Source of the DNA: Actinomycetota bacterium
GTDB lineage: Bacteria > Actinomycetota > Actinomycetes > Nanopelagicales > Nanopelagicaceae
Direction of reading: 5' to 3'
Length of the DNA: 47,284 nt
Assembly (NCBI GenBank): GCA_026392845.1
Contig: JAPLBJ010000070.1
Location: forward strand, 1 to 47,284
The notes beneath the pieces are model-generated. The model worked only from the letters and a program-made list of their open reading frames with translations. It was not told where the DNA came from and made no database searches. The position numbers were made by a program, and so were the translations under genes. Shown piece by piece: positions 1-47,284 of the stretch (position 1 is the first letter of the stretch; every line of letters starts with the position of its first letter).

Positions 1-181
<181 letters not shown>

Positions 182-212
182 TTAGAACTCTTGTAAGAGT
201 TAGAGGGCAATC

Positions 213-1265
213 CTACTTTGTCGCGGGGGTAGGTGTCTCCTCGGATTTGAGTGTGAAAGTAGGCGCTTTATCGGTAAGTGCTATCCATATTTGACCCGGA
301 GCGAACTTAATCTCTTCCCCATCAGGAGTGCTCCACTGAGTTCCACTCTCTGCTGTTGGCCTCGACCATAACGCTTGAAAGCTCTTGCCGTCACGTAGAA
401 CAAAACCTGTGCCAGATCCAATCGTTGCAGAAAATGGAGTCACTCCACCAACTTTGTCATAAAACTGTGAGGGAGTGATGAGCACATTTTGAATCACTAG
501 GGTTGTTGGACCTAGTGTTTTTCCTGAATCAGCAAAATTTGTTCCACTTCTAGTGCTGAGTAACCAGCGCTTCTCAATATCCGACCACGTTGCAGTGTAA
601 GAATTAGCAGGCCAATTCATGACTACAGATGCAATTGCAGTTCCTGATTCTGGTGCATCGCCAAAATTCCAGCCCATATTTTTTGATACTGCAATTTCAT
701 ATCCCTTTTCCGCCACTTTTTGCATGAGTAAATCAGCACGCAAAACCATTGCTGTTGGTGACGTTCGAAGTGGGTCAGTTGTATAAATCGTTGCGGGCTG
801 GCTCTGCGCACCTAAATCTTGAAGATTTGCCGACGAAATATATGGGCGCAATTTTGATTGCGCACCGCTGTAGGCAAAGACAACTCGACCATATTGTGAC
901 AAAAGTTCTAAATCACTAATTCTTGCACTTCTCACTGGACCGATGCGATCTGGAATCTTTGATGAAAATACTGCAGCTAATCTGGTGAGTCCGCCCTCAA
1001 CTTGTTCGATATAGACAATATCTGCATCCTCTAGACCAATTTGTGGGTGCGCTGGCGGGGTGTCATCAATTTTCACAACCAAGACGGGACCATCAACTCC
1101 CGGTGCACCAGTAATGCTATTTACCTGTATGGGTTCGATTATGTTGACTTTTTGCGCAAGTGAGATGAGCGATGGTTTCAGAGCGTAAAAAAGACTTGCT
1201 CCGATGACTGAAACTGAAGCTATTGTGATTACGAGTTTTCTAAAGGACATCTTCTTCGAATTCAT
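213..1265 (-). CDS. DUF3048 family secreted or membrane-anchored protein (YerB-like)
   Basis: A 350-residue protein with one N-terminal hydrophobic segment (about residues 10-30), then an extracellular domain. It has the DUF3048 hallmarks: a GPVLVVKIDDTPPAHPQ stretch near residues 59-75, an ADIVYIEQVEGGLTRL block, and a GPVRSARISDLEL block near residues 108-120. The family is widespread in Gram-positive bacteria (Bacillus YerB); its biochemical function is not established. The first ATG at 1265 overlaps the upstream gene by 26 bases and has no clear Shine-Dalgarno. An ATG five codons downstream (1250) is an equally plausible start. It sits between pdxS and the phosphatidylinositol mannoside genes and was probably co-transcribed with the latter. 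The family call is secure; function and exact start are open. Confidence 0.85.
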   Translation of the reverse strand: MNSKKMSFRKLVITIASVSVIGASLFYALKPSLISLAQKVNIIEPIQVNSITGAPGVDGPVLVVKIDDTPPAHPQIGLEDADIVYIEQVEGGLTRLAAVFSSKIPDRIGPVRSARISDLELLSQYGRVVFAYSGAQSKLRPYISSANLQDLGAQSQPATIYTTDPLRTSPTAMVLRADLLMQKVAEKGYEIAVSKNMGWNFGDAPESGTAIASVVMNWPANSYTATWSDIEKRWLLSTRSGTNFADSGKTLGPTTLVIQNVLITPSQFYDKVGGVTPFSATIGSGTGFVLRDGKSFQALWSRPTAESGTQWSTPDGEEIKFAPGQIWIALTDKAPTFTLKSEETPTPATK

Positions 1266-1743
1266 ATGTCACGGGAAGAGGTGCAGTACCTGCAAGCCTA
1301 AATACGCGAATTACTTTTCTACTGCGAAGATTGTGAGTGCTATTGACTGCATCAACGTGCAGCGCGATGGCTATTCGGATCTTGTCAGTGAGTGCAGATA
1401 ATTCGGTAAGAAGTGCCTTCTCTGCAGCCTTCGCATTGCTTTGCCCATCGGCTAACAACAAACCCAAGGCGCCAGATAAGCCACTCTCGGCCTGAGACCT
1501 ATATTCCATCGTCGCTTCACGTGCTTGATAGGAAGCGGCGGTCAGTAGCAGCGAAGATGCAGGGTCAGCAATCTCGCTATGCGCGATCTCTAATGCAATA
1601 GCTGCGCGACGCTGAAGAAGACCATCGAGATTTGCCCAACTCGTTTCGACGCGATGGTGCAGTCTGTCCAAACGGGTTGCTGAAAAACTCAAATACCAAA
1701 GAAAGATAAGAATTATTAGCAGTATCAGAAGCGTAGTTTTCAC
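1240..1743 (-). CDS. LemA-like membrane-anchored protein
   Basis: A 167-residue protein with one N-terminal transmembrane helix (about residues 3-19), then an alpha-helical cytoplasmic or periplasmic part. The segment starting RLDRLHHRVETSWANLD, followed by a RRAAIA run, follows the pattern of LemA proteins (R-hydrophobic-x-x-R-V-E-x-x-W-x-x-[ID]-x-x-L-x-x-R), and a helical repeat follows. The molecular role of LemA proteins is unknown. Its start overlaps the pimA stop by four bases (1740-1743, ATGA), so translation is probably coupled to pimA. From memory, a similar small protein lies after pimA in other actinobacteria, which supports a conserved gene. The LemA assignment rests on motif resemblance only. 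Confidence 0.6.
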   Translation of the reverse strand: MKTTLLILLIILIFLWYLSFSATRLDRLHHRVETSWANLDGLLQRRAAIALEIAHSEIADPASSLLLTAASYQAREATMEYRSQAESGLSGALGLLLADGQSNAKAAEKALLTELSALTDKIRIAIALHVDAVNSTHNLRSRKVIRVFRLAGTAPLPVTYEFEEDVL

Positions 1744-2924
1744 TTGTCATCACCATCTCGCGTCAATAAGCGATTCCAGGATCTGTGATCTTTCGCAAGA
1801 CCAACACCTTCGCTGCCAACAATAGACATCTCGTAAATACTAAAGATCTGCTGTGCAACAACTTCCCAATCAAAATTTTGAGCGTGCTCCTTACCTGCAA
1901 GTGCAAGATCTTTTCGCTTTTGACCATCTCGTAGCAAATCAATTATCACTTTCGCTAGCTCCGTTGCATTCTCTGATTCAAAGAGTGCACCAAACTCTCC
2001 GCCACCCAAAAGTGAATCAAAAGCGGGGATATCACTTGCGACCACAGTTGCGCCACCAGCAAGGGCTTCTGCCAGAATAATTCCGAAAGATTCACCACCT
2101 GTATTCGGCGCAACATATATCGCAACGGATGCCATGAAATCTGCTTTTTCTTCCTCAGAGATGCGGCCTAAAAATTCGAATCGTTGAAGTAGTTGTGGAT
2201 CAATGCTTTTCTTTATCTCTTCGCTATCTCCTGGTCCTGCAACATAAACTCGAACATCGGGTGCAAAGCGCGCAATAATCGGTAGCGCCTCCAGAAGAAC
2301 TGCGAGACCTTTACGTGGTTCTTCAAAACGACCAATGAACCCGATTGTATTTCCTTGCCATTTTGATTGTGGAGTACCTTTTGCATATTTCTTTGCATAA
2401 ATCCCATTAGGAATGACAACTGCATCGGTTTCCAAATGTTCCGTCAAGGTAGAACGAGCAGCCTCACTTACTGCAATACGGGCATTGAGTTTTTCTATAG
2501 CGGGCTCCAAAATTGGACCGATTGCAAAGATAATCTTCTGACGCTTTGCGGCAGCGTGGAAAGTTCCTACAAGTGGACCTTCTGCAGCCCAACAAGCGAG
2601 GAGCGATAGTGATGGAATTGCAGGTTCGTGTAGATGCAATAAATCAAAATCACCTTGTGTAATCCATTGACGAACACGCGCAAATGCAATGGGACCAAAT
2701 AAAACGCGTGCAACAGCACCGTTGTATGGAATAGCTATTGGTTTGCCTGCGCTAATAACATATTCAGGAAGTGCATCTTCATCAGTGGCCGGTGATAGCA
2801 CTGAGACAGTGTGACCGGATGCAATAAGGAATTCTGCCAAGTCTCGAATATGTGCCTGTACTCCCCCAGGTGTATCCCAACTGTATGGGCAAACAATTCC
2901 AATTTTGAGTTTTTTCGTCAGCAT
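1740..2924 (-). CDS. pimA: Phosphatidylinositol mannosyltransferase PimA
   Basis: A 394-residue GT4 glycosyltransferase that transfers the first mannose from GDP-mannose to the inositol of phosphatidylinositol at the inner face of the membrane. It shows the N-terminal KIGIVCPYSWDTPGGVQAH block with the GGVQ acceptor-site loop (about residues 7-24), a GTFHAA segment, the FIGRFEEPRKGL start of the GT-B C-terminal half, and the E-x7-E donor-site pattern in ESFGIILAEALAGG (about residues 280-295). Length is close to mycobacterial PimA (about 380). It shares one base with the upstream acyltransferase stop and four with the downstream LemA-like start, so it is the middle of a tightly coupled operon. 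The neighbouring pgsA and patA independently support the PIM pathway. Confidence 0.93.
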   Translation of the reverse strand: MLTKKLKIGIVCPYSWDTPGGVQAHIRDLAEFLIASGHTVSVLSPATDEDALPEYVISAGKPIAIPYNGAVARVLFGPIAFARVRQWITQGDFDLLHLHEPAIPSLSLLACWAAEGPLVGTFHAAAKRQKIIFAIGPILEPAIEKLNARIAVSEAARSTLTEHLETDAVVIPNGIYAKKYAKGTPQSKWQGNTIGFIGRFEEPRKGLAVLLEALPIIARFAPDVRVYVAGPGDSEEIKKSIDPQLLQRFEFLGRISEEEKADFMASVAIYVAPNTGGESFGIILAEALAGGATVVASDIPAFDSLLGGGEFGALFESENATELAKVIIDLLRDGQKRKDLALAGKEHAQNFDWEVVAQQIFSIYEMSIVGSEGVGLAKDHRSWNRLLTRDGDDK

Positions 2925-3811
2925 TATTCGCGTTCCCTAAAATCTCCATCAATCCAGATGCGCTGCATCATGTGCCAATCATGCGGGTAGCGAGCAATGC
3001 CTTTGGCAAATAGATCCGCGCTATTTTGCACAGTAGCCGCAACACGTTCATTTTCGGTCCCTGTCATAGCAATAGGAACCAATTCGAAATCAATATGTAT
3101 TCCCGCTTCGGTATATGAAATTCCTGCATAAATAAGAGGGACTCCCGTGCGTATCGCAAGTAGAGCGGGGCCGGCGGGCATGCGAGCAGGGCCACCAAAA
3201 AAAGTAACGTTGATACCACTTCGTGATAGATCGCGATCGGCTGCCAAAGCGACAATTCCACCCTGACGAATTCTTAGAAGAAGTGTTGGGATTACGCGCC
3301 CATCAATGGGAAGGGATTCCATGCCGAATGCTTCTCTGTATGACATAAATTTCTTGAATAGCGCCTCTGGTTTTAGTCGTTCTGCGACTGTAACAATTCG
3401 ACCACCCTTGCTACAGAAATACGCTGCTGCATGATCATAATTTCCTGCATGCGCAACTGTTACAACAGCTCCATTATTTGATGCGATTGCATCAAGTAAT
3501 AAGTGCTCACTAGTAGCAGTGACTGTGCCTTGAATACGCTCCATTGACCAGTCTGGTAAACGAAATGTGTCACACCAATATCTAGCACTCGATCTCATAG
3601 ATTTATAGAGAAGTAATTCCAAATCTAGCTCTGTTATATCTTTCTGTGTTCTGGCTAAATTAGAGCGCAATCTTTGGACACTTTTGCCGTTTCTCTTAGT
3701 TGCAATATCGGCAAGACGATAAGCATTGGCGTATACAAAGTTCTCTGGGAGCCAACGCAAAATTCTCCAGGCTCCGAAATAGAACCAGGCAGTAATACTT
3801 TGGATAATCAT
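2924..3811 (-). CDS. patA: Phosphatidylinositol mannoside acyltransferase (PatA-type, LpxL/HtrB fold)
   Basis: A 295-residue lysophospholipid acyltransferase-like protein. The family's catalytic H-x4-D motif is visible as HAGNYD (about residues 121-126), followed by an acceptor block with R-x-G-G-I-V-A-L-A-A-D-R-D near residues 182-194. In mycobacteria PatA acylates the mannose of PIM1/PIM2 using acyl-CoA at the cytosolic face. The order pgsA-patA-pimA, with four-base (3808-3811) and one-base (2924) overlaps, is the same as Rv2612c-Rv2611c-Rv2610c. The name rests on this context plus the fold; sequence alone only says LpxL-like acyltransferase. No feature suggests loss of function. Confidence 0.88.
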   Translation of the reverse strand: MIIQSITAWFYFGAWRILRWLPENFVYANAYRLADIATKRNGKSVQRLRSNLARTQKDITELDLELLLYKSMRSSARYWCDTFRLPDWSMERIQGTVTATSEHLLLDAIASNNGAVVTVAHAGNYDHAAAYFCSKGGRIVTVAERLKPEALFKKFMSYREAFGMESLPIDGRVIPTLLLRIRQGGIVALAADRDLSRSGINVTFFGGPARMPAGPALLAIRTGVPLIYAGISYTEAGIHIDFELVPIAMTGTENERVAATVQNSADLFAKGIARYPHDWHMMQRIWIDGDFRERE

Positions 3812-4404
3812 TTGGTGCTACGCCACACAATTAAAATGCGCTGCAGAACAGTTATAAACCCGAGAATGGCTAATAGCCACATTCCTCCTGCAAGAACATA
3901 AGGGATTCCAAGTCCACTAAAACCAATCGCACTCAACGCCAGTATTAATCTCTCGGTGCGCTCTGCTATTCCACCTGAACAATCAATTCCCATTGACTCC
4001 GCTCTTGCGCGGATATATGGGACCAACATTCCTGTTACTAATGTGAAGAGGATGACTGGAACGAGAGGGTCTTTGGTATCAATGAGAAAAAGAGTTACTC
4101 CAATGAGCACAGCTGCATCTGTAACACGATCAATAGTGGAATCTAAAAACCCACCCCATTTGCTACTTCCTTGCTGGGAAATCCGAGCCATGGTTCCGTC
4201 GAATAGATCACTGAGAGCAAAAAAACAGATGATGAGCGTTCCCCAAAAAAAATTCCCTCGGGGATAAAAATAGAAGGAGGATGCAACAACTCCAATAGCT
4301 CCGGCCCATGTAACGCCGTTTGGAGTAATGCCAATACGCAGCGCAGTTGAAGCGATAGGCGTAATCACCTTTGTCACCGCCGGTTTCAAAATTGCGCTAA
4401 TCAT
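3808..4404 (-). CDS. pgsA: Phosphatidylinositol-phosphate synthase, CDP-alcohol phosphatidyltransferase (PgsA1-type)
   Basis: A 198-residue, multi-helix membrane enzyme that joins CDP-diacylglycerol to inositol 1-phosphate. The full CDP-alcohol phosphatidyltransferase signature is present as DLFDGTMAR, then nine residues, then GGFLDSTID (about residues 66-93), including all four metal-binding aspartates. An ATG 23 codons upstream (4473) would extend the frame into the divergent plus-strand gene. The ATG at 4404 gives an N-terminus (MISAILKPAVTKV) like known family members, so it is preferred. Only 24 bases separate it from the start of the divergent gene. Its 3' end overlaps patA by four bases. 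Function is assigned from the motif and from the pimA/patA context. Confidence 0.9.
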   Translation of the reverse strand: MISAILKPAVTKVITPIASTALRIGITPNGVTWAGAIGVVASSFYFYPRGNFFWGTLIICFFALSDLFDGTMARISQQGSSKWGGFLDSTIDRVTDAAVLIGVTLFLIDTKDPLVPVILFTLVTGMLVPYIRARAESMGIDCSGGIAERTERLILALSAIGFSGLGIPYVLAGGMWLLAILGFITVLQRILIVWRSTK

Positions 4405-4428
4405 CAAGTCCCATCGTAGGCTGAGCGC

Positions 4429-5031
4429 GTGCCAACTCCTAGTTCTCGCCTGAGAATCCATATCTATGGACACGAAAGTGCGGACCCACAGCAGGTCGCT
4501 CGCTTCTTTGGAGCGACGTTTACAGACGTTATCGAGTCAGAATCTGAACTCGCAATATTCGTAGTCGATCCAGCGGCAGGCATCTCTCCTGAAACCATTT
4601 CTTTATGGCAAGGTCTCGATGATTTTCAGATTCCTCGCATGGTCGTCGTTACACATTTAGAGAATCAAGTCGCTGACTTCGACGACGCAGTAATGCTGGC
4701 ATCTCGCGTCTTTGATCAAATTGTTACTCCATATCTTGTCTTACATGATGATGCAGGATTTCCTTGCGCTCTAATATCTTTGGAAACTCTTGAGATTACT
4801 GATTACTCACATAATGAACATGAAGTCACAATGAGCACTGAGGAACATCAAATTTTGATAAGTGAGTTTCGACTAGAGTATGTAGAACAGATTGCCTCAT
4901 CCGGTGAAAACGCCTTTGCAGCTGGATTGCTATTTCCTGCAGTACCACTTTGGATTGAAAGAGAGTTAGGCGTAAATATTATTCGTCAATATATTGACCA
5001 GATTGAAAAGGCGCTACCAAGCAGCAGCTAA
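4429..5031 (+). CDS. Degenerate EF-G-like G-domain protein (probable pseudo-GTPase)
   Basis: A 200-residue soluble protein starting at GTG, with a weak AGG at 4418-4420 upstream. Residues about 45-95 follow the middle of a translational-GTPase G domain: a hydrophobic strand (AIFVVD), a gap matching the DA-x-AGV-x2-Q-T-x2-W region (PAAGISPETISLW), then IPRMVVVTHLE plus ADFDDAV, which aligns with the EF-G PR-[IF]-C-F-[IV]-NKMD plus ADF region. The guanine-specifying NKxD is therefore THLE. The expected P-loop position near residues 12-20 reads GHESADPQ and lacks GKT/S. At 200 residues it lacks EF-G domains II-V. It is the only plus-strand gene inside the minus-strand thrS-HIT-pgsA-patA-pimA series and overlaps HIT convergently by 18 bases. 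A full-length EF-G-like ancestor is inference; function is unknown. Confidence 0.65.
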   Translation: MPTPSSRLRIHIYGHESADPQQVARFFGATFTDVIESESELAIFVVDPAAGISPETISLWQGLDDFQIPRMVVVTHLENQVADFDDAVMLASRVFDQIVTPYLVLHDDAGFPCALISLETLEITDYSHNEHEVTMSTEEHQILISEFRLEYVEQIASSGENAFAAGLLFPAVPLWIERELGVNIIRQYIDQIEKALPSSS

Positions 5032-5541
5032 ATCAGATCGAGTTTGTGAAAGTAGTTGAGGCATAACTTTTGTTTTTCCAATAATCGGCATGAAATTTGC
5101 ATCGCCGCCCCATCGCGGAACAACATGTTGATGGATATGGTCGGCAACACCGGCTCCTGAAATCGCACCCTGATTCATTCCTAGATTGAATCCATGTGCA
5201 CCCGATACTGTGCGAATCGTGGTCATAGCGTGTGCAGTAAAAGCGCTCATCTCGTTTCGTTCGTCATCGCTGAGATCGGTGAGATCTGCAACATGTCGAA
5301 ATGCGCAAATAAGAAGATGTCCCGGGTTATATGGATAAAGATTCATTACTGCATATACATGCTTACCACGCGCAACAATCAAGCCATCCTCATCACTGAG
5401 TTTAGGAATACGGCAAAAAGGACACTCAACATCATTGCCATCGAGTGGCCTGTTCTCTCCGCGCAAATAATCCAAACGGTGAGGTGCCCATAAACGCTGC
5501 CAGCCATCAGGCATACCTATGCCATCAATATTTTCACCCAT
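5014..5541 (-). CDS. HIT-family nucleotide hydrolase or phosphorylase (Ap4A phosphorylase-like)
   Basis: A 175-residue histidine-triad protein. It carries the catalytic HIHQHVV triad near the C-terminal third, a GHLLICAFRHV strand-helix block and an N-terminal CPFC zinc-type pair. The mycobacterial protein in the same position (Rv2613c, between thrS and pgsA) is an Ap4A phosphorylase that splits diadenosine tetraphosphate, so that activity is the best guess. A TTG at 5547 would overlap the thrS stop by four bases. The ATG at 5541, with an AGGT about ten bases upstream, is preferred. The 3' end overlaps the convergent pseudo-GTPase gene by 18 bases. The family is certain, the exact substrate inferred. 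Confidence 0.88.
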   Translation of the reverse strand: MGENIDGIGMPDGWQRLWAPHRLDYLRGENRPLDGNDVECPFCRIPKLSDEDGLIVARGKHVYAVMNLYPYNPGHLLICAFRHVADLTDLSDDERNEMSAFTAHAMTTIRTVSGAHGFNLGMNQGAISGAGVADHIHQHVVPRWGGDANFMPIIGKTKVMPQLLSQTRSDLAAAW

Positions 5542-5543
5542 TA

Positions 5544-7532
5544 TCAAACCTGAATTCGGTCCTGCACTGCGCTTTGAATTTCCTTGATTGCTTGAGCTAT
5601 TGGAATTCCATTCTTCTGTTCGCCATTGCGATAGCGGAATGAAACTGCTCCGGCACTTACATCTTCTTCTCCAGCGATAACCATAAATGGAATTTTCTGC
5701 ATTTGCGCATTACGAACTTTCTTCTGCATGCGATCATCAGATGTATCGAGATCTACGCGAATACCTGCAGCCCGCATCTGCTTCATAACGCCATCAAGGT
5801 AATCAGTGAAAGTATCTGCAACTGGAATACCAATTGCTTGAACAGGCGCTAACCAAGGTGGGAATGCTCCTGCATAGTGCTCAGTTAGAACACCAAAGAA
5901 TCGTTCAATGGAGCCAAAAAGTGCGCGGTGAATCATTACAGGGCGTTGACGAGTTGAATCATTTGCAACGTATTCGAGTTCAAAGCGTTGAGGTAATTGG
6001 AAATCAACTTGGATTGTAGACATCTGCCATGTTCGACCGATTGCATCTTTTGCCTGAACTGAAATCTTTGGCCCATAAAATGCAGCGCCACCTTCATCGA
6101 GAACTAATTCTAGATTTTGCTTTGTAGCAGCCAGACCAAGAGCCTCTGTGGCTTCAATCCATTCACTATCTTCACCCACGGACTTTTCAGGATTGCGAGT
6201 AGAGAGTTCAAGATAGAAATCTGTCAGACCGTAATCGCGTAGCAAATTGAGTACGAATGTCAGCAAGGAATCCAATTCACCTGGCATCTGCTCTTTTGTA
6301 CAGTAAATGTGCGCATCATCTTGAGTAAAGCCACGAGCACGAGTAATTCCATGAAGAACGCCAGATTTTTCATAGCGATAGACAGTTCCAAACTCAAAGA
6401 GTCGCAGGGGTAATTCACGATATGAGCGCTGACGTGATCTATAAATTAAATTATGGAATGGGCAATTCATAGGTTTCATGTAGTACTGCTGTCCTGCGCG
6501 CTTTATCGTGCCATCAGCATGGTGATCTTCATCCAAAATCATTGGCGGATACATACCCTCTGAATACCAATCAAGGTGGCCAGATGTTTCAAAGAGCGCT
6601 GCTTTGGTTATGTGTGGTGAGTAAACAAACTCATAACCTTCATCTTCGTGACGCTTGCGCGAATAATCTTCCATTGCGCGACGAATAATTCCGCCCTTTG
6701 GATGAAAAACAGCAAGACCAGATCCAATTTCTTCGGGGAATGAAAAGAGGTCTAGTTCAGTTCCAAGACGTCTGTGATCACGTTTTTCAGCCTCTGCTAA
6801 TAATTCCAAATATGCATTGAGTTCATCTTGCGATGGCCAGGCAGTTCCATAAATACGTTGCAGCATTGGATTCTTTTCAGATCCGCGCCAATACGCACCA
6901 GCACTTCGCATAAGTTTGAATGCAGGGATATGTTTTGTTGAGGGAAGATGAGGGCCACGGCAAAGATCACTCCATACAGGTTGGCCATCTCGTCCCAAAT
7001 TGTCATAAATAGTGAGTTCAGTCCCGCCTACTTCAACACTTGCTTCTTCCCCTGCGCCAGATTTCAAACCAATGAGTTCGCATTTGTACGGCTCTGATTT
7101 CAACTCTACAAGTGCATCCTTTTCAGTGGTCACGCGACGTTTAAAACGTTGACCTTCTTTTACAATCTTGCGCATGGCACTTTCAATTTTTTCTAAATCA
7201 TCAGGGTTGAAAGGTTTTTGCGGATCGAAGTCATAATAAAAACCATCTGTAATCGGTGGACCGATTCCAAGTTTTGTATCTGCAAAGACACTTTGTACAG
7301 CTTGTGCCATCACGTGCGCTGTTGAGTGACGCAAAACCGCTAAACCTTGCGGTGAAGAAATTGAAACACCCGTGACGACATCACCATCATGTAGGTCTGT
7401 CCAAAGATCTTTGAGCTCTCCGTTTATTGTGCAGACAACTATCTCTTTATTCTCAGCGAAAAGATGGGTGGGACGTTGCTCTGAATCAACGGATAGCGCA
7501 GCGCCATCTACGGTGATCGATATCGAGGCCAT
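5544..7532 (-). CDS. thrS: Threonyl-tRNA synthetase
   Basis: A 662-residue class II aminoacyl-tRNA synthetase. In order: an N-terminal TGS domain (about residues 1-60); the editing domain with an H-x3-H motif in HSTAHVMAQ (about residue 70) and a distal YKCEL cysteine; the catalytic core with zinc-binding cysteine and histidines (MNCPFH and later), motif 2 ([20 protein letters not shown]) and motif 3 near the end of the core; and a C-terminal anticodon-binding domain. Length is close to E. coli ThrS (642). It lies five bases after the pabC-like gene and two bases before the HIT gene, so it is transcribed as part of pabB-pabC-thrS-HIT. No T-box leader is visible, since the upstream sequence is coding. 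Confidence 0.97.
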
Positions 7533-7536
7533 GGGG

Positions 7537-8301
7537 CTACCTTACCGAAGAGGCAATAACCATCGCTCGTATTTGAGCGCCTAACCTTTGTGATATTTCT
7601 ATTTCGGGCAATTTTCTATCGCAGATGCTCTCCACTGGTAGTGCAATTTTCAAACTGCTCAATAACAGGCACCCAGAAATACTGTCGAGCTCTTCAAATT
7701 TCACTTTTCGAACTGCGACCTCGAGGTTTTCAATTACGAGAGCGCGCATTACCCCGGCCAGAATTCCATTCGATAGTGGCGGCGTTACCCACTGTCCATC
7801 TATATACAAAAGAAGATTAGAGATCGCACTTTCGCAGATAAAATTCTGGGAGTTACACACAATTGCATCATCAAAGCCATCACTTTGAGCCCGTTCTAAA
7901 ATATTCAACCGATATGAATATGGGAACTTTTTTGGTGGAGTCTTCTCTGAATCGATTCTTTCGCGTTCTACCCTCAAACGGGCAGGCTTTTCTATCTCCA
8001 GGTATTCATCATGTTGGGCTATCCACGATCCATCATCTGAAAACGAGATTCGCAGACGTCCATTTGAAAATGGGTTTGAATCAATTACCTGGGCGATCGC
8101 CAGATGTATATCTTCTTCAGAAGGAAGGCGTATCCCAACGACTTTGCCACCTTTCATTGCGCGGCGCATATGTCGAGATAGCGCCAGAGGATGACCATCA
8201 ATCGTTCGAATCGTTTCAAAGATCCCGCGCCCTAACATCCATCCATCGTGAATAGGTGCTAATTCGCTTTCAACTAATGATGTGTTGTACCAGACTTTCA
8301 T
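7537..8301 (-). CDS. pabC: Class IV aminotransferase-fold protein, probable 4-amino-4-deoxychorismate lyase
   Basis: A 254-residue fold-type IV PLP enzyme. The N-terminal block [15 protein letters not shown] and the C-terminal ESAISNLLL (Glu about residue 157) plus [11 protein letters not shown] (phosphate-binding) are typical. The start ATG shares one base with the pabB stop (TGATG at 8301), so the two are coupled. That makes ADC lyase, the step giving 4-aminobenzoate for folate, the likely role. The PLP lysine is not in the usual K-x-L-N context: the segment reads [11 protein letters not shown], so one of Lys124/Lys125 is the probable Schiff-base residue, with a one-residue length difference. 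D-amino-acid or branched-chain aminotransferase activity cannot be excluded. Confidence 0.75.
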
Positions 8302-9314
8302 CAGAAGTCACCGCCTGCAATCGATAGCAAACGTTGTGCCTTGAGTTGGGTCTCATCCCATTCACTAGTTGGATCACTCCCCCACGTAATTCCCGCTCCC
8401 GTACCAAAATGTAATTCTTTGTTGTCGCTACTCCAAAATATTCGAATTGCTACCGATAAAAGTGCTTGATCATTTTCGACCCAACCTAATGCGCCACAAT
8501 ATGGTCCGCGCTGAGTTGGCTCATTATGGAAAATTACATCTTGAGCTGATGACTTAGGTGCTCCGCTGACTGACCCAGGAGGTAAAAGTGCTTCACATAC
8601 TTGCCGCCATGTCGTATCCGCTTGCAACTCACCTGTTATCTCTGAGACCAGATGAGCAAGGCCCGGGTGTATTTCGGTGCTGAGTAATCGTGTGACAGAT
8701 ACAGTTCCATGATTACAGATTTGTCCAAGATCGTTTCGCATCAGATCAACAATCATCACATTTTCTGCGCAATCTTTATCACCAAATTCTTCACTTGCAC
8801 GTGATAAGTGTTTCGTTCCCTTTATCGGAGATGTTCGCACCTTTGAACTTTCCCGTGAGAGGAATAGCTCCGGTGAAGCGGATGCAATAGTTAGCCCAGG
8901 AATTTCCAAGTAACTCGCATAAGGCGCAGGATTATCGATTAAGATTTGCGAAAAGAGAGCCCGTAAATCACCATCAAATGTTGTGCTCAATACTCGACAA
9001 GCATTCACTTGATATACCCATCCTTCAGCAATTTTCGCCTGAATTACTTCTACATATTTCTTATAGGCAATTGCATCTAATGAACTGCACCAAGGATTTG
9101 TAATCTTTTGCCAAGTTTTGGGTGCTTGCGGAAATGGCGCAGCAATTACATTGGCAAATTTGGCAGCAAGAAACTCACCTTCAAATGTTGTAGATACAGC
9201 CCAGAATCCGCCTCGATCCAAATCGTTGGGATCCTTACTTATCTCTTCTAGTCCAGTTGCTAAACGCCCATTCATCCAAAAGAAGGCTTCACGCCCTATG
9301 GATGCACTACTCAT
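8301..9314 (-). CDS. pabB: Aminodeoxychorismate synthase component I (PabB-like)
   Basis: A 337-residue chorismate-binding enzyme that aminates chorismate to 4-amino-4-deoxychorismate for folate synthesis. Diagnostic blocks: SPIKGT (PIKGT with the ADC-synthase lysine, where anthranilate synthase has Ala), ENVMIVDLMRNDLG, LLPPGSVSGAPK and GTGAGITWGSDP with the metal-binding glutamates around them. The open frame continues upstream to 9494, but that extension is the antisense of tRNA-Gly, so the ATG at 9314 is taken as the start. No Shine-Dalgarno precedes it. Coupled to pabC at the 3' end. The glutamine amidotransferase partner PabA is not in this window. TrpE is a weaker alternative because of the PIKGT lysine and the pabC neighbour. 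Confidence 0.87.
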   Translation of the reverse strand: MSSASIGREAFFWMNGRLATGLEEISKDPNDLDRGGFWAVSTTFEGEFLAAKFANVIAAPFPQAPKTWQKITNPWCSSLDAIAYKKYVEVIQAKIAEGWVYQVNACRVLSTTFDGDLRALFSQILIDNPAPYASYLEIPGLTIASASPELFLSRESSKVRTSPIKGTKHLSRASEEFGDKDCAENVMIVDLMRNDLGQICNHGTVSVTRLLSTEIHPGLAHLVSEITGELQADTTWRQVCEALLPPGSVSGAPKSSAQDVIFHNEPTQRGPYCGALGWVENDQALLSVAIRIFWSSDNKELHFGTGAGITWGSDPTSEWDETQLKAQRLLSIAGGDF

Positions 9315-9345
9315 AGGAGAGAACGCTAGTGATTGAAGGTGCACT

Positions 9346-9375
9346 TTGGCGCTTCGGGCATTCCTGCGATAGATT
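9346..9375 (+). promoter_or_regulatory. Candidate promoter of the tRNA-Gly gene
   Basis: A TTGGCG at 9346-9351 and a TAGATT at 9370-9375 are separated by 18 bases. A transcript would start about four bases before the tRNA-Gly 5' end at 9386. The assignment is by eye from spacing only. Confidence 0.35.
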
Positions 9376-9385
9376 TCGCTTCCTC

Positions 9386-9458
9386 GCGGACGTAGCGCAG
9401 TTGGTAGCGCGGAACCTTGCCAAGGTTCAGGTCGCCGGTTCGAACCCGGTCGTCCGCT
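9386..9458 (+). tRNA. tRNA-Gly (anticodon GCC)
   Basis: A 73-nt cloverleaf. The acceptor stem GCGGACG pairs with CGTCCGC and is followed by discriminator T. The D-arm lies at AGCGCAGTTGGTAGCGC, the anticodon stem is GAACC/GGTTC around loop TTGCCAA (anticodon GCC), and the T-arm contains GGTTCGAACCC. The 3' CCA is not encoded. The antisense strand lies within the open frame upstream of pabB, which is therefore not coding there. Confidence 0.97.
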
Positions 9459-9465
9459 CTGAATA

Positions 9466-9511
9466 AGCGCCGCTGTACTTGATATGAATTTCATATCGAT
9501 ACGGTGGCGCT
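9466..9511. repeat. Long near-continuous inverted repeat (hairpin) between tRNA-Gly and tRNA-Cys
   Basis: The outer arms AGCGCC (9466-9471) and GGCGCT (9506-9511) pair perfectly. The inner 17-base palindrome GATATGAATTTCATATC (9481-9497) has a single central base. The intervening 9472-9480 and 9498-9505 pair with G-U wobbles, two mismatches and one bulge. As RNA this forms a stem of about 20 bp. The plus-strand 3' flank is CTTTCT rather than a long U tract, so it is at best a weak intrinsic terminator. It could also be an RNA-processing structure or a protein-binding dyad. Confidence 0.7.
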
Positions 9512-9519
9512 CTTTCTAT

Positions 9520-9590
9520 GGTCGGGTGGCCGAGAGGCGAGGCTCAGGACTGCAAATCCTGCTACACGGGTTCAAATCCCGTCCCGACCT
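9520..9590 (+). tRNA. tRNA-Cys (anticodon GCA)
   Basis: A 71-nt cloverleaf. Acceptor GGTCGGG pairs with CCCGACC, discriminator T. The anticodon stem CAGGA/TCCTG encloses CTGCAAA (anticodon GCA), and the T-arm is CGGGTTCAAATCCCG. CCA is not encoded. It starts nine bases after the inter-tRNA hairpin, so it may share the tRNA-Gly transcript. Confidence 0.97.
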
Positions 9591-9626
9591 CTAGTACAAA
9601 ACGACACAAGAAATTGTGAGGGTGTG

Positions 9627-9971
9627 ATGGAGCTAGAGAAATCAGAACGACCTTGGGGTCGCTATGAAGTTCTGCAAGAAGGTGCACACCATAAAACAAA
9701 ATGCATCTGGGTCTATCCAGGCAAGCGTTTGTCGTATCAACGTCATCAAAAGCGAGCAGAGCATTGGTTTATTGTTTCCGGAAGCGCCGAGATAACTTTG
9801 AATGGCGTAGTCACAAAAAATAGTGCAGGCGATTCAATAACGATTGGAATTGGCGATTTACATCGCATCGGAAACATTGGTACTGACGACGTTATTTTTA
9901 TTGAAGTACAAACCGGAACATACTTTGGAGAAGATGATATTGAGCGTATTGAGGACGATTTCGGACGCTAA
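9627..9971 (+). CDS. Small cupin protein, mannose-6-phosphate isomerase type II-like
   Basis: A 114-residue single-domain cupin resembling the C-terminal isomerase domain of bifunctional mannose-1-phosphate guanylyltransferase/mannose-6-phosphate isomerase. The N-terminal ERPWGRYEVL, the metal-binding motif around YQRHQKRAEHWFIVSG (two His and a Glu) and IGIGDLHRIGN support this. The ATG at 9627 follows GAGG at 9618-9621. The frame upstream overlaps tRNA-Cys and is not used. It could supply mannose 6-phosphate for GDP-mannose, which PimA in this window consumes; that link is inference. Free-standing cupins of this type can have other sugar-phosphate roles. It may be transcribed with the tRNAs upstream. 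Confidence 0.8.
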   Translation: MELEKSERPWGRYEVLQEGAHHKTKCIWVYPGKRLSYQRHQKRAEHWFIVSGSAEITLNGVVTKNSAGDSITIGIGDLHRIGNIGTDDVIFIEVQTGTYFGEDDIERIEDDFGR

Positions 9972-9998
9972 TTGATTTGAAATATCGTGGGGTATGAT
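9972..9998 (+). promoter_or_regulatory. Candidate promoter of tRNA-Val
   Basis: TTGATT at 9972-9977 and TATGAT at 9993-9998, spaced by 15 bases, directly after the cupin stop codon. The -10 ends 11 bases before the mature tRNA 5' end at 10010. The -10 match is good and the spacer is short. Confidence 0.45.
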
Positions 9999-10009
9999 TT
10001 CCCCAGCAA

Positions 10010-10081
10010 GGATCGTTGGCTCAGCGGTAGAGCACCACATTGACATTGTGGGGGTCACTGGTTCGATCCCAGTACGGTCCA
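10010..10081 (+). tRNA. tRNA-Val (anticodon GAC)
   Basis: A 72-nt cloverleaf. Acceptor GGATCGT pairs with ACGGTCC (one G-U pair), discriminator A. The anticodon stem CCACA/TGTGG encloses TTGACAT (anticodon GAC), and the T-arm contains GGTTCGATCCC. CCA is not encoded. It ends ten bases before the convergent phosphotransferase gene. Confidence 0.97.
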
Positions 10082-10091
10082 CGTAGAACGA

Positions 10092-11063
10092 CTAACTATC
10101 TAGAAATACTCGCAGCCTTCGAAGTGTCTCTTCCAGATATGTCGGAATCAACTCTTGATGTTCTTGATTATTGGTTTCATAGAGATAGTTGAGCAGCATG
10201 AGTCGCCTGTGAATGAGAAGCATCTCTAGATCTGCCTTTATGTGCGGTGGTAATTGACTTACTGATGTATATCCATTGAGTATGGCCTCATCTTGTTCCG
10301 GCGTATCCAAATAATATAGAGCTGTTGCAATATCTTGAATTGGTAAACCAATCCCACAGTCATCAAAATCGAAAATAGAGAGTTGATTGTTATACCATTT
10401 CATATTCCAGCCATGCAGATCGGCATGAATGATTTGAGGATTTTCCCGAGAATAAAGTGCATCGGTTCCAGCAGTAATTTTCTTGAATGCAGCGTCAATC
10501 AAATCCTTTTCCTGACTTTCTAATTTGCTCTTATCACTGAGTAAGAAATCTTCCGTTTCCCAAAACGGATCTTGGAAGGATGGAAGCGCCGCATCACTTG
10601 GAAGAACAAAATCCTTCGACGATTCATGCATCCGCGCCATTGCCTGACCCAATGCCTGTAACTGCTCCAGAGTCGGTTCATCGCCAACTTCTTCACCATC
10701 GAGCCACGAATAGAGAATGCAATTAAGCTCTCGTCCACTTTGAGCATGCGCCACGGTGGTGACGAATTTTCCGGATTTATTTGCTATGGGCCGTGGTGTA
10801 AGGATTTCATCCACATTTTCTAGAAACTTTACCCAAGCGACCTCCGCGCGGATGTTTTCAGCACTTCGTGGAGAATTGATATTGATACGCAGAGCGTAAT
10901 TCGTCGAGTCGGTGGTAGCAACCTTGAAAGTTGCGTTGTATTCATAGTTGATGGATTCGATACTTTTGATTGAGAATTCATATGCCTCTAAAACAGTAGA
11001 AGCAAAGATAGTTAGCTCTGATATCTGCTCTGTTTCCGGCAATTCAAAAAAATTTGCGCTCAC
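10092..11063 (-). CDS. Aminoglycoside/choline-kinase-like phosphotransferase (APH fold)
   Basis: A 323-residue protein with the APH kinase core. The catalytic loop HADLHGWN (Brenner-type H-x-D-x4-N) and the metal-binding IFDFDDCG lie in the second half, and an ALRIN lysine-lobe strand lies near the N-terminus. Substrate is unknown; the fold covers homoserine, choline, fructosamine and antibiotic kinases. The frame stays open to 11150, but that would overlap the divergent LysE gene. A GTG at 11063, preceded six bases upstream by a TATTAT -10-like hexamer and giving an N-terminus ANFFELPETEQ typical of the family, is preferred. A GTG at 11099 is the alternative. It converges on tRNA-Val. Confidence 0.75.
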   Translation of the reverse strand: MSANFFELPETEQISELTIFASTVLEAYEFSIKSIESINYEYNATFKVATTDSTNYALRININSPRSAENIRAEVAWVKFLENVDEILTPRPIANKSGKFVTTVAHAQSGRELNCILYSWLDGEEVGDEPTLEQLQALGQAMARMHESSKDFVLPSDAALPSFQDPFWETEDFLLSDKSKLESQEKDLIDAAFKKITAGTDALYSRENPQIIHADLHGWNMKWYNNQLSIFDFDDCGIGLPIQDIATALYYLDTPEQDEAILNGYTSVSQLPPHIKADLEMLLIHRRLMLLNYLYETNNQEHQELIPTYLEETLRRLRVFLDS

Positions 11064-11103
11064 CAGATAATAATATCCAGGGTCATCAGGTATCGTCACT
11101 CCA
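11064..11103. promoter_or_regulatory. Divergent promoter region, APH-like / LysE
   Basis: The 40 bases between the two inferred starts contain a minus-strand TATTAT at 11070-11075, six bases before the GTG at 11063, and a plus-strand TATCGT at 11091-11096, seven bases before the ATG at 11104. Neither gene has a Shine-Dalgarno, so both transcripts may be leaderless. Assigned by eye. Confidence 0.4.
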
Positions 11104-11706
11104 ATGATTGCATTTATTCCTGGCTTCTTAGCCGGTCTTTCCCTGATCATCGCAATAGGTGCTCAAAACGCATTTGTAATCAAACAAGGTCTCACGAAAC
11201 AACATGTTTTCCTCACTGTTTCTATCTGCGCCATTTCAGATGCTCTACTCATTGCATTAGGTGCGGCTGGACTTGGCCAAATTCTTCAATCTCTTCCGAC
11301 GCTGCTGGAATTTATTAGATGGTTCGGGGTCGCATATCTAACATGGTTCGGTATCAAGAGTGTTCGTTCCGTATTCAAAAGCCAAGCGATGGGCTCTTCT
11401 ACTGGTGAATCCCCCAACACTAAAAAAGTTGCTACAACAGTCTTGGGTTTTACCTTCCTCAATCCCCACGTCTATTTGGATACAGTGATTTTGCTGGGAA
11501 GTATTTCGAATCAGTTCAAAGAAGATCGCTGGTTCTTTAGCCTTGGAGCCATGCTTGCAAGCCTCGTTTGGTTTACATCAATTGGATACGGGGCAAAAGT
11601 AATGTCTAGATTTATGTCAAAGCCAATATTCTGGAAAATTCTCGATTCAATTATTGCCTGCGTAATGTTTTCAATTGCTGGCTATCTGGCTTTTGCTACA
11701 TTATGA
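11104..11706 (+). CDS. LysE/ArgO-family amino acid exporter
   Basis: A 200-residue membrane protein with about six hydrophobic helices. The LysE family motif IGAQNAFVIKQGL lies at residues 17-30 (compare ArgO and C. glutamicum LysE), and FLNPHVYLD lies mid-protein. The family exports basic amino acids such as lysine and arginine. No LysG-type regulator is adjacent. The ATG at 11104 has a -10-like hexamer seven bases upstream and no ribosome-binding site. Its last six bases overlap the convergent beta-propeller gene. The family is firm, the substrate inferred. Confidence 0.88.
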   Translation: MIAFIPGFLAGLSLIIAIGAQNAFVIKQGLTKQHVFLTVSICAISDALLIALGAAGLGQILQSLPTLLEFIRWFGVAYLTWFGIKSVRSVFKSQAMGSSTGESPNTKKVATTVLGFTFLNPHVYLDTVILLGSISNQFKEDRWFFSLGAMLASLVWFTSIGYGAKVMSRFMSKPIFWKILDSIIACVMFSIAGYLAFATL

Positions 11707-12606
11707 AATAGTTACTGCCCGACCGCCTAAATACCATTCAGTGAAATAGACATCACCCTTTGATGAAACAGTTATGCCGTGGGGACTATTGAGCTTTCCC
11801 TCGAAAACATCCGGTGCAACTGAATCTGTGCCAGATAATTTATTCGGCCAACCTTCGCGCGTATTCACATTTGAAGTTGGAATAATCGCGCGTACCTCGT
11901 CACTGAGATCAATTGCAAGAATTGCGCCAAAGAGGTCAGTGACAAGTAAGTCGCTCCCCCGCACAGCAAGAGATGAAGGGCTGGTCATGATTGAATCAGA
12001 AACACTGCGTATAAGAGATCCGTCTTCTTTGAAATAGAGAATTCTTTTATTACTTCTATCAGCTACCACAATTCGAGTTATTGATTCTCGTGTATCAATT
12101 TCAACTCCGTGAGGACAATCAAATTTTGTACCACTTGAAGATCCGTCAAAAGTTTCAATAGCGCCATTTGTTCTAACAACATGGACCAAACTTAGGCCAT
12201 AACCATCACCAATCCAGATATCGCCATTGACAGCTAATGCAATAGAAGTTGGTCTCCATTTATCTTGTTCGTCAGCGTTGCGCACAGGTTGTTTGATAGT
12301 GCGCAAAATCTTTCCATCTAGATTGATTTGGACAACTTGTCCTGGAGCTTGCGCACCTGGATCACAAATCCAAATGGTGTCATCGCTGGCAACTGCAATT
12401 CCATGTGAAACAGCGACGCCGACTTCAACTCTTATATGTGATTTTGTTACAGGATCTAGGAATATTAGAGCTGCGCCACCAGGTGCTTCGAATACAATTC
12501 GACCATCACTGAGCACACCAATACCTGAATGCATCCAGCCTTGCTTTGAATCTCCGTCAAAAAGTGTTCGCCAAACAACTGGTACGTTCAAATCCTTCAA
12601 TTCCAA
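11701..12606 (-). CDS. NHL/SMP-30-like beta-propeller protein of a P450 operon
   Basis: A 301-residue protein made of repeated propeller-blade motifs, for example PTSIALAVNGDIWIGDGYG, SPSSLAVRGSDLLVTDLFG and SPHGITVSSKGDVYFTEW. These resemble NHL and SMP-30/gluconolactonase blades. There is no signal peptide, so it is probably cytoplasmic. It starts ten bases inside the end of the P450 gene and is the last gene of the ferredoxin-reductase-P450 operon. It may act on the P450 product, for example as a lactonase or lyase, or be a binding protein. The metal-binding residues of true SMP-30 enzymes cannot be assigned by eye, so the reaction is unknown. Confidence 0.7.
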   Translation of the reverse strand: MELKDLNVPVVWRTLFDGDSKQGWMHSGIGVLSDGRIVFEAPGGAALIFLDPVTKSHIRVEVGVAVSHGIAVASDDTIWICDPGAQAPGQVVQINLDGKILRTIKQPVRNADEQDKWRPTSIALAVNGDIWIGDGYGLSLVHVVRTNGAIETFDGSSSGTKFDCPHGVEIDTRESITRIVVADRSNKRILYFKEDGSLIRSVSDSIMTSPSSLAVRGSDLLVTDLFGAILAIDLSDEVRAIIPTSNVNTREGWPNKLSGTDSVAPDVFEGKLNSPHGITVSSKGDVYFTEWYLGGRAVTIS

Positions 12607-13799
12607 GACACCATAAGTTCGCCTGCTTCATAGGTTGCAACAGGATGCGCGAATGGACCTGGTTCATTTTGTTCTGCATGAACAAGATGAAGACTTGGAA
12701 TGCCGTTGATAAGTTGCATAACACCTTCACGGATTTCAACACGAGCAACTTGTTGTCCTACGCATCCATGTATTCCATGGCCAAATCCAATATGGCCAAA
12801 AGCATCGCGAGATAGGTCGAATTTATCGGGATCTGGAAATTGACGCTCGTCATGATTTGCTGCAACTGGTGAAACAGATACCGATTGTCCAGCTTTGATA
12901 TGAACATCGCCCAGAGTTAGGTCCTCTGTCGCGGTACGAGGAAAAAGAGTTAGAAACATTGCACCAACGCGCATGAACTCTTCCATCCCACCAGCAATTA
13001 GTGTTGGGTCATCACGAAGCGCTTTGAGCTGTTCAGGATTATTGAGAAGCGCTGTCATGCAGGTTGTAATCATGTAGGCAACTGAATCTCGACCTGAGAC
13101 CATCAAAGAGAGTGTAAGGCCTTCGATTTCAGGAACTAATAAATCGCTGCGCAAAAGATCGCTAAGAACATCTTCTGCTAACTCATCCTTCTTTACTGGT
13201 AATACACGACGTAAGAATTCAACCTTTTGCTCTGTTGTCGAATCCCCCACAAATAATTTCGAATATTCTTGGCGAAATTGTTCTGGAATACCAAGAACAC
13301 GCATGTGACCAGCTGCAGATATTGGCTGAGAGTAATGCTCTGTCACATCTACCGGTGTTGGTTGAGACATCAAATGCTTGAGTTGTTTGGCCACAATTTC
13401 TTTCATATCACTTTCATATCCGCGAGCAGAGCGCACCGAGTACCTATTCAAGATAGTTCTGCGAATTCGTGCATGCTGTTCGCCATCTAGACCTAGGACA
13501 TTTCCAAGATCCAATTCGCTATCGGAACTCAATCCATATTGTGCTTCGAGTGCTTGTCCATGATGTGCTGGCATGCGCGCCGGTGTCTGACTAAATCTCT
13601 TATCTTCTAGAACCATTTTCGCTAATTCATAGCGATTGATAATCAAGCCTTCATGACCATCTGAGTATTCAAGAGGCGTTGCTGCACCTTCTTCGCGCCA
13701 GATTGCAAAAGTTGGAGATGGACAAGTTGGTGTTCCATCGTTAGGAATTCTTCGCACTTGATGCATAGGGCATTGCTCTTGCTTTGTATCCTCGCTCAT
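12597..13799 (-). CDS. Cytochrome P450
   Basis: A 400-residue bacterial soluble P450. The heme-binding loop FGHGIHGCVGQ carries the axial cysteine near residue 350. The K-helix E-x2-R is in EEFMR, followed by the PERF-like FPDPDKFDLSR. The I-helix reads SGRDSVAYM, where most have AG(D/E)TT: the acid-alcohol pair is kept as Asp-Ser. It lies four bases after the ferredoxin reductase gene, and its own ferredoxin and reductase are encoded upstream, so it is a class I three-component system with dedicated redox partners. The substrate is unknown; no biosynthetic cluster surrounds it. The following propeller protein overlaps by ten bases. Confidence 0.93.
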   Translation of the reverse strand: MSEDTKQEQCPMHQVRRIPNDGTPTCPSPTFAIWREEGAATPLEYSDGHEGLIINRYELAKMVLEDKRFSQTPARMPAHHGQALEAQYGLSSDSELDLGNVLGLDGEQHARIRRTILNRYSVRSARGYESDMKEIVAKQLKHLMSQPTPVDVTEHYSQPISAAGHMRVLGIPEQFRQEYSKLFVGDSTTEQKVEFLRRVLPVKKDELAEDVLSDLLRSDLLVPEIEGLTLSLMVSGRDSVAYMITTCMTALLNNPEQLKALRDDPTLIAGGMEEFMRVGAMFLTLFPRTATEDLTLGDVHIKAGQSVSVSPVAANHDERQFPDPDKFDLSRDAFGHIGFGHGIHGCVGQQVARVEIREGVMQLINGIPSLHLVHAEQNEPGPFAHPVATYEAGELMVSWN

Positions 13800-13803
13800 T
13801 GAA

Positions 13804-14964
13804 CTATGCCTCCATCATTGCTCTAGATTGCCTAAATTCTCGCGGCATATTCCAACCTACGATTCCAGTGGTAACTCCGTTGCTTATGGTAGCCGCGACA
13901 AAGCGGTTATCGCTAGGACTTCCGTGCACAATTGTCAGCGGAATATCCGCTTCTAAATTTCCAAGCATGAGAATCTTATTTCCAAAGATTTCAGACCAGA
14001 AAAATGGATGAGTCGTTGGGCTGGATTCTCCAGTTGCAATAAATTTGCCAACCGCTAAACCCTGTTCAATAGCTGAGGTCTGATTCTCGAGTCGTAAGGA
14101 CTTTCCCGTGATCGAATTGTGCCAACTGGCTACATCCCCCGCCGCATAAATATGCGGTGCTGCTAAACCATTTGAATCGCATAACACGCCATTTGAAATA
14201 TCCAAGCCAGAATTGGCTAAAAATCCCACATTTGGAATGCAGCCAATTGCAACTACTGCGATCTCACCTGAAACTTTTGATCCATCTGATAAATCAAAAG
14301 TGATTCCTGTTTCTTGCTCTGTTACAGAATTTATCTCAACGCCGTACTTGGCAACTACGCCGTGTTCAATAAAAAGATCATTTACTCGTGAAGCAAAGTG
14401 TCCACCTGTAAGGGGTAGTTGTGGCCTTGCCATTCGATCAATAACCGTGGCGTGGATTCCATACTCGCTAAGCGCGGAAATAACTTCAGATCCAAGGACT
14501 CCCGCGCCAACTACCACTGCACACTTTATTCCAACAAGTGCTTCGCGCAATCCAAGCGCGTCATCAATGGTTCGAAGAACATGGACTCGGCTCATGCTCT
14601 CTGTTCCTGGAAGTCTGCGAACAGATGCCCCTGTGGCAATAATCAAATCTTCAAAGGCAAGGGTTCGTTTACTAGTTCTCACTTCTTTTGAAGCAATATT
14701 CAATTCTTGTGCATCTTCATCGAAAAAAAAATCTAAGCCCAGCTCTGCAAATTTTTCTGCAGAATCAATATTTGTTTGAGCCGCCTGCCACTTTCCTGCA
14801 AGCACTTGTTTTGAAAGTGGAGGCCTGTTATATGGAAGATGTCTTTCGGCGCCGATTAGCGTTATCTTTTTTGTATATCCCTCAGCGCGCAATGATTGTG
14901 CACACGTAAGACCTGCAAGTGAAGCACCAACTATGACAAGACCAGGGTCTTCCACCGAAATCAT
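13804..14964 (-). CDS. NAD(P)H-ferredoxin reductase, FAD-dependent pyridine nucleotide-disulfide oxidoreductase family
   Basis: A 386-residue flavoprotein. It has an N-terminal FAD-binding VIVGASLAGLTCAQSLR block, the RPPLSKQVL segment typical of putidaredoxin/rhodocoxin reductases, an NAD(P)-binding VVVGAGVLGSEV block near the middle and a second FAD contact IYAAGDVASW. It passes electrons from NAD(P)H to the ferredoxin encoded two bases upstream, which would feed the P450. A longer frame starting at 15000 overlaps the ferredoxin gene; the ATG at 14964, just after the ferredoxin stop, is preferred. It has only a short C-terminal domain, as in this family. Confidence 0.9.
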   Translation of the reverse strand: MISVEDPGLVIVGASLAGLTCAQSLRAEGYTKKITLIGAERHLPYNRPPLSKQVLAGKWQAAQTNIDSAEKFAELGLDFFFDEDAQELNIASKEVRTSKRTLAFEDLIIATGASVRRLPGTESMSRVHVLRTIDDALGLREALVGIKCAVVVGAGVLGSEVISALSEYGIHATVIDRMARPQLPLTGGHFASRVNDLFIEHGVVAKYGVEINSVTEQETGITFDLSDGSKVSGEIAVVAIGCIPNVGFLANSGLDISNGVLCDSNGLAAPHIYAAGDVASWHNSITGKSLRLENQTSAIEQGLAVGKFIATGESSPTTHPFFWSEIFGNKILMLGNLEADIPLTIVHGSPSDNRFVAATISNGVTTGIVGWNMPREFRQSRAMMEA

Positions 14965-14966
14965 TT

Positions 14967-15158
14967 CTACTCTTCGAGCGCAATCGCCTTTGCTGGACAC
15001 AACGTTGCCGCCTTGCGAGCAACTGCTATAAATTCATCACTAGGTGTATCAGTGAGTAGAACAACCAAACCATCATCATCTTGATCGAATATCGAACCTG
15101 CAACTAATGCACATTGACCAGCGCCAATGCAGGCATCGCGATCTACTCTGATCTTCAT
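14967..15158 (-). CDS. [3Fe-4S]-type ferredoxin, P450 redox partner
   Basis: A 63-residue ferredoxin beginning MKIRVDRDACIGAGQC and ending with TLCPAKAI. The ligands are Cys10, Cys16 and Cys54, with no fourth cysteine in the first motif, which is the pattern of the [3Fe-4S] ferredoxins that serve actinobacterial P450s. It is the first gene of the ferredoxin-reductase-P450-propeller operon. Upstream on the minus strand a purine-rich AGGAGAG segment (about 15165-15171) can serve as Shine-Dalgarno. Confidence 0.9.
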   Translation of the reverse strand: MKIRVDRDACIGAGQCALVAGSIFDQDDDGLVVLLTDTPSDEFIAVARKAATLCPAKAIALEE

Positions 15159-15251
15159 GCACTCTCCTCTAATCGAAAATCTTAGGTGGATATTAGTACA
15201 GAACAGCCTTGGGGCTGCGAAAGAATTTCGCTATTTTTCCAATTGTTAGTA

Positions 15252-15257
15252 CATAAT
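15252..15257 (+). promoter_or_regulatory. Candidate -10 of the amidinohydrolase-like gene
   Basis: CATAAT ends six bases before the ATG at 15264. There is no Shine-Dalgarno, so a leaderless transcript is suggested. No clear -35 is visible. Confidence 0.35.
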
Positions 15258-15263
15258 CAACCC

Positions 15264-16121
15264 ATGACTCAATGGGGAACTCCAGATATGTATTCCAATC
15301 TCGCACGTGTAATGGTGCGTACTCCAACGACTGTAGGAAAATTCGTTGAAGAGGGTCATTGGCGCATGCCCGATACTGTGGCACTTCTCGAGGAACATAA
15401 GTCATTTACTCAACTACTTGAATCCCTTGGTTGTACTGTCGACGTCGCAGGTTCAATCGATGGCCTTGTCGATTCTGTATATATGCATGACCCAATGATC
15501 ATGACTCCACATGGGGCAATACTTTTGAAAATGGCAAAGCCGGTGCGTTCAACTGAACCAAGTTTCTTCCGTAAAGATTTAGAAAAGATTGGCGTTCCAA
15601 TCCTTGGCGAACTAACTGCTCCCGCATTTGCAGATGGTGGCGACAAAGTTTGGCTCGATGAGAAGACATTATTAATTGGGCACAGCTATCGAACAAACAC
15701 TGCAGGTATCGAACAAATCCGCGAGATGCTCGCACCTTTCGGCGTAGATGTTCTCTCCTTTGACTTGCCACACTATGAAGGACCAGGGGCCGTGCTTCAT
15801 TTAATGAGCGTTCTCTCCCCTATCGCTGGTGATAAGGCCGTTGTCTATGAACCACTTGCACCTGCACGCTTACTTCAATATTTGGAATCACGCGGCATTA
15901 CATGGTTTACCGTGAGCGAAAAAGAGATGCTCACTCAAGGTAGCAATATCTTGGCAATACGCCCAAATGTTGTTGTGCTCGCTGCTGGTAATCCAGAGAT
16001 TGAAAGTAAGTTAAAGAGCGCTGGCGTTGAAGTTCATCTCTTTGCTGGAAATAACGTTGCAGTCAAAGGTGACGGCGGTCCAACATGTATGACAGCACCG
16101 TTATTACGAATTTCTAGTTAG
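15264..16121 (+). CDS. Arginine deiminase / dimethylargininase superfamily protein
   Basis: A 285-residue protein of the guanidino-modifying (amidinotransferase) fold. It has an early MHDPMIMTPHGAI segment with the conserved Asp, FADGGDKVWLD matching the E-G-G-D signature, GHSYRTNTAG carrying the substrate-binding Arg, a central His in LHLMSVLSPI, and the C-terminal nucleophile Cys in GDGGPTCMTAP. Known members hydrolyse arginine, methylated arginine or related guanidines to citrulline plus an amine. An upstream ATG at 15186 is possible but gives a non-conserved extension. Its last 18 bases overlap the convergent hydrolase. The precise substrate is not readable. Confidence 0.82.
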   Translation: MTQWGTPDMYSNLARVMVRTPTTVGKFVEEGHWRMPDTVALLEEHKSFTQLLESLGCTVDVAGSIDGLVDSVYMHDPMIMTPHGAILLKMAKPVRSTEPSFFRKDLEKIGVPILGELTAPAFADGGDKVWLDEKTLLIGHSYRTNTAGIEQIREMLAPFGVDVLSFDLPHYEGPGAVLHLMSVLSPIAGDKAVVYEPLAPARLLQYLESRGITWFTVSEKEMLTQGSNILAIRPNVVVLAAGNPEIESKLKSAGVEVHLFAGNNVAVKGDGGPTCMTAPLLRISS

Positions 16122-16880
16122 GCTTTCAATAAAAGTCAATGAATTCTGAAAGATGAGTTCTGCATCGTAATCAAGAGTCGCTACGTGATAACTGTTGGTG
16201 AGTTCAATACGATTCTTATTCGTCGAAGAAATACCCTTCATTACTATTTCAGTATTTGAAACAGTCAACGTGTGATCATCAACGCTATGGAAAAGTTGAA
16301 CGGGCAAAGTGATCTCCCCCAACTTATCGCGTGTAACTTTTAGCATCTTGATAAGTTCATACGCACCAAGGACTGGCAAGGCGTCATAACCCCACTCAGT
16401 AATTCCGGGACGTTTGATGTCATCTCCTACCGACTTACGCATTTTCTGAAGTCGAGAAAGAACCCAAGCGAGTGGCACTGGAACTGCTGGGACGTGAATC
16501 ATTGGATTTACTAAAATAATTCCGCGCAATTTTGATTGGTGTTTTTCAGTAACGTGTAGCGTTGTTCCGCCACCCATTGATAATCCGCACATAAAAATCA
16601 CATCACACTTCTGTGACAACTCTTCTAGGACTGCTTCCACACATGCTGGCCACTCTTGCCACTTCACTTTATTGAGATCAGATGGCTGCGTTCCATGACC
16701 TGGTAACAATGGAACTCGCACTGTGTAACCACGACCATTGAGAAATTCTGCCCACGGACGCATGGAGGCTGGAGAGCCCGTAAAACCATGAACAAGAATA
16801 ATTCCAATTTTTTCGTTTGCGCCATGACCTTGGGCGCTAAAAGTTTGAACTAATCCAGCAGGTGCTCCGTGTGTATTCAT
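16104..16880 (-). CDS. Alpha/beta hydrolase, carboxylesterase or monoacylglycerol lipase type
   Basis: A 258-residue alpha/beta hydrolase without a signal peptide. The oxyanion strand ILVHGFTGSPASM, LLPGHGTQPSDL and the nucleophile elbow CGLSMGGGT resemble Est30-type carboxylesterases. An Asp in SVDDHTLTVS and the C-terminal His in NSYHVATLDYD complete the triad. The natural substrate is unknown; monoacylglycerols or short-chain esters are typical of the family. It is probably monocistronic: it is flanked by a convergent gene at its 3' end and a divergent exonuclease at its 5' end. Confidence 0.85.
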   Translation of the reverse strand: MNTHGAPAGLVQTFSAQGHGANEKIGIILVHGFTGSPASMRPWAEFLNGRGYTVRVPLLPGHGTQPSDLNKVKWQEWPACVEAVLEELSQKCDVIFMCGLSMGGGTTLHVTEKHQSKLRGIILVNPMIHVPAVPVPLAWVLSRLQKMRKSVGDDIKRPGITEWGYDALPVLGAYELIKMLKVTRDKLGEITLPVQLFHSVDDHTLTVSNTEIVMKGISSTNKNRIELTNSYHVATLDYDAELIFQNSLTFIESLTRNS

Positions 16881-16935
16881 GAGATAAAGGTACGCCTAAC
16901 GCCATTGTCAGTTCAATCACCTATCATCAGAGAAT

Positions 16936-17595
16936 ATGAATGTTGCGCGAAATTCTCTTGACGATAAGAGTCAGTATCTACATCAAACGACTTTTGTTGT
17001 ACTAGATCTTGAAACTACTGGCGCCTCCCCAAAAATCGGAGCCGGAATCACAGAGATCGGAGCAGTAAAAGTACGTGGCGGCGAAGTCATTGGCATCTTT
17101 GAAACTTTCATCAATCCAGGCGAATCAATCCCTGCATATATAACTGTGCTGACCGGTATTACTGATGAGATGGTTCTTGATGCTCCGACGATTGAACATG
17201 TGTTGCCATCACTCTTCGAATTCTTAGGTCATGAAAATGAGACAGTTGTGGTCGCTCACAACGCACCATTTGATTTGGGCTTTCTCAAAGCTGCTGCAGA
17301 AACACATGAATATTTATGGCCGAAATATCAAGTATTAGATACTGTAAAACTTGCTCGCCATTTACTCACTCGTGATGAAGTTTATGACTGCAAACTCTCA
17401 ACTTTGGCACAATTCTTTGAGACCCCTGTGCAACCAACACACCGAGCACTCGATGATGCGCATTCCACCGTTGCAGTTCTCCATGGACTCTTTGAAAGAC
17501 TTGGATCTTTTGAAGTTGATACAGTCGAGAAACTCTTTGCATTTCTAGCCGATAAGAAGAAGCGTTTGCGAGAAAAAATACCTAAAGAGTTTTAG
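16936..17595 (+). CDS. DEDDh 3'-5' exonuclease, DnaQ/epsilon-like
   Basis: A 219-residue exonuclease domain protein. ExoI is FVVLDLETTGASP (Asp and Glu near residues 22-26), ExoII is VVAHNAPFDLGFL, and ExoIII is HRALDDAHSTVAV with the DEDDh histidine and aspartate. No GIY-YIG nuclease or BRCT domain follows, so it is a stand-alone proofreading-type or RNase T-like exonuclease. A TATCAT lies eight bases before the ATG and no ribosome-binding site is present. Its stop overlaps the convergent trpD by four bases. Confidence 0.88.
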   Translation: MNVARNSLDDKSQYLHQTTFVVLDLETTGASPKIGAGITEIGAVKVRGGEVIGIFETFINPGESIPAYITVLTGITDEMVLDAPTIEHVLPSLFEFLGHENETVVVAHNAPFDLGFLKAAAETHEYLWPKYQVLDTVKLARHLLTRDEVYDCKLSTLAQFFETPVQPTHRALDDAHSTVAVLHGLFERLGSFEVDTVEKLFAFLADKKKRLREKIPKEF

Positions 17596-18626
17596 GCGCC
17601 AATCTTCGCACTGAGTTCAGCCCATTGCTTCACAAGAGTGGAGGCCGCCCCACTATCGATTGCGGTAACAGCTCGCTCAATACCGATCTTCATCCGATCA
17701 TGTAGTGAGAGTTCGAAGTTAGCAAGATAAGCAGCGATAGCAGCGGCAGCATTGAGAACTACTGCATCGCGATGCGCACCTCGCTCCCCCGCAAAAATTG
17801 CAGTCGTGATACGTGCATTTTCGACACTATCTCCACCGACAAGTGCAGATATTGGCGCACGTGCGATTCCGAAATCTAAGGGGTCCAAAAGATCACTTGA
17901 AATAGAACCTTGACCAATTGTTAGAACTGAAGTAGTTGTAGCAAGTGTCATTTCATCCAAACCATCATCTCCACGAAATACAAAGCCATCGACTCCTCGA
18001 TCGGCTAACACTTGTGCCATAACTAAATGCATTCGATTATTTGCAACACCGATCGCTGCTGCTTGCGGACGTGCAGGATTTGCAAGCGGTCCCAAAATAT
18101 TGAATACGGTCGGCACTCCTAATTCTTTGCGGGCAGGTGCTGCAAAGCGCATTGCTGGATGAAATTTCGGCGCAAAACAAAATCCAATTCCTAACTCGGT
18201 AAAAGTTTGCTCAACACCTTTGCCATCTAGTCCAATAGTTATTCCAAGTGCTTCTAGAAGGTCAGCCGAACCTGATTTAGAAGATGCGGCCCGATTTCCA
18301 TGTTTGAGAACTTTGGCTCCAGCTGCGGCAGCAATAATCGCTGCCGTCGTAGAAATATTTATCGTATGTGCGCCATCTCCACCGGTACCTACCGTGTCGA
18401 CAGCTCTCTCTTTAATCGATATTGGTGCGCAATGTTCATACATCTGCGCAACTAGCGCGCCAACTTCTTCAGGGGTTTCGCCTTTTGCTTTTAGGGAAAG
18501 TAAGAAATCTTTTATGATTGCAATATCTGCACGATCTTCAAGAATTTCATTCATGCACCAGGAGACATCGCCTACTTCTAAATCAAGTCCGCTCTTGAGG
18601 CGATCGATATGAGTAGACCAGCTCAT
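17592..18626 (-). CDS. trpD: Anthranilate phosphoribosyltransferase
   Basis: A 344-residue enzyme that joins anthranilate to PRPP in tryptophan biosynthesis. Signature segments are TVGTGGDGAHTINIST (PRPP-binding loop, about residues 79-94), KHGNRAASSKSGSADLLE and NILGPLANPARP. Length equals the usual family size. In actinobacteria trpD commonly lies next to ctaE/qcrCAB, as here, away from the other trp genes. The receiver-like gene begins 11 bases beyond its start on the same strand side and may share its transcript. Confidence 0.96.
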   Translation of the reverse strand: MSWSTHIDRLKSGLDLEVGDVSWCMNEILEDRADIAIIKDFLLSLKAKGETPEEVGALVAQMYEHCAPISIKERAVDTVGTGGDGAHTINISTTAAIIAAAAGAKVLKHGNRAASSKSGSADLLEALGITIGLDGKGVEQTFTELGIGFCFAPKFHPAMRFAAPARKELGVPTVFNILGPLANPARPQAAAIGVANNRMHLVMAQVLADRGVDGFVFRGDDGLDEMTLATTTSVLTIGQGSISSDLLDPLDFGIARAPISALVGGDSVENARITTAIFAGERGAHRDAVVLNAAAAIAAYLANFELSLHDRMKIGIERAVTAIDSGAASTLVKQWAELSAKIGA

Positions 18627-18637
18627 CTCTTAGGAGC

Positions 18638-19069
18638 CTACGCAGATGTAAGGCTCGCACCGCGCAGAAGATTCGCTGCAGTGTGTGCGAGGGTAAAAGG
18701 ATCGATTGGATGCATAACTGATGCTTCAGCTAGAGACCACGCCGCTAACCAAGCATCTTCCTTGCGTCCAGTTATTACTAAAACTGGTGGGCACTCGAAA
18801 TATTCGTCTTTGAGTTGTCGAGCAACTCCCATTCCACCTTCAGGAACGGCTTCACCATCGAGAATAAAAAGATCCACATGATTGTCTGCAGTCACGCCTT
18901 TACGGTCGGTAAAAAGTCGAAGCGCTTTACCAGTGGCGAATTCAGTAATTTGATGAGTGGGTAGATCTGCTGCTACTCGAGTGCCGAGAGCGCCAGAAAT
19001 TGCAGATCGAACTGATGAATCATCCGAATAGACAACAATTCTTAATGTGGCGCCAGCACTCATTGACAT
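18638..19069 (-). CDS. Receiver-domain-like protein without output domain
   Basis: A 143-residue single domain with a CheY-like layout. RIVVYSDDSS carries the acidic pair, DLFILDGEAVP the phosphoacceptor-position Asp, and VLVITGRKED the conserved Thr. The position of the invariant lysine (usually KP) reads HP in VMHPIDPFTL, so the phosphorylation switch is probably impaired or altered. There is no DNA-binding or enzymatic output domain and no kinase nearby. It lies between trpD and the divergent ctaE. The ATG at 19069 is used; a second in-frame ATG is at 19063. Confidence 0.7.
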   Translation of the reverse strand: MSMSAGATLRIVVYSDDSSVRSAISGALGTRVAADLPTHQITEFATGKALRLFTDRKGVTADNHVDLFILDGEAVPEGGMGVARQLKDEYFECPPVLVITGRKEDAWLAAWSLAEASVMHPIDPFTLAHTAANLLRGASLTSA

Positions 19070-19193
19070 GGCATAAGTCTATTCTCGAATTCTGCAAAGA
19101 GAGCGCAATCGTGAGTGACCTGTTTCACCCGTACTAGGTCGAATTCCCCGTCACTTTCAGCGCTTGCAAGAAGACTCAGCGGGCCTTTTCGGG

Positions 19194-19199
19194 GATAAT
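19194..19199 (+). promoter_or_regulatory. Candidate -10 of the ctaE-qcrCAB operon
   Basis: GATAAT ends six bases before the ATG at 19206, with no Shine-Dalgarno between. This fits a leaderless promoter. A -35 at standard spacing is not obvious. Confidence 0.4.
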
Positions 19200-19205
19200 C
19201 TTCCC

Positions 19206-19835
19206 ATGTCCTCAACTACAGCGCCAGACCATCACAAGATCACACGCCCTAATGCTGTGGCTGTGGGAACAATTGTTTGGCTCTCAAGTGAACTTATGTT
19301 TTTCGCCGGCCTCTTCGCAATTTATTTTACTACCCGCGCAGTGCAAGGTCCAAGCATTTGGATTCAATCAACAGAGATACTCAATATTCCTTTTGCTGCG
19401 CTAAACACAACAGTTTTGGTTCTTTCATCAGTTACATGCCAGTTTGGTGTATTTGCTGCAGAACGTTTCCAAAATAAGCGCACCGGCTCAATCTTTCAAA
19501 TTACTAACTGGGGAATGCGCGAATGGTTCTCTCTTACATTTCTAATGGGTGCTTTCTTTATTGCTGGTCAAATTTACGAGTACGCAGCACTCGTTACAGA
19601 GAGTCTGACGCTTTCGTCTAACGCCTATGGTTCTATTTTTTACATTGCTACTGGTTTTCACGGCCTCCACGTAACAGGTGGGCTAATTGCATTTCTTATT
19701 GTGATGATCCGCGTGGCGAAAGCTCGTAGATTTACACACCAGCAAGCAACAACAGCAATTGTTGTTTCCTATTACTGGCATTTCGTCGACGTCGTGTGGA
19801 TCGCACTCTTTTCTGCGATCTATCTCATTAAGTGA
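19206..19835 (+). CDS. ctaE: Cytochrome c oxidase subunit III
   Basis: A 209-residue, five-helix COX3 protein of the aa3 oxidase. Conserved segments: [21 protein letters not shown] at the first helix, the WF-x-L-T-F-L-M-G helix, [17 protein letters not shown], and the C-terminal [15 protein letters not shown]. Actinobacterial ctaE lacks the first two helices of mitochondrial COX3, as here. The frame is open 14 codons upstream, but the ATG at 19206 gives the usual N-terminus and lies just after a -10-like GATAAT. Fifteen bases separate it from qcrC, so it heads ctaE-qcrC-qcrA-qcrB. Confidence 0.95.
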
Positions 19836-19850
19836 TTTGAAGGGTTATTT

Positions 19851-20642
19851 GTGAAACTCCTATCTCGGTACCGTAGACATAAAGCAGTAGCACCACTGCT
19901 ACTAATGTTCGCACTCTTTGCAATCGGTACTACTTTTTCTGTTGCAAGTGCTACAACAACTCCTTCACAAAGTGCCTTCGCGCGATCCGCAGCAATAGAT
20001 GAAGGTCGTGAAATATTTCTCAAAGGATGTTCTTCCTGTCATGGCTTGAACTTAGAAGGTAGCGCGGTTGCTCCATCACTACTTGGAGTTGGCGCAGCAT
20101 CTGTAGATTTTCAAGTTGGTACAGGTCGTATGCCTGTCGCGGATTTGAGTGCTCAGATCGTGCGCAAGAGGCCGGTCTATAACCCAGAAGAAGTAGCGGC
20201 TCTTGCAGAATATGTAGCTTCGTTAGCACCAGGACCTGCAATTCCAACGGACGCATCGCTCAATTATGAACGTGATGGAAGCACTGCAGAAGGTGGAGAA
20301 CTTTTTCGCACTAACTGCGCAATGTGTCATAACTTTGCTGCTCAAGGCGGCGCGTTAACGCAGGGAAAATATGCACCAACGCTGATGGGTGTTGACGCTA
20401 AGTACATCGCTGAAGCGATGGCAACTGGCCCTCAGTCAATGCCAGTTTTTAGCGATAAAACTTTGACACCTGGAGAAAAACTTTCAATTATCAAGTGGGT
20501 GAAAGCAGTAGAAGCTGAACCGGCACTTGGTGGCGCTTCCCTTGGTCGGGTTGGTCCCGTAACTGAAGGTTTGCTCATTTGGACTCTTGGAATTGGTCTA
20601 CTCATCGGAGTAGCTGTATGGCTTGCAATGAAAGCGAGATAA
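19851..20642 (+). CDS. qcrC: Diheme cytochrome c subunit of the bcc complex
   Basis: A 263-residue membrane-anchored cytochrome cc. An N-terminal hydrophobic segment (about residues 12-32) is followed by two cytochrome c domains with CSSCH (about residue 63) and CAMCH (about residue 161), then a C-terminal helix anchor. In actinobacteria this diheme subunit passes electrons directly from the bc1-type complex to the aa3 oxidase in a supercomplex, replacing soluble cytochrome c. The start is GTG, with an AGGG about six bases upstream. Confidence 0.96.
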   Translation: MKLLSRYRRHKAVAPLLLMFALFAIGTTFSVASATTTPSQSAFARSAAIDEGREIFLKGCSSCHGLNLEGSAVAPSLLGVGAASVDFQVGTGRMPVADLSAQIVRKRPVYNPEEVAALAEYVASLAPGPAIPTDASLNYERDGSTAEGGELFRTNCAMCHNFAAQGGALTQGKYAPTLMGVDAKYIAEAMATGPQSMPVFSDKTLTPGEKLSIIKWVKAVEAEPALGGASLGRVGPVTEGLLIWTLGIGLLIGVAVWLAMKAR

Positions 20643-20646
20643 GTAG

Positions 20647-21642
20647 ATGTCATCTGAACTAGAAGTAATCAAAGATCCAGGTGTGCCGGCGCATATACAT
20701 CGTCAAGCCGATCTAGATCCTCAAGCAGAGAAGAAAGCAGAACGCCAAGTAGCGATTCTCTTTGCTCTATCTACTTTCGGAACGCTTCTCTTCATCTATT
20801 CATATATCTGGATTTCAGAAGATTTATTTATCTTTTTCCCTGTGCTTGGTACGACAAATGCGAAACAACTATTCCTAGGACTTGGTCTTGCATTTTCACT
20901 CTTCTTTATCGGCGCAGGTGCTATTCACTGGGCAAAAACGTTGATGCCTGATGAAGAAGTAATCGCTATGCGTCATGAAATGCGTTCAGAAGATGAAGAT
21001 CGCCGTGAACTGATAGCAACAGCGAAAGCTGGAGCTGGGGCAGCCGCTCTTGGACGTCGTTCACTTATAAAACAATCTCTCGGTCTATCACTTGGACTCG
21101 TCGGTCTCTCCCCCTTGCTATTACTTCGTGATCTCGGCCCGCTTCCTGGAAAAGATTTAGAAAAAACAAGTTGGAAATCTGGAACACGTTTAGTTACTGA
21201 CCCAGGTGATCGCCCAATCAAACCTTCAGATCTAGAAGTCGGTGCGGTAGCACAAGTTCTACCCGCGATTGCAGAAGGCGGACACCGAGCACTTAGCGAC
21301 ATTGGCAAAGATGCAGTCTTGCTGATTCGTCTTCGCCCAGAAGAATTCCAACTCGATGCTGAACGGCTGGCGATGACCTATCAAGGCATCATCGCATTCT
21401 CGAAAATATGTTCACATATGGGGTGCGCTGTTGCTCTCTATGAACAACAAACAAAACACCTGCTCTGCCCATGTCACCAATCGACTTTCGATGTAACTCG
21501 CGGCGCAAAGGTTATCTTTGGCCCTTCCGCACGACCTCTGCCACAATTAGCAATTACTGTTGACCAAGAGGGTTTCCTGATTGCTCAACGTCCATTTAGT
21601 GAACCTGTCGGACCTAGTTACTGGGAGAGAAACTCACAATGA
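20647..21642 (+). CDS. qcrA: Rieske iron-sulfur subunit of the bcc complex
   Basis: A 331-residue protein with the actinobacterial three-helix N-terminus (about residues 38-56, 72-92 and 140-160) and a C-terminal Rieske domain. The [2Fe-2S] ligands are in CSHMGCAV (C-x-H) and CPCHQSTFD (C-x2-H). A twin-arginine-like GRRSLIKQS precedes the third helix, which in actinobacterial QcrA guides Tat translocation of the folded cluster domain. The start lies four bases after qcrC, and the end overlaps qcrB by four bases. Confidence 0.95.
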   Translation: MSSELEVIKDPGVPAHIHRQADLDPQAEKKAERQVAILFALSTFGTLLFIYSYIWISEDLFIFFPVLGTTNAKQLFLGLGLAFSLFFIGAGAIHWAKTLMPDEEVIAMRHEMRSEDEDRRELIATAKAGAGAAALGRRSLIKQSLGLSLGLVGLSPLLLLRDLGPLPGKDLEKTSWKSGTRLVTDPGDRPIKPSDLEVGAVAQVLPAIAEGGHRALSDIGKDAVLLIRLRPEEFQLDAERLAMTYQGIIAFSKICSHMGCAVALYEQQTKHLLCPCHQSTFDVTRGAKVIFGPSARPLPQLAITVDQEGFLIAQRPFSEPVGPSYWERNSQ

Positions 21643-23225
21643 CCGCACGCGAACGAGTAGCAGGCACAGTTGCCAACTATGTAGATGAGCGCACAGGCGC
21701 TGCTGCATGGATGAAGAAGAATCTCAACAAAGTATTTCCGGACCACTGGTCATTCCTTCTTGGCGAAATCGCACTCTATTCATTCATAATCTTGTTGCTA
21801 TCTGGAACATTTCTAACTTTTTGGTTTGATCCATCCCAGCGCGAAGTTATCTACGACGGTGACTATCAACCTCTTTCAGGTTTGAAAATGTCTGCGGCAT
21901 ACGCATCGACACTTCATATCTCATTTGAAGTTCGCGGTGGCCTATTGATGCGACAGATTCACCACTGGGCAGCTCTTCTCTTTATGGTTGCAATCGTTGT
22001 GCACTTGCTTCGCGTGTACTTCACTGGAGCCTTTCGCAAGCCACGTGAATTCAACTGGATTATCGGTGTTGGGCTTCTAACACTCGGAATTGTTGAAGGC
22101 TTCCTTGGTTATTCACTACCTGATGATCTCTTGTCAGGAACTGGTGTACGAATTGCCGAAGCAATTATTCAAGCGCTACCCGTCGTTGGTTCATACCTTG
22201 CATTCTTCGCTTTTGGTGGAGCATTCCCGGGTGAAGCATTCATTCCACGCATCTACACAGTTCACGTTTTATTGTTGCCAGGAATTTTCTTAGCACTCAT
22301 TACTGTGCACCTTATGTTGGTCTGGTACCAGAAGCACACTCAGTATCCAGGCCCTGGCCGCACTGAAAAGAATGTTGTTGGATATCCACTCTTTCCTGTT
22401 TATATGGCAAAAGCTGGTGGATTTTTCTTCATCGTCTTTGGTGTAATTGCATTCTTATCTGCAGTTGCATCAATCAACCCAATTTGGCTCTACGGTCCCT
22501 ACACACCAGGGCAAGTATCTGCCGGTTCACAACCTGACTGGTACATGGGATGGCTCGATGGATTAGTTCGTATGGCTCCCCCACTTGAGACGCACGCATT
22601 TGGTCACACTATTTCATGGAATATTTTGATTCCAGGATTAATTCTTCCAGGAATTATGTTTACAGGTCTTGCTTTATATCCATTTATTGAAGCATGGATT
22701 TCAGGTGATAAGCGTGAGCATCACATCTTGGATCGTCCACGCAATGTTCCTAACCGCACAGCAATTGGCGCAATGGCTCTTACATTTACAATAGTTGCAC
22801 TACTCAATGGTGGAAATGACATCATTGCAACTACTTTCAGCCTCACTATCAATCAAATGATGTGGTTTAGCCGAATTGGTATTTTGGTACTGCCACCTAT
22901 TGCTTTCGTAATCACGAAGCGTATTTGTCTATCGTTGCAACGTGCCGATCGCGATTTAGTGCTCCATGGTCGTGAAACAGGAACACTTGTTCGTATGCCA
23001 AGTGGTGAATTTGTAGAAATACACGAGCCAATCTCAGCTGAGAAGGCTTGGACTCTTACTCAACACGAACAACCAGTACCTCTCGAACTTCCTGCAACCG
23101 ATGCTCGTGGACTCAAGCGACCTGGTGCAATCAAGAATAAGTTACGTAACCGAATGAGCCGCGCACATGCTGTTGCAGTTCCAAAGGTTTCTGCTCAAGA
23201 TCTCAAAGAGATTGAGCACCACTAG
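21639..23225 (+). CDS. qcrB: Cytochrome b subunit of the bcc complex
   Basis: A 528-residue cytochrome b. Heme-ligating histidine pairs lie in helices II and IV, including RQIHHWAAL and the VHVLLLP/VHLMLVW region. The Qo-site motif reads PDWY (in QPDWYMGWLDG), as is usual in actinobacteria instead of PEWY. GYSLPDDLLSGTG lies between helices. A hydrophilic C-terminal extension of about 100 residues is typical of the phylum. The gene completes ctaE-qcrCAB. Its last 23 bases overlap the convergent transporter gene. Confidence 0.96.
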   Translation: MTARERVAGTVANYVDERTGAAAWMKKNLNKVFPDHWSFLLGEIALYSFIILLLSGTFLTFWFDPSQREVIYDGDYQPLSGLKMSAAYASTLHISFEVRGGLLMRQIHHWAALLFMVAIVVHLLRVYFTGAFRKPREFNWIIGVGLLTLGIVEGFLGYSLPDDLLSGTGVRIAEAIIQALPVVGSYLAFFAFGGAFPGEAFIPRIYTVHVLLLPGIFLALITVHLMLVWYQKHTQYPGPGRTEKNVVGYPLFPVYMAKAGGFFFIVFGVIAFLSAVASINPIWLYGPYTPGQVSAGSQPDWYMGWLDGLVRMAPPLETHAFGHTISWNILIPGLILPGIMFTGLALYPFIEAWISGDKREHHILDRPRNVPNRTAIGAMALTFTIVALLNGGNDIIATTFSLTINQMMWFSRIGILVLPPIAFVITKRICLSLQRADRDLVLHGRETGTLVRMPSGEFVEIHEPISAEKAWTLTQHEQPVPLELPATDARGLKRPGAIKNKLRNRMSRAHAVAVPKVSAQDLKEIEHH

Positions 23226-24093
23226 CTCGCTTTGCTACAACTAACCACACACCAGCAACTGTAATAAGAGTTCCTATAAAGCCGTAGATGCTTACCTTCT
23301 CATCAAAGAGGAAGTAGGCCTCAATAGCCGTTACGGGTGGAACTAAATAGTAATAACTAGAGACACTCGCTGCGCTGCCATCGCGCAATAAATAGAAGAG
23401 CAACAATATTGCGCCAACTGATAGTACGACGATTAGCCATACAAGTGAGAAAACAAAATGTGGATTCCAGATAACGCTTGTTTTTTCAGTAGCAAGTGCG
23501 AGGATTCCAACTGATATCGCAGTCATTGCATACTGAATTGAAGTAGATGAAAGCACTGGTAGAGCGTTTCCAAATCGCTTCTGCAAAATCGTTCCACTTG
23601 TTCCACCAATGAGGGCAATAACGCAACCAGCAAGTGCGATCCATGAAATATCAGCACTCGTTGTAATTCGTGGAGCGAGCACTATGACCAGACCAACTAA
23701 ACCTAAAAGCAAACCAGCAATTTTTCGAAAGCTAAGTTCCTCCTTGAGAAAGACTGCAGCAAAGACCGAAACCAACACAGGTTGCACGCTCACTATCAGT
23801 GCAACAATTCCTGCAGGCAAGCCCTTACTCACTGCATAGAAACACCCACCAAGGTAGGCCGCGTGCAATGTCAGTCCGATCGCACTTGATTGAAGAAATA
23901 TTGCTCGTGAGATCTCAAATCTTTTATTAACCACAATGGCGATAAGTGCGAGTAGCGGCGCAGCTATCAGCATGCGAAGCGCCACGAAAGTGAAGGGAGG
24001 TGAATATGGGATTCCGTACTTCACGCCGATAAAGCCAGTGCTCCAGAGAAGGACGAAAAGAAAGGGAGCAATTCGCCCGAAAATCTTGCTCAC
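23203..24093 (-). CDS. EamA/DMT-family transporter
   Basis: A 296-residue membrane protein with about ten helices in two EamA repeats. The first has LLWSTGFIGVKYG near the N-terminus, and the second starts around the GCVIALIGGTSGTILQKRF segment. A lysine-rich end follows. Members export metabolites such as amino acids or nucleosides; the substrate cannot be read from sequence. It begins seven bases after the ctaF stop, so it may be the last gene of the ctaC-ctaD-ctaF transcript, and it converges on qcrB with a 23-base overlap. Confidence 0.85.
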   Translation of the reverse strand: MSKIFGRIAPFLFVLLWSTGFIGVKYGIPYSPPFTFVALRMLIAAPLLALIAIVVNKRFEISRAIFLQSSAIGLTLHAAYLGGCFYAVSKGLPAGIVALIVSVQPVLVSVFAAVFLKEELSFRKIAGLLLGLVGLVIVLAPRITTSADISWIALAGCVIALIGGTSGTILQKRFGNALPVLSSTSIQYAMTAISVGILALATEKTSVIWNPHFVFSLVWLIVVLSVGAILLLFYLLRDGSAASVSSYYYLVPPVTAIEAYFLFDEKVSIYGFIGTLITVAGVWLVVAKRASGAQSL

Positions 24094-24100
24094 CTAAATA

Positions 24101-24505
24101 TTAATGCGAAGAGGTAGTGAGAGGTTTTTCGTATTCAGTAACCATGCCAATGATGCTAATAATGAGAACTGTTATTCCAATAAGAGTGAGCCACCAACCA
24201 ATGAGTAAGCCCATACCTGCAACACACATGCTCAGCGCTACAGGTAGTGGCCACCATGAATGCGGACTATAAAATCCAAGTTCACCGGCGCCATCAGAAA
24301 TCTCTGCAGTTACGTTGTCTTCAGGGAGTATTGTTCCGATGCGACGTTGCGTAAACCAAAGATAAAAACCAACCATGCCAGCTAGAAATGATGAGAGAAG
24401 CATTCCTGTAATACCAAGAGGCTCGCCATCGACTTGCCAATACACAACTGTGATGACTACGTAAAAAACAGCTAATCCGCCAAATAGGCGCCAGTTAGTA
24501 ACCAC
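24101..24505 (-). CDS. ctaF: Cytochrome c oxidase subunit IV, actinobacterial type
   Basis: A 134-residue protein with four hydrophobic helices and the actinobacterial subunit IV pattern: an N-terminal GGLAVFYVVITVVYW helix, the second helix ending FYLWFTQRRIG, the loop with GELGFYSPHSWWPL, and a final helix pair. It is an accessory subunit of the aa3 oxidase specific to Actinobacteria. It lies three bases downstream of ctaD. Confidence 0.9.
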   Translation of the reverse strand: MVTNWRLFGGLAVFYVVITVVYWQVDGEPLGITGMLLSSFLAGMVGFYLWFTQRRIGTILPEDNVTAEISDGAGELGFYSPHSWWPLPVALSMCVAGMGLLIGWWLTLIGITVLIISIIGMVTEYEKPLTTSSH

Positions 24506-24508
24506 GAA

Positions 24509-26161
24509 TTAGTGCCCCTCAGTTTTGATATGTGGGTGGTGTAAATCAAATGCAGGACGTTCACTGCTGATGCGAGGCATCGACAAGAAGTTATGTCGTG
24601 GTGGTGGACATGATGTTGCCCATTCCAAAGATGCTCCGTAACCCCAAGGATCATCGCACTCTACGAGTGGTGACTTGCGTGTAATCCATACATTGACCAT
24701 AAATGGAATCATCGAGAAGGCAAGTAAGAATGCACCAATAGTCGAAACCGTATTCATAAATGTAAATCCATCAGTTGGTAAGTAATCGGCATAACGACGT
24801 GGGAAGCCTTTGATACCTAACCAGTGCTGGATAAGGAAAGTGAGGTGGAAACCAAAGAATGTTGTCCAGAAGTGAATCTTTCCGAGGCGTTCATTGAGCA
24901 TGCGACCAGTCATTTTTGGCCACCAGAAATAGAAACCTGCAAACATTGCAAATACAACAGTTCCAAAGAGTACGTAGTGGAAGTGCGCTACAACGAAGTA
25001 AGAAGCAGAGACTGCAAAATCAAGTGGTGGTGAAGCAAGAATGATTCCTGTTAGGCCACCCATAAGAAATGTCACTAAGAAGCCCATAACCCACAGCATC
25101 GGTGTTTCAAATGAAACATGACCGCGCCACATTGTGCCGATCCAGTTGAAGAATTTCACACCAGTTGGAATACCGATTAGGAATGTCATGAAGGAGAAGA
25201 AGGGAAGTAATACCTGTCCACTTGCAAACATATGGTGCGCCCAGACAGATACTGAGAGTGCGGAAATTGCAATCGTTGCCGCAATCAAACCCTTGTATCC
25301 AAAGATTGGTTTGCGACTAAAGACTGGGAGAATTTCAGTTGCGATACCGAAGAATGGAAGAGCCAAGATATAAACCTCTGGGTGTCCGAAGAACCAGAAG
25401 AGGTGTTGCCACAGCATCGCTCCACCATTAGCTGGATCAAAGAGATGGGAACCAAAGAGTCTGTCAGATTCCAAGCCGAGGAGTGCAACAGCTAGTGGTG
25501 GGAATGCAAGCAAAACCAAGATTGATGTAAGTAAAACGTTCCAAGAGAAGATTGACATTCTAAACATCGTCATTCCTGGTGCGCGCATTGTGAAAATTGT
25601 TGTAATGAAATTAACGCCGCCGAGGATTGTTCCGATACCACTGAGTGCAAGACCCATCACCCACAAATCTCCGCCGATACCTGGTGAGTATGTTGAGTTG
25701 GCAAGAGGGGCATATGCAGTCCAACCAAATGAGGCTGCTCCCCCAGGGCTAAGGAATCCTCCGAATGCCATGAGACCACCGAAAAGGTAAAGCCAATACG
25801 AAAGCATATTCAAACGTGGAAATGCCACATCTGCTGCGCCAATTTGTAGCGGCATGATCACATTCGCAAAGCCAACGAATAATGGAGTAGCAAACATCAA
25901 AAGCATGATCGTTCCGTGCATTGTAAAAATTTGGTTGTATTGCTCGTTGCTCAAAAATTGCATACCTGGACGCGACAATTCTGAACGAAGAATCAGGGCC
26001 AAGATTCCGCCAATGAGAAACCATGCAAATGAGGTTATTAGATACAAGTAGCCAATTGTTTTATGATCGGTACTGGTCAAGTACTTTACAAAACGACTTC
26101 CCTTCTGAGTAGGAACTAATCCCTCGTATGCAACAGATGGACGTTGGGCATAAGTTGTCAT
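24509..26161 (-). CDS. ctaD: Cytochrome c oxidase subunit I
   Basis: A 550-residue heme-copper oxidase subunit. The CuB/heme a3 site is in [14 protein letters not shown] (His and cross-linked Tyr), with HHMFASG and [12 protein letters not shown] providing CuB and heme ligands, and heme a His in [11 protein letters not shown]- and D-channel residues typical of A-type oxidases appear to be present. It overlaps the ctaC stop by four bases (26158-26161), so translation is coupled. Confidence 0.97.
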
Positions 26162-26922
26162 GCGTTGACCGCCTTCAATGTTTCAAGATAACTCTTGTAT
26201 TCGGTTGAGGTTACTACTTTGAGGGTAAAAAGCATCTGTGAATGATTTCTTCCGCAAAGGATGTTGCATCGACCTGGGAAACTTCCAAGTTTGTTAGCCG
26301 TAAATTCAAGATGGTTTGTAACCCCAGGAAGGTTTTGTATTTGAATCATGAATGCAGGAATCCAGAATCCATGCACAACATTGTCGGACGTAATGGAGTA
26401 ACGAACTCGCTCTCCTAGAGGGACATAGAGAGTTGGTGGCTGTGCCACAGTTCCAGTAACTATCGCTTTTGGACCAGCTTCAGGATATATAAATTGCCAC
26501 GACCACTGAATTCCGACAACGCCAATTTCATGGGCGACAGTTGTTGGTGACTTCTCCGTAATCTTGCTCTCTTTGACTGCAGTGAAATAGAAAAGCACGG
26601 CAACAATGATGAATGGGATAATTGTGTAAGCAATTTCGACAGGAACGTTGTATTGAGTTTGCTTAGGAAATTCTGGAGCGCCAACTTTCTTACGATGAAA
26701 AATAGCTGGCCAAACAATCAAGACTAAAGTGATAAGTCCCACGACTCCTGCTGCAATCCATGCGCCCTGCCACAAGGAAAGGGAAATGTCATTGACACTC
26801 GAAAGGTTCTCTTCAAAACCCATTCCTGAAACTTTGGAACAACCAGTAAGAGCGAGAATCAGGGGGGCAAGAAGAAATAACCTAAGCTTTCGAGAATGCC
26901 CCTGCAGTCGCTCTTTGTTCAT
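26158..26922 (-). CDS. ctaC: Cytochrome c oxidase subunit II
   Basis: A 254-residue subunit carrying the CuA centre. The N-terminus is a lipoprotein signal with lipobox LTGC (Cys28). Two transmembrane helices follow (about residues 50-70 and 98-115). The CuA loop is [14 protein letters not shown] (C-x3-C-x3-H-x2-M), with the distal His in [10 protein letters not shown]. The ATG at 26922 has a TATTCT -10-like hexamer six bases upstream and no Shine-Dalgarno. It is divergent from the desulfurase-like gene, with a dyad between them. Confidence 0.96.
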
Positions 26923-26930
26923 AGGCTAAG

Positions 26931-26957
26931 AATAGTGGCGTATTTACGCGTAACGCC
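26931..26957. promoter_or_regulatory. ctaC -10 and adjacent dyad in the ctaC/desulfurase-like divergent region
   Basis: On the minus strand TATTCT (26931-26936) lies six bases before the ctaC ATG. Directly upstream is a dyad: GGCG (26937-26940), then TAT, then the perfect palindrome TTACGCGTAA (26944-26953), then CGCC (26954-26957). The position next to the -10 would suit an operator. No regulator is known to me for this exact motif. Confidence 0.35.
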
Positions 26958-26980
26958 TAATCGATAGTAACCTCACGCAG

Positions 26981-28054
26981 GTGGTTCGTGTCACAGGAAA
27001 TTTTCGAAAAGAGAGCCCTCTCCATCCCAAGGCTGAGGCAGCGCTTTTGGCTGCATTTGATGCCGGTTGGGCTGATCCACGCAAACTTTCATCATCCTCA
27101 TCAAAGGCACATCACATGCGCCAAGAAGCCCTGGAATCAATTGCTCATCAATTATCACTTCGCTCCGATGAGATTGAAATTCTAGGTGAACCACTTCTGG
27201 GCCATTTCTTATCGATAGCAGGACTGGCGACATCCCCTGATACAAAGATTTTTTATTCAGCAACTTCACGTAGTGAAGTCATCGCAACTGCACGTTCTTA
27301 TGACCCTGTAGAACTTCCCGTTGATATTCGAGGAAATATTGAGTTCTCCCCTAGTTCCCAATCCGGTGTTTTAGCCCTGCAAATCGCTAATGGCGAAACC
27401 GGAACAATTGCGCGAACCGATGAAATATCAAAACTCTTTCCTGACTGCCTCATTGCTTGCGATGCGACAACAACCCCGGATGCATCACTACTTCCATCGC
27501 GATGGGATAGCGCAATCTTTGATTCGGGGTCGTGGGCTGGGCCATCTGGCATCGGAATTCTTGCAATACGCAATTCTAAAGTCTGGAAAAATCCACTACC
27601 CCACATTGGAATTTCACGAGTCCCACAGAGCTATTCACTACCTCTTCTTCTCTCCTCTGTTGTCGCACTAGAAGCGTGGAAATCTGATCTCAGTGAAGAT
27701 TTGCGATTGCGTGATTTGAGCGCGCAACTACGTTCGCGAATTGCAAGCTCTGTGAGTGATTGCGACATAGCTGGAGAACTCGATTCATCTCTTGGCAATA
27801 TCACTTCATTTTCATTTCTATATTGTCATGGCGAGGAACTTCTGCGTGAACTTTCCATTAGGGGTTTTGATCTGGATTCAGGTTCGGCATGTACATCTGA
27901 TGATTTAGCCCCAAGTCACGTACTTGCTGCAATGGGAATACTCACTCACGGCAATATTCGAGTGACGATTCATCGAGGAACCACTAGCGATGAGATTGAG
28001 GAATTAGGCACTGCAATTATTGAATCGGTTGCGCAGATGCGGGCTAGAAATTGA
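26981..28054 (+). CDS. Cysteine-desulfurase-like pseudoenzyme lacking the PLP lysine
   Basis: A 357-residue protein with the aminotransferase class V / IscS-NifS layout, starting at GTG. The persulfide-carrying loop is intact (SGSACTS, Cys304, then PSHVLAAMG), as are the DA of the PLP-ring Asp (Asp161), the ANGETG block and the C-terminal NIRVTIHRG. The PLP-binding segment aligns without gaps to the IscS family as FDSGSWAGPSGIG, where the invariant His-Lys is Gly183-Ser184. The catalytic His region reads SATSRSE, with Arg97 in place of His. The N-terminal substrate block and the GATEANN phosphate-binding region are also unrecognisable. A conventional PLP desulfurase reaction therefore looks impossible. 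It is followed by an overlapping tusA, and related actinobacterial proteins are, from memory, one chain with TusA. It may act as a sulfur acceptor or scaffold. Confidence 0.8.
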   Translation: MVRVTGNFRKESPLHPKAEAALLAAFDAGWADPRKLSSSSSKAHHMRQEALESIAHQLSLRSDEIEILGEPLLGHFLSIAGLATSPDTKIFYSATSRSEVIATARSYDPVELPVDIRGNIEFSPSSQSGVLALQIANGETGTIARTDEISKLFPDCLIACDATTTPDASLLPSRWDSAIFDSGSWAGPSGIGILAIRNSKVWKNPLPHIGISRVPQSYSLPLLLSSVVALEAWKSDLSEDLRLRDLSAQLRSRIASSVSDCDIAGELDSSLGNITSFSFLYCHGEELLRELSIRGFDLDSGSACTSDDLAPSHVLAAMGILTHGNIRVTIHRGTTSDEIEELGTAIIESVAQMRARN

Positions 28055-28257
28055 AGGAAGTAGATAGTCGCGGAAAACGCTGTCCTGCGCCGATTATTGA
28101 TTGTGCTGCGGCTATAGCAAACGTTGAGTCAGGTGTATCAATTCTTTTGCTTAGCGATGATCCAGCAACACTTCCCGACTTGCTGGCATGGGCGCGCATG
28201 ACAAATAATTCAGCAATTCAAATCAGTGAAGAATCTTTTCAAGTAACAAAAAGGTAA
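28051..28257 (+). CDS. tusA: TusA-family sulfur carrier protein
   Basis: A 68-residue TusA protein. The active cysteine is Cys11 in GKRCPAPIID, and the SDDPATLPDLLAWA strand-helix block matches TusA. It begins at TTG, overlapping the stop codon of the desulfurase-like gene (ATTGA at 28050-28054) and in the -1 frame relative to it, so it is either translationally coupled or a fusion partner separated by a single-base change. TusA proteins accept persulfide sulfur from a desulfurase and pass it on in tRNA thiolation or cofactor synthesis. Its stop abuts that of the convergent kinase (TAATTA at 28255-28260). Confidence 0.88.
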   Translation: MKEVDSRGKRCPAPIIDCAAAIANVESGVSILLLSDDPATLPDLLAWARMTNNSAIQISEESFQVTKR

Positions 28258-29241
28258 TTAATTTGGCTTTCCGATATGGGCTGCAATCTCAGAAGCAGCA
28301 CTCTCGCCATAAGCCTCTGAAAAGCGCGCAACGAACTCTTCATTTGTAAATCGATACTCCTGTGTACCTAAAGTTTCAATTACATATGTTGCAATCATTG
28401 AACCTAACTGGGCACATCGTTCATGGCTAAGTCCCCATGCAAGACCCGCGATAAAACCTGATCTAAATGAATCTCCAACACCTGTTGGATCAATCTTTGC
28501 ATTCTCTTTAGGCACTCCTACTTTGATTACTTCTGTACCTATACCTTCAACGACTGCACCATTAGAACCATGTGTAACAACTCGATATTTCACACGAGAC
28601 AATATTTCAGCATCACTCCAGCCCGTTTTTTGCATAGCGAGTGCGAGCTCATATTCATTGAGAAATAGATATGTTGCGCCATCAATAAGAAGTTTGATTT
28701 CATCACCATTCATTCGCGCCATCTGTTGCGATGGATCGGCGGCAAATGCAATTCCTTCGCTGCGACAGACTTCAGAATGATGAAGCATCGCTTGCGGATC
28801 ATCGGGTGAAATAACAACCATGTCGAAGCGTCCAGTTTTGGCCATGATTGGCGCTAATTCAATATTGTGAGCTTCACTCATTGCACCTGGGAAAAAAGAT
28901 GCAATCTGATTGAGCGATGTATCAGTTGTCACCATAAAGCGAGATGTGTAGAGCTCCTTGGATTTATAAACATGTGCTGTATCAACGCCATGGCGAACTA
29001 GCCATGCATCGTAATCAGCCCAGTCAACGCCAACTGCTGCAATAAGAACAGGATTGAGACCAAGTACTCCCATGCCGTAAACAATGTTGGCAGCACAACC
29101 ACCACGGCGAATATCTAAGCTATCGACAAGAAAAGAGAGCGATACTTTCTCAAGAGAACCTTCAACTAGGGAATCAGTAAATTTTCCCGAGAAGGTCATG
29201 AGATGGTCGATACCAACAGAACCTGCAACGCCTATTTTCAT
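28258..29241 (-). CDS. PfkB-family carbohydrate/nucleoside kinase, adenosine-kinase-like
   Basis: A 327-residue ribokinase-fold enzyme. It has the N-terminal G-G-x-A-x-N motif (RRGGCAANIVYGMG, about residues 46-59) and the C-terminal anion-hole/catalytic motif DPTGVGDSFRSGFIAG (about residues 252-267). In mycobacteria the gene at this relative position (Rv2202c, near ctaC and erpA) is an adenosine kinase, so adenosine or another nucleoside is the best substrate guess; sugar kinase is possible. It lies 31 bases downstream of erpA, probably as one transcript. Confidence 0.82.
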   Translation of the reverse strand: MKIGVAGSVGIDHLMTFSGKFTDSLVEGSLEKVSLSFLVDSLDIRRGGCAANIVYGMGVLGLNPVLIAAVGVDWADYDAWLVRHGVDTAHVYKSKELYTSRFMVTTDTSLNQIASFFPGAMSEAHNIELAPIMAKTGRFDMVVISPDDPQAMLHHSEVCRSEGIAFAADPSQQMARMNGDEIKLLIDGATYLFLNEYELALAMQKTGWSDAEILSRVKYRVVTHGSNGAVVEGIGTEVIKVGVPKENAKIDPTGVGDSFRSGFIAGLAWGLSHERCAQLGSMIATYVIETLGTQEYRFTNEEFVARFSEAYGESAASEIAAHIGKPN

Positions 29242-29272
29242 GAGGCGATACTAGGGTGTAACGCAGGAGAAA

Positions 29273-29632
29273 TTAGTTGAATGAATCGCCGCAAGCACAA
29301 GAACCTTGTGCATTTGGATTATCAATTGTGAATCCCTGCTTTTCAATAGTGTCAACGAAATCGATAGTTGCACCAGATAGATATGGATCACTCATCTTGT
29401 CAGTAATAACTTTGACCGCACCGAATTCGCGAATTACATCGCCATCCATGTTGCGATCATCGAAATAGAGTTGGTATCTAAGACCAGAGCAACCACCAGG
29501 CTGAACTGCAACACGAAGATTGAGATCATCGCGACCCTCTTGAGCAAGAAGCGCGGCTACCTTTGCAGCGGCTACATCTGTGAGTGCAATTCCTGTTGTT
29601 GTACTTGTGGTGCTTGTTGTCTCAGTTGTCAT
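29273..29632 (-). CDS. erpA: Iron-sulfur cluster insertion protein ErpA/HesB family
   Basis: A 119-residue A-type carrier. The three conserved cysteines are Cys48 (GGCSGLRY) and Cys112/Cys114 (GSCACGDSF) and would bind or transfer the cluster. The N-terminal dozen residues are almost all Thr and Ser, an unusual extension. An ATG six codons upstream exists, but GGGGAG on the minus strand at 29638-29643, five bases from the ATG at 29632, sets the start. It lies opposite nadA, whose product is itself a [4Fe-4S] enzyme and a plausible client. Confidence 0.94.
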   Translation of the reverse strand: MTTETTSTTSTTTGIALTDVAAAKVAALLAQEGRDDLNLRVAVQPGGCSGLRYQLYFDDRNMDGDVIREFGAVKVITDKMSDPYLSGATIDFVDTIEKQGFTIDNPNAQGSCACGDSFN

Positions 29633-29717
29633 TTTTTCTCCCCGTTTCAAGGCATAACTCTACCGCCATCCCCTTATTGAGGCGACACAAACACTATTTC
29701 TGCGAGAGAATAGCGCT

Positions 29718-30857
29718 ATGGCAATGAGTGACTTACTTCTCCTTGGACAAGGCGCCGACCTTTCAAGTCAGCGCGGAGTCTCATGTACTGGAAAGCTGCC
29801 CGAAGTAAGCGACCCTGCTCTTGTTGAACGAGCAAAGATTGCCCGAGCCTCATTAGGAGATCGCGCAATTGTCCTAGGTCATCATTATCAACGCGATGAA
29901 GTTATCGATTTCGCAGATATCACTGGCGACTCATTCAAGCTTGCTCAAGCTGCTGCTGCACAAAGTAGCGCAGAGTATGTAATTTTTTGCGGCGTTCACT
30001 TCATGGCTGAAAGCGCGGACATTCTTACATCCAAAGAACAAAAGGTTATTCTTCCTGACCTTGCTGCCGGTTGTTCTATGGCAGATATGGCAACAGCAAA
30101 TCAAGTAAACGAATGTTGGAAATCTTTAGAAGAAGTTGGCGTTGCACCAAAGACGATTCCAGTGACATATATGAATTCATCTGCTGCAATCAAAAGTTTT
30201 ACAGGCGAACACGGTGGCACAATATGTACATCATCAAATGCCGAAAAAACTATGCGATGGGCACTAGAACAGGGTGAAAAGATTCTCTTCTTACCTGATC
30301 AACATTTAGGTAGAAACACTGCTGTCTTATCTCTTGGTCTCACCCTTGATGATTGCGTCTTATGGAATCCATGGAAGCCAATGGGTGGGCTAACTCCCCA
30401 AGATATACACAAAGCAAAAGTTATTTTGTGGCGCGGCCACTGTTCGGTCCACGGAAGATTTACTCTCGATTCAGTCAACGAGATTCGCTCACGCGTACAA
30501 GGCGTTCAAGTGCTTGTACATCCTGAATGCCAACATGATGTTGTATCGGCAGCTGATGTAGTTGGCTCGACTGAGAGAATCATTCAAACTGTAAGTAACT
30601 CCCCTGCTGGCAGTAAATGGGCAATCGGTACAGAGCTCAACCTTGTCTCTCGCCTTGCGAAAACAAACCCAGATAAAGAAATTTTCTTTCTTGATAAGGC
30701 CGTGTGTTACTGCTCCACAATGAATCGCATTGATCTACCCCACCTTGTCTGGGCTATGGAATCACTCGTGGCCAACCATGTTGTCAATCAAATCCAAGTC
30801 AGTGATGAGGTTGCCCGTTTCTCTAAACTCGCTTTAGAAAGAATGCTGGCTCTATAG
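29718..30857 (+). CDS. nadA: Quinolinate synthase
   Basis: A 379-residue [4Fe-4S] enzyme that condenses iminoaspartate with dihydroxyacetone phosphate in de novo NAD synthesis. The cluster ligands are expected at Cys119 (AGCSMADM), Cys242 (GHCSVHGRF) and Cys330 or Cys332 (CYCSTMN); this spacing matches the known NadA pattern. HHYQRDEVIDFADITGDS is the family's N-terminal block. The nadB and nadC genes are not in the window. Its last codons contain the -10-like element of the next gene. Confidence 0.95.
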   Translation: MAMSDLLLLGQGADLSSQRGVSCTGKLPEVSDPALVERAKIARASLGDRAIVLGHHYQRDEVIDFADITGDSFKLAQAAAAQSSAEYVIFCGVHFMAESADILTSKEQKVILPDLAAGCSMADMATANQVNECWKSLEEVGVAPKTIPVTYMNSSAAIKSFTGEHGGTICTSSNAEKTMRWALEQGEKILFLPDQHLGRNTAVLSLGLTLDDCVLWNPWKPMGGLTPQDIHKAKVILWRGHCSVHGRFTLDSVNEIRSRVQGVQVLVHPECQHDVVSAADVVGSTERIIQTVSNSPAGSKWAIGTELNLVSRLAKTNPDKEIFFLDKAVCYCSTMNRIDLPHLVWAMESLVANHVVNQIQVSDEVARFSKLALERMLAL

Positions 30858-30858
30858 T
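30853..30858 (+). promoter_or_regulatory. Candidate -10 of the DUF3043 gene, overlapping the nadA stop codon
   Basis: TATAGT ends exactly seven bases before the ATG at 30866. The nadA stop TAG is inside the hexamer. There is no Shine-Dalgarno before the ATG, which fits leaderless transcription of the downstream gene. Confidence 0.45.
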
Positions 30859-30865
30859 TACCGTC

Positions 30866-31405
30866 ATGACAAGTACAGAGAACGGACCAGGTAAAAAAGG
30901 TCGCCCAACGCCAAAGCGTAAAGAGGCAGAATCCAAGCGCATAGTTTCCTCCCTTGCACCAGTAACAACTAAGGAAGAGAAGAAGCGCGCGAAAGCGAAT
31001 GCATTAGTTGCACGCCAAGCGAATCGCATTGCATATATGCGCGGTGATGAGAATGCGCTACCTGCGCGCGATCGCGGCCCTGCTCGTCGCTTTGTTCGCA
31101 ACTATGTCGATTCACGCAGATCCATTGGTGAATATTTCCTACCAATAATTTTCGTCGTACTCGTTCTTACTTTGATTCCAATTGTAGCCGTTCAACTTGG
31201 CTCTATTGCACTGATGTATTCAATGCTCTTAGTTGCAGCAGTTGATGGATTCGTCCTTTCACGCAAAATCAAGAAACTTGTAAAGGAAAAATTCCCTACA
31301 GAAGTACCAAAGGGTCTTGGAATGTATGCATGGCTGCGATCGACTCAGATGCGCCGTTTACGCGCGCCTAAGCCAATGCACAAACCTGGAGATACGAACT
31401 TCTAA
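30866..31405 (+). CDS. DUF3043 membrane protein
   Basis: A 179-residue protein with a long basic N-terminal region (about residues 1-85, rich in Lys, Arg and Glu; KKGRPTPKRKEAE) and two hydrophobic helices (about residues 90-110 and 113-130), then a basic tail. This matches DUF3043, a conserved actinobacterial protein of unknown function usually found beside nadA or erpA. It could interact with nucleic acid or membrane lipid through the basic part, which is speculation. Its stop abuts that of the convergent aldo/keto reductase (TAATTA at 31403-31408). Confidence 0.85.
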   Translation: MTSTENGPGKKGRPTPKRKEAESKRIVSSLAPVTTKEEKKRAKANALVARQANRIAYMRGDENALPARDRGPARRFVRNYVDSRRSIGEYFLPIIFVVLVLTLIPIVAVQLGSIALMYSMLLVAAVDGFVLSRKIKKLVKEKFPTEVPKGLGMYAWLRSTQMRRLRAPKPMHKPGDTNF

Positions 31406-32407
31406 TTAAGCGCGAGGGTTTGGACTCTCGTTCTTTTTTGGATCCTTCTCTGGAAGATTTCCAAGTGCCTTATCAATTGCTTTCATAGTGTCAGCAGATA
31501 ACTTGATACCAGAAGCTTTTACATTCTCTTTTACCTGCTTTGGAGTAGTTGCTCCCATAATCGCACTTGAAACATTTGGATTTTGAAGAACCCATGCGAT
31601 TGCCATTTGAGACATGCTAAGTCCAGCCTCTTCGGCAATTGGCTTGAGTTTTTGAACGGCGGTGAGTACCTCATCGCGCATCCAGCCAGAGATCATTCCC
31701 TTGCCACTCTTCTTATCTGTTGCACGAGATCCAGCTGGTGCCTTCTTGCCTGGCAAATATTTTCCACTCAATATTCCTTGAGCCATCGGTGACCAAACAA
31801 TTTGACCAATGCCTTCTGCAATAGAAAGAGGGACGACTTCTGTTTCGATAACGCGCCATAGCGCTGAATACTGTGGCTGGCTTGAGACAAAACGGTTGTA
31901 ACCGCGCTCATCTTGAATCTTGAGTGCGTTTGCAATCTGCGGCGCATTCCATTCTGAAAAACCGATGTAGTGAACTTTTCCAGCGCGAATAAGGTCATCG
32001 AATGCGCTGAGGGACTCTTCCACTGGAGTTTCATAATCGAAACGGTGCATTTGATACAGGTCAATATGATCAGTTTGTAAGCGCTTGAGAGATGCATTAC
32101 AAGATTCAATAATATGTTTGCGTGAGAGACCGCGATCGTTCTTGCCTGTTCCAGTTGGCCAGTACACCTTTGTGAACAATTCGTATGACTCACGGCGCAT
32201 ACCTTTGAGAGCTTTTCCAAGTACTGTCTCGGCCTTTGTTCCTGCATAAACATCTGCAGTGTCAAAAGTGGTAATACCTAACTCATATGCAGTCTTAACG
32301 CACTTGATTGCTGCATCGGATTCAACTTGTGAACCGTGGGTTATCCAGTTGCCGTATGAAATTTCAGAGACATACATTCCAGTACTGCCCAGGCGACGAT
32401 ATTCCAT
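31406..32407 (-). CDS. Aldo/keto reductase, Kv-beta-like family
   Basis: A 333-residue NADPH-dependent TIM-barrel oxidoreductase. The catalytic tetrad is readable: Asp and Tyr in FDTADVYAGTKAE, Lys in FTKVYW and His in LYQMHRFD. The C-terminal cofactor-binding region is present (SAIMGATTPKQVKEN). It belongs to the COG0667 group with voltage-gated potassium channel beta subunits and YghZ; the substrate is unknown. The ATG is preceded by AAGGGAG on the minus strand about eight bases away. It is divergent from the B12 riboswitch operon. Confidence 0.9.
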   Translation of the reverse strand: MEYRRLGSTGMYVSEISYGNWITHGSQVESDAAIKCVKTAYELGITTFDTADVYAGTKAETVLGKALKGMRRESYELFTKVYWPTGTGKNDRGLSRKHIIESCNASLKRLQTDHIDLYQMHRFDYETPVEESLSAFDDLIRAGKVHYIGFSEWNAPQIANALKIQDERGYNRFVSSQPQYSALWRVIETEVVPLSIAEGIGQIVWSPMAQGILSGKYLPGKKAPAGSRATDKKSGKGMISGWMRDEVLTAVQKLKPIAEEAGLSMSQMAIAWVLQNPNVSSAIMGATTPKQVKENVKASGIKLSADTMKAIDKALGNLPEKDPKKNESPNPRA

Positions 32408-32514
32408 GATGCACTCCCTTGTAATTGATCAAATTGACGCCCTGACTCTAAAGCGTGCGCGTCGTGTTGCCAAGTCCCATTGGCTATGGTTTGGTTACGC
32501 CACAACTTCATAGA

Positions 32515-32612
32515 TCGCTCTTCGGGGGAATTTCGGTGCAAATCCGAGGCTGACCCGCAACCGTAAGGCCTCTCGATATCGAGATAGCTAAGTCGGATTA
32601 CCTGAAGATGAT
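32515..32612 (+). promoter_or_regulatory. Cobalamin riboswitch (class I-type aptamer)
   Basis: The conserved core is present in order: GGGGAATTTCGGTGCAAATC at about 32525-32544, CCGAGGCTGACCCGCAACCG at about 32544-32563 (the P3-P5 region with the CCCGC-x-AC-x-GT-type junction), a hairpin from the palindrome TCTCGATATCGAGA at 32571-32584, and the B12 box AGTCGGATTACCTG at 32591-32604. The next gene starts at 32736. The whole region 32408-32735 (328 bases) holds no gene other than this leader. A clear promoter was not found; the -10 could overlap CATAGA near 32509-32514. Boundaries are approximate. Confidence 0.93.
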
Positions 32613-32627
32613 GATTGTTTTTGACAA

Positions 32628-32680
32628 ACACCCGCCGAGGTTTGCGGGGTGTAGTCCTAACGTCAGTGACGATTTGTCAC
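32628..32680 (+). promoter_or_regulatory. Expression-platform hairpins downstream of the cobalamin aptamer
   Basis: Two hairpins are visible. The first pairs ACACCCGC (32628-32635) with GCGGGGTGT (32644-32652, one bulged G), with loop CGAGGTTT. The loop GGTT can pair with AACC in the aptamer's CCCGCAACCG loop, as in the kissing-loop regulatory helix of cobalamin riboswitches. The second pairs GTGAC (32666-32670) with GTCAC (32676-32680). No long U tract follows either, so control of translation or a Rho-type mechanism is more likely than intrinsic termination. Confidence 0.5.
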
Positions 32681-32735
32681 CCAAGTTTGGTTCTGCCCCT
32701 GTGAGACTCCCTTTTTATTGAAAGGCTCCACAGTA

Positions 32736-33281
32736 ATGAAGAAATTTATGTACGTAATCACAGTTGCAACATTTTTAGCAACATCAGTAATAACAATTCC
32801 AGCAAGTAGTGCAGCCGATAAGGGCTATCGCTATTGGGGTTACTATCAAAGTGCACCTGGAACATCAGCATGGACATATGCCTTGACAGGACCAACTACA
32901 AATGTAGCCGATGGCGCAGTTGAAGGATGGGCATTTACTTTCTCTGGCGACACTGTTCCAGATGCTGCCAAGCCACGCGTTGTTCCATCATTTAAATATC
33001 TTTGTGGAAAAACAAAGGCTGTCGCAGGTAAGAAGAGAATTGGATTAGTCATTGATTTCGGTTCTGCATTTTTGCGCCCAACTGATGAAAAAACTCCATC
33101 AATAATCAAGACATGCATTGTCACCGATGCGAAATCCTTAGGCGCTGACGTCCTTGGCGCTGGAGCAAAGATTCGCGCAACAGCCTCAGGAATGATCTGT
33201 GGAATCAATGGGTACCCAGCAAAAGAGTGCGGTATTGAAGTCGATACCCCTAAGGCACTTTTGCCAAAGAAAAAACAATAA
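32736..33281 (+). CDS. Secreted four-cysteine protein of the B12 uptake operon
   Basis: A 181-residue protein with a Sec signal peptide (hydrophobic residues about 5-22, likely cleavage after SSA near residue 26). The mature part starts with aromatic YRYWGYYQ and has WAFTFSGD and four cysteines (Cys90, Cys127, Cys155, Cys165) that could form two disulfides, then a Lys-rich end PKKKQ. It resembles, from memory, a Streptomyces secreted family (SCO2322-type) that precedes ECF transporter genes. It is the first gene after the cobalamin riboswitch and lies four bases before ecfT, so a role in capturing or presenting cobalamin outside the membrane is inferred. The ATG at 32736 follows AAAGG at 32721-32725. 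No anchor or sortase motif is seen. Confidence 0.75.
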   Translation: MKKFMYVITVATFLATSVITIPASSAADKGYRYWGYYQSAPGTSAWTYALTGPTTNVADGAVEGWAFTFSGDTVPDAAKPRVVPSFKYLCGKTKAVAGKKRIGLVIDFGSAFLRPTDEKTPSIIKTCIVTDAKSLGADVLGAGAKIRATASGMICGINGYPAKECGIEVDTPKALLPKKKQ

Positions 33282-33285
33282 CTAG

Positions 33286-34086
33286 ATGACAGATGCGCGC
33301 CACCCACTTACGTGGTGGATCTGGTCTATCACTCTCGCAATTGGAATAGCTCGGGGAAATAATCCTTTGCTTGCAATTGCGGTGGTGGGTTGCGCGTATC
33401 TAGTTGTTCGAAAATTTAGAACTGATGCACCTTGGTCTCGTAGTTTTGAGTCAGGTCTAAAACTTGGGCTCTGGATATTGATTATTCGTACAACCTTTGG
33501 AGTTCTCATCGGAACTCCAATACCGGGAACGACATTATTTCGACTACCGATACTTCCCGTTCCTGAGTGGATGGCGGGAATTCGAATCGGTGGCGCTGTA
33601 ACTCAAGAGAGATTATTTTCAACAGCTCGTGAAGGTGTAATTCTTGCGGCAATAATTATTTGTTTTGCAGCAGCCTCTTCACTTACAAGCCCACATCGTT
33701 TGCTCCGTGTTCTGCCTTTCTCAATCTATCAATTTGGATTAGCTCTCGTAATTGCAACCTCACTAGTTCCACAATTTGTAACCAGTATTTCAAGAATTAG
33801 AGATGCACAGTACCTTCGTGGCCAAAAACTCTCCTTCAAAAAAATATTGATTCCACTTCTTGAGGAATCACTTGTACGTTCATTAGATCTTGCCGCGGCT
33901 ATGGATTCGCGCGGCTATGGCTTTACTCGAGTTCGTTCTAGATATCGGGCCATCTCATGGAATCCGGGTGACACCATAATTTGCCTCATTAGTGCCTTCT
34001 CTCTGCTCTCTCCCACCTTAATTTTGATAAGCGTTGCAACACCATTCATTCTTATAAAGCGCAGAGTTGTGGTTCCTGCCTCATGA
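33286..34086 (+). CDS. ecfT: ECF transporter transmembrane coupling subunit EcfT
   Basis: A 266-residue membrane protein with several hydrophobic helices. It has the EcfT coupling-helix signatures RIRDAQYLRGQ and AMDSRGYG (A-x-[ED]-x-RG type), which contact the two ATPases. The N-terminal HPLTWWIWSI is also typical. It is the third element of riboswitch / secreted protein / T / A-A / S and overlaps the ATPase gene by four bases. It is the energy-coupling part of a cobalamin-type ECF importer. Confidence 0.9.
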   Translation: MTDARHPLTWWIWSITLAIGIARGNNPLLAIAVVGCAYLVVRKFRTDAPWSRSFESGLKLGLWILIIRTTFGVLIGTPIPGTTLFRLPILPVPEWMAGIRIGGAVTQERLFSTAREGVILAAIIICFAAASSLTSPHRLLRVLPFSIYQFGLALVIATSLVPQFVTSISRIRDAQYLRGQKLSFKKILIPLLEESLVRSLDLAAAMDSRGYGFTRVRSRYRAISWNPGDTIICLISAFSLLSPTLILISVATPFILIKRRVVVPAS

Positions 34087-35690
34087 TTACTTTTGCCGCT
34101 GTCTCTCTTATTTATCCCAATTCAACTAAGACGGTGTTGGAAAACCTTTCACTCACTATTGCTGAGGGTGAATTTGTTTTGGTCATCGGCCCAACTGGAT
34201 CTGGTAAGTCATCTTTATTACGACTCATCAATGGTCTTGTCCCCCATCACACGGGTGGAATTTTGGCTGGCGATATCAGCGTTGATGGCATTTCTACGCA
34301 ATCAGTAAAGCCTGGTGGTTTAGCCCATCTCATCGGAATCGTCGGCCAAAATCCAATCAATGGTTTTGTAACAGATACCGTTGAAGAAGAGCTTGCATTT
34401 GGAATGGAATCACTCAACGTCTCACCCGACGTAATGCGCAAAAGAGTTGAAGAAATTCTTGATCTTCTGAGTTTGGCTCCGCTGCGAAATCGCTCCCTTG
34501 CAACGCTTAGTGGTGGTGAGCAACAACGTGTGGCAATCGGTAGCGCACTTGTTATGCATCCTAAAGTTTTGGTACTCGATGAACCAACGAGTGCCTTAGA
34601 TCCAATCGCTGCAGAAGAAGTTCTCTCTATTTTGCATCGCTTAGTACACGACCTTGGGCTCACCGTTGTTGTGGCAGAACATAAATTAGAACGGGTAATT
34701 CAATTTGCAGATCGTATCGTCCATATCGATGGGCTAGGAAATACTCGTGTTGGCACACCGGCTCAGATAATGAGTGACTCCGATATTGCTCCGCCAATTG
34801 TTCACTTAGCGAGAGCACTCGGTCTAGAAGATGTTGGTCTAACAGTGCGAGATATGCGAAGAATGAGTGAAAAAATTCGTGAAGGTAAGTACGACAAGAA
34901 AGAAGTGCCATCTATTGCTTCGGGTGATCTCGTCATAGATATCAATGGAGTATCCCTTTCGTTTGATAATACAAGTGTCTTACAAAATATTAATATCAAG
35001 ATTTGGGCAGGTGAAGTTGTAGCGCTCATGGGGCGTAATGGCGCGGGCAAGAGTTCGCTCCTAAAAACTATTGTTGGATTACACAAATGCAGCACTGGAA
35101 GTGTTGAGCTATTGGGAGATAATCCACTCACAATTTCTGGTAAACAACGCCGCGAAACAATTGGCTTTATTCCACAAGAACCAAGTGATCTCCTCTACGG
35201 ACAAGGCGTGCTTATGGAATGTAATCAGGCAGATGAAGATAATGAGATTGATAACGGTGAAACATTTGAGTTACTCAATGAACTCGTTCCAGGTATTTCG
35301 CCTCACACTCATCCTCGAGATCTATCAGAGGGCCAACGTTTAGCACTTGCTCTCAGCGTTGTCCTTTCCGCAAAACCTAAGATTCTAATTTTGGATGAAC
35401 CAACGAGAGGCCTTGATTACCAAGCAAAGAACCAACTCATAAGCACTCTCTTGCGCTATGCCCGAGTTCTAGGTCGTACCGTAATTCTTGCGACCCACGA
35501 TGTTGAACTCGTCGCAGAGCTAGCAACTCGAGTCATATTTTTAGCCGATGGGGATTGCGTTGCTGATGGCAAAACTTTAGATGTACTTCTTTCATCCCCT
35601 GCATTCGCACCACAAGTTGCAAAGGTTATGTCCCCACAGCCTTGGTTGACGGTAAAAGATGTCATCAACGCTTTGGAGGTTACTCGATGA
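34083..35690 (+). CDS. ecfA: Fused double ATPase of the ECF transporter (EcfA-EcfA')
   Basis: A 535-residue protein with two ABC ATPase halves. The first has Walker A GPTGSGKSS (about residues 36-44), ABC signature LSGGEQQRVAIG and Walker B LVLDEPTSALD. The second has Walker A GRNGAGKSS (about residue 317), a divergent signature LSEGQRLALALS and Walker B LILDEPTRGLD. Both have downstream switch His (AEHKL and ATHDV). A single chain replaces the two separate EcfA1/EcfA2 proteins of firmicutes. It overlaps ecfT and the S-component gene by four bases each. Confidence 0.93.
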   Translation: MITFAAVSLIYPNSTKTVLENLSLTIAEGEFVLVIGPTGSGKSSLLRLINGLVPHHTGGILAGDISVDGISTQSVKPGGLAHLIGIVGQNPINGFVTDTVEEELAFGMESLNVSPDVMRKRVEEILDLLSLAPLRNRSLATLSGGEQQRVAIGSALVMHPKVLVLDEPTSALDPIAAEEVLSILHRLVHDLGLTVVVAEHKLERVIQFADRIVHIDGLGNTRVGTPAQIMSDSDIAPPIVHLARALGLEDVGLTVRDMRRMSEKIREGKYDKKEVPSIASGDLVIDINGVSLSFDNTSVLQNINIKIWAGEVVALMGRNGAGKSSLLKTIVGLHKCSTGSVELLGDNPLTISGKQRRETIGFIPQEPSDLLYGQGVLMECNQADEDNEIDNGETFELLNELVPGISPHTHPRDLSEGQRLALALSVVLSAKPKILILDEPTRGLDYQAKNQLISTLLRYARVLGRTVILATHDVELVAELATRVIFLADGDCVADGKTLDVLLSSPAFAPQVAKVMSPQPWLTVKDVINALEVTR

Positions 35691-36517
35691 AAACTTCTGC
35701 ATTAGTACGTTTTCGCCCGCGAACTTTATTTGTGCTCTCACTCACTTCTGCTATTAGTGCATTCGGCTTCATTTGGCCCTTTCTCATAAAGACCACATCA
35801 ATTCCAGTTGCATCAATCTTTTTTTGGGCTGCATCGGCCTTTGCAATTGCGTTGGTCATTATTGAAATAAGCAATGACTCCTTAGATGCAAAATCTATCG
35901 CCCTCCTTGGCGTACTCACTGCGATTGTTGCCGCGCTGCGTCCCCTTGGTGCTGGCGCCGTTGGAATTGAACCGATGTGGTTTGTTCTCATTTTGAGTGC
36001 ACGGGTCTTTGGTTCATCCTTTGGATTTATTTTGGGACTCACATCAATTCTTACATCTGCATTACTTACTGGCGGCATCGGTCCATGGCTTGGTTACCAA
36101 TTATTTGCAGCAGGTTGGATTGGACTATTTGCCGGTTGGTTGCCAAAAAAGATACGAGGAAAACCTGAAATATTTATATTGGTTCTCTATGCGATAGCAG
36201 CATCTCTTATTTTCGGACTTCTCATGGATCTGCAATTTTGGCCCTGGGCACTTGGTCTAGAGACACAACTTTCCTACATTCCCAATGGTGATATCGCTAC
36301 TAATCTCAACCGATTTATTGTTTTCCACTTTGCTACTTCAATGGCGTGGGATGTTCCTCGTGCAATTCTTACCAGTTCACTGATTATTCTTACCGCTCCT
36401 TCGATTCTAGGAGCACTGCGCAGAACGAAATTTAGAGCAGCATTTGTAACGCCTATTGAATTTGTGGACAGTAAGAACGCCGCTATCGAACGTGCGAGGG
36501 AACTAAAGGCGCTTTAG
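35687..36517 (+). CDS. ECF transporter substrate-binding S component, probable cobalamin-specific (CbrT-like)
   Basis: A 276-residue membrane protein with about six or more hydrophobic helices. The GIGPWLGYQLFAAGWIGLFAGWLP segment and the preceding LRPLGAGAVGIEP match the S components that actinobacterial B12 operons encode. The start ATG overlaps the ATPase stop (ATGA at 35687-35690). A longer frame from 35642 lies inside the ATPase gene and is not used. Specificity for cobalamin is inferred from the cobalamin riboswitch. The last 35 bases overlap the convergent gcvT. Confidence 0.82.
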   Translation: MKTSALVRFRPRTLFVLSLTSAISAFGFIWPFLIKTTSIPVASIFFWAASAFAIALVIIEISNDSLDAKSIALLGVLTAIVAALRPLGAGAVGIEPMWFVLILSARVFGSSFGFILGLTSILTSALLTGGIGPWLGYQLFAAGWIGLFAGWLPKKIRGKPEIFILVLYAIAASLIFGLLMDLQFWPWALGLETQLSYIPNGDIATNLNRFIVFHFATSMAWDVPRAILTSSLIILTAPSILGALRRTKFRAAFVTPIEFVDSKNAAIERARELKAL

Positions 36518-37571
36518 TAACTTGCGCAAGAGAGTCGCGTCCTCGCACATCAATGATGACGTGATCACCAATAGACACCGAGGGTGCGAGAAGTGCGAGA
36601 GCAATTCCCTTTTTTAGAGAAGGAGAAAATGTTCCACTTGTAATCTCGCCTACAACCTCACCACTTTCATTCTTCACACTCATATGTGCGCGTGGAATAC
36701 CGCGATCTAGTGAAACGAGAGCATGCATAACGCGAGGCGCACCTTTGTCTTTCTGTCCTCGCAGTACATCGCTACCGATGAAGCTCTCCTTCTTCCAACC
36801 GACTGCCCATGGGGCTCCACCTTCGACAGGTGAAATTTCTAAACTCAATTCGTGACCATGGAGTGGATAACCCATTTCAGTGCGCAATGTGTCGCGTGCT
36901 CCGAGTCCACATACTTGCCCACCCATTGGAGTAATAATTTCTACGAGCGCATCCCACACATCAGTTGCGTCGCTCCAGGATGGAAGAAGTTCGTAACCAA
37001 ATTCACCTGTGTAACCAGTGCGACACAAAATCACATCCTTATTGCCAATAGTTACATGTGAAAAACTCATGTAATCGATATCGGATTTGATTCCTAGCGC
37101 TGCTAGAACATCTGCAGATTTAGGGCCCTGTACGGCAATGACAGCAAATGATTCGTGAAGATTTTCAACAACAATTCCTACTGGTGCACTCTTCGCTAAA
37201 ACATCTACTACTGCCGAAGTATTGGATGCATTAGGAACAAGGAAGAGGTCTTGCGCGCTATTTCGATAGACAATGAGGTCATCGACAACTCCACCTTGGG
37301 GCGTGCACAACATTGTGTATTGAGCCATTCCATCTGTAATGCGACCAAGATCATTTGTAAAAGTTGAATTGAGAAAATCGAGCGCACCGACTCCACGCAC
37401 TGACGCTTTACCTAAATGTGAAACATCAAATATTCCAACCGATTCGCGAACCGCGCTATGTTCGGCAAGAACTCCTGCTCCTAGATATTCAATAGGCATG
37501 AGCCAGCCCCCAAAGTCGGCCATCTTGGCGCTGAGAGCAAGATGCTTATCGTGGAGGGGTGAATTCTTCAT
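36483..37571 (-). CDS. gcvT: Aminomethyltransferase, glycine cleavage T protein
   Basis: A 362-residue folate-binding enzyme that transfers the methylene group of glycine from lipoyl-H to tetrahydrofolate. VSHLGKASVRG, the FTNDLGRI stretch, TGYTGEFGYELL and LGARDTLRTEMGYPLHGHEL (with the folate-contacting Glu/Arg) are characteristic. Length equals E. coli GcvT. Upstream on the minus strand is TAGATT (37578-37583), six bases before the ATG, and no Shine-Dalgarno. The lpd gene nearby encodes the L protein of the same system. The 3' end overlaps the S-component gene by 35 bases. Confidence 0.95.
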   Translation of the reverse strand: MKNSPLHDKHLALSAKMADFGGWLMPIEYLGAGVLAEHSAVRESVGIFDVSHLGKASVRGVGALDFLNSTFTNDLGRITDGMAQYTMLCTPQGGVVDDLIVYRNSAQDLFLVPNASNTSAVVDVLAKSAPVGIVVENLHESFAVIAVQGPKSADVLAALGIKSDIDYMSFSHVTIGNKDVILCRTGYTGEFGYELLPSWSDATDVWDALVEIITPMGGQVCGLGARDTLRTEMGYPLHGHELSLEISPVEGGAPWAVGWKKESFIGSDVLRGQKDKGAPRVMHALVSLDRGIPRAHMSVKNESGEVVGEITSGTFSPSLKKGIALALLAPSVSIGDHVIIDVRGRDSLAQVTKAPLVPSHVR

Positions 37572-37623
37572 TGCACCAATCTAGCAATATGAATTCTGCT
37601 TGCCTCTCTATTAGGCTCTCCTC

Positions 37624-39117
37624 ATGTCTAAAATTCGCCTCTCTGATGGAATCGTAAAAGATGATGTTTTAGTAATCGGTCTTGCAAGTAATCCCAAAGG
37701 TGGGGTAGCAATTGAAGCCGGTGACTTGTCTATAGATTCGAAGGCGCTGCTTGCACTCCTTAGCGATATGGGTGCGACAGGTAAGGTCGATGAGATTGTA
37801 AAAATTCCAAGTAGTTTTGTGCGAGTGCTCGTCTTTACTGGACTTGGCGCTAAGTCCAGTGCCTATAGCCACGAAACTCTTCGTCGCGCAGCAGGTGCGG
37901 CATCGCGCGCACTCGATGGGACAAAGAGTGCAACTTTTGCACTTCCAACTCCGAACCAAGAATCACTTGCAGCGGTTGCCGAAGGCGCAGCACTCGGTGC
38001 TTATGCCTTTACAGAATTTCGCGGTACTTCAAAGAGTGAACAGAAGGCACCTCTTTCACATATAACTGTTCACAGCGCATTAGCGTCTAAGAAGGATTCA
38101 AAAGATGTTGCCGAACGCGCAGAAGTGATTGCGCAATATACGCACCTTGTACGAGATCTGATCAATACTCCACCGAGTCACTTGACTCCAGATTCTTTTA
38201 CGAAAAAAGTAAGCGCTGCAGTAAAGAGCGCCGGCGGTGCTAAAGCTCGCTTGAAAGTAACTATCTGGGATGAGAAGCAACTCAAATCTCAAGGCTTTGG
38301 TGGAATCATCGGAGTTGGACAAGGTTCAGCCAATCCCCCACGCCTGATGCACATTTCATACACTCCACTAAAACCAAAGAAGAGTTATGCATTCGTTGGC
38401 AAGGGAATCACTTTTGATACTGGCGGCCTCGCACTCAAACCTGCACAAGGTATGGAAGCAATGAAATCAGATATGAGCGGTGCGGCAGCTGTATGCGCCG
38501 CAGTACTTGCGATTGCAACGTTGAAACTTCCGATTGCAATTGATGCATGGGCGCCACTTGCTGAAAATATGGTCAGCGATAATGCAACGCGACCAAGTGA
38601 CATCATCACAATTTTCGGTGGCAAGACTGTAGAAGTTCTCAATCCAGATGCAGAAGGTCGCCTAGTCCTCGCTGATGCGTTGATGAAGGCTCAGAAAGTA
38701 AATCCAAAACTCGATGGAATCATTGATGTTGCAACTCTGACAGGTGCACAAGTTGTTGCACTCGGAACTCGCACCAGTGCTGCAATGACAAATAATGAAT
38801 CCTTTAGAGAAGAATTTTTGAAGGCTAGCGCTCTTAGCGGTGAAGCATTCTGGCCAATGCCTCTGCCGGAAGAGTTACGTGCATCACTTGATTCACCAGT
38901 TGCAGATATTGCAAACATCGGTGATCGAATGGGTGGAATGTTGGTTGCAGGTCTATTCCTCAAAGAGTTCATTGATTCCCAACTCCCATGGCTGCATTTA
39001 GATATTGCAGGGCCAGCATTCAACGATGCAAAGGCACATGGCTACACACCAGTAGGGGGCACGGGAGTGGCAATGCGTTCACTTCTTCTTCTGGCTGAGC
39101 AAGCCTCAGTTCGGTAA
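37624..39117 (+). CDS. pepA: Leucyl aminopeptidase, M17 family
   Basis: A 497-residue cytosolic dinuclear-zinc peptidase. The C-terminal catalytic domain contains KGITFDTGGLALKP with the metal-binding Asp, a SDMSGAAAV stretch and the signature NPDAEGRLVLADAL with catalytic Arg (about residues 340-353). The N-terminal part is the regulatory/hexamerisation domain. It removes N-terminal residues in peptide turnover. It lies 57 bases before lpd; the order gcvT / pepA / lpd-like / E2 is conserved in actinobacteria. Confidence 0.95.
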   Translation: MSKIRLSDGIVKDDVLVIGLASNPKGGVAIEAGDLSIDSKALLALLSDMGATGKVDEIVKIPSSFVRVLVFTGLGAKSSAYSHETLRRAAGAASRALDGTKSATFALPTPNQESLAAVAEGAALGAYAFTEFRGTSKSEQKAPLSHITVHSALASKKDSKDVAERAEVIAQYTHLVRDLINTPPSHLTPDSFTKKVSAAVKSAGGAKARLKVTIWDEKQLKSQGFGGIIGVGQGSANPPRLMHISYTPLKPKKSYAFVGKGITFDTGGLALKPAQGMEAMKSDMSGAAAVCAAVLAIATLKLPIAIDAWAPLAENMVSDNATRPSDIITIFGGKTVEVLNPDAEGRLVLADALMKAQKVNPKLDGIIDVATLTGAQVVALGTRTSAAMTNNESFREEFLKASALSGEAFWPMPLPEELRASLDSPVADIANIGDRMGGMLVAGLFLKEFIDSQLPWLHLDIAGPAFNDAKAHGYTPVGGTGVAMRSLLLLAEQASVR

Positions 39118-39174
39118 TCTGAGCCAAGGCTGGCAGGATAGGCAAGTACCACTCGATGGTGATGGGAGTTTGAT

Positions 39175-40542
39175 GTGTCGGTTTTCGATCTAGTAATTCT
39201 TGGCGGCGGCAGCGGCGGTTATGCATGCGCACTTCGAAGCGCACAACTTGGCCTCAGCGTCGCACTGATCGAGGCAGATAAATTAGGCGGAACATGTCTA
39301 CACCGCGGATGTATCCCAACAAAGGCGCTACTTCATTCAGGTGAAATTGCCGATGGCGCCCGCGATGCAAGCCACTTCGGAGTCAATGCTCAATTTTTAT
39401 CCATGGATATGCCGGCAGTAAATAGTTACAAAGATGGCGTGATTTCGAAATTGCATAAAGGTCTTCAAGGGCTGGTCAAGTCTCGAAACATTACATATAT
39501 CGAGGGATACGGAAAACTCGTTGCTAAAGACACAATTGAAGTAAATGGCGAGAAAATAACTGGCAAAAACATCATTCTCGCAACTGGTTCTTATGCGCGA
39601 TCACTACCTGGCCTAGACATTGATGGCGTGAAGGTAATGACTTCAGATCACGCGACAAAATTGGATTATGTTCCAAAGAGTGTCATCGTTTTAGGTGGCG
39701 GAGTAATTGGTTCAGAATTTGCATCAGTGTGGAAATCATTTGGAAGTGAAGTAACAATCATTGAAGGCCTTCCACACCTTGTTCCACTAGAAGATGAGTC
39801 ATCAAGTAAGCAATTAGAGCGCGCATTTAGAAAGCGTGGAATCAATTTTGAGCTCGGAACTCGTTTCAAGTCTCACACAGTCACAGCCGATGGCGTCACT
39901 GTCACTCTCGAAGATGGCAAGACATTTACTGCCGAGATTCTTCTCGTAGCTGTTGGTCGCGGCCCAGTTTCGGCCAACCTTGGCTATGAAGCACAAGGAA
40001 TCACAATGGATCGCGGTTACGTCCTAGTTGATGATAAATGCCGCACAAATATCCCTGGTATTTGGGCAGTCGGAGATTTGATTCCAACGCTTCAATTAGC
40101 ACACGTGGGCTTTGCTGAAGGAATCTTGGTCGCAGAAGAGATTGCAGGACTCAATCCTCGACCAATCAATTATGACGGTATCCCACGCGTTACATATTCA
40201 GAGCCAGAAGTTGCATCCGTTGGTCTAACAACTGCGATTGCAAAAGAGCGCGGTTACGATGTTGTTGAACTCAACTACGACTTAGCTGGAAACGGAAAAG
40301 CACAAATTTTGCGCACTGCAGGTTCAATCAAATTAGTTGCGCAAAAAGATGGACCAGTTCTTGGAATTCATATGGTCGGTGCACGAGTTGGTGAACTACT
40401 TGCTGAAGCAGAACTTATTTTCAATTGGGAAGCATCGGCTGCCGATGTCGCTCCATTGATTCACGCACACCCAACGCTTTCAGAAGCAATGGGTGAAGCA
40501 CATATGGCACTTGCAGGTAAACCGCTTCATGCACACGGATAA
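39175..40542 (+). CDS. lpd: Dihydrolipoamide dehydrogenase (E3)
   Basis: A 455-residue flavoprotein. The FAD-binding ILGGGSGGYACALR block lies at the N-terminus. The redox-active disulfide is in GGTCLHRGCIPTKALLHSG (C-x4-C), the NAD-binding VLGGGVIGSEFAS is in the middle and the catalytic HAHPTLSEAMGE lies near the C-terminus. It reoxidises dihydrolipoyl groups of 2-oxoacid dehydrogenases and the glycine cleavage system. The start is GTG with GGGAG at 39164-39168. It lies 15 bases before the E2 gene, so the two are co-transcribed. Confidence 0.96.
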   Translation: MSVFDLVILGGGSGGYACALRSAQLGLSVALIEADKLGGTCLHRGCIPTKALLHSGEIADGARDASHFGVNAQFLSMDMPAVNSYKDGVISKLHKGLQGLVKSRNITYIEGYGKLVAKDTIEVNGEKITGKNIILATGSYARSLPGLDIDGVKVMTSDHATKLDYVPKSVIVLGGGVIGSEFASVWKSFGSEVTIIEGLPHLVPLEDESSSKQLERAFRKRGINFELGTRFKSHTVTADGVTVTLEDGKTFTAEILLVAVGRGPVSANLGYEAQGITMDRGYVLVDDKCRTNIPGIWAVGDLIPTLQLAHVGFAEGILVAEEIAGLNPRPINYDGIPRVTYSEPEVASVGLTTAIAKERGYDVVELNYDLAGNGKAQILRTAGSIKLVAQKDGPVLGIHMVGARVGELLAEAELIFNWEASAADVAPLIHAHPTLSEAMGEAHMALAGKPLHAHG

Positions 40543-40575
40543 CGGGGAGAAATAACAATGACATTCTCAGTCACT

Positions 40576-40719
40576 ATGCCAGCACTCGGCGAGAGCGTGA
40601 GTGAAGGAACAGTTACACGTTGGCTCAAAGCCGAAGGCGATCATGTCAATGTCGATGAACCACTTCTTGAAGTATCAACTGACAAAGTAGATACAGAGAT
40701 TCCTTCTCCCGTTGCAGGA
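40576..40719 (+). repeat. Lipoyl-domain coding repeat, copy 1
   Basis: A 144-base segment encoding the first lipoyl domain, highly similar at DNA level to 40942-41085 (offset 366 bases). Both start [16 protein letters not shown] and contain the lipoyl-Lys motif. It arose by internal duplication within the E2 gene. Confidence 0.9.
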
Positions 40720-40941
40720 ATTCTTACAAAGATTATTGTTTCAATTGATCAAACTGTTGCTGTTGGCGCAGAGCTTGCAATCATTGCTGATAGCGCAGGC
40801 GCATCAACACCAGCGCCAGCTGCTCCTGTTACAGCGCCAACTCCACCACCTGTTGCTGTTGCACCAGTTGCAGCGCCTACTCCTCCACCAGTTGCACCAG
40901 TTGCAGCGCCTGCAGCATCAGGATCTGGCACAGTAATTACG

Positions 40942-41085
40942 ATGCCAGCACTTGGTGAGAGCGTTAGCGAAGGAACTGTCACACGTTGGCTAAAAAATAT
41001 TGGTGACTCTGTCGCCGTTGATGAAGCACTCCTTGAAGTTTCAACGGACAAAGTAGATACAGAAATTCCTTCACCCGTTGCAGGA
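40942..41085 (+). repeat. Lipoyl-domain coding repeat, copy 2
   Basis: The second copy of the lipoyl-domain coding segment, with mostly synonymous differences from copy 1. It is followed by an Ala-Pro-Val-rich linker of about 65 codons in which GCA, CCA and GTT codons form a low-complexity tract. Confidence 0.9.
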
Positions 41086-42252
41086 ACTCTTCTTGCAATC
41101 GATGTTGCAGTTGATACAACTGTTCCAGTCGGTGCACGTCTTGGTCTTATCGGTGGCGCTGGCGCATCAGTTGCTGCTGCTCCGACTCCACCACCTGCAC
41201 CAGTTGCTGCTGCTCCAGTAGTTGCTGCACCCGCACCTGTTGTTGTAGCACCGGTTGCTCCAGTTGTTGTCGCACCGGTTGCGCCGGCTCCAGTTGCACA
41301 AGCACCTATGTCACAACCAGCCGATGCCTACGTCACTCCCCTAGTTCGCTAACTTGCAAATGAACTCGGCGTAAATCTTGCAACAGTAAAGGGCACCGGT
41401 ATTGGTGGCCGAATTCGTAAAGAAGATTTAGTTGCAGCTGCGCCAAAGAGTGCACCTGCTTCCCAAGCAGCCGCACCTGTTGCATCAGCACCATCGACTT
41501 CACGACCAGCAGCTGTTGCAGCATCGCCACTTCGCGGAACAACTGTGACCATGTCTCGACTACGCAAAGTTATTGCATCGCGCATGGTGGAATCACTTCA
41601 AGTCAGTGCTCAACTCACAACAGTGATTGAAGTTGATGTTACAAAGATTTCTCGTCTTCGTGATCGCTCAAAGGCACCATTTGAAGCACGTGAGGGCGTA
41701 AAGCTTTCATACCTTCCATTCTTTGCAGTTGCTGTCTGCGAAGCACTCAAGCAACATCCAGTGCTCAACTCATCCGTTGAAGGCGATCAAATTACGTATC
41801 ACGGTGCAGAACACCTAGGTGTTGCCGTTGATACAGAGCGCGGATTACTCGTTCCTGTAATTCACAATGCTGGTGATTTGAATATGGGCGGCGTTGCACG
41901 AAAAATTGCAGATCTTGCAGCACGTACACGTGATAACAAAGTAACTCCAGATGAACTCGGTGGCGGAACATTCACACTGACAAATACTGGAAGTCGCGGA
42001 GCACTCTTTGACACACCAATTATCAATCAACCACAAGTTGCAATCCTTGGTCTTGGCGCAGTTGTAAAGCGTCCAATGGTTGTAAAGGGTGAAGATGGTG
42101 GAGAAACAATTGCAATCCGTTCAATGGTTTATTTGGGTCTTTCATACGATCACCGCGTTGTTGATGGCGCAGATGCTGCACGTTTCCTTGTAACGCTCAA
42201 AGAACGCCTTGAAGGTGGAGCATTCGAATCTGATTTGGGACTCTAACGCTTT

Positions 42253-43143
42253 ATGTCAGTGCCTCAGAGAATTGCAATCACCGGCTCATCCGGTTTGATT
42301 GGCACAGCACTCGTCGGTCATCTAAAAAGTGAAGGTCACACAGTTCAGCGCCTTGTTCGTCGCGCACCAGTTTCTCCAGATGAAATTCAATGGGATCCGC
42401 ATACGGGTTATGTAGATACTGACGCCCTCGCTGGCGTCAATGCCGTAATTCATTTAGCGGGTGTCGGTGTTGGCGATAAGCGTTGGACTAAGAAATATAA
42501 GAGTCAGATTCTCAATTCTCGTTTACTTGGAACAACTGCAATCGCACAAGCCGTTGCATTGGTAAAACCAGAAGTATTTATTTCAGCTAGTGCTATCGGT
42601 TGGTATGGCGAGAGCGGCAATAGACCCGTCGTTGAATCAGATAAATCTGGCGATGACTTTCTTGCAGCCGTATGTCGTGAATGGGAAAGCGCTGCAGACC
42701 TTGCAGGAGATGTTCGCACAGTAAAGATTCGCACTGGTTTAGTTCTAGATCCAACGGGCGGAGCACTTGGTCGAATGTTGCCGCTATTTCGTTTCGGTCT
42801 TGGCGGAAAACTGGGCAATGGTAAGCAATGGTGGTCGTGGATTACTTTGCACGATCAAATTCGCGCAATAGTTTTTGCATTGGAGAATGAAATTTCTGGA
42901 CCGCTCAATCTATCTTCACCAAATCCGGTTACTAATCAAGAATTTACTAGCGCACTTGCTCGCGCTCTTCATCGTCCTGCACTCTTTCCAGCACCTGCAA
43001 TCGCACTCAAAATTGCACTCGGTGGTTTCTCAAGTGAAATTTTGGGTTCTAAGAAAGTGATTCCACAAGGATTACTCGATGCTGGATTTACTTTTGATTA
43101 CCCTCATATCTCAGAGGCGTTGCCACTACTTATTGAGGATTAA
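42253..43143 (+). CDS. TIGR01777-family NAD-dependent epimerase/dehydratase-like protein
   Basis: A 296-residue SDR-fold protein. The N-terminal ITGSSGLIGTALVGHL nucleotide-binding motif, SASAIGWYGESG (with the SDR Tyr context) and the C-terminal DUF1731-type region with FPAPAIALKIALG identify the TIGR01777 group (relatives of YfcH and plant SulA-like proteins). The biochemical function is unknown. It is in the same place in mycobacteria (Rv2216, after dlaT). It starts seven bases after the E2 stop. Its last 18 bases overlap the convergent FAD gene. Confidence 0.9.
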   Translation: MSVPQRIAITGSSGLIGTALVGHLKSEGHTVQRLVRRAPVSPDEIQWDPHTGYVDTDALAGVNAVIHLAGVGVGDKRWTKKYKSQILNSRLLGTTAIAQAVALVKPEVFISASAIGWYGESGNRPVVESDKSGDDFLAAVCREWESAADLAGDVRTVKIRTGLVLDPTGGALGRMLPLFRFGLGGKLGNGKQWWSWITLHDQIRAIVFALENEISGPLNLSSPNPVTNQEFTSALARALHRPALFPAPAIALKIALGGFSSEILGSKKVIPQGLLDAGFTFDYPHISEALPLLIED

Positions 43144-44289
43144 TTGCGCAGCTAAGGTCCCAGTAAATAAGGCGCCTTGTTGTGATGGAGTGCTTCGATG
43201 ATCACCAATGCAATAGATGTTCTCGCGTACTAGAACACTTTGAGAAAGTGCTCGACCCACTGATTGCAATGGAAGCGCACTAGGTATTTCATACTTTGCA
43301 ATTAATTCCCAATCGCGCGTATCGCAGCCCCACATTACGGATAAGTGTCTGCGAGTCTCACTCTCTGTAATGGAGAGCGGAGTAGTTGTTGAAATCAAAT
43401 CTTTGCCTGCTGGTGCATATGCGGATGAAATCTTTGAAATTGCTAGTGTATTCATCACTGGTCCTCGACCTTGTCCATCAATAATTAGGCGAGCGTTTCT
43501 AGAATCCGAATCAACGCTGTGATACCAGGTTGTACATCCAGCCAATTCAGGAACATCTCGAAGATCTAACAATTGAGAGGCCGTTGTTGCATCAGTTGCC
43601 ACAATGATTTTACTTGCATCAATGGAACCGTTACTAGTCTCAACGATGCTCCCTCTAATTGCCTCTACGCGATTATTCAAGCGAAGATCACTAAGCCGCG
43701 ACGCAAGAGCCTTGCTCAACTCCCCTACGCCATTTCGAGGGACTCCTGGTGAGCCACTTACAAAACTTTTGATAACGCTCTTTCCATATATTGCATCAAC
43801 GCGATCAGGAGATGTAAGAAATACTCCAGATAAAAAGGGTTCAAGCACCCGAGAGTAAAGGTCACCCGTTCCCGCTGCGCGAAGTTCTTCTCCAATTGAT
43901 TTAGCAGCAACACTTTTCGTCAGTAGGTAACGAATAAGCGCTAACTTCTCCGGCAATGTTCCTGTGGCTCTATCGAGTGCGCTCCATGGCGAAACTCGTG
44001 GATCACCGAGTGAAAAGCGCGCTGTACCCATAGCGAGTTCGATAATGCGTGGAGCTTTTATGAAATCTATTTCCTTGATTACATCTAGTTCTTGCAACGC
44101 TGGATATTTAGCATTGATAAGTTGAAAACCTCTATCGCACAAGTACCCATCAATTCGATCAGTTGCGACTCGCCCACCTGCTCGATCACTACTTTCAAGC
44201 ACGATAACTTCACGATTATGTTTCTCTAAATGCAGCGCTGCAGATATTCCTGCAAGACCAGCGCCAATTATTACTACAGGTTTAGCCAT
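43126..44289 (-). CDS. FAD-dependent amine oxidase / phytoene-desaturase-like protein
   Basis: A 387-residue flavoprotein with the N-terminal dinucleotide-binding motif VVIIGAGLAGISAALHLEK, VLESSDRAGGRVATD and a C-terminal FAD contact YCIGDHRSTPSQQGA. It resembles COG1232/COG1233 oxidoreductases (protoporphyrinogen oxidase, carotenoid desaturase, monoamine oxidase). No crt genes are nearby, so the substrate is unclear. The ATG at 44289 overlaps the upstream Gfo/Idh stop by eight bases. An in-frame ATG at 44316 would overlap more and is not preferred. Confidence 0.83.
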   Translation of the reverse strand: MAKPVVIIGAGLAGISAALHLEKHNREVIVLESSDRAGGRVATDRIDGYLCDRGFQLINAKYPALQELDVIKEIDFIKAPRIIELAMGTARFSLGDPRVSPWSALDRATGTLPEKLALIRYLLTKSVAAKSIGEELRAAGTGDLYSRVLEPFLSGVFLTSPDRVDAIYGKSVIKSFVSGSPGVPRNGVGELSKALASRLSDLRLNNRVEAIRGSIVETSNGSIDASKIIVATDATTASQLLDLRDVPELAGCTTWYHSVDSDSRNARLIIDGQGRGPVMNTLAISKISSAYAPAGKDLISTTTPLSITESETRRHLSVMWGCDTRDWELIAKYEIPSALPLQSVGRALSQSVLVRENIYCIGDHRSTPSQQGALFTGTLAAQLILNK

Positions 44290-45298
44290 GAATTGATTGT
44301 GCTCGTGCCTGATCAATAATCTTTGCTACCAATAGTGCATCTTCTGTGCTCACTGGCCATGCATTCTTTCCTGCAATTGCTCCTGCTACTTCTAAATAAA
44401 AGTGAGCATAATTTCCAGGTTCTGAATCAATCTCTTTGACTTCATCGCCGCGATAAATAAATGTCTTTGACTTCGATGGGATAGTCCACGTGCCACCTTC
44501 AGGATATTTTCCTGAACGCAATAAATCTTCTTGTGGATCCAAATCATTGACTACAAGTGCACCCTTGCTTCCAAGTAAGCGAATGCGTGGACCAGGTGCT
44601 CCAACAATTGCACTGGCCGACAAATATCCAACTGCGCCACCGGAGTATTTGATGACAAGTACTGAATCATCATCAGCGCCACCGCGAATTGATCGAACAC
44701 TTGAACTAACGAGTTCAGGGGTTCCTAGCCATTGCATCGAAGTTGAAATTAGGTGTGGTTGGAGATCAATAAGTTGCCCTCCACCATCAGCAGGTGACAT
44801 GGTTTCGCGCCACGAAGAATTATTTACATCCGGGCGAAAACGTTCGAAGCGAGAATCGAGTCTAAATATTTCACCAAGAACTCCGCTCGCGATAACTTTC
44901 TTGATAGTCAGCGCATCACTATCCCATCGGCGATTGAAAAAAGTCGTGACAGGGACATTGGCCGCCTTTGCATAATCAACAATCGCTTGTGTTTCTTCAT
45001 ATGTGCGACCCATCGGCTTATCAACGACAACTGGAATGCCGGCATCGATTGCAAGGTAGGCATCGTGGGCATGAGCGACATTTGCTGAAGCAACAACGAC
45101 TAGATCTAGGCCGAGAGCTACTAGCTCTTCAACAGTTGCTACTACTTTGGTTGATGGAAAATCAGCAAGTGCATGAGACTTTCGCTCTGCATTACTTGTT
45201 TGAATTCCAACAACATCAAAACCACACCCCTTGAGCAATGGCGCGTGGAAATAGCGACCTGCTAAACCGTAGCCCGCTATTCCAACGCGTAGAGCCAT
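44282..45298 (-). CDS. Gfo/Idh/MocA-family NAD(P)-dependent oxidoreductase
   Basis: A 338-residue protein with an N-terminal Rossmann motif GIAGYGLAGRYFHAPLL and the family's E-K-P-like motif as VVVDKPMG (about residues 93-99), followed by the C-terminal alpha/beta domain. This group covers inositol, sugar and bile-pigment dehydrogenases. It lies three bases after the MMPL gene and runs into the FAD protein with an overlap, so the three may be one transcript. Confidence 0.9.
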   Translation of the reverse strand: MALRVGIAGYGLAGRYFHAPLLKGCGFDVVGIQTSNAERKSHALADFPSTKVVATVEELVALGLDLVVVASANVAHAHDAYLAIDAGIPVVVDKPMGRTYEETQAIVDYAKAANVPVTTFFNRRWDSDALTIKKVIASGVLGEIFRLDSRFERFRPDVNNSSWRETMSPADGGGQLIDLQPHLISTSMQWLGTPELVSSSVRSIRGGADDDSVLVIKYSGGAVGYLSASAIVGAPGPRIRLLGSKGALVVNDLDPQEDLLRSGKYPEGGTWTIPSKSKTFIYRGDEVKEIDSEPGNYAHFYLEVAGAIAGKNAWPVSTEDALLVAKIIDQARAQSIHG

Positions 45299-45301
45299 GA
45301 G

Positions 45302-47284
45302 TTACACCTTTTCGTGTTGAAGTTTTGAAGGCCACCAGATCTTTGGCCCGATTGTATGCACTAATGCAGGTACAAGAACAGAGCGAACGATGATGGTATC
45401 TAGAAGAACACCAAACGCAACGGCAAAACCGAGTTCTGCAAGTGGTACCAGTGGGAGCAATCCAAGAACTGCAAATGTTGCAGCAAGGACTATTCCGGCT
45501 GAAGTAATAACAGAGCCTGTAACAGTTACACCCTTGATCACACCTGCTCTGGTACCAATCTTCATACTCTCTTCTCGTACACGAGTCATAAGGAAGATGT
45601 TGTAATCAATTCCCAGTGCAACAAGGAAGATGAATACGAAGAGTGGGAACGAATTATCACCTCCTGCAAAACCAAATACATGGTTGAAGACAAGTGCGCA
45701 TACTCCAAGTGTTGCAAAGTATGAAAGCACAACTGTTCCAAGTAGCAGAATTGCACTGAGGATACTTCGAAGTAGAAGTCCAAGGATCAGAGTAATAACA
45801 AAGAGAATGATCGGAATAATTGTTCTGTTATCTTGATTATTCGCTGTGCGAATATCAAAATAAACTGCACTTGTTCCGCCCACTAGAGCAGTTGCATCTG
45901 CCGCTTTCGCTAATCTGCGAATCTCTGGAACTTCATTTCCTGCTTCCACGCTATCTGGAGCCTTATCAAGGGTTAGATTCAAAATTGCTTTTCCATTGAC
46001 GATCTTCACCTCAGGCAATGGTTGCCCTGGCATCGGAATTCCATCAAGTGTTGGAGCTATATTCTTAACACCAGGTGCGCTCTTGAGCGCAGCAGTTACG
46101 GCAGCGATTTTATCTGCGCTTACAACTACCTGTGTTGGGTCTCCTTCTCCACCAGGGAAATGTTTGACCAATAATTTTTGTCCAACTACAGATTCTGGAT
46201 TTCCAGTAAATGTATCAACGGTTCCGATTCCATCGGCTTTCAAAGTTGTTGAAGTAAATGCGAATGCAATGAGAATGACGCCAGTAATTGCCCACGCTCT
46301 ACGTGGATTGCGTCCAATACCATTGGCAACCTTTGACCAAGGTCCAGACATCACATGATCATCGCCATCGAATAATGGACGACGTGGCCAGAAAATCCAA
46401 CGGCCGAATACTAAAAGGAATGCTGGCAAGAGAGTCAAAATAGTAAACATTGAACAAACAATGCCAATGGCTCCGATTGGTCCAAGACCAGCAGTATTTG
46501 TTAGTTGGCTAAAGAGCAATATGAGAAGTGAAATTGCAACTGTTGAACCCGATGCCAAAATTGGTTCCCATACTCCTTTATACGCAGCTCGCATCGCATC
46601 AAATCTGCTGGCATGTAAATGCAATTCTTCTCGGTAACGAGCAATGAGTAATAGCGCGTAATCAGTTGCCGCACCAATGACTAATACCGAGAGAATTCCT
46701 TGGGACTGACCGTCGACATCAATAATGTTATTTTTTGCTAGAAGATAGACAATTCCGCCAGCCATTGAGAGTGCGAATAGAGCTGAGAGAAGAGGAATAA
46801 CCCACAATATTGGTGAGCGATAAACAATAATAAGGATAATTGCGACAACTGCCAAAGTTGTAAGTAGGAGAGATGAATCTAGAGTTCCAAACGCAGCAAA
46901 GAGATCTCCGAGTAATCCACCTGGTCCTGTTACATAAGGTGTAAATCCATTTGCCTCTGCAATTGGTTTTATATCTGCGCGAAGGGCCTCAAGCACTGCC
47001 GGTAGAACTGGCTTTTCATTTGGAAGAGTCTTAGATATTGCCTGACCATCTAATGGAACATTAGCCAATACTGCGCCGCCATCTTGTGATGGAAATACTG
47101 ATATGCGCCCACCTGGCGCAAGATAATCTGAAATCTTGGCAGTAGTGCCACCTAATGAAAGATTGCCAACGGTGAGCATGTGAGCATTGATTGCTTCAAA
47201 TGTGGCAGGAGTAGATTTGCCTTCAAACAAAATCAGTGTTGGAAAATTGAAAGAATCTTTTGTGGAAAATGTTGCGATTACATC
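45302..47284 (-). CDS. MMPL/RND-family membrane transporter, 5' end beyond the window
   Basis: The C-terminal 660 codons of an RND-superfamily protein; the frame runs without a start codon to the right edge. Two repeated halves are seen, each with a membrane segment containing the proton-relay acidic motif: GAATDYALLLIARYREE in the first and LGIDYNIFLMTRVREES in the second. Between them lies an extracellular loop region. MMPL proteins export lipids, siderophores or small molecules in actinobacteria. The substrate is unknown here. A TTG at 47230 is an internal Leu codon, not a start. Confidence 0.92.
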   Translation of the reverse strand, partial: DVIATFSTKDSFNFPTLILFEGKSTPATFEAINAHMLTVGNLSLGGTTAKISDYLAPGGRISVFPSQDGGAVLANVPLDGQAISKTLPNEKPVLPAVLEALRADIKPIAEANGFTPYVTGPGGLLGDLFAAFGTLDSSLLLTTLAVVAIILIIVYRSPILWVIPLLSALFALSMAGGIVYLLAKNNIIDVDGQSQGILSVLVIGAATDYALLLIARYREELHLHASRFDAMRAAYKGVWEPILASGSTVAISLLILLFSQLTNTAGLGPIGAIGIVCSMFTILTLLPAFLLVFGRWIFWPRRPLFDGDDHVMSGPWSKVANGIGRNPRRAWAITGVILIAFAFTSTTLKADGIGTVDTFTGNPESVVGQKLLVKHFPGGEGDPTQVVVSADKIAAVTAALKSAPGVKNIAPTLDGIPMPGQPLPEVKIVNGKAILNLTLDKAPDSVEAGNEVPEIRRLAKAADATALVGGTSAVYFDIRTANNQDNRTIIPIILFVITLILGLLLRSILSAILLLGTVVLSYFATLGVCALVFNHVFGFAGGDNSFPLFVFIFLVALGIDYNIFLMTRVREESMKIGTRAGVIKGVTVTGSVITSAGIVLAATFAVLGLLPLVPLAELGFAVAFGVLLDTIIVRSVLVPALVHTIGPKIWWPSKLQHEKV

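What the first reader, a model, noticed from the sequence alone, without database searches (positions are those of the whole stretch)
26981..28054. Cysteine-desulfurase homolog that has lost the PLP lysine but kept the persulfide cysteine
Seen: gap-free alignment with the IscS-type segment (F-S-x-H-K-x2-GP-x-GIG) puts Gly183-Ser184 where His-Lys binds PLP. The catalytic-His region has Arg97, and the N-terminal and GATEANN blocks are gone. The Cys304 loop (SGSACTS) and the C-terminal NIRV segment are intact. Known: group I/II desulfurases need that lysine. Inference: this is a PLP-free sulfur acceptor or scaffold that feeds the adjacent TusA, or it binds PLP non-covalently. Selection has kept the frame open and the swinging-loop Cys, so it does not look like simple decay. 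It may be a new role for the fold in streamlined actinobacteria.
Basis: partly seen in the sequence, partly recalled or inferred. Interest (0 to 1): 0.8.

Follow-up and report, generated by a model that had tools for sequence, protein, structure and literature searches.

The report
Lysine-less desulfurase that keeps its cysteine
In several actinobacterial families an enzyme that should strip sulfur from cysteine has lost the lysine it needs, yet it keeps its sulfur-carrying cysteine and often a partner gene, which suggests it became a sulfur relay or docking protein.

Summary
Window 26981-28054 encodes a 357-aa IscS-fold protein with Ser184 where E. coli IscS has Lys206; the active-site His and phosphate loop are also replaced, while Cys304 and Arg327 (IscS Arg354) remain. 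It is not a lone mutant: of 176 distinct orthologues fetched, 40 keep the lysine and 136 do not, and Cys304 is 176 of 176. dN/dS is 0.055-0.116. The gene lies in a conserved block (ctaC-X-tusA-pfkB-hesB-nadA). Lysine-less copies occur in 10 of 30 sampled families. An rpoB tree needs six changes and rejects one lysine-less clade; the gene tree alone does not. SufS and IscS genes lie elsewhere. TusA, where found, lies beside X (3 of 27 genomes). tusA loss goes with changes near residues 280 and 321, never at Cys304. Best reading: a catalytically dead orthologue of a TusA-linked desulfurase, kept as persulfide relay or dock. Lysine-less IscS is known from Archaeoglobus, so this is a new variant. 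PLP binding and sulfur source are untested.

The parts
26981..28054 (+). X: lysine-less IscS/NifS-fold protein, 357 aa, GTG start
27530..27532 (+). Ser184 codon, where IscS has PLP lysine Lys206
27521..27523 (+). Asp181 codon, at IscS Ser203 (Ser in 40 of 40 lysine-bearing, Asp in 106 of 136 lysine-less orthologues)
27269..27271 (+). Arg97 codon, at the active-site His
27461..27463 (+). Asp161 codon (IscS Asp180 position, pairing by recalled motif), kept in 174 of 176 orthologues
27890..27892 (+). Cys304 codon, at persulfide Cys328; 176 of 176; loop 303-311 has pLDDT under 50
27959..27961 (+). Arg327 codon, at IscS Arg354; 173 of 176
27818..27823 (+). residues 280-281, changed in most orthologues without tusA
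27941..27949 (+). residues 321-323 (LTH), changed in most orthologues without tusA
28051..28257 (+). tusA, 68 aa, CPxP motif; overlaps the end of X
   Evidence: PF01206 49.5 bits; only TusA match in the genome
26158..26922 (-). ctaC (cytochrome c oxidase subunit II; name by recall), divergent upstream neighbour
   Evidence: synteny
28258..29241 (-). pfkB-type carbohydrate kinase (name by recall), conserved neighbour
   Evidence: synteny
29273..29650 (-). HesB/IscA-type protein, conserved neighbour
   Evidence: PF01521 67.5 bits; synteny
29718..30857 (+). nadA quinolinate synthase (name by recall), conserved neighbour
   Evidence: synteny

Best explanation
X is the syntenic orthologue of an actinobacterial IscS-type protein that elsewhere keeps the full desulfurase active site and a TusA partner. 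In the window's family, and separately in several other families, it has lost the PLP lysine, most of the phosphate-binding residues and often the catalytic histidine, so it should no longer desulfurate cysteine by the IscS route (shown for the residues, inferred for activity). It keeps the mobile persulfide cysteine and the arginine at IscS Arg354. It most likely acts as a PLP-independent persulfide relay or docking subunit: Cys304 takes sulfane sulfur from a donor (another desulfurase, or a small persulfide) and passes it to TusA where TusA exists, and to another acceptor where it does not (inferred).
For: Cys304 176/176, Asp161 174/176, Arg327 173/176 across 40 lysine-bearing and 136 lysine-less orthologues. 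Passages of PMC9978102: E. coli IscS H104Q, Q183E and K206A have no desulfurase activity; all three positions are replaced here. dN/dS 0.055-0.116 against five relatives. ctaC or pfkB seen beside X in 40/40 lysine-bearing and 136/136 lysine-less loci. tusA adjacent in 39/40 lysine-bearing, 12/14 lysine-less of other families, 69/118 of f1; fused in frame in 8 lysine-bearing loci, all of family f19. TusA in 3 of 27 chosen genomes, each time beside X, in none of the 8 without X. tusA presence changes at least 8 times on a tree of 97 f1 and 3 other rows; position 280 is changed in 40 of 41 tusA-less and 0 of 59 tusA-bearing rows. SufS and IscS genes with the lysine elsewhere. At least 6 changes of the lysine state on rpoB, AU p 8.7e-44 for one clade.
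Against: No activity, PLP or binding data. X is kept without any TusA match in 16 of 27 genomes examined, so the acceptor there is unknown. X is absent from some near-complete genomes of the window's genus, so it is dispensable. Asn137 and Asp161 stay conserved, which could mean PLP or another ligand still binds; E. coli IscS K206A still holds some PLP. The gene tree alone does not reject one loss (AU p 0.279). The tusA-coupled positions were picked on the same data by mutual information; only five independent pairs lie on well-supported branches, too few for p under 0.05; tusA-less L208 keeps Leu280 and Tyr281, and tusA-less L026 keeps Leu321.
Confidence: 0.5

Rival explanations
1. X works like Archaeoglobus IscS: no sulfur release, but Cys304 serves as a cluster ligand or docking residue for an Fe-S (or other metal) assembly partner.
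For: A. fulgidus IscS has Asp for the lysine, lacks desulfurase activity and gives a Cys ligand to the [2Fe-2S] cluster in IscU (PMC7585200, passages). It is the top PDB sequence match. A HesB/IscA-type gene lies close by, two genes between. Residues 280-281 and 321-323 align beside IscS Glu309 and Glu347, which contact IscU in E. coli.
Against: No IscU-type gene lies beside X; the SufU-like gene is in the suf operon (name by recall). The linked small protein is TusA. A. fulgidus IscS has Leu at the position of Arg327, which X keeps.
Confidence: 0.17
2. Reductive decay: once the lysine is lost the gene is on its way out, next losing tusA and then X itself.
For: 19 of 104 good genomes of the order sample have no match at 1e-30. 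Eight X-lacking genomes of the window's genus have ctaC next to pfkB. tusA presence changes at least 8 times, read as losses. Four listed matches in the order and one carry a single stop.
Against: dN/dS well under 1 and similar to ctaC. Cys304 stays fixed in 118 full-length f1 sequences of 43 percent mean pairwise identity. All 15 genera of the order sample still have the gene.
Confidence: 0.17
3. X still binds PLP non-covalently and catalyses a slower or different reaction on cysteine or a persulfide.
For: Asn137 and Asp161 kept in nearly all. E. coli IscS K206A still binds some PLP (passages).
Against: Phosphate anchors are mostly replaced (Asp at 181 in 106 of 136; Thr72 kept in 6 of 136), and position 97 is Arg or Lys in 121 of 136 lysine-less rows. 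Some lysine-less rows outside f1 do keep His97 (7 of 14) and Thr72 (5 of 14).
Confidence: 0.1
4. Another lysine, Lys35, forms the Schiff base in the window's family.
For: Lys35 is the only lysine kept in over 60 percent of f1 (109 of 118 full-length), and it is Arg in 39 of 40 lysine-bearing orthologues.
Against: 13 of 14 lysine-less orthologues of other families have Arg there, so it cannot serve them; Arg to Lys is a mild change.
Confidence: 0.04

Closest known systems
Archaeoglobus fulgidus IscS (PDB 4EB5, 4HVK; 4R5F is its D199K mutant) and Methanosarcina acetivorans IscS1
   Same: IscS-type protein with the PLP lysine absent; in A. fulgidus the Cys loop is kept
   Different: Archaeal, with an IscU partner; A. 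fulgidus keeps the active-site His and the SGATEANN loop and has Leu where X has Arg327. X is paired with TusA and has lost that loop.
E. coli IscS-TusA (PDB 3LVJ)
   Same: IscS-fold protein with a persulfide Cys and a TusA partner
   Different: IscS has Lys206 and is active; TusA docks on its large domain plus the Cys loop of the other subunit, whereas tusA-coupled positions in X align to the small domain near the IscU face.
Lysine-bearing actinobacterial orthologues (for example L110, L112, L119)
   Same: Same gene by synteny, same tusA partner, same Cys loop
   Different: They have the SGT phosphate loop, VEHS histidine and SAHKWGGP lysine motif. Their activity is inferred, not tested.

Membership tests
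Group I cysteine desulfurase (IscS/NifS) | Class-V aminotransferase fold of IscS | tested here: met
Group I cysteine desulfurase (IscS/NifS) | PLP Schiff-base lysine (Lys206) | tested here: not met
   Ser184
Group I cysteine desulfurase (IscS/NifS) | Active-site His104 and Gln183 | tested here: not met
   Arg97 at the His (A. fulgidus alignment); Thr164 at Gln183 (session alignment; pairing by recalled motif)
Group I cysteine desulfurase (IscS/NifS) | PLP phosphate loop and Ser203 | tested here: not met
   GEPLLG and Asp181
Group I cysteine desulfurase (IscS/NifS) | Persulfide Cys in a mobile loop | tested here: met
   Cys304, 176 of 176; loop pLDDT under 50
Group I cysteine desulfurase (IscS/NifS) | NCBIfam equivalog score | tested here: not met
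   Best NifS 89.7 bits against cut-off 530.75
Group I cysteine desulfurase (IscS/NifS) | L-cysteine desulfurase activity | not testable with these tools
   needs purified protein
Archaeal lysine-less IscS (A. fulgidus type) | Lysine lost, Cys loop kept | tested here: met
Archaeal lysine-less IscS (A. fulgidus type) | IscU partner gene alongside | tested here: not met
   neighbours are ctaC and tusA
Archaeal lysine-less IscS (A. fulgidus type) | Cys as cluster ligand | not testable with these tools
   needs anaerobic complex
TusA sulfurtransferase (gene 28051-28257) | TusA domain and CPxP Cys | tested here: met
   PF01206 49.5 bits, cut-off 28.6; RCPAPI motif; NCBIfam TusA equivalog not reached, 29.2 of 78 bits

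The most novel reading that the evidence does not exclude
A desulfurase has been turned, several times independently in Actinomycetes, into a PLP-free persulfide-handling protein: the catalytic half is discarded, the sulfur-carrying loop and the Arg354-type arginine are kept, and sulfur is received from another donor and passed to TusA or to an unknown acceptor.
Probability: 0.4. Interest if true: 0.78.

Novelty: new variant of a known kind. Interest (0 to 1): 0.62.

Why it matters
Cysteine desulfurases are treated as PLP enzymes by definition, and one source names many of these proteins cysteine desulfurase. A conserved lysine-less lineage with a fixed persulfide Cys, repeated in different families, would separate the sulfur-relay function of the fold from its chemistry. 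It also gives natural replicates: lysine kept or lost, tusA kept or lost, X lost. These make the question of what the Cys loop does without PLP directly testable, and they warn against predicting desulfurase activity from the fold.

Tried and rejected
Chance or lone mutation: rejected. Frame error: rejected, 13 of the 14 best homologues have the same 357-aa length. Lysine shifted by one residue: position 183 is Lys in 39 of 121 but Arg in 59 and Thr, Gly, Gln or other in the rest, so it is not required. Single ancestral loss: rejected on the rpoB tree, not rejected on the gene tree; both are told. A first rpoB tree was discarded: two groups stood over six changes per column apart, which I judged to come from taking the longest open frame, on the wrong strand, in about ten rows; its p value is not used. 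A residue labelled R379 in my scripts is IscS Arg354 by the alignment. Literature listings that showed no report of this family: and passages of the review PMC8300815; the library is open-licence only, so absence there is weak. SCO2157, guessed from memory as the Streptomyces gene, gave no paper.

Loci L009-L088 carry no family code and were counted to f1 by similarity. Of the 184 class genomes with matches only part was read for the lysine. The rpoB genomes were chosen to include the lysine-less families, and 6 of 30 gave no rpoB, so f22 and f23 are not on that tree. dS in four of the five dN/dS comparisons is 1.4-1.9, near saturation. The 27 genomes were picked by me, 16 of them because their X locus lacked tusA or was of such a clade. 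Rows dropped before the gene trees: partial L204, a duplicate and extra f19 rows, and 34 long-branch or redundant rows. Names of neighbours (ctaC, pfkB, nadA, mnmA, SufU) are recalled, not from a family search. Family f19 is taken to be Streptomyces by guess.

Full report

Residues. The phmmer alignment to E. coli IscS pairs Ser184 with the PLP lysine Lys206, Gly183 with His205, Asp181 with Ser203, Cys304 with Cys328 and Arg327 with Arg354; in the A. fulgidus alignment GEPLLGHF stands at SGATEANN and Arg97 at the active-site His. Passages of PMC9978102 report that E. coli IscS H104Q, Q183E and K206A have no desulfurase activity, that R354K is fully active, and that K206A still holds some PLP. 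All three activity-killing positions are replaced here (the Gln183-Thr164 pairing rests on a recalled motif), so classical desulfurase activity is very unlikely; PLP binding is not thereby excluded.

Not a lone mutant. Of the 120 listed homologues (4504 hits) plus the query, none has Lys at 184 and all 121 have Cys304. In 176 distinct orthologue sequences from 214 session loci, 40 have the lysine and 136 do not. Cys304 is 176/176, Asn137 175/176, Asp161 174/176, Arg327 173/176. Position 181 is Ser in 40/40 lysine-bearing rows and Asp in 106 of 136 lysine-less rows; His97 is 39/40 against 7/136. Lysine-less rows are 122 counted to the window's family f1 and 14 from nine other families (f22, f23, f29, f31, f32, f33, f39, f41, f44); 20 other sampled families keep the lysine. 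No alternative lysine is conserved throughout: the only one kept in over 60 percent of f1 is Lys35 (109 of 118), which is Arg in 13 of 14 of the other lysine-less rows.

Same gene. Lysine-bearing and lysine-less members sit in one block: ctaD and ctaC divergent upstream, then X, tusA, a pfkB-type kinase, a HesB/IscA-type gene and nadA. ctaC or pfkB was seen beside X in all 176 distinct loci; a few loci lack one of them at contig ends or otherwise (L117 and L122 show no ctaC). This argues for vertical descent. In a class-wide draw 184 of 296 genomes have a match at E 1e-40; in a phylum draw 11 of 197, one of them outside the class. In the order sample 15 of 15 genera have it, and 85 of 104 good genomes at E 1e-30.

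How many losses. On the gene tree (57 rows, trait columns removed) the lysine state needs seven changes (bootstrap range 6-8, 0 of 200 bootstrap trees with one), but the AU test does not reject one lysine-less clade (p 0.279). On an rpoB tree of 24 of 30 requested genomes the state needs six changes (bootstrap range 6-6), well-supported branches alone force four, and one lysine-less clade is rejected (p 8.7e-44). With conserved synteny the simplest reading is repeated loss. Horizontal replacement in place is not formally excluded.

Selection. Pairwise dN/dS of X against five relatives (L009-L013) is 0.055-0.116, like ctaC (0.079-0.114) and above ctaD, pfkB and nadA (0.023-0.052); tusA is 0.055-0.156 in the four with a value. 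dS is 0.52 in one pair and 1.4-1.9 in the others, so only the first is free of saturation. Cys304 is 118 of 118 in full-length f1 sequences whose mean pairwise identity is 43 percent.

TusA. tusA lies directly behind X in 39 of 40 lysine-bearing loci, 12 of 14 other lysine-less loci and 69 of 118 f1 loci with room, and is fused in frame in 8 loci, all of family f19. In 27 chosen genomes examined with the Pfam TusA model, 3 have TusA, each next to X; 16 have X and no TusA match; 8 have neither. In those 8 the ctaC and pfkB genes are adjacent with no X or tusA match between them. So in this sample TusA depends on X, but X does not depend on TusA. On a tree of 97 f1 and 3 lysine-bearing rows tusA presence changes at least eight times; position 280 is Leu or Met in 59 of 59 tusA-bearing rows and in 1 of 41 tusA-less rows; in five independent pairs on supported branches the two go the same way in 4.6 on average and the other way in none, too few for p under 0.05. 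The positions were picked by mutual information on the same loci, so this is post hoc. Over all sets 321 is Leu in 116 of 120 tusA-bearing rows and 2 of 52 tusA-less rows, while Cys304 is 52 of 52 in the latter. Outside f1 three loci lack tusA: lysine-bearing L120 (Pro280, Glu321) and lysine-less L210 (Asp280, Ala321) show the change; L208 has Ala321 but keeps Leu280 and Tyr281. L120 suggests that the coupling is separate from the lysine. Residues 280-281 and 321-323 align to IscS 306-307 and 348-350, next to Glu309 and Glu347, which contact IscU in the E. coli complex, whereas E. coli TusA docks mainly on the large domain (PMC2854127 section 7, read in full). A different TusA dock in Actinomycetes is therefore a testable inference.

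Rest of the genome. A SufS gene lies in a suf operon with a SufU-like gene, and an IscS gene lies beside an mnmA-like gene; both have the His-Lys motif. So X is probably not needed as a housekeeping desulfurase.

Mechanism. Shown: residue losses, fixed Cys loop, selection, tusA linkage. Inferred: no desulfurase activity; Cys304 carries a persulfide or docks an acceptor. I prefer a persulfide relay or dock (0.5) over an A. fulgidus-like ligand or scaffold (0.17), decay (0.17), non-covalent PLP enzyme (0.1) and Lys35 Schiff base (0.04).

Known background. A. fulgidus IscS has Asp for the lysine, lacks desulfurase activity and gives a Cys ligand to the IscU cluster; M. acetivorans IscS1 also lacks the lysine (PMC7585200, passages; the A. 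fulgidus papers were seen only in its reference list). X differs in partner (TusA), in keeping the Arg at 327, and in its lost phosphate loop. Searches for a paper on this actinobacterial family gave none in their listings.

Noticed in passing
L010, L011, L028, L029, L039, L086: Records titled Bifidobacterium breve or Streptomyces griseus MAGs carry a lysine-less X and neighbours like those of the window's freshwater actinobacterial family; the organism names look wrong.
   Followed up: no
X residue 321 in tusA-less rows: 34 of 52 tusA-less orthologues have Pro at 321, possibly convergent over several tusA losses.
   Followed up: partly
window 26981-28054, residue 35: Arg35 of lysine-bearing orthologues is Lys in 109 of 122 rows of family f1, coincident with loss of the PLP lysine there.
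   Followed up: partly
G454:C249:9047-10138: One genome of another class of the phylum has an orthologue-level match (E 3e-53); its lysine state was not read.
   Followed up: no
G000: The window's assembly gave no rpoB match at E 1e-50, so it is probably incomplete there.
   Followed up: no
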